NCBI GenBank assembly: GCA_025463265.1
Contig: JAOBWH010000124.1
Span: 1-36,037, forward strand
Origin: Ilumatobacteraceae bacterium
Lineage (GTDB): Bacteria; Actinomycetota; Acidimicrobiia; Acidimicrobiales; Iamiaceae
DNA length: 36,037 nt
Reading direction: 5' to 3'
Shown here: positions 1 to 36,037 of the stretch, in pieces
Layout: every line of letters begins with the position of its first letter
Position numbering within the stretch: the first letter of the stretch is position 1
Notes under the pieces: model-generated
Database searches by the model: none
What the model was told of the DNA's origin: nothing
Seen by the model: only the letters and a program-made list of their open reading frames with translations
Translations under genes and position numbers: made by a program

Positions 1-19
1 CTCGGGGGCGAAGTCACGC

Positions 20-397
20 CTACGTGTCGAGATTCCTGTTGAGCTCGAGAAGGACGTCCGTCAGAACATCCGTGTCGTTGGCTCGAACACGACGCACGAT
101 CCGGCCATTTCTGATGATCGAGATCACCGAGCAGGTCCAATGGTTGGCCTGGAACGTCTGGCCCTTGAGGGCGAGCGGCAGACTCGCATTGAAGAGTTCG
201 ATCTCCGCTGGGAGGTCGAAGATCCCCGCCTCTCCCGCCCGGGCCTTCTCCACCAACGCAAGGGCGAGTGCCGACCAGTCCATCGACCGGTACCCAGGGA
301 CGTCGACCGTCCCCTCCGGATGTTTGACGAAGAGGTAGCCCGCAGCCCTGGCTCGGACGAGGAGCGTGTCGGTCGTTCGGTCCATGGGCCACAACAT
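20..397 (-). CDS. Hypothetical protein, unknown family
   Basis: I do not recognise this family. Reading from the ATG at 397 gives a soluble protein of 125 residues without signal peptide or membrane segment, ending at TAG 20-22. I prefer this ATG because AAGGGG lies 6 nt upstream; a TTG at 421 in the same frame would add eight residues but its AAGG sits too close. It diverges from the HTH gene at 527, and the AT-rich gap between them holds a palindrome carrying a -35 hexamer for each direction, so the two are probably co-regulated. The base composition around it is less GC-rich than the rest of the window, which hints at recent acquisition. Function unknown. Confidence 0.6.
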   Translation of the reverse strand: MLWPMDRTTDTLLVRARAAGYLFVKHPEGTVDVPGYRSMDWSALALALVEKARAGEAGIFDLPAEIELFNASLPLALKGQTFQANHWTCSVISIIRNGRIVRRVRANDTDVLTDVLLELNRNLDT

Positions 398-462
398 AAA
401 GGGCCCCTTGTCGAATGACAAGACCTTGCTTCTGAGATCTAAAGAACATGTGTGTAATTTTA

Positions 463-498
463 GTCAAGTCCTTGACAAAGTGCAAGGGCTTGTACGAT
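463..498 (+). promoter_or_regulatory. Divergent promoter with GTCAAG-tc-CTTGAC palindrome
   Basis: A perfect inverted repeat, GTCAAG (463-468) and CTTGAC (471-476), sits in an AT-rich gap. It contains TTGACA (472-477) reading right and TTGACT (467-462) reading left, so two -35 elements stand back to back. For the rightward gene a -10 candidate is TACGAT (493-498, spacer 15) or ACGATT (spacer 16). No convincing leftward -10 was found. The same half-sites recur at 3915-3931. Confidence 0.55.
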
Positions 499-526
499 TT
501 TTGTCACCTCTTCGACGGAGCGAACC

Positions 527-907
527 ATGACCTACACCATCGTCCAAGCAGCGCGGCGGCTGGGGTATGACCGTGGGCGCGTCTACCAGTTGATCAAAGA
601 CGGCAAGCTGCGTGCCGCGGACGGACGTGGGGAGGTCGAGCGGGATGAGGTCGATGCACTGAGGCGAAAGCGCCTCGAGAAGTTCGACCTGGTCCGCGAC
701 CTCACGATCGACCCTGACCTCGGGGCTGCTGATGGCAACTTCGCAGACCGGGCCCTCGCTGCCGAGGAATGGCTTCGGGTGACGAGCGCGAGTCGCCAGC
801 TGATGGATGAAGCGCTGCGCGACATCGCGACGAGTCGGCAACTCCTTGAAGACCTCCTTGTCTCTGCACTCCCGGACGAAGGCAGAACGGGTCAAGCGCA
901 CCGATAG
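527..907 (+). CDS. Small helix-turn-helix DNA-binding protein (excisionase/MerR-like)
   Basis: A 126-residue protein whose first 50 residues have the pattern of a MerR/excisionase-type winged helix: a YTIVQAARRLG start, a recognition helix around GRVYQLIKDGKL, then the wing and the typical E-R-D-E-V-D-A segment. The remaining 75 residues are helical and charged and match nothing I know. The ATG start is supported by GGAG at 517-520, 6 nt upstream. It diverges from the unknown gene at 20-397 across a palindromic promoter and converges on the reductase gene at 998. It may regulate itself and its divergent neighbour (inference). Small lone HTH proteins of this kind are common on mobile elements, but no integrase is visible here. 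Confidence 0.75.
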   Translation: MTYTIVQAARRLGYDRGRVYQLIKDGKLRAADGRGEVERDEVDALRRKRLEKFDLVRDLTIDPDLGAADGNFADRALAAEEWLRVTSASRQLMDEALRDIATSRQLLEDLLVSALPDEGRTGQAHR

Positions 908-931
908 GCCAGAGCGTGTGGCGAAGGGGGT

Positions 932-978
932 GGGCCGTGATGTGCGTTCGGCCACGCGCTTCGGCGTTCGGACGGCCC
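932..978. terminator. Possible bidirectional terminator between convergent genes
   Basis: GGGCCGT (932-938) can pair with ACGGCCC (972-978); inside lies a smaller CGC-TTCG-GCG hairpin. It sits between the stops of two convergent genes (907 and 998). There is no T-tract, as is common in high-GC actinobacteria. Weak evidence. Confidence 0.3.
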
Positions 979-997
979 GCCTAGATTGGCGTGCAGG

Positions 998-1990
998 TCA
1001 AGCGCTCGAAGGGGCGGCCGGTCCCAGATCGAGGAGGGCGAGGACGGACTCGGGGCTCATCGACCCGGGTGGGCGGCGTTTCCGTGCGCACTGCTTGGCG
1101 AGACGTTGGAGCAGGGCGTTCGCCGGGGTGGGGACGCCGTGGAGGCGGCCGAGGAGGACGACCTCGCCGTTGAGGTAGTCGGACTCGACACTGCCCGTGT
1201 CTCGCAGGAGACTCTGGCGGCCCGAGCTCCCCGCCCGCTCCCGCCCGTCGATGGGCTGCTCGTGCAGGACGCCCTCGCGGCGGGCGTTGTCCTCCTCGAC
1301 CGAGGCGAGATCGAGGCTGGCCGCTTCGAGGCAGCGGATGCCTTCGTCTTGGACCCGGAGGTAGAGGTCCAGCCCCGCGCCGTCGAGCCCGCAGACCGCG
1401 TCGATGGCGTTGGCCAGGTTCAAGAGCAGCTTCCGGCGCTTCCACCGGGCGATGTCCGGCCGGGCCACCGAGTCGAACCCGGCGCGCCGGAAGGCGGCGG
1501 CGATGGCCTCGGCCCGGTCATCGACGCCGTCGGGGTGGCGGCCGATGTCCAGGATTCCCTCGACGGGGGTGGAGCTGGCCTGGACGACGCCCGGCTCGAG
1601 GTGCGCGGCCGGCATCATCACGCAGACCGGGTACACGTCGGCGAGGGTGCGCAGCAGGCGCCGCTCGTTCTCCAGCCCGTTCTGCAGCGACACGACCGGC
1701 ACCCCTCCGGGGGCGGCGGCGTCGAGCGCGTCGATCGCATCGCCGGTGTGCTGCCCCTTCACCGCGAGCAGCACGACGTCGTCGTCGGTGAAGGTGATCC
1801 GGGACGGGTGGTCGACGACCGGCACCGACAGGTTGACGCTGCCGGTCGGACACTCGATGGTGAGCCCACGGTCCCGGAGGGCGTCGTGGTGCGGCCCGCG
1901 AGCGATGAGCACCACGTCCTCGTCCGCCTGGAACAGCCGGCCCCCGAGCACACCCCCGATGGCCCCTGCGCCGTAGACGATGAACCGCAT
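998..1990 (-). CDS. Ketopantoate reductase family protein (2-dehydropantoate 2-reductase-like)
   Basis: A 330-residue member of the ApbA/PanE family, which reduces 2-dehydropantoate to pantoate with NADPH on the route to coenzyme A, although many paralogues act on other 2-keto acids. The N-terminus carries the Rossmann motif GAGAIGG. The C-terminal helical domain keeps KLLLN, with the catalytic Lys and the Asn four residues later as in E. coli PanE, and the ESDYLNGE segment whose Glu matches the substrate-binding Glu. Length is close to the family norm. ATG start with AGGAG seven nt upstream. It stands alone, pointing away from the tRNA gene, with no pan genes beside it, so the exact substrate is uncertain. 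Confidence 0.85.
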   Translation of the reverse strand: MRFIVYGAGAIGGVLGGRLFQADEDVVLIARGPHHDALRDRGLTIECPTGSVNLSVPVVDHPSRITFTDDDVVLLAVKGQHTGDAIDALDAAAPGGVPVVSLQNGLENERRLLRTLADVYPVCVMMPAAHLEPGVVQASSTPVEGILDIGRHPDGVDDRAEAIAAAFRRAGFDSVARPDIARWKRRKLLLNLANAIDAVCGLDGAGLDLYLRVQDEGIRCLEAASLDLASVEEDNARREGVLHEQPIDGRERAGSSGRQSLLRDTGSVESDYLNGEVVLLGRLHGVPTPANALLQRLAKQCARKRRPPGSMSPESVLALLDLGPAAPSSA

Positions 1991-2171
1991 GGACCGCTCC
2001 TCTGCCCTCGACCGGTGGGTGGTGCGACCGATCAGATCAGATCGAGAAGGCGGGCGCAGCCCACATCCTGGCCAGGCGCGGCGAGCACTGGGGCCGCACG
2101 TGTCCGGGAGGCTGAAGCCGTTGGAAGCAGAGCAAGGCCCCCGACTAGGGTCGTCCGGCGCCCAGCGCCCG

Positions 2172-2245
2172 GCGCTTGTAGCTCAATTGGATAGAGCATC
2201 TGACTACGGATCAGAAGGTTGGGGGTTCGAGTCCCTCCAAGCGCG
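2172..2245 (+). tRNA. tRNA-Arg (anticodon ACG)
   Basis: The cloverleaf folds fully. The acceptor stem GCGCTTG (2172-2178) pairs perfectly with CAAGCGC (2238-2244). The D-stem is GCTC/GAGC (2181-2184, 2194-2197). The anticodon stem TCTGA/TCAGA encloses loop CTACGGA, so the anticodon is ACG at 2206-2208. The T-loop TTCGAGT (2226-2232) lies in a five-pair stem, and G2245 is the discriminator. CCA is not encoded. ACG is the usual arginine wobble tRNA read as ICG after deamination. Confidence 0.95.
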
Positions 2246-2293
2246 CTTCACAGATTCCGCCCTTTGGTCGGCCGGGAGGATGACCCGACGGGG

Positions 2294-2863
2294 TCAGGTC
2301 AGTGCTGCCTCGCAGATGAGCCACAGCACCTTGGCGTGCTCCTTGGCGTTTCGGCCCACCGGTGCGTCCTCGGGGACGACCGCGTTGAGCTGCCACCAGC
2401 CGACATAGGCGGCGACGGCGACCGCTGCGCGTCGTCGGGCCTCCGAACGCTTCATCCCGGTGCTGCGCAGTTCCTCGGCGACGAAGTCGATGCGGCGTGA
2501 GGTGACACGGCGGACGGCGGCGGCGACCTCAGGGTGGCCGATGTCGCGGAAGAGCTGGGCGACCGGGTCGGGGCCTCCGTGATGGTTGAGGACCACGGTC
2601 AGCAGGACGCGAAGCCGGCTGCGCGGATCTTCCAGCGCGCCGACCCGGTCGATCACCGCGCTGGTCTGTTCGAGCTCCCAGAGCTCGAGGGCCGCACGGA
2701 CGAGCTCCGCCCGATCGGAGAAGTGCCAGTAGAAGCTGCCCTTCGTGGTGCCGAGCTCCGCGGCGAGCGGCTCGACCGCGATCGCAGCGACACCCCCGGT
2801 GGCGAGTGCGTCGAGCGCAGCGGCAGCCCAAGCTTCTCGGGACAGGCGCTGGCGTGCTGGCAC
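2294..2863 (-). CDS. TetR family transcriptional regulator
   Basis: A 189-residue TetR-type repressor. The N-terminal HTH is clear: ALDALATGG helix, then AAELGTTKGSFYWHF, the signature recognition helix and following helix. The rest is a helical ligand-binding and dimerisation domain. I choose the GTG at 2863: it makes the protein start at the usual distance from the HTH, a -10 box TACCGT lies 6 nt upstream, and both palindromic operators then fall outside the coding region. An ATG at 2893 would add ten residues translated from the operator itself. It diverges from the SRPBCC-DUF2867 gene, its likely target (inference), and operator 1 overlaps its own -10, so autorepression is expected. Confidence 0.88.
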   Translation of the reverse strand: MPARQRLSREAWAAAALDALATGGVAAIAVEPLAAELGTTKGSFYWHFSDRAELVRAALELWELEQTSAVIDRVGALEDPRSRLRVLLTVVLNHHGGPDPVAQLFRDIGHPEVAAAVRRVTSRRIDFVAEELRSTGMKRSEARRRAAVAVAAYVGWWQLNAVVPEDAPVGRNAKEHAKVLWLICEAALT

Positions 2864-2867
2864 GACG

Positions 2868-2907
2868 ATACGGTACCGTACGGAACGCACCATACGGTGC
2901 CGTACGG
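2868..2907. promoter_or_regulatory. Twin palindromic operators of the TetR regulator
   Basis: Two 16-bp direct repeats, ATACGGTACCGTACGG (2868-2883) and ATACGGTGCCGTACGG (2892-2907), start 24 bp apart and differ at one base. Each holds a palindromic core: TACGGTACCGTA (2869-2880) is perfect and TACGGTGCCGTA (2893-2904) has one mismatched central pair. They lie between the TetR gene and the divergent gene at 2921, where TetR dimers typically bind. The first overlaps the TetR -10 box. Confidence 0.75.
2870..2875 (-). promoter_or_regulatory. -10 box of a probable leaderless TetR transcript
   Basis: On the minus strand TACCGT is followed by 6 nt and then the GTG at 2863, the spacing expected if transcription begins at the start codon. 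The box is inside operator 1. Confidence 0.5.
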
Positions 2908-2920
2908 GAAGCGGTCTGGC

Positions 2921-3919
2921 ATGCGCAACGTCCACGAACGGCACCTTGCGGCTCCGGCCGAGCGCACGGCGGAGATCCTCGAGACGCTGGCGACCGACCA
3001 CGACCGTTTGTGGCCGGGCGCGGCTTGGTCGCCGATGGTGCTCGACCGAGGCCTCGAGCCCGGCTCGAGCGGCGGACACGGCTGGATCCGCTACGTGGTC
3101 ACGTCGCACGAGATCGGCCGGACGGTGGAGTTCGCCTTCGACCCCTCGACCGGCATCGACGGCACGCACCGCCTGACGGTGATCGACCTTGGTGATGGCA
3201 CCTCCCTGCTTCGCCACGAACTCGAAGGACGGGCGCACGGCCCGATGGTCTTGCTCTGGCCTCTGGCCGTGCGCTGGGCGCACGACGCGCTGATCGAGGA
3301 CGCGTTCGACGTCGCCGAGGTGGCGCTCGGCGTCGGTCCAGCGGTGCCCGCCCGGTGGTCTCCCTGGGTGCAGGTGGTCCGGCGGGCGCTGCATGCAGCC
3401 ACCGTCAGGGCCAGCGTGCGCCGGGTCGCTACCCCGCCCGACCTTCTCTGCGCCGCAGCGCTCCCTCAGGTCGACTTCGCCGACACGTTCGCGCTGCGGC
3501 TGCGGTCTGGATCGAGCCGAGACGTCGAGGACTGGCACCGAGCCCTCATCAGCGCTGGGAGCCCGGCCTGGGTGCGGGCCCTGATGGCCGTTCGCGCCCG
3601 GGTGGCTCACGGGCTGGGTCTCGCCACCGTGGGAGCGTCGCGCAGCACCTCACCGTTCACGGTCCTGAGGCGCGTCGGCGACGCTGTCGTCGTCGGGGCA
3701 GACGACACGCACCTCGACTTCCGCGGTGTGCTTCGCGTCGTCGGAGACGAGTTGCAGTTCGCAACGGTGGTCCACCAGCACAACGCAACCGGCAGGGCCT
3801 ACTTCGCCGTGGTGAAGCCGTTCCACCAGCAGATCGTCCCGTCCCTGCTGCGGCGAGCGTCATCGTTCGGACCACCTGCGCCACGTCCAGTGGGCGGGAC
3901 GAATGACAAGGACACTTGA
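2921..3919 (+). CDS. SRPBCC domain-DUF2867 fusion protein
   Basis: A 332-residue protein in two parts. Residues 1 to about 145 look like an SRPBCC (polyketide cyclase-like) hydrophobic-pocket domain, with a WIRYVVTSHEIGRTVEFAF-like strand pattern. Residues about 165 to 320 carry DUF2867 features: DFADTF, DVEDWHRAL, SPFTVLRR, DDTHLDFR and the closing GRAYFAVVKPFHQ. No signal peptide. The reaction is unknown; SRPBCC domains bind small hydrophobic ligands. The gene diverges from the TetR regulator across twin operators, so its expression is probably induced by a ligand of that repressor. The start ATG at 2921 follows GGGAAG. Its stop codon lies inside the -35 region of the next operon. Confidence 0.8.
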   Translation: MRNVHERHLAAPAERTAEILETLATDHDRLWPGAAWSPMVLDRGLEPGSSGGHGWIRYVVTSHEIGRTVEFAFDPSTGIDGTHRLTVIDLGDGTSLLRHELEGRAHGPMVLLWPLAVRWAHDALIEDAFDVAEVALGVGPAVPARWSPWVQVVRRALHAATVRASVRRVATPPDLLCAAALPQVDFADTFALRLRSGSSRDVEDWHRALISAGSPAWVRALMAVRARVAHGLGLATVGASRSTSPFTVLRRVGDAVVVGADDTHLDFRGVLRVVGDELQFATVVHQHNATGRAYFAVVKPFHQQIVPSLLRRASSFGPPAPRPVGGTNDKDT

Positions 3920-3931
3920 CAATTAGTCAAG
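3915..3931. promoter_or_regulatory. Inverted repeat CTTGAC-aatta-GTCAAG over the operon -35
   Basis: Perfect 6-bp arms, 3915-3920 and 3926-3931, with a 5-nt spacer. It covers the -35 hexamer of the promoter at 3916 and the stop codon of the gene before it. The likely ligand is the XRE regulator encoded at 4361 (inference). The half-site is the same as at 463-476. Confidence 0.5.
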
Positions 3932-3944
3932 GAAACCGTACATT
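3916..3944 (+). promoter_or_regulatory. Near-consensus promoter driving a leaderless operon
   Basis: TTGACA (3916-3921), a 17-nt spacer, then TACATT (3939-3944). The ATG at 3951 follows after six bases, so the start site should coincide with the first codon and the mRNA should lack a leader. No Shine-Dalgarno sequence is present, in agreement. Confidence 0.75.
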
Positions 3945-3950
3945 GCCTCC

Positions 3951-4358
3951 ATGGCTGAGACGCGCAAGAGCGAACTCGAAGACCGACAGGACCAAGCCGG
4001 AGCGCGAGACGCCCTCCCGGCGATCGTTGCGCTGATCGTCTCGCACGGGATCGTGGCGTCGTTGGATCTCGACGCCGACACGGACCGGTGGCAACTGATG
4101 GTCTTGCTGCTGCCGCTGCTGGCGGGGGTGTGGTTGGGCTGGGCTCAGCTGCGGACACTCCGGCGGTCCGACGAGTACCAGCGGACGGTCCACCTCGAGG
4201 CGATGTCGGTCGGGTTCGCCGTTGCGATGTTCGTCGCCATGGGCGGCGGGCTGCTCAGCGGTGCCGATGTCGGGTCCGACGCGCAGTACCTGCAGGTCAC
4301 CTTCATCGCGGGGATCTTGTCGTGGGTGGCAACGCTCACCATCCGGATGAGGCGCTGA
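3951..4358 (+). CDS. Small four-helix membrane protein
   Basis: A 135-residue protein with about four membrane segments (residues roughly 22-39, 46-66, 83-102 and 112-130) and a charged N-terminus. It resembles the DUF2178-like small membrane proteins that often precede a short XRE regulator in bacteria and archaea; I know no defined function for them. It is the first gene of an operon, read from a near-consensus leaderless promoter, and its stop lies 2 nt before the XRE start. Regulator and membrane protein probably form one unit. Confidence 0.8.
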   Translation: MAETRKSELEDRQDQAGARDALPAIVALIVSHGIVASLDLDADTDRWQLMVLLLPLLAGVWLGWAQLRTLRRSDEYQRTVHLEAMSVGFAVAMFVAMGGGLLSGADVGSDAQYLQVTFIAGILSWVATLTIRMRR

Positions 4359-4360
4359 TC

Positions 4361-4573
4361 ATGCGGAACCGCCTGCGCGAGCTGCGCGCTGTCCAACGTT
4401 GGAGTCAGGCCGACCTGGCCGACGTCCTCGGCGTGTCACGCCAGACCGTCAACGCCATCGAGACCGGCCGCTTCGACCCCAGCCTGCCCCTTGCCTTCAA
4501 GATCGCCCACGTCTTCGACGAGCCGATCGAGACCATCTTCCTCCCCGACCCCGAAACAGGCTCCGAACCATGA
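4361..4573 (+). CDS. Short XRE family transcriptional regulator (YozG-like)
   Basis: A 70-residue protein that is almost entirely one Cro/C1-type HTH: LRELRAVQRWSQADLADVLG then SRQTVNAIETGRFDPSLPLAF, followed by an IAHVFDEPIETIF tail. This is the compact class of regulator usually co-transcribed with a membrane protein. The ATG at 4361 follows the stop of the upstream gene by 2 nt, and its own TGA overlaps the ATG of the next gene (ATGA at 4570-4573), so translation is coupled through the operon. The inverted repeat over the operon promoter (3915-3931) is a plausible autoregulatory site. Confidence 0.88.
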   Translation: MRNRLRELRAVQRWSQADLADVLGVSRQTVNAIETGRFDPSLPLAFKIAHVFDEPIETIFLPDPETGSEP

Positions 4574-5697
4574 CCAAGCCCTGGCCCCCAACCCCTCTCG
4601 CCGCCATCGCTGTGCTCCTCGTGCTCGTCACGGGATGCACCACCGGCAGCGACGCCTCGACCGCACCCGCCAAGCCACCGTCGACGACGTAGACCTCACC
4701 GACGACCACCGCCTCCAAGCCGGTTCAGGACCTGCTCGACGAGTGGGCGAACGAAGGCCGCGGCGGCGCCGAAGTCGCCCTCGCCCGCAACGACGAGGAA
4801 CTGACCGTCGCCGCCGCAGGCAGCACCGGACCCGAAGGCGGCAACCTCCGACCACACTCGGCGTTTCGCGTGGGAAGCCTGTCGAAGACGTTCGTCGCGG
4901 TGATGCTGCTGCAGCTCGTCGACGAAGGAAAGCTCGGCCTCGACGACCTGGTCACCGACCACGACGCCGAGCTGACCATCGCCGACGGCGTCACCATCCG
5001 CCAGCTCCTCGCCCACCGCACCGGAATTCCCGAGCACGCCGATGGAGAGCTCGCCCCCGTCGTGCTGGCCGATCCCGCAGCCACCTGGACGCCCGCCGAT
5101 GTCCTCGACCTCGTCGCCGACCAACCACGAGATTTCGCCCCCGGCACCCAGTTCGCCTACTCGAACACCAACTACACCGTCGCCGGGCTGCTGCTTGAAG
5201 CCGTCACCAACAAGACGCTGGCCGAGAACCTGCAGGCACGCATCGTCAAGCCCCTCGGACTGAGCTCCACCTACTTCGCCCCCGACGAAACACGATCACC
5301 GGTCGGAGGCTTCTCGAACTCGCTGCCTGGCGGCGACACCAGCGGCGCCTCCTACCGGGCACTCGAGACATCCGCCGGGGCCGCCGGTGCACTGGTCTCG
5401 ACGGCGTCGGACCTCGCCACCTTCCTGCGGGCACTCGCCCACGGGAAGCTCCTCGACGACACCACCTACGCCGAGATGACCAGAGGCATGCCGGCGGAAG
5501 GTCAGACGCTCGGACTGTTCGCAGCCGACCCACCGACCAAGACCGGCATCTCCAACTCCGGATCACTGGCCGGCTTCATCGCCTACATGCAGTACGACCC
5601 CACCACCGAAGACCTCTTCGTGATGCTCCTCAACGACGACACCCGCTCACCCGAGCACCTGGGCACCGCATTGACCGAGATCACCCAGACCAACTGA
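4570..5697 (+). pseudogene. Serine hydrolase (class C beta-lactamase family) lipoprotein interrupted by in-frame TAG
   Basis: The frame begins with a lipoprotein signal (LLVLVTGC lipobox) and a Ser/Thr/Pro linker, hits TAG at 4690-4692 (codon 41), then continues without frameshift into a full beta-lactamase/D-Ala-D-Ala carboxypeptidase-type hydrolase. The SxxK motif SLSK starts at residue 103, YSN at about residue 197, and a weaker third motif near SNSGSLAGF, counting through the stop. A GTG at 4870 could restart translation but leaves two residues before SLSK, removes the secretion signal and cuts the fold. The rest has no damage, so the stop is recent, a sequencing error (one base from CAG), or read through. 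It overlaps the XRE gene as ATGA. Confidence 0.75.
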
Positions 5698-5730
5698 CCC
5701 AGATCACCAACCAAGAAGGAAACCAGCACC

Positions 5731-5928
5731 ATGTACGAGTACAAGGTCCTCACCGAGCGCGACAAGCGATTCGCCGGAGGCTTCGACGCCGCAACCCTCG
5801 AAGCCACCCTCAACAGCTACGCGAGCGAGGGGTGGCGCCTCACCGAGGCGGTCCCCGCCACCAACCTGATGAAGAGCGTCAAGGCTGAGATCGTCATGAT
5901 CCTCGAGCGCGCTTCGCCCGCCACCTGA
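5731..5928 (+). CDS. DUF4177 domain-containing protein
   Basis: A 65-residue protein covering the whole DUF4177 domain: it opens with MYEYKVLTERDKRFAGGF, then LNSYASEGWRL, and closes with IVMILER. The family has no assigned function; its members are small cytosolic alpha-beta proteins. The ATG is preceded by AAGGA. It lies 33 nt after the interrupted hydrolase and probably belongs to the same transcript from the promoter at 3916. Confidence 0.85.
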   Translation: MYEYKVLTERDKRFAGGFDAATLEATLNSYASEGWRLTEAVPATNLMKSVKAEIVMILERASPAT

Positions 5929-5989
5929 CCCCGCGGAGTTCCTGCCCACGCCACCCAGGCTCCGAGCGCTCCCCCGTCCTTGCTGAGGG

Positions 5990-6589
5990 TCAGGTTGGCG
6001 GCTTGGCCTTCTGGGGGTGGGGGGTCTCGCCTCGGGCCAGCATGGCCACCATCTCGCGGATCTTGCGTTCCCTCGTCTCGGCGCGCTTCACCGACTCGAC
6101 CCGGTAGATGATGGCGAAGCGGTTCGTCTTGGTGAGGACCTCGAACATCGCTTGCGCAGCCGGGTCGGCGGCGATGGCGGCGGCCAGATCCTCGGCGGCG
6201 ACGGCCTCCGACACCGGTGCGTAGGCGGCATCCCATCGGCCGTCCTGCTTCGCGGCGTCGACGGCGGCCCGCCCGGCCGGTTGCATCAGGCCGGCCGCCT
6301 CCAGCCGCTCGACGTTGGCCACGTTGCGCTGCGACCACATGCTCTTGCGCCCCCGGGGGGTGAAGCGGATGGAGGAGGTCTCGTCGTCGCGCTTGGCGCC
6401 CTGACCGTCGATCCAGCCGAAGCACAGACCCTGGTCGACGGCCTGCTGCCAGGTCAGCGAGGTGACGGTGCCACCCTTCTTCGTGAGGGCCAGCCACACC
6501 CCGGGCGAGGACGCATGGTTGTCCACCAGCCACTGCCGAAGGCCGGCCTCGTCGTCCACGATCAGGTGCTCGAGCTCTGCTTTCCCCAC
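5990..6589 (-). CDS. YdeI/OmpD-associated family protein
   Basis: A 199-residue protein matching the YdeI (OmdA) family over its length: SPGVWLALTKKGG, CFGWIDGQ, RFTPRGRKSMWSQRN and DGRWDAAYAP, then a lysine/arginine-rich C-terminal helix. Members are soluble proteins linked in E. coli to peptide resistance; the biochemical role is not established. The GTG at 6589 gives the usual N-terminal length and has TAGGCT seven nt upstream, so a leaderless message is likely. The open frame runs far upstream without a stop, but that part is the shadow of the acidic lipoprotein on the other strand. Confidence 0.85.
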   Translation of the reverse strand: MGKAELEHLIVDDEAGLRQWLVDNHASSPGVWLALTKKGGTVTSLTWQQAVDQGLCFGWIDGQGAKRDDETSSIRFTPRGRKSMWSQRNVANVERLEAAGLMQPAGRAAVDAAKQDGRWDAAYAPVSEAVAAEDLAAAIAADPAAQAMFEVLTKTNRFAIIYRVESVKRAETRERKIREMVAMLARGETPHPQKAKPPT

Positions 6590-6596
6590 TTCGTAG

Positions 6597-6602
6597 AGCC
6601 TA
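6597..6602 (-). promoter_or_regulatory. -10 box of a probable leaderless transcript (YdeI-like gene)
   Basis: TAGGCT on the minus strand is followed by seven bases and the GTG at 6589. No -35 hexamer is obvious. Confidence 0.4.
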
Positions 6603-6826
6603 CGAAGCCCGGAGGACCCCTCCGTCCTGTGAGGCGCTGGGCAGCACGCGCAGCGTCGGGGACGGTCACCTGGAAGCGGTCGACGCCGGTGGGTGAGTGC
6701 AGGCAAACCCTTGGGGGTGCGCGGAGCGGGGTCGGAGCGGGGTTTTGCCCTGTACCCGGCTCGCCGGCGCTCGTAGCTTGCGCTCGTCGCCGCCGAATCT
6801 CGGCTGGTGGACCTAGGGGAGGCCTC

Positions 6827-8356
6827 GTGAAGAACGCACTGGTTCGAGCTGCGATCGCTGCATGCGCGGTGGCGTTGTTGGCCGCTGGATGCGGCGGCGG
6901 GGGGTCGGGCGACGAGGCCGACGGCAAGGACGACAAGGGCGCGACCACCACCAGCGCAGGGTCGGCCGAAGGCACCCAACCCGCAGAGGGCACCGACGGA
7001 ACGGAGGTCGAGGCCCTCGATGGCGAGACCATCGTCGACGAATCGTTCGACGACGATGAGAACGGGTGGATCTACGACAGCGGGCTCCCGGGCCGCTCGG
7101 TCGAGGTGAGCCTGGAGGAAGGCGCCCTGGCCTTCAGCGGCGGGATCGAGGGCCAGGTCAACAGCTGGCCCCACGCCTTCGACCAGGATGCGGCAGACCT
7201 CGCCGATCAGCGGGTGAGCGCAACCCTCGCCGTCACCAAGGGCGGCACGATCGGCGTGATCTGCCGCCTCGCGCCGGAGGGCGCGGCGCCGGAGCAGTAC
7301 ACCTTCAACGTCTCGAGCGCCGGCACCTACGACATCACCAAGTTCGATGCCGACGAGATCGATCCGATCACCTTGGCCAGCGACCCGCCCGAGCTCAAGG
7401 AACAGCTCGACGACGGGGTCGACCCTGGCGACGTCGACATCGAGCCTGCGTTCGAGTTCGACCAGGACGACATGCACGACGTGGTCGGGCAGTGCGTGGA
7501 CGGCGACGACGGCGTGGAGCTGACGATGTGGGTCGATGACGAGCAGGTCCTCACCGCCACCGATGATGACGATCCCATCGAGTCCGGGCTGGCCGGGGTC
7601 ACCGTCGATGCCTCGCTCATCGCCACGGGCGGCGAGTTCGAGGAGTACGACGCGATGGCCGACGACTTCGAGATGGTCGTGGCCGATGGCTCCGGGTCCA
7701 GCAGCGGAGCAGATCCCCAGGCCGAGCCGCAGGACGAGCCGTCCGGCCAGTCGGACGCCAGCATCGTCGTCGGCGATGAGATCGCCACCGCCACGCTCGA
7801 GGCGCAGGCCATCGGGTTCCCCTCGGAGGGTGCCGGCGAGACCTGGTACTACAACCCGGACGGTCTGTCGCTCGGCCTCGACGAGCCCGGCTTCACGGCG
7901 CCGGTCGCCGGTGAGGTGGAGGTCCCCGAGGAGGGCGTCGCCGTCGCCGTCGACGTGCGCGGCACCGGCCTCATGACGAGCATCGAGGACTACTGGGGCG
8001 TCTCCTGCAACGTCAGCTCGGAGGACGGCTCCTTCTACGCCTTCCTCGGCAGCGGAAGCGACGTGGACGGCGAGTACGAGGTGCTCATCGTCAAGTACCT
8101 CGACGGTGAGTTCGAGCTCCTGGCCGAAGACACCGTCGAGAGCACCACCAACCAGCTCCGCATCGGCGGCGGCTGCGTGACCGACGACGACGGCGCCATG
8201 CACCTCGAGATGTCGGTCGGCGACGAGCGGGTGCTCGAGCACATCGACGAGGACCCGCTCCCCGCCGGCGCCGCCGGTCTCTACTTCGAGAGCTCCGAAG
8301 GCGGCTCGAGCGGCGAGTTCAGCAGCTTCCTCGTCACCGAAGCCAGCCTCGGCTGA
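6827..8356 (+). CDS. Large acidic lipoprotein with two beta-sandwich-like repeats
   Basis: A 509-residue lipoprotein: GTG start, AGGGGAGG just upstream, a signal peptide ending in LLAAGC (lipobox), then a Gly/Asp/Thr-rich linker. Two segments of about 190 residues follow (roughly 65-290 and 315-505), separated by an acidic Gln/Ser linker. Both run from an opening strand (ESFDDDENGW; GETWYYNPDG), through a single-Cys strand (GVICRL; GVSCNV), to a closing LAGV/AAGL strand and an FEEY or FSSF strand. This pattern suggests tandem concanavalin/LamG-like sandwiches as in surface sugar-binding proteins (inference). No catalytic residues are apparent. It faces the exported-protein locus with a strong hairpin between them. 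Confidence 0.8.
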   Translation: MKNALVRAAIAACAVALLAAGCGGGGSGDEADGKDDKGATTTSAGSAEGTQPAEGTDGTEVEALDGETIVDESFDDDENGWIYDSGLPGRSVEVSLEEGALAFSGGIEGQVNSWPHAFDQDAADLADQRVSATLAVTKGGTIGVICRLAPEGAAPEQYTFNVSSAGTYDITKFDADEIDPITLASDPPELKEQLDDGVDPGDVDIEPAFEFDQDDMHDVVGQCVDGDDGVELTMWVDDEQVLTATDDDDPIESGLAGVTVDASLIATGGEFEEYDAMADDFEMVVADGSGSSSGADPQAEPQDEPSGQSDASIVVGDEIATATLEAQAIGFPSEGAGETWYYNPDGLSLGLDEPGFTAPVAGEVEVPEEGVAVAVDVRGTGLMTSIEDYWGVSCNVSSEDGSFYAFLGSGSDVDGEYEVLIVKYLDGEFELLAEDTVESTTNQLRIGGGCVTDDDGAMHLEMSVGDERVLEHIDEDPLPAGAAGLYFESSEGGSSGEFSSFLVTEASLG

Positions 8357-8420
8357 TCGCCACGCCGAGCCCGGGTTCCGACAGGACAGGTGCCCGGGTC
8401 ATGAGGGAACGCTTGGCTGG

Positions 8421-8452
8421 GGGTAGGGGTCTGCGTCTTCGGATCCCTACCC
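8421..8452. terminator. Bidirectional terminator hairpin
   Basis: GGGTAGGGGTC (8421-8431) pairs with GATCCCTACCC (8442-8452) as an 11-bp stem with one G-T wobble and a 10-nt loop. It lies between convergent genes and contains the stop codon of the small membrane gene on the minus strand. No T-tract on either side. Confidence 0.65.
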
Positions 8453-8647
8453 GCGGCGGCGCGGCGCCCTACGTCCCTTGCGGACCTCAGCGGAGGTCCC
8501 CCACGCCGTGCCCACGGCGACCGCCATTGCGCTGAGGCTCAGCGACTCGACGCCAGCCACGGCGAAGACGCCAGAAGCAAGCACCGTCCCGGCCGTGAGC
8601 ACGGCGTTCTCCCGCGCCCGCTTCGGCAGGGCCTGCCACTTCAGCAC
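8447..8647 (-). CDS. Small membrane protein coupled to the exported protein
   Basis: A 66-residue protein with one long or two short hydrophobic segments (residues about 14-33 and 36-50) and a strongly basic tail ending RRAPRRRG. Its GTG start (8647) lies inside the end of the upstream gene: GTGCTGA holds both this start and the upstream stop, a 7-nt overlap, so translation must be coupled. I know no homologous family. The tight coupling to a secreted Cys-containing protein suggests a partner role such as immunity, export or anchoring (inference only). Confidence 0.6.
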   Translation of the reverse strand: MLKWQALPKRARENAVLTAGTVLASGVFAVAGVESLSLSAMAVAVGTAWGTSAEVRKGRRAPRRRG

Positions 8648-9576
8648 TTGTAGCGCTTCCAGCCGTCGAGATCAGCTGAGTAGCTGAACTTGACCTCGAC
8701 GCACTTGTTTTCCTTCGCCGCCTTGCTGAAGGTCTCGTTGATCGCACCGAAGGCGATGAGGGTAGAAGCGATGCAGATGGTCTTGGCCGCTGCCGGCACC
8801 GGGAGAACAGCACAGAGGCGTGCAACCATGGACCCATCGGCCATGTAGGCAGCCTTGGACTTGAAGTCCTTGACCTCTTGCTTGCTGTAGCGGACGTAGA
8901 TCGACCACCCGAGGGACACCTTCGGATCGGCAGTCACGGGATAGGCAGCGTCAGCGTGTTCGATGACCTGGACCACGGACGACCCGTGGAGCTCATAGTG
9001 CGTCGGGACTGCTCTCCCATGTGCATCCTGCGCCCACGGTGCCGCAATGGTCGCCACCACCTCTCGGTGATCAGGATCGAGAACCTCGACAGAGCCCTCC
9101 GAAGCGAGTCGAAGGTCAGACCGCTCGCCGTTCACCCGAAGCGGGAACTCGTACGACTGAGGGGCGTCACTTCCGTCGATGACGACGAGGGCCTGGGCGC
9201 CATCGCTCACGGGCCGGGCGACGACCGAGGCCTCGGGCGCAACCTCGGGGTAGACCACATTGCCAGCGACGACGGTTCCCTCGACCGCTTCGCCCGGAAC
9301 GCCGAGTGTGAGCTCGGTTCCATCGCGGTCGGTGACGCTGAGCCCCTCCTCCGAATCGGTCGCCAGCGCAATTGATCCGTCCTCGAGGTCAGCCGAGGGT
9401 CCGGCGGTCGATGCCCTCAGCGCTACGTCAGCACTTCCTGCGGCTGCGTCTGCGGCGGCTGCGGCCTCGGCTGCGATTCCGTCCACCTGCCCGACTGCGT
9501 GAGCAGGATTCGCCGTCAGCCCACCGCTGAGAAGGCTGAGAGCCAGGGCCAATCCGGCGGCCTTGAACCAATGCAT
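8641..9576 (-). CDS. Exported protein with YPVTADP junction and four-Cys C-terminal domain
   Basis: A 311-residue protein with a Sec signal peptide (hydrophobic core LALALSLL, likely cleavage after NPAHA), an Ala/Asp-rich propeptide-like part, and beta-rich segments up to about residue 210. The YPVTADP motif then leads into a 95-residue C-terminal domain with four Cys (RLC, TIC, NKC, final YKC), enough for two disulphides. Secreted actinobacterial proteins with a YPVxADP junction followed by a Cys-containing helical end recur, to my recollection, without assigned function. ATG at 9576. A near-consensus promoter lies at 9677-9705. The downstream membrane gene overlaps its stop. Candidates are a secreted effector or peptide precursor, or a structural surface protein. 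Confidence 0.7.
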   Translation of the reverse strand: MHWFKAAGLALALSLLSGGLTANPAHAVGQVDGIAAEAAAAADAAAGSADVALRASTAGPSADLEDGSIALATDSEEGLSVTDRDGTELTLGVPGEAVEGTVVAGNVVYPEVAPEASVVARPVSDGAQALVVIDGSDAPQSYEFPLRVNGERSDLRLASEGSVEVLDPDHREVVATIAAPWAQDAHGRAVPTHYELHGSSVVQVIEHADAAYPVTADPKVSLGWSIYVRYSKQEVKDFKSKAAYMADGSMVARLCAVLPVPAAAKTICIASTLIAFGAINETFSKAAKENKCVEVKFSYSADLDGWKRYKC

Positions 9577-9676
9577 GTTTCCCACGTCGTCTCCAAAGGT
9601 CAATGCGGCCGATCTGGCCTTTTCATGTGGCCTCGACGTGGGGTGACCCGGGTGGGCCGCCGGCGACTTGCACGAC

Positions 9677-9705
9677 ATGATAAGAACAGTCGTATAAGGA
9701 GTCAA
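9677..9705 (-). promoter_or_regulatory. Near-consensus promoter for the exported/membrane gene pair
   Basis: On the minus strand TTGACT (9705-9700), a 17-nt spacer and TATCAT (9682-9677) face the gene starting at 9576, predicting a leader of about 90 nt. One of only two promoters in the window with both hexamers this close to consensus. Confidence 0.7.
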
Positions 9706-9724
9706 GGAGGAATCATGGGCCGAT

Positions 9725-9989
9725 TCAGCCTCGGCGGAGGGCTTGGCTCGGGGTGATCCGCACGGCGCGGAGACCGGGGACGAGGCCGGCGGTGATGCCG
9801 GCGGCGGTCGCGGCGGCTCCACACCCGAGCGCCACGCCGATGAATCCGGCGATCAGCCTGAGGATCGCAGCCCGGAGGGCAACGGCGAGGCCGAGGGTGC
9901 CAGACCGCACGTCCCGAGCGCGACCAGATGGTCCGCGCCGCATCGAGCACCAGGTCGCCGCCGGTGAGCCGTGGTCGCCCAGCCCTCAT
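9725..9989 (-). pseudogene. Remnant of a FtsX/MacB-type ABC transporter permease
   Basis: The start and end of a permease survive without its middle. From the ATG at 9989 the frame gives MRAGRPRLTGGDLVLDAARTI, a typical cytoplasmic start of a MacB-like permease. A different frame then encodes the characteristic end: a last hydrophobic helix (GFIGVALG, GITAGLVPG) followed by LRAVRITPSQALRRG and a stop at 9725. Intact members of this family are about 400 to 850 residues long, so most of the periplasmic domain and at least two membrane helices are gone, and the two pieces are out of frame. Its ATG overlaps the stop of the ATPase remnant as ATGA, preserving the original gene order. Confidence 0.7.
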
Positions 9990-10102
9990 GGACCCACCGT
10001 GGTGGTGACGGTGGTGACGGCCCCGTCGAGCACCTGGATCTGCGTCGATGCGCGCCGGGCGACCTCCGGGCTGTGGGTGACGCAGACGATGCCCCGCCCA
10101 TA
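9986..10102 (-). pseudogene. C-terminal remnant of a LolD/MacB-type ABC ATPase
   Basis: The frame ending at TGA 9986-9988 reads GRGIVCVTHSPEVARRA, the H-loop region of an ABC ATPase (VTH carries the switch histidine), then the usual end IQVLDGAV and a Thr/Val tail. Walker A, the signature motif and Walker B are absent; similarity stops around 10102, where unrelated sequence begins. It was once translationally coupled to the permease (ATGA overlap). Confidence 0.7.
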
Positions 10103-10130
10103 CGGAACTGGCGGGTGGCCTGGTATAGCT

Positions 10131-10143
10131 AGACGATACGTCT
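10131..10143. repeat. Short perfect inverted repeat next to the ABC remnant
   Basis: AGACG-ata-CGTCT. It lies about 30 bp outside the truncated end of the ABC ATPase remnant. It may be an operator or chance; nothing else in 10103-10268 is recognisable. Confidence 0.3.
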
Positions 10144-10268
10144 CATCATTCGCTCGCTCTCTTGTGGCCCCGTCGGAATGGCCCGTCGTGGTGGATCGTC
10201 CTGCTGGGCGGGGCGGCCTTGGCCACGAGCGGCCGCCGGTCGGGCGACGCCTGAGCGCTCGCGCTGGG

Positions 10269-10274
10269 TACGGT
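10269..10274 (+). promoter_or_regulatory. -10 box of a probable leaderless transcript (lipoprotein gene)
   Basis: TACGGT followed by six bases and the ATG at 10281; no Shine-Dalgarno sequence and no clear -35. Confidence 0.4.
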
Positions 10275-10280
10275 CAGCGG

Positions 10281-10652
10281 ATGGGGCGTCGACCGATCCA
10301 CGTGATCCCGCTGATGCGGGCCGCTGCGCTGGCAGCGGCGGTGGCTGGCGGGTTGCTGGCGTCGTGCGGCAGCTCCGGCCCAGCGTCGCCGTCCGGGGCG
10401 GATCGTCCGGTGACCACCACCGATCCGTCGGGCACCACGTTGCTCGAGACGGCCCCGGTGACGCTCCCGGCGAGCGCCCGCCCGGCGGGCGTCAGCGTCG
10501 ACGCCATCGGCTACGAGGTGACCGGGACAGACGGGGTGTGGATCGAGACCAACGGCGATGCGGTGGCCGTCGGCTGCACCGTCGAGGACCCGGGCTCGGC
10601 CATCCGCGCCGCCGGGATCGCCGGCTACCGCGGCATCTGGACCTGCACCTGA
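10281..10652 (+). CDS. Small lipoprotein, unknown function
   Basis: A 123-residue protein with a lipoprotein signal: basic start MGRRPIHVIPLMR, hydrophobic Ala-rich core, lipobox LLASC at about residues 25-29, then a Ser/Thr/Pro linker and a compact domain of some 60 residues with two Cys (VGCTV, final WTCT) that could form a disulphide. I do not recognise the domain. The ATG at 10281 is preceded by a -10 box at leaderless spacing; an ATG at 10314 would shorten the signal. Single gene, convergent with the Uma2 gene. Confidence 0.65.
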   Translation: MGRRPIHVIPLMRAAALAAAVAGGLLASCGSSGPASPSGADRPVTTTDPSGTTLLETAPVTLPASARPAGVSVDAIGYEVTGTDGVWIETNGDAVAVGCTVEDPGSAIRAAGIAGYRGIWTCT

Positions 10653-10741
10653 GCGGCCATCCCGATCACGGTTCACCGGGGGGAGCATGGAGAAGCCGTA
10701 CGCGATCAGCGGGTGTCGAAGCCGTCCGCCGGCTGGGTCGG

Positions 10742-11323
10742 TCAGATGCGGGTGGTGGCCTCGTCGGTCGTCACCACGAGGACGCCGTCGTCGGTGTGGA
10801 GCGAGGCCGGGATGCAGCCCAGGTGATGATGGCCGATCGGTCCGCCGGGCGATTCGACCAGGACGCCATCGACCAGCTCCCAGCGGCGGACCACCTTCGT
10901 GTCCCGGTCGATGATGAGGACCTCGCCCACGCTGAAGTGCTGGTAGTGGGGCAGCTTCCGGAACGAGTCGTCGCCCGGCGACCGGATCTCGACGACGAGG
11001 GCGGCGGCACCGTCGGCTCCTCGCAAGGATCCGATCTCTGGTGCGTAGATCACGAGATCGGGGACGCGGAAGTTGGTGTTGCCCGCCACGGCGGGATCGA
11101 ACAGGCCGAGCTCGATGCGGATCTCCAGGTCGGTGCGGCGGACCACCGGCAGCAGCGCGGCGTACAGCTCGCCCTCGACCCTCATGTGCTCGTTGTTGGC
11201 CTGCGGGACCATGTGGTACTCGCCATCCCAGACCTCGTCGTGACGGTCGAGGCCGAGGCGTTCCCGCTCGGCGAGCACGGAGGCGGGGGGATCGATGATC
11301 ACCGTGTCCAGGGCCGTGTCCAC
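10742..11323 (-). CDS. Uma2 family endonuclease-like protein (DUF820)
   Basis: A 193-residue member of the Uma2 family, a PD-(D/E)XK nuclease fold widespread in cyanobacteria and actinobacteria with unknown biological role. Visible landmarks are YHMVPQANNEHMRVEGEL, then FRVPDLVIY with the putative metal-binding Asp, and ALVVEIRSPGDDS, which takes the place of the ExK strand; the Lys of the core is replaced by Arg here (EIR), with a Lys in the next helix (FRKLPHY). The GTG at 11323 is chosen because TAGCGT precedes it by 7 nt and the protein then starts at the usual point; a TTG at 11359 is the longer alternative. Confidence 0.82.
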   Translation of the reverse strand: MDTALDTVIIDPPASVLAERERLGLDRHDEVWDGEYHMVPQANNEHMRVEGELYAALLPVVRRTDLEIRIELGLFDPAVAGNTNFRVPDLVIYAPEIGSLRGADGAAALVVEIRSPGDDSFRKLPHYQHFSVGEVLIIDRDTKVVRRWELVDGVLVESPGGPIGHHHLGCIPASLHTDDGVLVVTTDEATTRI

Positions 11324-11330
11324 GGGTCGC

Positions 11331-11336
11331 ACGCTA
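11331..11336 (-). promoter_or_regulatory. -10 box of a probable leaderless transcript (Uma2 gene)
   Basis: TAGCGT on the minus strand, seven bases before the GTG at 11323. Confidence 0.4.
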
Positions 11337-11416
11337 CGCCCGGGCGACGGCACGGGCAACCATGATACGTATAGGTCGCACGAGGTGAGGCAGGCCTGGC
11401 TCGGCCGGCCGGAGGG

Positions 11417-12043
11417 TCAGGTCTTGCACTCGCGCTTGAGGGACTTACCCATGACCTCGCCGACGGCTTTGCGGCCCAGGGGGTTGGGGTGCACGGCGTC
11501 CTCGCTCTTGACCAGGGCGTAGGCCTGCGAGTCGTCGACCAGGCGGGCCCAGTCATCCACGAGGTGGATGTTGTCGTGCCCGGCGGCCTCCTCCCGGACG
11601 CGCTGGTTCCAGGCCTGGGCGATCTTCGGGTCGTAGACGCCCTTCTCGGGGATCAGCAGCCAGATCGAGCACGGGACCTGGGCCGCCAGGTCCATCATCT
11701 CGGGCAGGGCGGCCTTGGCGACGCGGTTCTGGAGCACGTCGTTGTAGCCGGGCATGAAGATCCCCGTGGCCGGATCGTGGGACACGCCGTCCTCGGCGCC
11801 GGGGATCAGCTCGTCGGTGCGCAGGCCGCTCGTCGCCTGCAGGTCGACCTCGTCCTCTCCGCCGAGCGCCTTCACCACCCAGTTCCGGGACTGGTACGTG
11901 ACCGAGTCGCCGACCACGAGCACCCGACCGGAGGGCTCGTCATCGAACAGGCCGCACGAGCTCACGCCGACGGCGAGCAGTGCGACGCCGGCCAACGCAG
12001 CTGCGCGCCGTACGAGGTGGCCGGGGGAGCGGGAAGCCAGCAT
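11417..12043 (-). CDS. SGNH/GDSL hydrolase family lipoprotein
   Basis: A 208-residue lipoprotein with lipobox GVSSC (Cys30) and an SGNH-hydrolase fold. Block I is VVGDSVTY with nucleophile Ser47; block III appears as PGYND; block V is EDAVHPN, supplying the Asp and His of the triad. Such enzymes hydrolyse esters or remove acyl groups from cell-envelope glycans; the substrate cannot be read from sequence. It would act outside the membrane. ATG at 12043, with GATACT seven nt upstream on the same strand, again suggesting a leaderless start. It diverges from the EthD gene. Confidence 0.82.
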   Translation of the reverse strand: MLASRSPGHLVRRAAALAGVALLAVGVSSCGLFDDEPSGRVLVVGDSVTYQSRNWVVKALGGEDEVDLQATSGLRTDELIPGAEDGVSHDPATGIFMPGYNDVLQNRVAKAALPEMMDLAAQVPCSIWLLIPEKGVYDPKIAQAWNQRVREEAAGHDNIHLVDDWARLVDDSQAYALVKSEDAVHPNPLGRKAVGEVMGKSLKRECKT

Positions 12044-12167
12044 GACCCCCAGTATCCCGAGCGGGGCGCCATGAGACCGGGGGTGGCCGCTGACCCTCGG
12101 TGCACAGCCGCCCGTCCGGGTGAGCGCACGGTCCGTGGGGCACGGGGCGTGAGCGGTCGGCCACGGG

Positions 12168-12173
12168 TAGCGT
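12168..12173 (+). promoter_or_regulatory. -10 box of a probable leaderless transcript (EthD gene)
   Basis: TAGCGT, then seven bases, then ATG at 12181. Confidence 0.45.
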
Positions 12174-12180
12174 CGACTTC

Positions 12181-12888
12181 ATGGAGAAGGTGCTGTACGT
12201 CATCGCCCACCCGACCGGCTCGGTCCCGGCCGACCTGACCAAGCACCTGGTGGGGCCGCTGAGCGATGAGCTCCTCGACCTCGGCGCCCGCAGCGTGCAG
12301 GTCAACGTGGCCGATCACGACGTGTCCGCAGCAGCGGGGCTGCGCATGGCGATGTCGCCCGCACCGGCCAACGCCATGGTCGCCGTCTGGGTGGACAGTG
12401 CGACCGACCACCTGCGCGCCCCGTTCGATGCTGCGGTCCGCGGGGTCGTCGAGGGCGCTGAGCTGTCGGCCTACCTCGTCACCGAGTCCGTCCCGCTCGC
12501 CAACACGGCCTACCCGGCCGCACCCGGTGCCCGCACCCCGGGCATGGCCCAGCTGGCGTTCCTGCGGCGGCCCGAGGGCATGGAGGTGGCCGACTGGCTC
12601 GAGGTCTGGCTCGGCGACCACACCCACGTGGCGCTGGAGCTCCAGGACACGTTCGCCTACGTCCAGAACGTGATCGTGCGCACCCTCATCCCCGGCACCA
12701 CCTCCTGGCACGCCATCGTCGAGGAGTGCTTCCCGGCGGCGGCGATGACGGACCCGCACGTCTTCTACGACGCCGTGGGTGACGACGAGGAGCTGAGCCG
12801 CCGGCAGACCCAGATGTTCGAGAGCGTCCAGCGCTTCATCGACCTCTCGATCATCGACGTCGTCCCCACCAGCCGCTACCGGCTGTGA
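12181..12888 (+). CDS. EthD domain-containing protein
   Basis: A 235-residue cytosolic protein with the look of a tandem ferredoxin-like (dimeric alpha-beta barrel) EthD protein: an N-terminal half starting MEKVLYVIAHPTG, and a C-terminal half with LAFLRRPEGMEVADWLEVWLGDHTHVALEL-type strand/helix order and the closing FIDLSIIDVVPTSRYRL. EthD-family proteins assist oxidative catabolism, and many actinobacterial copies have no known role. Start well supported by -10 spacing. Single gene, followed after 85 nt by the deacetylase gene on the same strand, so co-transcription is possible but not evident. Confidence 0.8.
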   Translation: MEKVLYVIAHPTGSVPADLTKHLVGPLSDELLDLGARSVQVNVADHDVSAAAGLRMAMSPAPANAMVAVWVDSATDHLRAPFDAAVRGVVEGAELSAYLVTESVPLANTAYPAAPGARTPGMAQLAFLRRPEGMEVADWLEVWLGDHTHVALELQDTFAYVQNVIVRTLIPGTTSWHAIVEECFPAAAMTDPHVFYDAVGDDEELSRRQTQMFESVQRFIDLSIIDVVPTSRYRL

Positions 12889-12973
12889 CGTCCGCCCGGT
12901 CCGGCCGCCGGCGCACGGGGTGCTGAGGCCGACATCGGTGGTGCGTGCCCGGGCACCAAGATGGATCTCCGTG

Positions 12974-14128
12974 ATGAGCCGATCCTCCACCGTCCGCACG
13001 CGGCCCGAGCACCGGACCGGGCCGGCCCGCTTCGCAGGGATCGCCGTGGCCGTGGCCGTCGCTGCGCTCGCCGCGTCCTGCTCGAACGAGCCGGCGCCGC
13101 CCGCGCCGCCACCGCCGGCCATCAGCATCGGGGTGGTCCACGACGGGAGCACCACCACGGTGCGAATCCGGAGCGGGCGGACCATCGGCGACGCGCTCGA
13201 CAAGGCGGGGGTGGATGCGGCGGACGGTCAGGAGCTGGCGGCTGCGAGCAAGGAGCCGCTGGGCCCGAACGGCAACGAGCCGACCTACCTGATCGACAGC
13301 GAGCCGGTGAGCCGGGCCGAGGTGCTCGAGGCGCCGGCGACCATCGAGGTCCTCGACGGCGAGGACACCGTGGAGCCCACCGAGGTCGTCCGGCGGCAGC
13401 AGACCATCACCGGGCTTCCCAACGCGCTCGAGTACGTGCAGTTCGCCGGACAGCCGGGGATGGAGGAGGCGACCGTCGGCACGAAGAGCGGCGAGACCGT
13501 CTCGGCTGTGCCCCTCGACGGGGCGACCCCCGCGCACCGCGCCACCGGCAAGGTGCTCGCCCTCACCTTCGACGACGGGCCGCACCCGACCTACACGCCC
13601 GAGGTGCTCGACGTCCTGGAGGCCAAGGAGGTGCCGGCCACGTTCTGCACCATCGGGACGATGGTCGAGGAGCACCCCGACCTGGCGCAGCGCATCGTCG
13701 ACGAGGGCCACCAGCTCTGCAACCACACGCTGGACCACGTCGAAGGCCTGGAGGACGAGCCCCGCACGACCGTCGTCGCCCAGATGGACGGAGGTCGCGA
13801 CGCCATCGTCGACGCCGTGGGCGAGCCCCCGGCCTTCTACCGGCCACCGGGCGGCTCGCTCGGGCCGGTCATCTACGAGGAGGCCGCAGCGCACGACGAG
13901 GCCGTCCTCTACTGGTCGATCGACCCGCAGGACTGGCAGAAGCCCACCGCCGACGAGCTGGTGCTGGACGTGATCAGCCGGCTGAAGCCGGGCGGGATCA
14001 TCCTCCTGCACGACGGCGGCGGCAACCGCGAGGCGACCGTGGCGGCGCTGCCGAGGATCATCGACGAGGCCCGGAAGCAGGGCTACACGTTCACCGCCCC
14101 GATCAGCGGCCGCCCGCAGGTGGGCTGA
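12974..14128 (+). CDS. Polysaccharide deacetylase (NodB-type) lipoprotein with DUF348/G5-like N-terminal region
   Basis: A 384-residue exported enzyme expected to de-N-acetylate peptidoglycan or another surface glycan. The signal peptide ends in a lipobox (ALAASC), followed by a Pro-rich linker. Residues about 50-180 resemble a DUF348 (ubiquitin-like) unit plus a G5-like segment, as in wall-binding proteins (inference). The NodB domain follows with all core motifs: TFDDG (198-202), HxxxH (His251, His255) for the metal, RPPGG and LLHDGGG. ATG at 12974; a GTG at 12971 is adjacent. Its end is 4 bp from the stop of the convergent hydrolase. Confidence 0.88.
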   Translation: MSRSSTVRTRPEHRTGPARFAGIAVAVAVAALAASCSNEPAPPAPPPPAISIGVVHDGSTTTVRIRSGRTIGDALDKAGVDAADGQELAAASKEPLGPNGNEPTYLIDSEPVSRAEVLEAPATIEVLDGEDTVEPTEVVRRQQTITGLPNALEYVQFAGQPGMEEATVGTKSGETVSAVPLDGATPAHRATGKVLALTFDDGPHPTYTPEVLDVLEAKEVPATFCTIGTMVEEHPDLAQRIVDEGHQLCNHTLDHVEGLEDEPRTTVVAQMDGGRDAIVDAVGEPPAFYRPPGGSLGPVIYEEAAAHDEAVLYWSIDPQDWQKPTADELVLDVISRLKPGGIILLHDGGGNREATVAALPRIIDEARKQGYTFTAPISGRPQVG

Positions 14129-14132
14129 CGGG

Positions 14133-15053
14133 TCAGCCAGCCGAGCGTGCGATCAGGGCGAGGTGATCGTCGGCGAGCTGGCGCCACATGGTGAGCGGCA
14201 GATCGTGGCCCATGCCCTGGTGGCCGATGAACGTGGCGTCGGGGATGGCCTTGGCGAGGGCGATGCCGCCGCTCACGTGCACGAGCGGGTCGTTCAACCC
14301 GTGGACCACGACCGTCGGCACGCGCAGGCGGCGGAGGCGGTCGGTGCGGTTCGGCTGGGCCATGATCGCCCCGAGCTGGCGCAGCCGGCCCTCGGGCTCG
14401 TGCGAACGGTCCCACGCGACGCCGGTGAGCTCGCGGATGAGGTCGACGTCCTGGTGGGCGGGGGAGCCCAGCATCGTGTTGACGGCGACGGACTCGTCCT
14501 TGGCGGCCTCCCGATCCGTCGCCGGCTTGGCGGAGGCCATCATCTTCACGACGGCCGCTGACGGCCGGCCCACCTTCCGGGAACCGGTCGAGGTCATCGA
14601 CAGCGCCAGGGTGCGGACCCGTTCGGGGGAGCGCAGGGCCATGGTCTGGGAGATGAAGCCGCCCATCGACGTGCCCGCGAGGTGGAAGCGCTCGAGGCCC
14701 AGGTGGTCCGCCAGGGCGAAGCCGTCGGTGGCCATCTCGTCGATCGTGTAGGCGACGTTGCGCTTCAACAAGATGTCGGGGATCGACGGCGCCGGCGCGT
14801 CGATCTTGGTGGAGAGGCCCACGTCGCGGTTGTCGTAGCGGATGACGAAGTGCCCGGCCGCAGCCAGGGCCTCGCACATCCCCTGGTGCCAGGCGAGCAT
14901 CTGGGTGCCCAGGCCCATCACCAACAAGATGGCGGGGTCGTCAGGGTCGCCGAACGTCTCGTAGGCGATCTCGATGCCGTTCACCGGGGCGACCTGGATG
15001 GTCGGCCACTCGGGGAACGCGGGGGTCTCCTGCTCGACAGGGGTTGCAGCCAT
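14133..15053 (-). CDS. Alpha/beta hydrolase (aclacinomycin methylesterase-like)
   Basis: A 306-residue single-domain alpha/beta hydrolase. The nucleophile elbow is AGTSMGG with Ser129; the acid is probably the Asp of HGLNDPLV and the base the His of GMGHDLP near the C-terminus. The oxyanion-side motif is VMGLGTQMLAW, and RYDNRDVGLS is typical of the RdmC/DnrP-like esterase group found in many genomes outside antibiotic clusters. No signal peptide, so cytosolic. ATG at 15053 with GAGG upstream. It diverges from the LLM gene. Substrate unknown. Confidence 0.87.
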   Translation of the reverse strand: MAATPVEQETPAFPEWPTIQVAPVNGIEIAYETFGDPDDPAILLVMGLGTQMLAWHQGMCEALAAAGHFVIRYDNRDVGLSTKIDAPAPSIPDILLKRNVAYTIDEMATDGFALADHLGLERFHLAGTSMGGFISQTMALRSPERVRTLALSMTSTGSRKVGRPSAAVVKMMASAKPATDREAAKDESVAVNTMLGSPAHQDVDLIRELTGVAWDRSHEPEGRLRQLGAIMAQPNRTDRLRRLRVPTVVVHGLNDPLVHVSGGIALAKAIPDATFIGHQGMGHDLPLTMWRQLADDHLALIARSAG

Positions 15054-15148
15054 GGGGCGCCTCGCTTGCTCGGTCCTCCCGAGACGGTAAACGCCCGGGC
15101 TCCCGGGGCCACAACGCCGACCGCCGCTGACCGCGCTAGCAAGTCCCC

Positions 15149-16087
15149 ATGAGCCTCCGCCTCCGCATCTTCACCGAGCCCCAGCAGGGGGCGTCGTACG
15201 ACACCCTCCTCGCCGTCGCCCTGGAGGCCGAACGCCTCGGGTTCGACGCCTTCTTCCGCTCGGACCACTACCTGAAGATGGGCGACGTGTCGGGCGATCC
15301 GGGTCCGAGCGATGCGTGGATCACGCTGGCCGGTCTGGCCCGGGACACCTCGACGATCCGCCTCGGGACGCTGGTCACCGCGGCGACCTTCCGGCTGCCC
15401 GGCCCGCTCGCCATCTCGGTGGCCAACGTCGACGCCATGAGCGGCGGCCGGGTCGAGCTCGGGCTCGGTTCGGGCTGGTTCGACGGCGAGCACACCGCGT
15501 ACGGCATCGCCTTCCCCGACCTGAAGGAGCGCTTCGACCGCTTCGAGGAGCAGCTGGCGATCATCACCGGCCTGTGGACGACGCCGGGAGGCGAGACGTT
15601 CTCGTTCGACGGCGAGCACTACCAGCTGACCGACTCGCCGGCGCTCCCGAAGCCGGTGCAGTCGCCTCGTCCGCCGATCCTGATCGGGGGTGGCGGGGCC
15701 AAGCGCACGCCTCGGCTCGCCGCCACCTACGCCGATGAGTTCAACGTCCCGTTCTCGTCGCTCGAGGACACGGGCGCGGCGTTCGACCGGGTGCGCGCCG
15801 CGTGCGAGGCCCGGGACCGGGATCCGGGCGACGTCGTGTACTCGGCGGCCCAGGTCGTCTGCGTCGGTGCCGATGAGGCCGAGGTCGCCCGTCGCGCCGC
15901 CGCCATCGGCCGCGACCCCGACGAGCTGCGGGCCAACGGCGCGGCCGGGACGCCCGAGGAGGTCGTCGCCCGGCTCCGGCAGTTCGCCGACCTCGGCGCC
16001 GCCCGGGCCTACCTGCAGGTCCTCGACCTGAGCGACCTCGACCACCTTGCGCTCATCGCCGAGGAGGTCGTTCCGCACCTCGGCTGA
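15149..16087 (+). CDS. LLM class F420-dependent oxidoreductase
   Basis: A 312-residue TIM-barrel oxidoreductase of the luciferase-like family. Signature parts: AERLGFDAFFRSDHY near the N-terminus, LGTLVTAATFRLPGPLA, GGRVELGLGSGW with the FDxEHxAYGI segment, PRPPILIGGGG for the phosphate site, and a C-terminal YLQVLDL strand. Actinobacterial members of this group mostly use cofactor F420 rather than FMN; that is an inference from the family. The ATG at 15149 lies 6 nt after TAGCAA, a weak leaderless-type -10. Single gene, pointing toward egtB. Confidence 0.87.
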   Translation: MSLRLRIFTEPQQGASYDTLLAVALEAERLGFDAFFRSDHYLKMGDVSGDPGPSDAWITLAGLARDTSTIRLGTLVTAATFRLPGPLAISVANVDAMSGGRVELGLGSGWFDGEHTAYGIAFPDLKERFDRFEEQLAIITGLWTTPGGETFSFDGEHYQLTDSPALPKPVQSPRPPILIGGGGAKRTPRLAATYADEFNVPFSSLEDTGAAFDRVRAACEARDRDPGDVVYSAAQVVCVGADEAEVARRAAAIGRDPDELRANGAAGTPEEVVARLRQFADLGAARAYLQVLDLSDLDHLALIAEEVVPHLG

Positions 16088-16169
16088 GCGCCGCTCCGGT
16101 TGGAGGGGCCCGCCAGCGGGAAGCCCTCCCGGTGCCTGCCGAACCAGCCGTCTCCGGAGATCTCGTCCG

Positions 16170-17465
16170 ATGAGCGTGGCGCGCTCGTACGCTCGTGGCG
16201 TGGCTGGTGGGTCGGAGGAGACCGGAGGGCGCGCGTCGGTCGATCGGTTCACCGCGGTGCGCGACCTGACCGAGGCCCTGGCCGCGCCGCTGTCGGCCGA
16301 GGACCAGACCGTGCAGTCGATGCCGGACACGAGCCCGACCAAGTGGCACCGCGCCCACACCACCTGGTTCTTCGACGAGTTCGTCCTCGCACCGCACCAC
16401 GGCGGTCACCAGACCTTCGACCCGGACTTCGCCTTCTTGTTCAACTCGTACTACGAGGCGGTCGGCCCCCGGCACCCCCGGGCGGCGCGCGGGGTGGTGA
16501 GCCGGCCTGGCATCGAGGAGGTGGCGGCGTTCCGGGCCCACGTCGATGCGGCGGTCGTCGAGCTGCTGGACGCCGAGCCGGCACCGGCCGTCCTGGAGCT
16601 GGTGGAGCTGGGCATCAACCACGAGCAGCAGCACCAGGAGCTGCTGCTGATGGACATCAAGCACGCGCTGTCGCTGAACCGGATCGACGCCGTCTACCGG
16701 TCGGCCCGCCAGCCCGAGTGCCCGGCGTCCGACCTCCGGTGGATCGGGAACGACGGCGGCAAGACCCGCATCGGCCACGAGGGCGGCGGGTTCGCGTACG
16801 ACAACGAGGGACCGGCGCACCACGTGTGGCTGGAGCCCTTCGAGCTGGCGTCTCGCACGGTGACCAACGCCGAGGTGCTGGCGTTCATCGACGACGGCGG
16901 CTACCGGCGCAGCGACCTGTGGCTCTCGGAGGGCTGGGCCACGGTCCAGGCCGAGGGCTGGGAGGCGCCGCTCTACTGGCGAGACGATGACCGCAGCTGG
17001 TCGGTCTTCACGCTGGCGGGCCGCCGTCCGGTCGACCCGCACCAGCCGGCCTGCCACCTCAGCTACTACGAGGCCGACGCCATCGCCCGGTGGCTCGGTG
17101 CGCGCCTGCCCACCGAGTTCGAGTGGGAGGCGGTGGCGGCGGGCCACGAGCCGGCGGGCAACCTCCTCGATGTCGAGCTGCTGCACCCGCTCCCGTCGGC
17201 GGGCGACGGGTCCGGCCCCGATCAGCTGTTCGGCGATGTGTGGGAGTGGACGGGCAGCGCCTACCTGCCGCACCCGGGTTTCCAGCCCGCCGCCGGAGCG
17301 GTCGGCGAGTACAACGGCAAGTTCATGGTGAACCAGCAGGTGCTGCGGGGCGGCGCGTGCGTGACGCCCCCGGGCCACGTCCGGGCCACGTACCGGAACT
17401 TCTTCCCACCCTCGGCGCGCTGGGCGTTCAGCGGTGTCCGGCTCGCCCGGTCGGTGGCGCCGTGA
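16170..17465 (+). CDS. egtB: Ergothioneine biosynthesis sulfoxide synthase EgtB
   Basis: A 431-residue non-haem iron enzyme that joins hercynine (trimethyl-histidine) to cysteine or gamma-glutamylcysteine with oxygen during ergothioneine synthesis. The N-terminal DinB-like part carries the iron ligands: WHRAH (His60/His63) and HEQQHQE (His151, His155). The C-terminal FGE-sulfatase-type domain closes with FGDVWEWTGSAY, QQVLRGGACVT and the RNFFPPSARWAFSGVRLAR end. ATG at 16170 with GGAGA upstream. No egtD, egtA or egtC is in the window, so hercynine must be made elsewhere. Its last 38 nt overlap the convergent MFS gene. Confidence 0.92.
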   Translation: MSVARSYARGVAGGSEETGGRASVDRFTAVRDLTEALAAPLSAEDQTVQSMPDTSPTKWHRAHTTWFFDEFVLAPHHGGHQTFDPDFAFLFNSYYEAVGPRHPRAARGVVSRPGIEEVAAFRAHVDAAVVELLDAEPAPAVLELVELGINHEQQHQELLLMDIKHALSLNRIDAVYRSARQPECPASDLRWIGNDGGKTRIGHEGGGFAYDNEGPAHHVWLEPFELASRTVTNAEVLAFIDDGGYRRSDLWLSEGWATVQAEGWEAPLYWRDDDRSWSVFTLAGRRPVDPHQPACHLSYYEADAIARWLGARLPTEFEWEAVAAGHEPAGNLLDVELLHPLPSAGDGSGPDQLFGDVWEWTGSAYLPHPGFQPAAGAVGEYNGKFMVNQQVLRGGACVTPPGHVRATYRNFFPPSARWAFSGVRLARSVAP

Positions 17466-18936
17466 CCTCGGCGAGGCACGGATCGCCGCACGCCACCTGC
17501 GGAGACGGGTGGACCACCGCCCGCGTGGGCGACGCCCCCCGGACCGCAGCGAGCGCGATGAGCCCGCCCGCCGCGCACAGCACCGCGGACAGCCGCAGGG
17601 CGGTGGCGTAGCCCTCGTCGAGCGCCGCCCCGAGCGAGTCGTCGATGGCGATGCCGGCCACCGCCGGCAGCACGGCGACGGCGAGCAGCCCGGCCAGGCG
17701 AGACACGGCGTTGTTCACCCCGGAGGCCACGCCGGTCATGGCGTCGCTGACGCTCGAGAGCACGGTGGCCGTGAGCGGCGCCACCGTGATGGCCATGCCC
17801 AACCCGAACAGCACCACGGCGGGGAGCACGCTGGTCACGTAGCGGTCGCCGGGGGCGATGCGGCTGAAGACCAGCATCCCGGTCGCGGCGACCAGGGGGC
17901 CGACCGTCATCGGGAGCCGGGGTCCGATCCGCTGGCTCAGCTGACCGGCCTTGGGCGACAGCCACAGCATCAGCAGGGTGAACGGGAAGAACGACACGCC
18001 CGCCTCCAGCGCCGAGTAGCCGAGCGAGATCTGGAGGCGCAGGGTCACCAGGAAGAAGGCGGCGCCGAGCGCGGCGTAGACGGCGAACGTGGTGAGGTTC
18101 GCCCCGCTGAACTGCCGGGACCGGAACACGTCGAGCGGCAGCATCGGGTGCGCGGTCCGCCGCTCCCACACGAGGAACGCCCCCAGGGCGACGACGCCCG
18201 CAGCCGCCGCCGGCCACTGGGCCGGGGCGCCCTGTTCGATCGCGGCGTACGAGATGCCGCCGAGGGCGACGGTGATCAGCGCCGCACCCGTCAGATCGAG
18301 CGGGGCCCGCACGGGTGCCCGGGTCTCCGGGACGTGGCGGACGGTCACGGCGATGGCGATGGCGGCGAGGGGCACGTTGATGACGAAGATCAGCCGCCAC
18401 GTGAACGCATCGATCAACCAGCCGCCGAGGAACGGGCCGAGCGAACTGGTCACCCCGGCCATGCCGGACCAGGCGCCGATGGCCCGGGCTCGGTCATCGG
18501 GGTGGAACGTCGCCGCCAGGATCGAGAGGCTGCCGGGCACGAGGAGCGCCCCGCCCACCCCCTGGAGCGCCCGGGCTGCGACGAGGAACCCGGTCGAGGG
18601 GGCCAGACCGCAGAGCACCGAGGCCGCGGTGAACACCAGCAGGCCGGCGACGAAGACCCGGCGCCGCCCGAACTGGTCGCCCATGGACCCCCCGAGCAGC
18701 AGCAGCGAGGAGAGGGTCACGAGGTACGCGTTCACCGTCCACTGCATGCCCCCGAGGGTGGTCCCGAGATCCGACCCGATGGCCGGGAGGGCCACGTTGA
18801 CCACCGTGCCGTCGAGGAAGACGATGCCCGAGCCCAGCACGACCGCGACGATGGTCCACCAGGCCTGCGGCGTGCCGTAGCGCAGCCCCGGCCCCTCGCC
18901 GGGCCGGTCGGCAGCGGGTGCGTCGGCGAGGTTCAC
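17428..18936 (-). CDS. MFS transporter, DHA2 family (14 TM drug/proton antiporter type)
   Basis: A 502-residue membrane protein with about 14 hydrophobic segments and DHA2 landmarks: FLDGTVVNVALPAI in TM1, WTVNAYLVTLSSLLLLGGSMGDQFGRRRVF (loop 2-3 motif A, GDQFGRR) and the ARALQGVGGALLVPGSL motif C region. Such transporters export drugs or metabolites against protons. I choose GTG 18936: the transmembrane part then starts at the normal distance and TACCCT stands six bases upstream; a longer frame to 19086 is shadow sequence. The C-terminal tail is Pro/Ala-rich and is read through the 3' end of egtB on the other strand (38-nt overlap). Confidence 0.88.
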   Translation of the reverse strand: MNLADAPAADRPGEGPGLRYGTPQAWWTIVAVVLGSGIVFLDGTVVNVALPAIGSDLGTTLGGMQWTVNAYLVTLSSLLLLGGSMGDQFGRRRVFVAGLLVFTAASVLCGLAPSTGFLVAARALQGVGGALLVPGSLSILAATFHPDDRARAIGAWSGMAGVTSSLGPFLGGWLIDAFTWRLIFVINVPLAAIAIAVTVRHVPETRAPVRAPLDLTGAALITVALGGISYAAIEQGAPAQWPAAAAGVVALGAFLVWERRTAHPMLPLDVFRSRQFSGANLTTFAVYAALGAAFFLVTLRLQISLGYSALEAGVSFFPFTLLMLWLSPKAGQLSQRIGPRLPMTVGPLVAATGMLVFSRIAPGDRYVTSVLPAVVLFGLGMAITVAPLTATVLSSVSDAMTGVASGVNNAVSRLAGLLAVAVLPAVAGIAIDDSLGAALDEGYATALRLSAVLCAAGGLIALAAVRGASPTRAVVHPSPQVACGDPCLAEVTAPPTGRAGHR

Positions 18937-18942
18937 CCGCGC

Positions 18943-18948
18943 AGGGTA
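18943..18948 (-). promoter_or_regulatory. -10 box of a probable leaderless transcript (MFS gene)
   Basis: TACCCT on the minus strand, six bases before the GTG at 18936. Confidence 0.45.
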
Positions 18949-19009
18949 CCGGCGGCACCGGCCCGGGCGGATGGAGCGCGAATCATCGTCTGAGGACCCA
19001 GAACGGGCG

Positions 19010-19049
19010 GTCGGAACATCAACATGGCCGCCGTTCCTCCGACAGGAAC
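19010..19049 (+). promoter_or_regulatory. Possible RNA switch hiding the ribosome site of the diguanylate cyclase gene
   Basis: Three short segments can pair in two exclusive ways. GGAAC (19013-19017, extended by GTC) pairs with GTTCC (19033-19037) and CCGAC (19039-19043). Alternatively the same GTTCC pairs with GGAAC (19045-19049), which contains the AGGA ribosome site of the gene at 19056. This is an open-versus-closed arrangement. Stems are only 5-8 bp, so chance is possible. Confidence 0.3.
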
Positions 19050-19055
19050 CCCCTG

Positions 19056-20117
19056 ATGAACGTGCAGCACGGCGCCGACCTGGCAACTTCGGGCCAGCGG
19101 TGGCGGCAGATGTGGCCGTTCATGGCTGCGTACGCCTTCGGCTTCGCCCTGGCGTGGCTCCCCTCGCAGGGACCGGTGCACCCCTGGTACATGGCTGGCG
19201 CCGGCGTCATCATCGTCGCGGTGGGGGCATCGATCCTGCTCGGCGGCTGGACCGAGATCTCCGAGCTCCTGACCCTCATCCCGGTCGCCGGCCTGTGCCT
19301 GGCGGTCGACCTGATGCGTGCCGCCAGCGGGAGCGGCAGCACCGCGGGCTACGGCTCGCTCCTCCTGCTCCCGGTGGTGTGGCAGGCCCTCCGCCGGTCC
19401 CAGCTGACCCTGAACCTCACGATCCTGCTGGTGTCGATCACCAACGTCATCGCCGTCGTGTTCCTGTCGTCGCCGGTGCCGGCGGCCGCCCAGTGGCGCT
19501 CGATCATCTTGTTCACGGTGGTGGCCGCCACCATCGGCCAGACCGTCCAACGGCTCGTCCAGGGCCGCGTCGAGCTGCTCGCCGAGATCACCCGCCTCGC
19601 CCGGACCGACCCGTTGACCGGGTTGGCCAACCGCCGGACCTGGGACGAGCGCCTCCCCGAGGAGGCCGAACGGGCGTCGCGCCGCAGCCTGCCGCTCGCC
19701 ATCGCCATCATCGACCTCGACCGCTTCAAGGCGTTCAACGACCGCTTCGGCCACCAGCGCGGCGACCAGCTGCTGGTGGACGCCGCCGCAGCGTGGGCGG
19801 CCGACCTCCGCACCGGTGACCTGCTCGCCCGCTGGGGCGGCGAGGAGTTCGCCCTGCTCATGCCCGCCACCGACCAGGACGAGGCGGTGGCGATCCTGGA
19901 GCGGCTCCAGATGCAGACCCCCGAGGAGCAGACGTTCTCCGCCGGCCTCGCCATCGAGCGCTTCCTGCCCGGGTCCGAGGTCGACCTCGACGCGGTGCTG
20001 CGAGCCATCGACGGCGCGCTCTACGCGGCCAAGGAGGGCGGCCGGGCCCGCACCCGCATCGCCCAGCGCCCGGCACCGGCCGACCCGTTCGCCGCCGCCG
20101 CCGCTGCGCTGACCTGA
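19056..20117 (+). CDS. Membrane-bound diguanylate cyclase (GGDEF)
   Basis: A 353-residue protein predicted to make c-di-GMP from GTP at the membrane. The first 170 residues form five to six hydrophobic segments without a named sensor domain; a short coiled linker (QRLVQGRVELLAEITRLA) leads into the GGDEF domain (about 190-345): DPLTGLANRR, IDLDRFKAFNDRFGH, and the active-site loop GGEEF at about 261-265. RTGD five residues before it fits the RxxD inhibitory I-site, so product feedback is likely. ATG at 19056 with AGGA at 19044-19047. A Pro/Ala tail ends the protein. The leader can fold over the ribosome site. Confidence 0.9.
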   Translation: MNVQHGADLATSGQRWRQMWPFMAAYAFGFALAWLPSQGPVHPWYMAGAGVIIVAVGASILLGGWTEISELLTLIPVAGLCLAVDLMRAASGSGSTAGYGSLLLLPVVWQALRRSQLTLNLTILLVSITNVIAVVFLSSPVPAAAQWRSIILFTVVAATIGQTVQRLVQGRVELLAEITRLARTDPLTGLANRRTWDERLPEEAERASRRSLPLAIAIIDLDRFKAFNDRFGHQRGDQLLVDAAAAWAADLRTGDLLARWGGEEFALLMPATDQDEAVAILERLQMQTPEEQTFSAGLAIERFLPGSEVDLDAVLRAIDGALYAAKEGGRARTRIAQRPAPADPFAAAAAALT

Positions 20118-20122
20118 GGCCC

Positions 20123-20169
20123 ACCCGATCCGGTCGACCCGATCCGGCCGACCCGATCCGGCCGACCCG
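20123..20169. repeat. Tandem 14-bp repeat, about 3.3 copies
   Basis: The unit ACCCGATCCGGYCG is repeated head to tail at 20123, 20137 and 20151, with a partial fourth copy at 20165. It fills the gap between the GGDEF gene stop and the leader of the gene at 20213. It could be slipped-strand sequence or clustered binding sites. Confidence 0.8.
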
Positions 20170-20212
20170 TGCGAGACTGTTCCCGTCCGCCGGCACACGA
20201 CAGGAGCAGGGC

Positions 20213-20764
20213 GTGGGGGAGATCGCAGATCGGTACCGGCGCATCGCCGCCCAGTTCTCGCAGCGGGTCGACGGCGTCCCCGACGAACGCTGGGACGACC
20301 CGGCGCCGCCCGAGGGCTGGGTCGCCCGCGACGTGGTGGGCCACCTGACCTCGTGGCTGCCCGACTACTTTTTCGAGACCTGGGACCTCGGCGCCGAGCG
20401 GCCGCCGGATGCTGCGGTCGACCCGGTCGCGGCATGGCACTCGCTCGACCGCACGATCCAGGCCGCCCTCGATGACCCGGACGTCGCCGGCCGCCGGCGC
20501 GACACCCGGATGGGCGACCAGAGCTTCGAGGACCAGATCGACATGATCTGCACGCCCGACGTGATGATGCACACCTGGGATCTCGCCCGGGCGACCGGCC
20601 AGGACGAGACCCTCGACGCCGCCGAGGTCCACCGCTTCGTCGGGGCGATGGAGCCCATGGACGAGCTGCTCCGCACCAGCGGCCACTACGGGCCGCGGGT
20701 CCCCGTCCCGGACGACGCCGACGAGCAGACCCGGATGATCGGCTTCATCGGCCGGACGCCGTGA
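20213..20764 (+). CDS. TIGR03086/MDMPI N-terminal (DinB-like) family protein
   Basis: A 183-residue protein with the DinB-like four-helix bundle of the mycothiol-dependent maleylpyruvate isomerase group: an early RYRRIAAQFSQRVDGVPDERWDDP helix, then WVARDVVGHLTSW with the first His, and TPDVMMHTWDLARATGQD with the second conserved His. Such proteins bind a metal and in known cases use mycothiol as thiol co-substrate; the substrate here is unknown. The GTG at 20213 has AGGAG seven nt upstream. The gene follows a tandem-repeat leader and ends a few bases before the convergent esterase gene. Confidence 0.82.
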   Translation: MGEIADRYRRIAAQFSQRVDGVPDERWDDPAPPEGWVARDVVGHLTSWLPDYFFETWDLGAERPPDAAVDPVAAWHSLDRTIQAALDDPDVAGRRRDTRMGDQSFEDQIDMICTPDVMMHTWDLARATGQDETLDAAEVHRFVGAMEPMDELLRTSGHYGPRVPVPDDADEQTRMIGFIGRTP

Positions 20765-20770
20765 GCCCGT

Positions 20771-21766
20771 TCAGTCCCGCTCCGCGGTCGGCGTCGCGAA
20801 GCACTCGGTGAGGAAGGCGATCAGCGGCGGGGTCATCACGGTGTCGCCGGCCGCCCCGATCTGGCTGTTGACCTGTGCGTGCGTCAGCCTGCCGGCGTCG
20901 ATGGTCACGGTGCGGGCTCCGGTGGCGGCGACCTTGGCCAGGTAGGCCCGTTCGATCGCTCGCCGCTCGGCGGTGCCGCGGACCACGCCGATGGTCCGGG
21001 GGACGGCGGAGGTCGGGGTGAGCCAGCGGGTCGCCGACGTCTCGGTGAGGTACGCCGGGTTGTTGCCGAGGGCGGTCTTCCACTGCACCCACTCGGCGTC
21101 GCCCGTCGACGCGACCTTGTCGAAGCCTTCGGTGTCGAGGGGGCCGATGCAGTCGAGGTCCGACGGGGCGAGCCCCACGGCACGGAGGTAGCGGGGCTGG
21201 TCCGCCACGTTGGCCACGATGTCCGCGCCGGCCGAGTGCCCGAGGAGCGCGAGGCGCTCGGGGTCTCCGCCGCGCTCGGCGATGTGGTCGTGGACCCACC
21301 CCACCGCGGCGGCGACGTCCTCGTAGTGGTCCGGGAAGCGGGCCGACGAGGGTGAACCGGGATCGGTGAGGCGGTAGTTGATGGAGACGAAGATCCAGCC
21401 CTCGGCGTTGAAGCGGGCGATCTTGTCTCGAACCTGGTTGGCCTTGTCGCCCACCTGGTAGCCGCCACCGTGGACCCAGAGCACGACCGGTGCCCGGCAC
21501 CCGCCCGCCGGGGCGTGGATGTCCAGGCTCAGGGCGTCGGGCGCGACGCCGGGGATCGTCCGGTACGCCACCGTCGTCGTCGTCGACGTCGAGCTCGGCT
21601 GGGCGCACGGCGGACGGGTCGTGGTGGTCGTGCGGACCGTGGTGGTCGTGCGGACCGTGGTCGTCGTGGTGGGGCCGCCCGGGCCGGAATCGCACGCGCC
21701 GAGCAGCGCGGCCCCGATGCCGAGGGCGGCGACGGTGACCAGGATGCGGCGACGACCGAGGTGCAC
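20771..21766 (-). CDS. Alpha/beta hydrolase (BD-FAE/HSL-type esterase) lipoprotein
   Basis: A 331-residue exported esterase. The signal peptide ends in a lipobox (LLGAC), then a Thr-rich linker with a repeated VRTTTT unit, encoded by two 18-bp direct repeats near 21618-21660. The catalytic domain shows VLWVHGGGYQVGD (oxyanion loop), INYRL and LLGHSAGADIVANV with the nucleophile Ser; a His near THAQVN is the likely base. The GTG at 21766 has a weak -10 (CATGAT) six nt upstream. Substrate unknown; family members deacylate carbohydrate or small esters. Confidence 0.85.
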   Translation of the reverse strand: MHLGRRRILVTVAALGIGAALLGACDSGPGGPTTTTTVRTTTTVRTTTTTRPPCAQPSSTSTTTTVAYRTIPGVAPDALSLDIHAPAGGCRAPVVLWVHGGGYQVGDKANQVRDKIARFNAEGWIFVSINYRLTDPGSPSSARFPDHYEDVAAAVGWVHDHIAERGGDPERLALLGHSAGADIVANVADQPRYLRAVGLAPSDLDCIGPLDTEGFDKVASTGDAEWVQWKTALGNNPAYLTETSATRWLTPTSAVPRTIGVVRGTAERRAIERAYLAKVAATGARTVTIDAGRLTHAQVNSQIGAAGDTVMTPPLIAFLTECFATPTAERD

Positions 21767-21835
21767 CCCGACATCATGGACCGCCCAGGAGAGCAGCGTG
21801 CGGGCGATGGGGGCCGCAGGATGGGAGAACGCGGA

Positions 21836-24097
21836 TCAGGGGATCGCAGGGGCGCGGGCGGTGGACCGGCGCGGTTCGGTGCCGGGGAGGCGGATCTTGG
21901 TGGCCTTGGCCAGGTAGAGCTGGGCGTCGGCGCGCTCGAGGGTGTCGATCAGCGCTTCGCCCGTCCGGCGGTGGGCGACACCGATCGACAGGGCGGCGTC
22001 GTGCTCGGCGAGCATCGGCCCGACGGATCGCTGGACCGCCCGCTCCACCGCCCGGGCGGCGTGGGGCGCGGCGTGCACGCCGTGGAGGATGATCGCGAAC
22101 TCGTCGCCGCCGATCCGGAAGACGGCGTCGGGGTCGTCGAGGACGTGGCGGAGCTCTGCGCTCGTGGCTCGCAGCACCTGGTCGCCGAGCAGGTGGCCGC
22201 CGTTGTCGTTCACCTGCTTGAAGTCGTCGATGTCGAGGACGAGCAGCGCGACGTGGTCCTGGAGGCCCAGGTCTCGGAGCCGCTCGTGGAACGAGGAGTG
22301 GTTGCCGATCCCGGTGAGGGCGTCGCGCCGAGCTTGGCGGCGGAGCTCCTCGACGGTGGCCGCCGTCTCCAGGCAGCTGCCGGCCAGCACCGCCAGCAGC
22401 TCCAGCGGCTCCACCTGCTCGGGTCCGAGCGGCACCGGATCGGAATCGGTCAGCAGCAGCAGGCCGGTGCGGCGGCCGCGTGCGGTGATGGGGAGCGCGA
22501 CCAGCGAACGGGCCCCGACGTCGCGGAGGGTCGCGCTGGCCGTGACGCTCCGGCCCGTCGCCTCGCCGGCCGTGTAGCAGGAGGTCAGCGGCTCGAGGAC
22601 GCTCGCGAGGTGCACCAGCTCGGCACCCGTCATGGCGTCGAGCGCCCCGGCGAGGGGACCGGCGCTGTGGCGGCGCTGCCCGTCGGACCACTCGTCCTCC
22701 AGGACCAGCATCGCCGAGCCCATCGAGCTCAGCTCCTGCGCGGCGCCGAGCACGGCGTCGATGGTCCGCCCGGTGTCCTCCACCGCGGCGAGCGAGGCGG
22801 CGGTCCGGGCGAGTCTGCGCAGCGGGACCCGCGACAGCTCGGGCTGGAGATCGCCGAGGCGGTCGCCGAGCAGGACGGCGCACTCCCGGACCTGCTCGCG
22901 GACGACGGCGCTGAGCGGGACGAGCGACTCGACGTTGAGCGCGCCCTGCGTCACCCCGTCGGTGATCAGGGGCACACAGAGCTCCGACACGACGCCGGGG
23001 ATCGCCTCGAGGTAGTCGGGCGCGGCACGGATGTCGTCGAGGTACTGCTCCTCCCCGGTCCGGTAGGTGAGGCCGGTGATGCCCGCGGTCGGCATCATGC
23101 CGTCGAGCACCTGCCACAGGCCTCGCTGCGCCTGGCACCGCAGCCGACCGCCCACCTCGAGGTACACCGACGGCATCAGACCGCCCTGGCGGAACAGGTG
23201 GGCCGCCACCGCCTCGCAGGCACCTCGGCGGCTGCGGGCGCTGTCGAGGCGCGCCGCCAACCGGTCGAGGCTGGGCTGCCCGGCGACGCGCTGACCGGGG
23301 TGGTGGGGCTTGACCCACGGCGGGCCCGGACGCCCCAGGAGGAACCCCTGGGCGAGCCCCACGTCGGCGTCGCGCAGCCACGCCAGCTCCGCCCGGGACT
23401 CCACGCCTTCGGCGATGAGGTTGGCCCCGATCTCCGACGCGAACCCGGCGAGCGCGGCGACCAGCGCCTGGCGGTGCCGGTCCTTGTGGATGTCGATGAT
23501 GAGGGAGCGGTCGATCTTGACGAACTCCGGCAGCAGCTGCACCACCTGCTGCAGGCTCGAGTAGCCGGCACCGGCGTCGTCGATCGCCAGGCGGGCCCCG
23601 GTCCGCAGCCAGGGCTCGCACGAGGCGCGCAGCGCGACGATGTCATCGATCTCCTCGCGCTCGGTCAGCTCCAGCACCAGGCGGTGGGGCAGCTTGTCCC
23701 GCAGGCGCACGGAGTCCGGGTGGGCCAGCAGCGCCGGGCTGACGTTGACGAAGAGCAGCGCGTCGTCGGGCGGTGCGCCGTGCTTGGCGACGGCCCGCAG
23801 GCAGGCCCGCTCGAGCTCGACGCGCCGATCGAGCTGCGATGCCAGCCCGAACCAGTCCGACGGCTGGGCCCGCTCGGGCTTCACGGAGCGGCACAGGGCC
23901 TCGTAGCCGATGATCTCGGCATCGGCGATGCGCACGATGGGCTGGAACACCGCCCGGAGCCCACCGGGCGCGACGAGCCGGTCCAACAGCGCGTCGGCCT
24001 CCGCATCCCTCCTGGATGGGCGTTGCCGCCGCGTGCGATCCATACCCGGGAGTGGTCGGCCCCGCGGGGGCCCTGGTGAGGCCGCCGAGGTGAACAT
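21836..24097 (-). CDS. EAL-GAF-GAF-GGDEF bifunctional c-di-GMP protein
   Basis: A 753-residue soluble protein with the phosphodiesterase domain first. The EAL domain (about 35-275) keeps the catalytic set: YEAL (66-68), FVNVSP, LELTE, IDDAGAGYSS, VKIDRSL, IAEGVES and QGFLLG. Two GAF-like sensor regions follow (about 280-435 and 445-600). The GGDEF domain (about 605-740) has DALTGIGN and an intact GGDEF loop (near 663-667), but the I-site position reads DDPD, so feedback inhibition is probably lost. Both activities may be present, selected by GAF ligands. The start is ATG 24097; ATG 24043 is also possible. The order EAL before GGDEF is the reverse of the common one. Confidence 0.88.
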   Translation of the reverse strand: MFTSAASPGPPRGRPLPGMDRTRRQRPSRRDAEADALLDRLVAPGGLRAVFQPIVRIADAEIIGYEALCRSVKPERAQPSDWFGLASQLDRRVELERACLRAVAKHGAPPDDALLFVNVSPALLAHPDSVRLRDKLPHRLVLELTEREEIDDIVALRASCEPWLRTGARLAIDDAGAGYSSLQQVVQLLPEFVKIDRSLIIDIHKDRHRQALVAALAGFASEIGANLIAEGVESRAELAWLRDADVGLAQGFLLGRPGPPWVKPHHPGQRVAGQPSLDRLAARLDSARSRRGACEAVAAHLFRQGGLMPSVYLEVGGRLRCQAQRGLWQVLDGMMPTAGITGLTYRTGEEQYLDDIRAAPDYLEAIPGVVSELCVPLITDGVTQGALNVESLVPLSAVVREQVRECAVLLGDRLGDLQPELSRVPLRRLARTAASLAAVEDTGRTIDAVLGAAQELSSMGSAMLVLEDEWSDGQRRHSAGPLAGALDAMTGAELVHLASVLEPLTSCYTAGEATGRSVTASATLRDVGARSLVALPITARGRRTGLLLLTDSDPVPLGPEQVEPLELLAVLAGSCLETAATVEELRRQARRDALTGIGNHSSFHERLRDLGLQDHVALLVLDIDDFKQVNDNGGHLLGDQVLRATSAELRHVLDDPDAVFRIGGDEFAIILHGVHAAPHAARAVERAVQRSVGPMLAEHDAALSIGVAHRRTGEALIDTLERADAQLYLAKATKIRLPGTEPRRSTARAPAIP

Positions 24098-24108
24098 CTG
24101 CTGTGGCG

Positions 24109-24142
24109 AACCTGACGCCGGGTGCCAGCCAGGTGTCAGGTT
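24109..24142. terminator. Hairpin between GNAT and EAL-GGDEF genes
   Basis: AACCTGACGCC (24109-24119) pairs with GGTGTCAGGTT (24132-24142), 11 bp with one G-T wobble and a 12-nt loop. It lies downstream of the GNAT stop and just upstream of the next start on the same strand, so it may terminate the former or structure the leader of the latter. Confidence 0.5.
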
Positions 24143-24160
24143 CCGCTGGGCCTCAGGGGG

Positions 24161-24649
24161 TCACGGCCCCTTGGCGAGGAGCTGGACGACCTTGGCCCCG
24201 CCGTCGTGGGCCAGGGTGCCGACCGGGTCGAAGCCGCGCGACCGGTGGAAGGCGAGGGAGGGCTCGTTGGGCGGCTCGATGTTGACCTCGAGCAGCAGCG
24301 GGACGCCCCGCTCGGCGGCGTGCGCCTCCACGGCGTCGTAGATCGCGGTGCCGACGCCGCGCCGGCGGGCGCCCTCGGCGATCGCCACCCGGTCGAGGTA
24401 GGCGAACGCGTCGTAGTGCTCGGAGAACCAGGCGTAGTTGCGGCTCGCGTAGGCGGTGCCGGGATCGAGCACGATCACGAACCCGGCCAGGGCACCGTCG
24501 ACCTCGGCCCCCAGCGCGAGCGCAGCGGCCTCCAGGAACCAGCGGTACTCGCCTTCGTCCATGGGGGCGAGGTGGTGGACGCTCGCCTCGTTGATGGCCA
24601 GCACGGTGGTGGCATCGTCGGCGGTGAGCGGGCGGAGCACGACGGTCAT
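24161..24649 (-). CDS. GNAT family N-acetyltransferase
   Basis: A 162-residue GNAT. The typical order is visible: RPLTADDATTVLAINEASV helix, a GFVIVLDPG beta-hairpin, LDRVAIAEGARRRGVGTAIYDAVEAHA (motif A, with the R-x-x-G-x-G acetyl-CoA loop as RRRGVG) and LLLEVNIEPPNEPSLAFHRSRGFDPVG (motif B). Acetyl acceptor unknown. ATG at 24649 with GACCAT six bases upstream. It is 29 nt from the end of the AhpD-like gene on the same strand, so the two may be co-transcribed. Confidence 0.87.
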   Translation of the reverse strand: MTVVLRPLTADDATTVLAINEASVHHLAPMDEGEYRWFLEAAALALGAEVDGALAGFVIVLDPGTAYASRNYAWFSEHYDAFAYLDRVAIAEGARRRGVGTAIYDAVEAHAAERGVPLLLEVNIEPPNEPSLAFHRSRGFDPVGTLAHDGGAKVVQLLAKGP

Positions 24650-24678
24650 GGCGTCATGGTCGCACCGTCCGCAGCGGG

Positions 24679-25230
24679 TCAGCCAGCGGGCGGGACGCTG
24701 CCGACGTAGCCGTGGTCGACGATCATCTGGGCCGTCTCCAAGTAGTCCTCGCGCGCCGGCGGGGCCCAGGTGGCGAGGCCGTCGACGTAGCGGTTGAACA
24801 TGCAGAAGGCGGCGGCGATCAGCACGGTGTCGTGGATCTCCACGTCGGTGGCGCCTTCGGCCCGGGCGGTCGCGATGTCGGCGTCGGTCACGGTGCGGCC
24901 GTCCACCCGCACCTTGGCGGCCACCGCCAGCAGGGCGCGGAGCTTGGGGCTGATGGGTGCGGCGGCAGGATCGGCCAGCACGGCATCGACGGTGTCCCAG
25001 CCGCCCTCGATCTGCAGGGCGGAGAACGCGGCATGGGAGTTCGTGCAGAACTGGCACTCGTTGCCGTTCGACACGGACGCGGCGATCAGCTCCCGTTCAC
25101 CTCGCCCCAGGGTGCTGTCGCCGCGCAGCAGCTGCTCGGCGAGCGCGTTGAGCACCACGCCGGTCTCCGGCCGGAACGCCATCGGGCCGGTGATGCCGGG
25201 CAGGCCTTCGGGAAGTGCGATGTGGGCCAT
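24679..25230 (-). CDS. Carboxymuconolactone decarboxylase family protein (AhpD-like)
   Basis: A 183-residue all-helical AhpD-like protein. The redox motif NECQFCTNSHAAF supplies CxxC and the downstream His, preceded by the family Glu in ERELIAASVSN. These proteins act as thiol peroxidase-reductase partners or as small peroxidases. The length suggests the single-domain peroxidase-related group rather than a true decarboxylase. ATG at 25230 with GGAGGGG upstream, a strong ribosome site. Likely first gene of a two-gene unit with the GNAT; it diverges from the SRPBCC gene. Confidence 0.87.
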   Translation of the reverse strand: MAHIALPEGLPGITGPMAFRPETGVVLNALAEQLLRGDSTLGRGERELIAASVSNGNECQFCTNSHAAFSALQIEGGWDTVDAVLADPAAAPISPKLRALLAVAAKVRVDGRTVTDADIATARAEGATDVEIHDTVLIAAAFCMFNRYVDGLATWAPPAREDYLETAQMIVDHGYVGSVPPAG

Positions 25231-25378
25231 GGTCCCCTCCACGTCGTGTCGTGTGCGACCGCCCGATGATGGTGCAATCCGTCGGCCGGTGCTGCGCCTC
25301 CCGCGCTCGAGGGCGTCCGTGCTCGGCCAGGCACCCCACCGAGGGGCCACCGGCAGCGCACGCTCGTCGAGGTGGCGG

Positions 25379-25384
25379 TACGGT
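25379..25384 (+). promoter_or_regulatory. -10 box of a probable leaderless transcript (SRPBCC gene)
   Basis: TACGGT, six bases, then ATG at 25391. Confidence 0.45.
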
Positions 25385-25390
25385 CCGCCG

Positions 25391-25867
25391 ATGACCGATG
25401 TGCCTGCTCCGGATCCTGCTGACGCCGTCTCGCTGCGGATCGAGGCCTCGCCCGACGCCCTCTACGACCTGATCAGCGATCCGGCGAGGATGGGTGAGCT
25501 CAGCCCGGAGTGCACCGGGGGCCACTGGCTCGACGGCGCCACCGGCCCCGCGGTCGGGGCACGGTTCAAGGGGACCAACAAGCGCGGCTTCGTCCGGTGG
25601 TCGACGAAGAGCACCGTCGTCGCCGCCGATCCGGGCCGGGAGTTCGCGTTCGAGGTCGGCGACAGCGGGACCCGCTGGCGCTACACGTTCGAGCCCGACG
25701 GGTCCGGCACGGTGGTGACCGAGTCGCGCGTCGCGTCCAAGCCGTATCCGTTCATCGCCCGGGCGTTCACCACGGTGGCGCTGGGGGGCGTGGCCCGCCA
25801 CACCGAGGAGCTGCGGGCCGGCATGGCCGCCACCCTGGAACGGTTGAAGGCGCTGGCCGAAGCCTGA
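25391..25867 (+). CDS. SRPBCC family protein
   Basis: A 158-residue single-domain SRPBCC (polyketide cyclase/dehydrase-like) protein: SLRIEASPDALYDLISDPARMGELSPE opening, central GARFKGTNKRGF strand, then WRYTFEPDGSGTVVTESR and a long C-terminal helix (HTEELRAGMAATLERLKALAEA). It should bind a hydrophobic small molecule in the cytosol; ligand unknown. Leaderless-type start at 25391, and a GC-rich hairpin lies just after its stop. Confidence 0.85.
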   Translation: MTDVPAPDPADAVSLRIEASPDALYDLISDPARMGELSPECTGGHWLDGATGPAVGARFKGTNKRGFVRWSTKSTVVAADPGREFAFEVGDSGTRWRYTFEPDGSGTVVTESRVASKPYPFIARAFTTVALGGVARHTEELRAGMAATLERLKALAEA

Positions 25868-25875
25868 CCGCCTCC

Positions 25876-25894
25876 CCCGGCCGGGTGAGCCGGG
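25876..25894 (+). terminator. Possible terminator after the SRPBCC gene
   Basis: CCCGGC (25876-25881) and GCCGGG (25889-25894) form a 6-bp stem with a 7-nt loop a few bases after the stop codon. No T-tract. Confidence 0.35.
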
Positions 25895-25944
25895 CGGACG
25901 GCCCCGTGATCGGTCAACTTCTCGCATCGGCGGTGCAAACACCC

Positions 25945-25966
25945 CTAGCCTGGGTCCTCGGGCTAG
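25945..25966 (+). promoter_or_regulatory. Inverted repeat upstream of the His-rich membrane protein gene
   Basis: CTAGCC (25945-25950) and GGCTAG (25961-25966) separated by 10 bp, just before the ribosome site AGGGGAA. Candidate operator or leader hairpin. Confidence 0.4.
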
Positions 25967-25982
25967 CAACAGGGGAACGGCC

Positions 25983-27659
25983 GTGAGCGAGACACTCGTC
26001 GATCAGGATCACGACGCGCCGTTGCCGGCGCCCGGGCGAGCACCGGCCGAGCCGCACCTGGGCTGGGCCCTCGCCGGCCTCTCTGCCGGCGCCGGCGTCA
26101 TCCACATCGCCATGACGCCGATCCACGCCGGCGCAGCCTGGCAGGAGGCCCTCGGGTTCGCCGCCAGTGGCTGGTTCCAGCTCGTCACCGCCGGCGCCGT
26201 GCTCGCCAACCGGGCCGGCAAGCGCTTCTACCAGCTGGTGGCGCTGGCGAACCTGGCCTTCCTCGGGGCCTGGATCTACAGCCGGACCATCGGGCTGCCG
26301 TTCGGGGAGAACCCCAACGTCGCCGAGTCCATCGGTGCCATCGACGCCGTCTGCGCCGCGCTCGAGGTCGGCGTCGTCCTCATCGCCTTCCGGCTGATCA
26401 TGTCGCCCGAGCGCCGCTCGGTCGGCCGCCTCGCCCCGGCGATGTGCGCCGTGGCCGCCCTGGGCCTCGCCACCGTCGTCATCACGTCGCCCGATGCCGC
26501 GAACCACAGCCACAACGGCGCCGCCGCCGAGCCCACCGGCATCGACGCGCTGCGCATCGCGGTCGACAAGGACCGCTGCGACCGATCGTTCAACATCCCC
26601 GGCTACTACAAGGAAGCCAAGTACCTCGGGGTCGACACCCGCTGGGGCGACAACCCGCCGGCGGTCGCCGGCGCCCCGGCCGCCTCCGCCGACGGCCACA
26701 CCCACGGCGCCGCCGCCGCCACGACGGCGAGCAGCACCACCACCACCGAGCCCGACCCGTTCGAAGGCCGGGGCTCGCCGGGTCTCGACAAGCTCGTGTC
26801 CGACACCGGCCTGGCCGCCACCAGCGAAGGCGCCGCGGCCGTGCTCATCACCTCGCTCAGCAAGGCCACCCAGGAGGACTACGACGCCTGGCTGTGGTGG
26901 CTCCGCAGCTCGGGCTCGCTCAGCCACGAGCACGCCTCCACCTCGGCAGCCGGCGACGGCAGCGGTCACGGCGGCCACGTCGGCCCGCAGCCCTGGGTCG
27001 CCATGACCGACCAGAAGCTGTGCGACAAGACCGAGGCCGAGCTCCAGCTCGCCCGCCAGACCGCCATGGCGTACCCGACGGCGCGGGACGCCAAGGACGC
27101 CGGCTACCGCCTCGTCACCGGCTACGTCCCGGGCATCGCGGCGCACTGGATCAAGGGCGAGCTCATCGACGACACGTTCGAGATCGACAAGCCCGAGATG
27201 ATCCTCTACGACGGCGACGGTCTCGACGCCCACGTCGTGGGGCTGAGCTACTACCAGTGGCACGCAGGAGACAACAAGCCCACCCAGGGCTTCACCGGCG
27301 ACAACGACCACGCCCACCGCCACATCGGCCTGTGCTCCAGCAAGACCACCGGCCAGATCATCGGCGACAGCACCACCAGCGAAGCCGACTGCGTGGCCCG
27401 CGGCGGCTCCAAGGCCGACGGCTCGATGGGCTGGATGAGCCACGCCTGGGTGGTCGAGGGCTGCGAGAGCCCGTGGGGCGTGTTCAGCGCCGCCAGCCCG
27501 GTCCTCGACGACGACCTCGGCAAGGTGTCGGGCACCGACGGCGGCCACTGCGCCGGGTCCGGCGTCCGCGACCGCTACGACATGGACGACGCCCCGAAGG
27601 CCACGCCCGAGCCCGACGGCGACGCCACCAAGACCACCGGCGGAACAGCCGGCAACTGA
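25983..27659 (+). CDS. Multi-pass membrane protein with His-rich linker and unnamed extracytoplasmic domain
   Basis: A 558-residue protein. Residues 1-170 hold five hydrophobic segments (about 27-49, 57-76, 82-103, 118-138, 148-167) of a type seen in other actinobacterial membrane proteins. A low-complexity region follows with histidine clusters (NHSHNG, DGHTHG, SHEHAS, GHGGHVG). Residues about 360-510 form a conserved-looking domain I cannot name: AYPTARDAKDAGYR, AHWIKGE, YDGDGLDAHV, GLSYYQWH, GDNDHAHRHIGLC, CVARGGS and MSHAWVVEGCESPWGVFS. The grouped His, Asp and Cys suggest metal binding, perhaps copper or zinc (inference). GTG start with AGGGGAA upstream. It is a single gene. Confidence 0.75.
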   Translation: MSETLVDQDHDAPLPAPGRAPAEPHLGWALAGLSAGAGVIHIAMTPIHAGAAWQEALGFAASGWFQLVTAGAVLANRAGKRFYQLVALANLAFLGAWIYSRTIGLPFGENPNVAESIGAIDAVCAALEVGVVLIAFRLIMSPERRSVGRLAPAMCAVAALGLATVVITSPDAANHSHNGAAAEPTGIDALRIAVDKDRCDRSFNIPGYYKEAKYLGVDTRWGDNPPAVAGAPAASADGHTHGAAAATTASSTTTTEPDPFEGRGSPGLDKLVSDTGLAATSEGAAAVLITSLSKATQEDYDAWLWWLRSSGSLSHEHASTSAAGDGSGHGGHVGPQPWVAMTDQKLCDKTEAELQLARQTAMAYPTARDAKDAGYRLVTGYVPGIAAHWIKGELIDDTFEIDKPEMILYDGDGLDAHVVGLSYYQWHAGDNKPTQGFTGDNDHAHRHIGLCSSKTTGQIIGDSTTSEADCVARGGSKADGSMGWMSHAWVVEGCESPWGVFSAASPVLDDDLGKVSGTDGGHCAGSGVRDRYDMDDAPKATPEPDGDATKTTGGTAGN

Positions 27660-27707
27660 CCCGAGCGCGCACCGTTCCGACCGGGGCGCCCTCGAAGGAC
27701 CGCATCG

Positions 27708-27756
27708 GTTCTTGTTCCGGTTCGACTCCGCATCGGAGCCCGATCGGAACGAGAAC
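27708..27756. repeat. Palindromic repeat unit 1
   Basis: A 49-nt imperfect hairpin: 27708-27730 pairs with 27734-27756 around loop CAT, with two mismatches and a few G-T pairs. Its right arm contains GATCGGAACGAGAAC (27742-27756), repeated in unit 2. It lies 49 nt past the stop of the His-rich gene and may also act as a terminator. Confidence 0.75.
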
Positions 27757-27767
27757 GGGACGGCGGC

Positions 27768-27818
27768 GATTCCTGTTCCGATCCGGCTGCCCTGGGGAGC
27801 CAGATCGGAACGAGAACC
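27768..27818. repeat. Palindromic repeat unit 2
   Basis: A second hairpin of similar sequence: 27768-27788 pairs with 27798-27818, with three mismatches, closing on a GC-rich loop. GATCGGAACGAGAAC recurs at 27803-27817, 61 bp after unit 1. Together they look like a pair of REP-like units. The rest of the gap (27819-27978) holds no gene, only the short tandem repeat at 27942. Confidence 0.7.
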
Positions 27819-27941
27819 GTCACGGCATCGTGCGGGTCAGCGGGTGCCGAAGGTGCAGTGCCACCTGCTCGCGTCGGCTCGGTCGAGCGTCCCGAACGGC
27901 ATCACCTCAGGAGCGGCTGGCATCAGCGAACGGTACCGGCC

Positions 27942-27971
27942 GCACCCCGGCTGCACCCCGGCTGCACCCGG
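27942..27971. repeat. Tandem 11-bp repeat, about 2.7 copies
   Basis: The unit GCACCCCGGCT occurs at 27942 and 27953, with a diverged third copy from 27964, just after the ung stop codon on the minus strand. Confidence 0.65.
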
Positions 27972-27978
27972 GGACCCG

Positions 27979-28650
27979 CTACCGGTCGGGGATCCGCCAG
28001 TCGATCGGCGTCCGGTCGGCGGCCGCGAGGGCGTCGTTGGTCTTGGAGAACGGACGGCTGCCGAAGAACCCGTTGCGAGCCGACAGGGGCGAGGGGTGGG
28101 CGGACTCGACCACGACGTGGCGGTCCCGGTCGATCAGCTCCTTCTTCCGGCGGGCGGCGGCCCCCCAGAGGATGAACACGACCCGGTCCTCCTTGGCGGC
28201 GACGGCCCGGATGACCTCGTCGGTGAACGTCTCCCACCCGTGCTTCTGGTGCGACGCCGCCTGGTGGGCCCGCACCGTGAGGGTGGTGTTGAGCAGCAGC
28301 ACGCCCTGGTCCGCCCAGGCGTCGAGGCAGCCGTGGTTCGGCGCCGGGATGCCCAGGTCGGCCTCGAGCTCCTGGTAGATGTTCCGCAGCGACGGGGGGA
28401 GCGCCACCCCCGGGCGGACCGAGAAGCACAGGCCGTGGGCCTGACCGGGCCCGTGGTACGGGTCCTGGCCGAGGATCACCGCCTTCACGTCCTGATACCG
28501 GGTCTGGTGGAGGGCGGCGAACACCTGGTCGTGGGGCGGGTACACGGTGTGGTGCTGGCGCTCATCGGCCACGAACGACTGGAGCGCCGGCCAGTAGGGC
28601 TTGGAGAACTCCGCCCGCAGGATCGGGTTCCAGTCCGTCTGCTGCGCCAC
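27979..28650 (-). CDS. ung: Uracil-DNA glycosylase (family 1)
   Basis: A 223-residue enzyme that removes uracil from DNA to start base-excision repair. All family-1 motifs are present: the water-activating loop GQDPYHGPGQAHG with catalytic Asp63 (Asp64 in E. coli), GLCFSV, LLLNTTLTV, and the minor-groove loop HPSPLSA; FFGSRPFSKTN completes it. The GTG at 28650 matches the usual N-terminus (AQQTDWNPIL...PYWPALQSFV) and has TAGGTT seven nt upstream; a GTG at 28674 is in frame but less likely. It diverges from the histidine kinase gene. Confidence 0.95.
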   Translation of the reverse strand: MAQQTDWNPILRAEFSKPYWPALQSFVADERQHHTVYPPHDQVFAALHQTRYQDVKAVILGQDPYHGPGQAHGLCFSVRPGVALPPSLRNIYQELEADLGIPAPNHGCLDAWADQGVLLLNTTLTVRAHQAASHQKHGWETFTDEVIRAVAAKEDRVVFILWGAAARRKKELIDRDRHVVVESAHPSPLSARNGFFGSRPFSKTNDALAAADRTPIDWRIPDR

Positions 28651-28657
28651 GGCCGGA

Positions 28658-28663
28658 AACCTA
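28658..28663 (-). promoter_or_regulatory. -10 box of a probable leaderless ung transcript
   Basis: TAGGTT on the minus strand, seven bases before the GTG at 28650. Confidence 0.45.
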
Positions 28664-28736
28664 CCGGCACCCACCAGCCGCCTGGGGGAAGCCCAGGTGA
28701 CCCTCGCCGGGCCGTCCGACCTGCCACAGTCGGGGG

Positions 28737-30116
28737 GTGCGAGGAGGTGGAGGAGCTGCGCTGGTCTGGCGGCCGCCCCTGCGCACGCGCGCCATGCTCG
28801 CCTTCGGCGGCCTGGCCGCGATCGTGTCGACGCTGCTCGCGATCGTCTGCTTCGAGGTCACCCGGTCGACCCTGATCCAGCAGCGCGAGCGCCTGGCGGA
28901 GCGCCAGACCTACGTGAACGCCCGGTCGGTCGACAACGCCCTGACCCGAGATCCGGCGAACCCGTCCAAGGCGCTGGCCGACGCGCAGACGAGCCGTCAG
29001 GGGTTCGCGCTCGTGCGGATCAACGGCACGTGGTACTCGAGCTCGGTCACCGGTGACCGCAGCGATGTGCCGGGCTCGCTCATCACGGTCATCGACTCGG
29101 GTGCGGCGGCCCGCCAGCGCGTCCACCTCGACTCGGGCCCCGCGGTCGCCGTCGGCGTGCCCCTGGCGCAGACCGCGGTCGGCACCGCCTACGTGGAGCT
29201 GGTCCCGATGACCGAGGTCTCCGACGCGGTGAACCGGATCCGCCAGGGGCTGATCCTCGCCGCGGTGGCCACCACCCTCGCGGGGGTGCTCGCCGGCCGC
29301 TGGGCCAGCGCCCGGATCCTGCGGCCGGTGAGCCGCACCGCGGAGGCGGCGAACCTCATCAGCGAAGGGGCGCTCGACCGACGCCTCGAGAGCGACGGCG
29401 ACGCGGACCTCGAGCCGCTCGTGCAGTCGTTCAACAACATGGTCGACGGCCTCCAGAGCCGCATCGAGCGCGAGGCGCGGTTCGCGTCCGACGTCAGCCA
29501 CGAGCTGCGCACCCCGCTCGCCGCCATGCTCTCGGCCCTCTCGGTGGCCCGCAGGCGGGTGAAGGAGCCGGCCGGCACCGAGGCGCTCGACCACCTCCGG
29601 CGCGAGGTGGACCGCTTCACGACCCTGATCACCGATCTCCTCGAGATCTCCCGGGTCGAGGCCGGGGTCGCCGAGCTGGTGCTCGAGGAGGTCGAGCCCC
29701 GCGCCTACGTGACCGACGTGCTGGGCTCGATGGGTCGTGAGGAGGTGCCGGTCGTGGTCGAGCACGATGCGCCCGGCACGGTCCGCCTCGACGCCCGCCG
29801 CATGAGCCAGGTCCTGGTGAACCTGGTGCAGAACGCGGACAACTACGCCGGCGGCGCCACCGAGGTGCGCATCGGCGGCGACAGCGGGCACCTGCGGCTG
29901 ATCGTCGACGATGCCGGCCCCGGCATCGCGCCGGACCAGCGCGAGCAGGTGTTCGAGCGGTTCGTGCGGGGCGAGGATCCGTCGGTCCCGGGAACCGGGC
30001 TGGGGCTGGCGCTCGTCAAGGAGCACGTGCGGCTCCACGAGGGAACGGTGGTCATCAAGCGGGCACCGGCGGGCGGGGCCCGCTTCGTGGTCACGATCCC
30101 GAGGACGCTGCGATGA
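28737..30116 (+). CDS. Sensor histidine kinase (MtrB-like)
   Basis: A 459-residue membrane kinase: TM1 at about 20-42, an extracytoplasmic region of about 115 residues, TM2 at about 163-185, HAMP (ARILRPVSRTAEAANLISEGALD), then the HisKA box ASDVSHELRTPLAAM with phospho-acceptor His255. The ATPase domain has NLVQNADNYAG (N box), DDAGPGI, FERFVRG and GTGLGLAL. No response regulator is adjacent. The next gene overlaps its stop by 4 nt and encodes a GerMN lipoprotein, matching the order mtrB-lpqB of the actinobacterial MtrAB system, so the pair may sense the envelope (inference). The GTG start has CACAGT six nt upstream, but an SD-like AGGAGG inside codons 2-5 leaves some doubt. Confidence 0.85.
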   Translation: MRGGGGAALVWRPPLRTRAMLAFGGLAAIVSTLLAIVCFEVTRSTLIQQRERLAERQTYVNARSVDNALTRDPANPSKALADAQTSRQGFALVRINGTWYSSSVTGDRSDVPGSLITVIDSGAAARQRVHLDSGPAVAVGVPLAQTAVGTAYVELVPMTEVSDAVNRIRQGLILAAVATTLAGVLAGRWASARILRPVSRTAEAANLISEGALDRRLESDGDADLEPLVQSFNNMVDGLQSRIEREARFASDVSHELRTPLAAMLSALSVARRRVKEPAGTEALDHLRREVDRFTTLITDLLEISRVEAGVAELVLEEVEPRAYVTDVLGSMGREEVPVVVEHDAPGTVRLDARRMSQVLVNLVQNADNYAGGATEVRIGGDSGHLRLIVDDAGPGIAPDQREQVFERFVRGEDPSVPGTGLGLALVKEHVRLHEGTVVIKRAPAGGARFVVTIPRTLR

Positions 30117-30712
30117 CGTCCCGTCGTCCGCCCGCCCAAACGCGACCGGTCGTGACCGCATCGGCCCTGCTCGTGGTGCTGGTCCTGTCGCTCCTCTCGG
30201 CGTGCGGCGTGTCGTCGCAGGGCACCGCCACGCGCATCGAGCCCGAGAACGTGCCGTTCGGCCTGCTCGACGACGACACCACCACCACGGCGGTCGAGGC
30301 CGGACGCACCACCTCCGTGTACCTCCTGTCCGAGGACCGCCTGGTCCCGGTGACCCGCTCGGTCGACGACGACGCCGCCCTCGATGACCTCCTCACCCAG
30401 GTGATCACGGGCCCCACGGAGGTGGAGCAGTCGCTGGGCATCACCACGGCGGTCCCCGCCGGGACCCTCGCCTCGGTGGACACGAGCCGCGGCATCGCCG
30501 AGGTCGACCTGACCTCGTCGTTCGGCGACATCCGCAGCGGCGAGCAGATCCTGGCCCTGGGGCAGATCGTCTACACCCTGACCGGCCAGCCCGGCATCGG
30601 CGGCGTGCGCTTCACGGTGGAGGGCAAAGAGGTCAAGGTGCCCCTCAGCGAAGGCAGCCCGAACGACGACCCGTTGTCCCGGGACGACTTCGAGGCCATC
30701 GCTCCCACCTGA
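30113..30712 (+). CDS. GerMN domain lipoprotein (LpqB-like)
   Basis: A 199-residue lipoprotein: signal peptide with core ASALLVVLVLSLL and lipobox LSAC, a Thr-rich linker, then one GerMN domain (about 65-185) with SVYLLSEDRLVPVTR, LTQVITGP, AEVDLTSSF, and QIVYTLTGQPGIGGVRFTVEG. GerMN domains occur in spore germination protein GerM and in LpqB, which modulates the MtrB kinase. It lacks the beta-propeller of full LpqB. Its ATG overlaps the kinase stop (ATGA), so the two proteins are made together and probably interact outside the membrane (inference). Confidence 0.87.
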   Translation: MTSRRPPAQTRPVVTASALLVVLVLSLLSACGVSSQGTATRIEPENVPFGLLDDDTTTTAVEAGRTTSVYLLSEDRLVPVTRSVDDDAALDDLLTQVITGPTEVEQSLGITTAVPAGTLASVDTSRGIAEVDLTSSFGDIRSGEQILALGQIVYTLTGQPGIGGVRFTVEGKEVKVPLSEGSPNDDPLSRDDFEAIAPT

Positions 30713-30790
30713 CCGGGCTGGTCACCCGCCTTGTTCAGGTGATTTCAAGTCCACCCTGCAGGGGGGGCGCGCTCGTGCCGATGGAACGGC

Positions 30791-32170
30791 ATGGGTACGC
30801 CCCCGACCCTCAACGTCAGCCTCAGCAGCCGCCTCGCCGCGGCAGGAGCGTCCGCGGACCACGAGACCGAGACGGGGATCCAGCGCGTCCGGGGCTGGTG
30901 CCTCGTCCTGGCGCTGGTGCAGACCGCTCTCTACCCGGGCCAGTACTGGTACCTGGCGTGGGGCGCCATGGCGGTGCTGTTCCTGAGCTGGTTCTGGATC
31001 CGCTGGGCCCTCCAACCCGAGACGCCGACGCCGACGCCGCTGATCGGCGTCGTCGCCATGGCGTCGGACTCGATCGTCGTCATCATGATCATGGCCAACC
31101 TGATGGCCAGCTCGGACGACCCGATCCAGCTCCTGCCCCTGGCGCTCGCGGTCGAGGCCGCCATCCGCTGGGGACGCATCGGCGGCGTGGTCGGCGGCGT
31201 CTGCGGTGGCCTGCTGCTGACCGGCTGGTCGCTGGGGACCCACGTCCGCAACGACCTCGACTTCTCGATCGGCTACGCCTGCTTCCGGTTCGGGGTCGTC
31301 GTCCTGATCGCCTCCATCCTCGGCAACGCCGTGCACGAGATGCGCCAGCAGCGGCGTGCCGCGGAGGCCGTCTTCCAGGCGTCGCGCGATCTCATGATCA
31401 CGTTCTCGCTCGACGGCCGGGTGCGGTCGGCCAACCCGGCGTGCGAGACCGTGCTCGGCTTCACGCCCGACGAGCTCGAGCAGCGGGACCGCTCGTTCCT
31501 CCTCGACCCCGAGGACGGACGGGACTCCGTCGCCCTGCTCACCCACACCGACGGCCCGCAGCGCGCCGTGCGCCGGGTCCAGCACAAGGACGGCCACCTG
31601 GTCTGGATCGAGCTGGACCTCGTCCCCGACGTCCGGGCGGGACTGGTGTACGCCATCGGCCGCGACATCAGCGACCGCAGCCGCACCGAGTCCGAGCTGC
31701 GCCACCGGGTCGACCACGACGGCCTCACCGGTGCGTGGAACCGCCACGCCCTCGTCGCCTACCTGCACCGCATGCTCAACCGGGGCTACCTGCCCGGCCT
31801 GGTGTTCATCGACCTCGACCGGTTCAAGGAGATCAACGACCGCCACGGCCACCTCACCGGCGACGACGTGATCATCGCCCTCGCCGGCCGTCTCGCCGAC
31901 GCCGCCGGCCACGAGGGCTCGGTGGCCCGCTACGCGGGTGACGAGTTCTGCATCGTCGTCGACGACCCCGACGATCTCGAGCTCGTCGCCGAGCGCACCC
32001 GCCAGGCCTTCGACGAGCCGTTCGAGGTCGGCGACCTGGTCCTGCCGGTGACGGGGTCGGTCGGCGAGGCGCGCAGCCGCTCGGGCGACACCCCCGAGAG
32101 CCTGGTGCACCGGTCCGATCAGGCCATGTACGAGGTCAAGAAGGCCGCCCGGATCAGCCTCGGAACCTGA
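30791..32170 (+). CDS. Membrane PAS-GGDEF diguanylate cyclase
   Basis: A 459-residue protein. About five hydrophobic segments (residues roughly 35-190) form an unnamed membrane sensor; a PAS domain follows (about 190-300: FQASRDLMITFSLDGRVRSANPACETVLGF, then WIELDLVPD and GRDISDRSRTE), then a GGDEF domain (about 305-455). The active loop reads AGDEF (near 382-386), a variant that is often active, with FIDLDRFKEINDRHGH upstream. No RxxD inhibitory site is seen. It would make c-di-GMP in response to a ligand or redox signal at the PAS domain. Upstream (30713-30790) no convincing promoter is visible. Confidence 0.88.
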   Translation: MGTPPTLNVSLSSRLAAAGASADHETETGIQRVRGWCLVLALVQTALYPGQYWYLAWGAMAVLFLSWFWIRWALQPETPTPTPLIGVVAMASDSIVVIMIMANLMASSDDPIQLLPLALAVEAAIRWGRIGGVVGGVCGGLLLTGWSLGTHVRNDLDFSIGYACFRFGVVVLIASILGNAVHEMRQQRRAAEAVFQASRDLMITFSLDGRVRSANPACETVLGFTPDELEQRDRSFLLDPEDGRDSVALLTHTDGPQRAVRRVQHKDGHLVWIELDLVPDVRAGLVYAIGRDISDRSRTESELRHRVDHDGLTGAWNRHALVAYLHRMLNRGYLPGLVFIDLDRFKEINDRHGHLTGDDVIIALAGRLADAAGHEGSVARYAGDEFCIVVDDPDDLELVAERTRQAFDEPFEVGDLVLPVTGSVGEARSRSGDTPESLVHRSDQAMYEVKKAARISLGT

Positions 32171-32234
32171 GAGCCCGCTCGGAGCCGACCTCAGCCGATC
32201 CCGCCGACCACGGGAACCCGGCCAGACTGGTCCG

Positions 32235-32951
32235 ATGCTGAAGAAGCTGATCGCCGCCATCATCGTCGTGGTCCTGGTCGGGGGTGCGGCCCTCTGGTTC
32301 TTCGTGCTGAAGGACGACCCGGAGCCCGAGCTGTCCGTCGACACCGGCACCGACACGAGCCAGACCACCACGGGCACCACGCCGGCGTCGCTCGACGGCA
32401 CCTGGTCCATCCAGGAGGGCGGCGACACCACGGCCGGCTTCCGCATCGAGGAATCGTTCGCCAGCGGCCTGGCCGACCACACGGCGGTCGGTCGATCAGA
32501 GGATGTGACCGGGTCGATCGCCATCGAGGGCAGCGCGATCACCGAAGGCAGCTTCACGGTCGATCTGACCGGTCTCGCGTTCACGGACAACCCCGCGGGG
32601 TTCTCGGTCACGAACCGGGCGAACGCCATGAAGAACCGGGGCCTGGAGACCTCGACGTTCCCGGATGCCACCTTCGAGCTCACCGAGCCCATCGACTTCG
32701 GCGAACAGCCCGCAGCGGGCGAGACCGTCACCGCGACGGCCACGGGTGATCTGACCATCCACGGCGTCACCAAGCCGGTCACCTTCGACGTGGAGGCCAA
32801 GGTGGTCGGCGACACCATCCGCGTCGCCACGGCCGATCCGGTCCCGGTGGTGCTCGCCGACTACGACATCGACAAGCCCGAGGGTGGCCCCATCGCCTCC
32901 GTCGACGACAAGGGCTCGTTCGAGTTCCTCATCGTCCTCGGTCAGGGCTGA
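32235..32951 (+). CDS. YceI family protein, membrane-anchored
   Basis: A 238-residue protein with an N-terminal anchor or uncleaved signal (LIAAIIVVVLVGGAALWFFVL), a Thr-rich linker and a YceI lipocalin-like barrel: DGTWSIQEGGDTTAGFRIEE, GSFTVDLTGLAF, NRGLETSTFPDATFELTEPI, TGDLTIHGVTKPVTFDV, and FEFLIVL. YceI barrels bind isoprenoid or amphiphilic molecules in the envelope; the ligand here is unknown. A weak -10 (CAGACT) lies six bases before the ATG. Its last 10 nt overlap the end of the convergent acylase gene. Confidence 0.88.
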   Translation: MLKKLIAAIIVVVLVGGAALWFFVLKDDPEPELSVDTGTDTSQTTTGTTPASLDGTWSIQEGGDTTAGFRIEESFASGLADHTAVGRSEDVTGSIAIEGSAITEGSFTVDLTGLAFTDNPAGFSVTNRANAMKNRGLETSTFPDATFELTEPIDFGEQPAAGETVTATATGDLTIHGVTKPVTFDVEAKVVGDTIRVATADPVPVVLADYDIDKPEGGPIASVDDKGSFEFLIVLGQG

Positions 32952-35311
32952 CCTCGGACCTGCGACTCGGGCCGGGACGAGCTCCGGAGGGTGCGGCGGA
33001 TGAGGTTGGGGTCGGACTCGATGGCGTCGTCGGTGAACAGGAGGGGGCGGGTGGCCTTGGCGGCGTAGGCCTCGGTGCCGTCGACGTGGTGGGGTGAGCG
33101 ATCGTCGCCGGACTGGCCGTAGGCGAGCAGGCCGATGCCCTGCGGTCCGTCGTCGGTGAGCTCCACGGCCATGAGGAAGCTGGTGCCGTACGTGGTCCGG
33201 TAGCCGCCGGTGGCGATGCCGCTCGTCATGGTGCGCTCGGGTGCCACCGGGACGAGCGGCGCCGGGCCGGGCTCGAGGCTGAGCGAGTTGAGGGCGCCGA
33301 ACGGGGCGAGGATGTTCAAGACGCCTTCGCCCTCGTAGCCCCCGTGCACCGGCACCCGGTGCTCGCCGCGCTGGGCCCACTGCACGTCGCCGAGCGGCGC
33401 GTCGATGGGGACGCCCGCCTGGTCGAGGAGCCGCACCGCCTTGGCGAGGGCGGCGACGACCACGTCGCCGGCCAGCTCGTCGGGCTCGGCCAGGCCGTGG
33501 GGGGTGGTGACCGGTGATGCCGGGTCGTAGTCGTGGGCGAACAGCGGGCCGGCGGCCTGCATCTGCTTCGAGTCGAACCCGGCCACGAACTCGCGCCAGA
33601 GCGTGGCCCCGACCGAGGTCAGGTCGGACCGCCGGTCCCAGGCGGCGAGGATCTCGGCGGCCCGGGTGAGGTCGACGTCGACGCCGTCGGAGGTGACGGT
33701 CCCGGCGGCGGTGGCCCGGGCGATGACGTCGTCGCAGAGCAGTTCGGCGCTGAGGCTCTCGTTCGAGAGGATGGCGGCGATCGCCCGCTCGTTGGTCAGG
33801 TCGCCGGCGGCGGCCAGGCGACCGGCGGTGAGCAGGTTCTGCCGGGTGCGCAGGCTGCGGGCGGTGCGCTCGAGGCCGTGGAGCGGCGAGTAGCCCTCGA
33901 GGCGCTCGTCGGGGTGGTTGAGCCAGTGCGAGTCGTTGGCGTTGACGGCGAAGTCCCGCCGCTCGAACTGCGGGAGCCGGTGGTGGGGGAGCAGCCCGGG
34001 GCTGCGGGCGCCCGGGTCGTCCTGCCACTCGTCGCCGGGGTCGCTGCCGTCGAGCAGCGCGACGCGGCTGTCGAACAGGATCTGGGCGATCAGGTCGGTC
34101 TGGAGCCGCTCGTGGAACCGCTCGATGGCGTCGTCGCTCAGGTACGGCGTGGCGGACGCGTCGATGAACCACGCCCGGCCGGTGCGGTCGGCGGCGAGCG
34201 TGTTGACCCACGGCATCCCCTGGATCTCCTCGAAGACGGACTGGAACGCGTCCATGCTCGTGGCCTGGGCCATGCCCAGGAACTGGGACATGACGTGGTT
34301 GTTGTCGAGGTTGGCGTCGCGATAGGTGAAGCCGGTGTCGAGGCCCCAGCCGATGAGCGGGAGGTTCACCATCGGGCCGTGGTGGCTGCGCCACAGGGTC
34401 CGGGTCACCGACGTGAGGGTGCCGTCGTCCTCGAGCACCTCGATGGTCTCGTCGTGGGCCGTCATCTCCCGGACCTCGTCGCCGTAGCGGTACGACGTGG
34501 GCGAGCCCGGCACCAGGTCGAGCTGGGCGAGGGTGAAGCGGCTGCCCCGGCTGAAGGTGTGGGCCCACGCCACGTGGGCGTTGAACCCCATCTGGACGCC
34601 GGGGGCGCCGAGGAGGGCCACGCCGTAGACGTCGAGCTCGCCCGGGAGCGTGAGGTGGCACTCCCAGAACCGGGCCTCACCGCCCCACGGGAAGTGCGGG
34701 TTGGCGACCACCAGGCCGTGGCCCGACGCGGTGGCGTCGCCACCGAACGCCCACCCGTTGCTGGCGCCGGCGCCGCCGCCGAGCGCGGACACGGGGGAGG
34801 GTGCCGCCGGCCCGTCGGGTCCCGGCGCCTCGGCCCGGCCCACGACCTCGGCCAGGTTCCGGCCGCTGGCGAGCAGGCCGATGTCGACGTAGTAGGTCCA
34901 CAGGTCGAGCTCCTCGATGGGCCGGACCCACCCGGCGCCCCGGCACCAGTCGGGCAGGGCGTCGGTGTCGAGCGCCTCGGCCAGCCAGGCGTTGTACCCG
35001 GCGGCGTACCCCGCCACCAGCTCCCGGATGTGGGCGGGCTGGGCGTCGCGCAGCTCCGGGGCCCGGCCGCGCACGCCGAGCGCCCGGTACCCGAGGTCCG
35101 AGGCGAGGTGCGCACCGTCGGGCCCGGCCCCGTGGAAGCGGGCCCGCTCGCTGCGGACCTTGATGATCTGGTCGGCGATGGTGGGGAGGTGGTCGCGTGC
35201 GCAGGCGTACCCCTGGCCGAAGCCGACGTCGCCCCAGCGGTCGCCGCGGATGTGGGCCACCCCGTGGGTGGTCCAGCGGATGTCTGCGGTGTACGGCTGC
35301 CCCTCGCTCAT
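32942..35311 (-). CDS. Penicillin acylase family protein (AHL/aculeacin A acylase type)
   Basis: A 789-residue Ntn-hydrolase precursor. The N-terminus has IRWTTHGVAHIRG and GFGQGYACARDHL; the chain should self-cleave before Ser184 of GASNGWAF, giving the small and large subunits. NANDSHWLNHP in the large subunit places it nearer the PvdQ/aculeacin acylase branch, which cleaves long acyl-amides, than to penicillin G acylase (inference). Odd point: no signal peptide is visible at the ATG (35311), although relatives are exported. It lies 18 nt after the MFS gene on the same strand, so both may be one transcript; its stop overlaps the YceI end by 10 bp. Confidence 0.88.
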   Translation of the reverse strand: MSEGQPYTADIRWTTHGVAHIRGDRWGDVGFGQGYACARDHLPTIADQIIKVRSERARFHGAGPDGAHLASDLGYRALGVRGRAPELRDAQPAHIRELVAGYAAGYNAWLAEALDTDALPDWCRGAGWVRPIEELDLWTYYVDIGLLASGRNLAEVVGRAEAPGPDGPAAPSPVSALGGGAGASNGWAFGGDATASGHGLVVANPHFPWGGEARFWECHLTLPGELDVYGVALLGAPGVQMGFNAHVAWAHTFSRGSRFTLAQLDLVPGSPTSYRYGDEVREMTAHDETIEVLEDDGTLTSVTRTLWRSHHGPMVNLPLIGWGLDTGFTYRDANLDNNHVMSQFLGMAQATSMDAFQSVFEEIQGMPWVNTLAADRTGRAWFIDASATPYLSDDAIERFHERLQTDLIAQILFDSRVALLDGSDPGDEWQDDPGARSPGLLPHHRLPQFERRDFAVNANDSHWLNHPDERLEGYSPLHGLERTARSLRTRQNLLTAGRLAAAGDLTNERAIAAILSNESLSAELLCDDVIARATAAGTVTSDGVDVDLTRAAEILAAWDRRSDLTSVGATLWREFVAGFDSKQMQAAGPLFAHDYDPASPVTTPHGLAEPDELAGDVVVAALAKAVRLLDQAGVPIDAPLGDVQWAQRGEHRVPVHGGYEGEGVLNILAPFGALNSLSLEPGPAPLVPVAPERTMTSGIATGGYRTTYGTSFLMAVELTDDGPQGIGLLAYGQSGDDRSPHHVDGTEAYAAKATRPLLFTDDAIESDPNLIRRTLRSSSRPESQVRGQP

Positions 35312-35329
35312 GGAGCCATGGGCTAGCAG

Positions 35330-36037
35330 CTACGCGCCGACGGTGCTGTCACCCAGGGGGTCGGTCGACGTGGCGGCGTGCAGGCTCGTCGACGTCAGGA
35401 GGAGCGGCAGGCCGATGAGGCTGAGCCCGGCGAGGACCACGGCCGCCGCTCCGGTGCCCACCCGGTTCACGGCGACGCCGACGACCGCGGAGAGCACCAG
35501 CTCGAACAGGTTCGCCGAGACGAGCTGCCAGCCCATGACCCGTCCGGTGGCGGCGACGCCCACCCGGTCGGCGGTGGTGGAGATGAGCGTCGGGAACAGG
35601 GCGGCGAGCGACACGCCGGCCAGGCCGAACAGCCCGATGGCCACCGGGACCGGTGCGAACGGGATGGCGACGTAGACGACCGTGGCGAGGATGCCCGACC
35701 AGGCGAGCGTCCTCGCTGCGGTGAGCGGTCGACCCGGCCCGCTGACCAGGCCGAGGCCGAGGCGGCCCAGGGTCATCCCGGCCCAGAACCCGCTCATCGC
35801 CCAGGCTGCGGTCGAGGCGGACACATCTCGATGGCCTTCGAGGTAGGTGGCCCCCCAGTTCCCGGTGGTGACCTCCATCCCGCAGTAGATGGCGAACAGG
35901 CTGAGCGACAGGGCGACCACCCAGCGCGGGACCTGGATCCGGCTGTGGTCGCCGTGGGGCGGTTCCGCCACCTGGAGCTCGGCCGGCCAGCCCACCGAGC
36001 GGCGGGCCGCCGACGCGGCGGCGGCCGCGGCGACGGT
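35330..36037 (-). CDS. MFS transporter, C-terminal part (runs off the window)
   Basis: The frame is open through the right edge, so only the last 236 residues are seen. The visible part begins with an Ala-rich, then polar central loop (PHGDHSRIQVP), followed by six membrane segments, the usual C-terminal half of a 12-TM carrier. GFWAGMTLGRLGLGLVSGPGRPLTAAR contains the loop 8-9 signature related to motif A, and the fucose-permease-like (FucP) group is the closest I can suggest from the CGMEVTTGNWGATYL helix. The protein ends at TAG 35330, 18 nt before the acylase start, suggesting an operon. Substrate unknown. Confidence 0.8.
   Translation of the reverse strand, partial: TVAAAAAASAARRSVGWPAELQVAEPPHGDHSRIQVPRWVVALSLSLFAIYCGMEVTTGNWGATYLEGHRDVSASTAAWAMSGFWAGMTLGRLGLGLVSGPGRPLTAARTLAWSGILATVVYVAIPFAPVPVAIGLFGLAGVSLAALFPTLISTTADRVGVAATGRVMGWQLVSANLFELVLSAVVGVAVNRVGTGAAAVVLAGLSLIGLPLLLTSTSLHAATSTDPLGDSTVGA

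Follow-up and report, generated by a model that had tools for sequence, protein, structure and literature searches.

A four-histidine extracytoplasmic domain on a membrane anchor in an Ilumatobacteraceae bacterium: a candidate copper-linked redox protein

Introduction

What is the function of a membrane protein that belongs to no named family and carries, in its C-terminal domain, four histidines that hardly vary among its relatives? The question is raised by a gene of an Ilumatobacteraceae bacterium (genome of 4.05 Mb in 204 contigs), in which a stretch of 36,037 nucleotides (contig C88, here called the window) was analysed. The initial annotation of this stretch, made from the sequence alone, proposed a metal-handling or metal-sensing surface protein. 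Here the gene, its relatives, its upstream DNA and its possible kinship to known families are described, and the readings of its function are weighed against each other.

Results

The open reading frame at 25983-27659 on the forward strand starts with GTG and encodes a membrane protein of 558 residues. It is a genuine gene, since its product had a match in 26 of the 61 genomes searched (its own genome counted) and relatives at six named loci, which are Acidimicrobiales/Acidimicrobiia or Actinomycetota metagenome assemblies, align with it over almost the full length at 43-60% identity. A likely ribosome-binding site, AGGGG, lies at 25971-25975 of the forward strand; by eye, the same letters were found 5' of the start in seven of the 13 relatives printed, and in an eighth, L039, they sit before a start downstream of the one used. 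The same genome encodes a full-length paralogue (L007:3868-5490, contig C83) that is about 45-49% identical to the 558-residue protein. The gene had been described as a single one, and the comparison of 11 loci with the window agrees with this: flanks in common with the window were found only in L038, L042 and L044 have flanks in common with each other, and no conserved operon around the gene emerged. No metal gene was found among the window neighbours scanned for domains. Elsewhere in the window, a YceI-domain protein is encoded at 32052-32948, about 4.4 kb downstream of the four-His gene, and the protein of 16032-17462 combines DinB_2 and FGE-sulfatase domains, a layout which we take to be that of the ergothioneine synthase EgtB.

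The product was said to be assignable to no family, and the library searches confirmed this. The 558-residue protein gave no Pfam or NCBIfam match at E <= 1 (the NCBIfam check covered this protein and one short-family protein) and no PHROGs match at 0.01, and among PDB sequences there was no match to the protein (E <= 1) or to the domain profile (E <= 5). Known copper or zinc transport families such as CopC, CopD, ZIP and CDF were likewise absent, the window protein matching no Pfam family at E <= 1, and plastocyanin/azurin (PF00127) had no match in it, that domain being present only in relatives. The C-terminal domain is covered by no curated family in the libraries searched (Pfam, NCBIfam and PHROGs). 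Literature searches on OBAP/DUF1264, TetR regulons, steroid degradation in Acidimicrobiia and the halves of the upstream dyad described below gave nothing on the window protein, a silence that is weak evidence of absence because the family has no name to look for. The structure models, made with seven sequences each, were of low confidence (mean pLDDT 54.9 for the full length and 56 for the C-terminal domain alone); neither of them had a Foldseek match at E <= 0.001, and a second structural comparison of the domain model reached a Z of at most 3.0. This lack of a structural match is not taken to signify a new fold. The model of the membrane part matched many helical bundles with Z up to 10.5 (dystrophin complex, tetraspanin, VKOR, ferritins), as well as the copper storage protein Csp1 (Z 8.9-9.2); these matches were rejected as kinship and taken as a common arrangement. 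A viral, phage or plasmid origin was also rejected, as profiles A2, A1 and A3 found no relatives in viral contigs and the C-terminal domain of the window had no relative at E 0.01 in the phage and plasmid collections.

The membrane module (residues 24-168; 26052-26486, forward strand) has five predicted helices, at residues 24-44, 53-74, 80-102, 119-140 and 151-168, with block pLDDT of 50-89. The five-helix part of the initial annotation is thus present in the predicted model, but a plain hydropathy threshold is passed only by the last two helices, so that it is the model and the relatives that speak for five. Positive loops at 75-80 and 141-150 suggest an N-in/C-out topology; if it holds, most of the residues invariant in the module (H41, H48, Q66, W97, R101, G104, E115 and D121; 26 rows aligned, gaps excluded) would lie at the outer face. 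The segment that follows (residues 169-337; 26487-26993, forward strand), which would point outward, contains spaced HxH pairs; it is more than a linker, as it holds the conserved residues R198-C199-D200, E282 and Y300. The protein had been called His-rich, with repeated His clusters. The HxH pairs are indeed present, but the richness is mild, His making up 3.6% of the whole protein (20/558) and 4.6% of the linker (8/174) against up to 4.0-4.45% in other genes of the window, so the name misses the feature worth noting, which is the particular His that stay conserved. In six relatives the linker contains 4.2-12.9% His.

The C-terminal domain (residues 338-545; 26994-27617, forward strand) was defined by profile searches and alignments, and its family is represented by profile A2, built from 32 domain sequences. 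The motifs picked out at the outset are where they were read, with AHW at residue 387, DNDHAHRHIGLC at 440 and MSHAWV at 485. Four conserved histidines are encoded on the forward strand: H388 (27144-27146), H445 and H447 in the HxH of a WHxH motif, here HRH (27315-27323), and H487 in an HxW motif (27441-27443). We gathered 80 distinct homologues, i.e., all loci except L075-L165, including 20 regions hand-picked from the order-wide match list; 13 of them form a short secreted branch that lacks the WHxH pair, and the other 67 are of the WHxH type. All four His are present in 66 of these 67, a count that is not independent of the search because the gathering profile is biased towards these residues, and the sole exception, L185, has Tyr in place of H388. 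C451 and C470 are present in all 67. Within the aligned homologues, the conservation of the four His is made telling by the spread in the rest of the sequence. The window protein, with its four His and Cys pair, is a member of this WHxH/HxW family. D442 is Asp in 56 of the 80 homologues and E405 is Glu in 50 of the 80, so neither residue is universal.

The A2 domain turned up in at least 61 of the 198 genomes sampled from the order and at least 19 of the 198 taken from the phylum as a whole, own genome included; these are lower bounds because only 16 first-look candidates were scored in many genomes. One genome carries the domain at ten places on ten contigs. As read from the translations, the domain is modular and shared among differing architectures: it occurs with a different membrane module in L021, L036, L027 and L049, in small proteins after a lipoprotein-like or single-helix start in L032 and L035, and in a lipoprotein branch, where a plastocyanin/azurin domain follows it, in L050, L051 and a further 12 regions among the 20 picked, a tally that gives no frequency estimate because the regions were chosen partly for odd matches. 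The Pfam cut-off for plastocyanin/azurin (21.2 bits) was passed by all ten of those 12 that were scanned (22.7-38.5 bits) and by L050, scanned separately (28.6 bits), and the type-1 ligand pattern PHT..C.LHP.M was found in 11 of 11 branch members checked. These lipoproteins share the domain, with its four His and its Cys pair, with the window protein, whereas a lipoprotein-type N-end and a C-terminal type-1 copper domain replace its membrane module and His segment. The branch consists of L050, L051, L166-L176 and L181, and two genomes have three cupredoxin-fused copies each (L169-L171 and L172-L174). Met is frequent in some linkers of relatives, with 15 in 80 residues in L178, which is very Met-rich, eight in L177 and seven in L180. 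Segments rich in Met are a common feature of Cu(I)-binding proteins.

Profile comparison showed that the short secreted branch (profile A3) is clearly homologous to the family of the window domain (hhalign probability 98.8%, E 6e-17 against A2). It shares the core GxHY...PE.L.Y...LV.VEY...LHxW...NPxGxF..NP; unlike the window protein, it has no membrane module and no WHxH pair, and its Cys pair stands at other positions. The full four-His set is therefore not universal in the wider family. In the plasmid collection A3 matched eight records (Ensifer, Neorhizobium, Gemmatirosa, Limimaricola and four haloarchaeal), seven of which are annotated as hypothetical protein, the Gemmatirosa record being unannotated. 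The A3 relatives L068-L074 are carried by large plasmids from rhizobia, Limimaricola and haloarchaea, and no shared annotated neighbour was seen in the seven of the eight records looked at, where annotation is incomplete.

Comparison with relatives revealed a dyad upstream of the gene, TCGCAT-CGGCG-GTGCAA (25922-25938, forward strand), two mismatches away from TTGCAC-N5-GTGCAA; the left half of the window copy would be -35-like. A -10-like TAGCCT (25946-25951, forward strand) was picked out by eye 18 nt past this hexamer; similar TAnnnT hexamers occur at 16-18 nt in seven of the 13 relatives printed, and a consensus scan for promoters gave none at this site. The inverted repeat noted before the gene, CTAGCC/GGCTAG, does exist (25945-25966, forward strand) and overlaps the -10-like element, but its folding is hardly more stable than that of shuffled sequences (z -1.36; 21 of 200 equal or better) and the repeat was not seen by eye in the relatives printed. 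No Rfam match was found in 25000-28500.

With at most two mismatches, TTGCAC-N5-GTGCAA was found upstream of 15 of the 25 testable loci (one further locus has too little upstream DNA), a count in which part of the sequences are those on which the dyad was first spotted by eye. The spacer is 5 nt in all 15 although 4 to 6 was allowed, and for these dyads 0-6 of 300 mononucleotide shuffles matched as well. Long-form genes have it in 13 of 16 cases; it is missing in L018, L043 and the own-genome paralogue (L002 in this count), where the best candidate differs at 5 mismatches and is not recognisable as a dyad. The window copy is weak, as 42 of 100 window shuffles contain a two-mismatch site somewhere, and the dyad is not over-represented genome-wide (6 sites versus 29 for the reversed control pattern). 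Six further one-mismatch sites in the own genome each adjoin a plausible gene start (uncertain in L076), and for five of these genes an orthologue from another genome within the genus is likewise accompanied by a site with at most one mismatch. Genes at which the dyad recurs are orthologous YceI genes (four genomes of the genus), branched-chain-type permeases (four genomes), cytochromes P450 (four genomes; L079, L087, L102 and L125), flavin monooxygenases that resemble PtlE below the model cut-off, as scanned in L084 (two genomes), and LIP secretory lipases (two genomes). Divergent from the P450 gene lies a thiolase gene in L079 (own genome) and L125 and a luciferase-like monooxygenase gene in L087. 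In the own genome the YceI gene with the dyad upstream is L138:337-2517 (contig C82), whose product of 727 residues combines the YceI domain with a CxxCH segment resembling cytochrome c, below the Pfam cut-off, and with Cu2_monoox_C. Flanks were inspected for 39 distinct sites, a subset of the sites listed, and 18 of them lie at recurring genes or the four-His family and 21 elsewhere, in a tally whose GC-based gene filter may miss genes. A TetR gene in genome G005 (L083) adjoins a perfect dyad; it is not proposed as the regulator because, among 20 loci of this TetR and its relatives, only the query's own has a site (none of the 19 others at up to two mismatches, against 13 of 200 shuffled loci), and a literature search for the dyad halves with TetR gave unrelated papers. 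The dyad likely marks a regulon of oxidative-catabolism genes, which we hold as unproven because it lacks over-representation, has a weak window copy, occurs elsewhere at 21 of 39 sites and has no regulator identified.

Discussion

We read the window protein as a copper-linked extracytoplasmic redox protein that would serve in the oxidative breakdown of hydrophobic compounds, and we put the probability of this reading, in which metal, substrate and activity are all conjectural, at roughly 0.4. The protein would be anchored in the membrane, and its C-terminal domain would bind a metal ion, most likely copper, with some or all of H388, H445, H447 and H487 as ligands and a likely disulfide between C451 and C470. 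The His-bearing segment between membrane and domain may collect metal or pass it on; the polar set of the membrane module (H41, H48, R101, E115 and D121) probably faces the same outer side, where a lipid-like substrate or a quinone may be bound by it. The domain would then carry out redox chemistry on hydrophobic compounds or transfer electrons to them, as part of a set that the dyad, as a putative operator, would define together with monooxygenases, a lipase and a transporter. A copper-type site in a redox protein is suggested by the invariant His, the likely disulfide, the outward position and the cupredoxin fusions, and action on hydrophobic compounds by the dyad common to oxidative-catabolism genes. 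Copper is indicated in general by Met-rich or His-rich extracytoplasmic segments together with cupredoxin partners. This reading is limited by the window protein itself, which has no cupredoxin domain and a modest His content, and by the A3 branch without the WHxH pair. The metal-handling surface protein of the initial annotation fits these results, given nearly invariant four His and relatives fused to a type-1 copper domain. A metal-sensing role is unsupported, as the scanned neighbours are not metal genes, the flanks are unconserved and the dyad goes with oxidative-catabolism genes.

The same His segment and four-His domain could instead hold copper (or zinc) at the surface for acquisition, storage or tolerance, with no catalysis. 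The linkers with up to 12.9% His, the Met-rich linkers of relatives and the cupredoxin fusion would all suit such a role, which we nevertheless consider rather improbable: the scanned neighbours include no metal gene and the flanks are not conserved, the dyad is common to oxidative-catabolism genes, and single His at fixed places resemble a defined site more than a sponge.

Kinship to DUF1264/OBAP (PF06884) leads to a different view, in which the protein binds lipid or associates with lipid bodies and the conserved His are structural, with no role for a metal. A passage of PMC6914826 names OBAP1 as an oil-body protein and states that the role of such newly found oil-body proteins needs study. 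An OBAP profile was made from seven plasmid OBAP/DUF1264 proteins taken from 46 matched records, two of them Pfam-checked, and A2 matched it with a probability of 78-81% and a score of 42.8, while the best of 400 column shuffles scored 28.3 and the reversed control 12.3. The alignment covers YDG..PDA.LIG.eY, WH.H and H.W, and the motif order of OBAP (HY, YDG..PDA.LIGIEY, WHSH, HTW) recurs in the window domain in changed form (HW, LSY, HRH, HAW). However, the match is short (19 columns in its strongest part, unrealigned, and 86 realigned), the window protein has no match to the Pfam model, whose cut-off is 25 bits, and its relatives stay below that value; any kinship is remote at best. One of the 32 domain sequences reached DUF1264 at E 0.054, which alone is chance level, and the A3 short family by itself matched OBAP weakly (probability 10-12%). 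A search for DUF1264 in 100 genomes of the phylum found none and says nothing on absence, because 14 controls had no match either. From these comparisons, the window domain is probably a remote homologue of DUF1264/OBAP, not a member. A lipid-body function would agree with the dyad common to lipase, P450 and thiolase genes; the copper-domain fusions do not fit it, and we regard it as unlikely.

A zinc-type metallo-hydrolase acting on lipids or cell-surface polymers would go with the conserved His, near which the long form has D442 and E405, but is very unlikely, as neither acidic residue is universal among the 80 homologues and the cupredoxin partners are redox proteins.

For the putative copper-linked redox protein, an analogue is found in the copper type II monooxygenases (Cu2_monoox_C, PF03712), which it would at most resemble in working through a His-ligated extracytoplasmic copper site; the window protein has no Pfam match to them, and one Cu2_monoox_C protein, that of L138, has the dyad upstream. 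It is doubtful, though conceivable, that the family is a new class of extracytoplasmic four-His copper oxidoreductase, carried on a multi-helix anchor or beside its own cupredoxin donor and remotely akin to OBAP, oil-body proteins of plants and bacteria, which would then be metal proteins too.

Conclusions

His-ligated extracytoplasmic metal proteins are a known kind, and the domain family itself is unnamed. The domain is widespread, being carried by 61 or more of the 198 genomes sampled from one order and by ten contigs of one genome, and the libraries searched contain no curated model for it. Should it prove to be a copper enzyme, it would add a chemistry to lipid or terpenoid turnover in the poorly studied Acidimicrobiia, and through the link to OBAP a plant lipid-droplet family would gain a first biochemical idea that can be tested.
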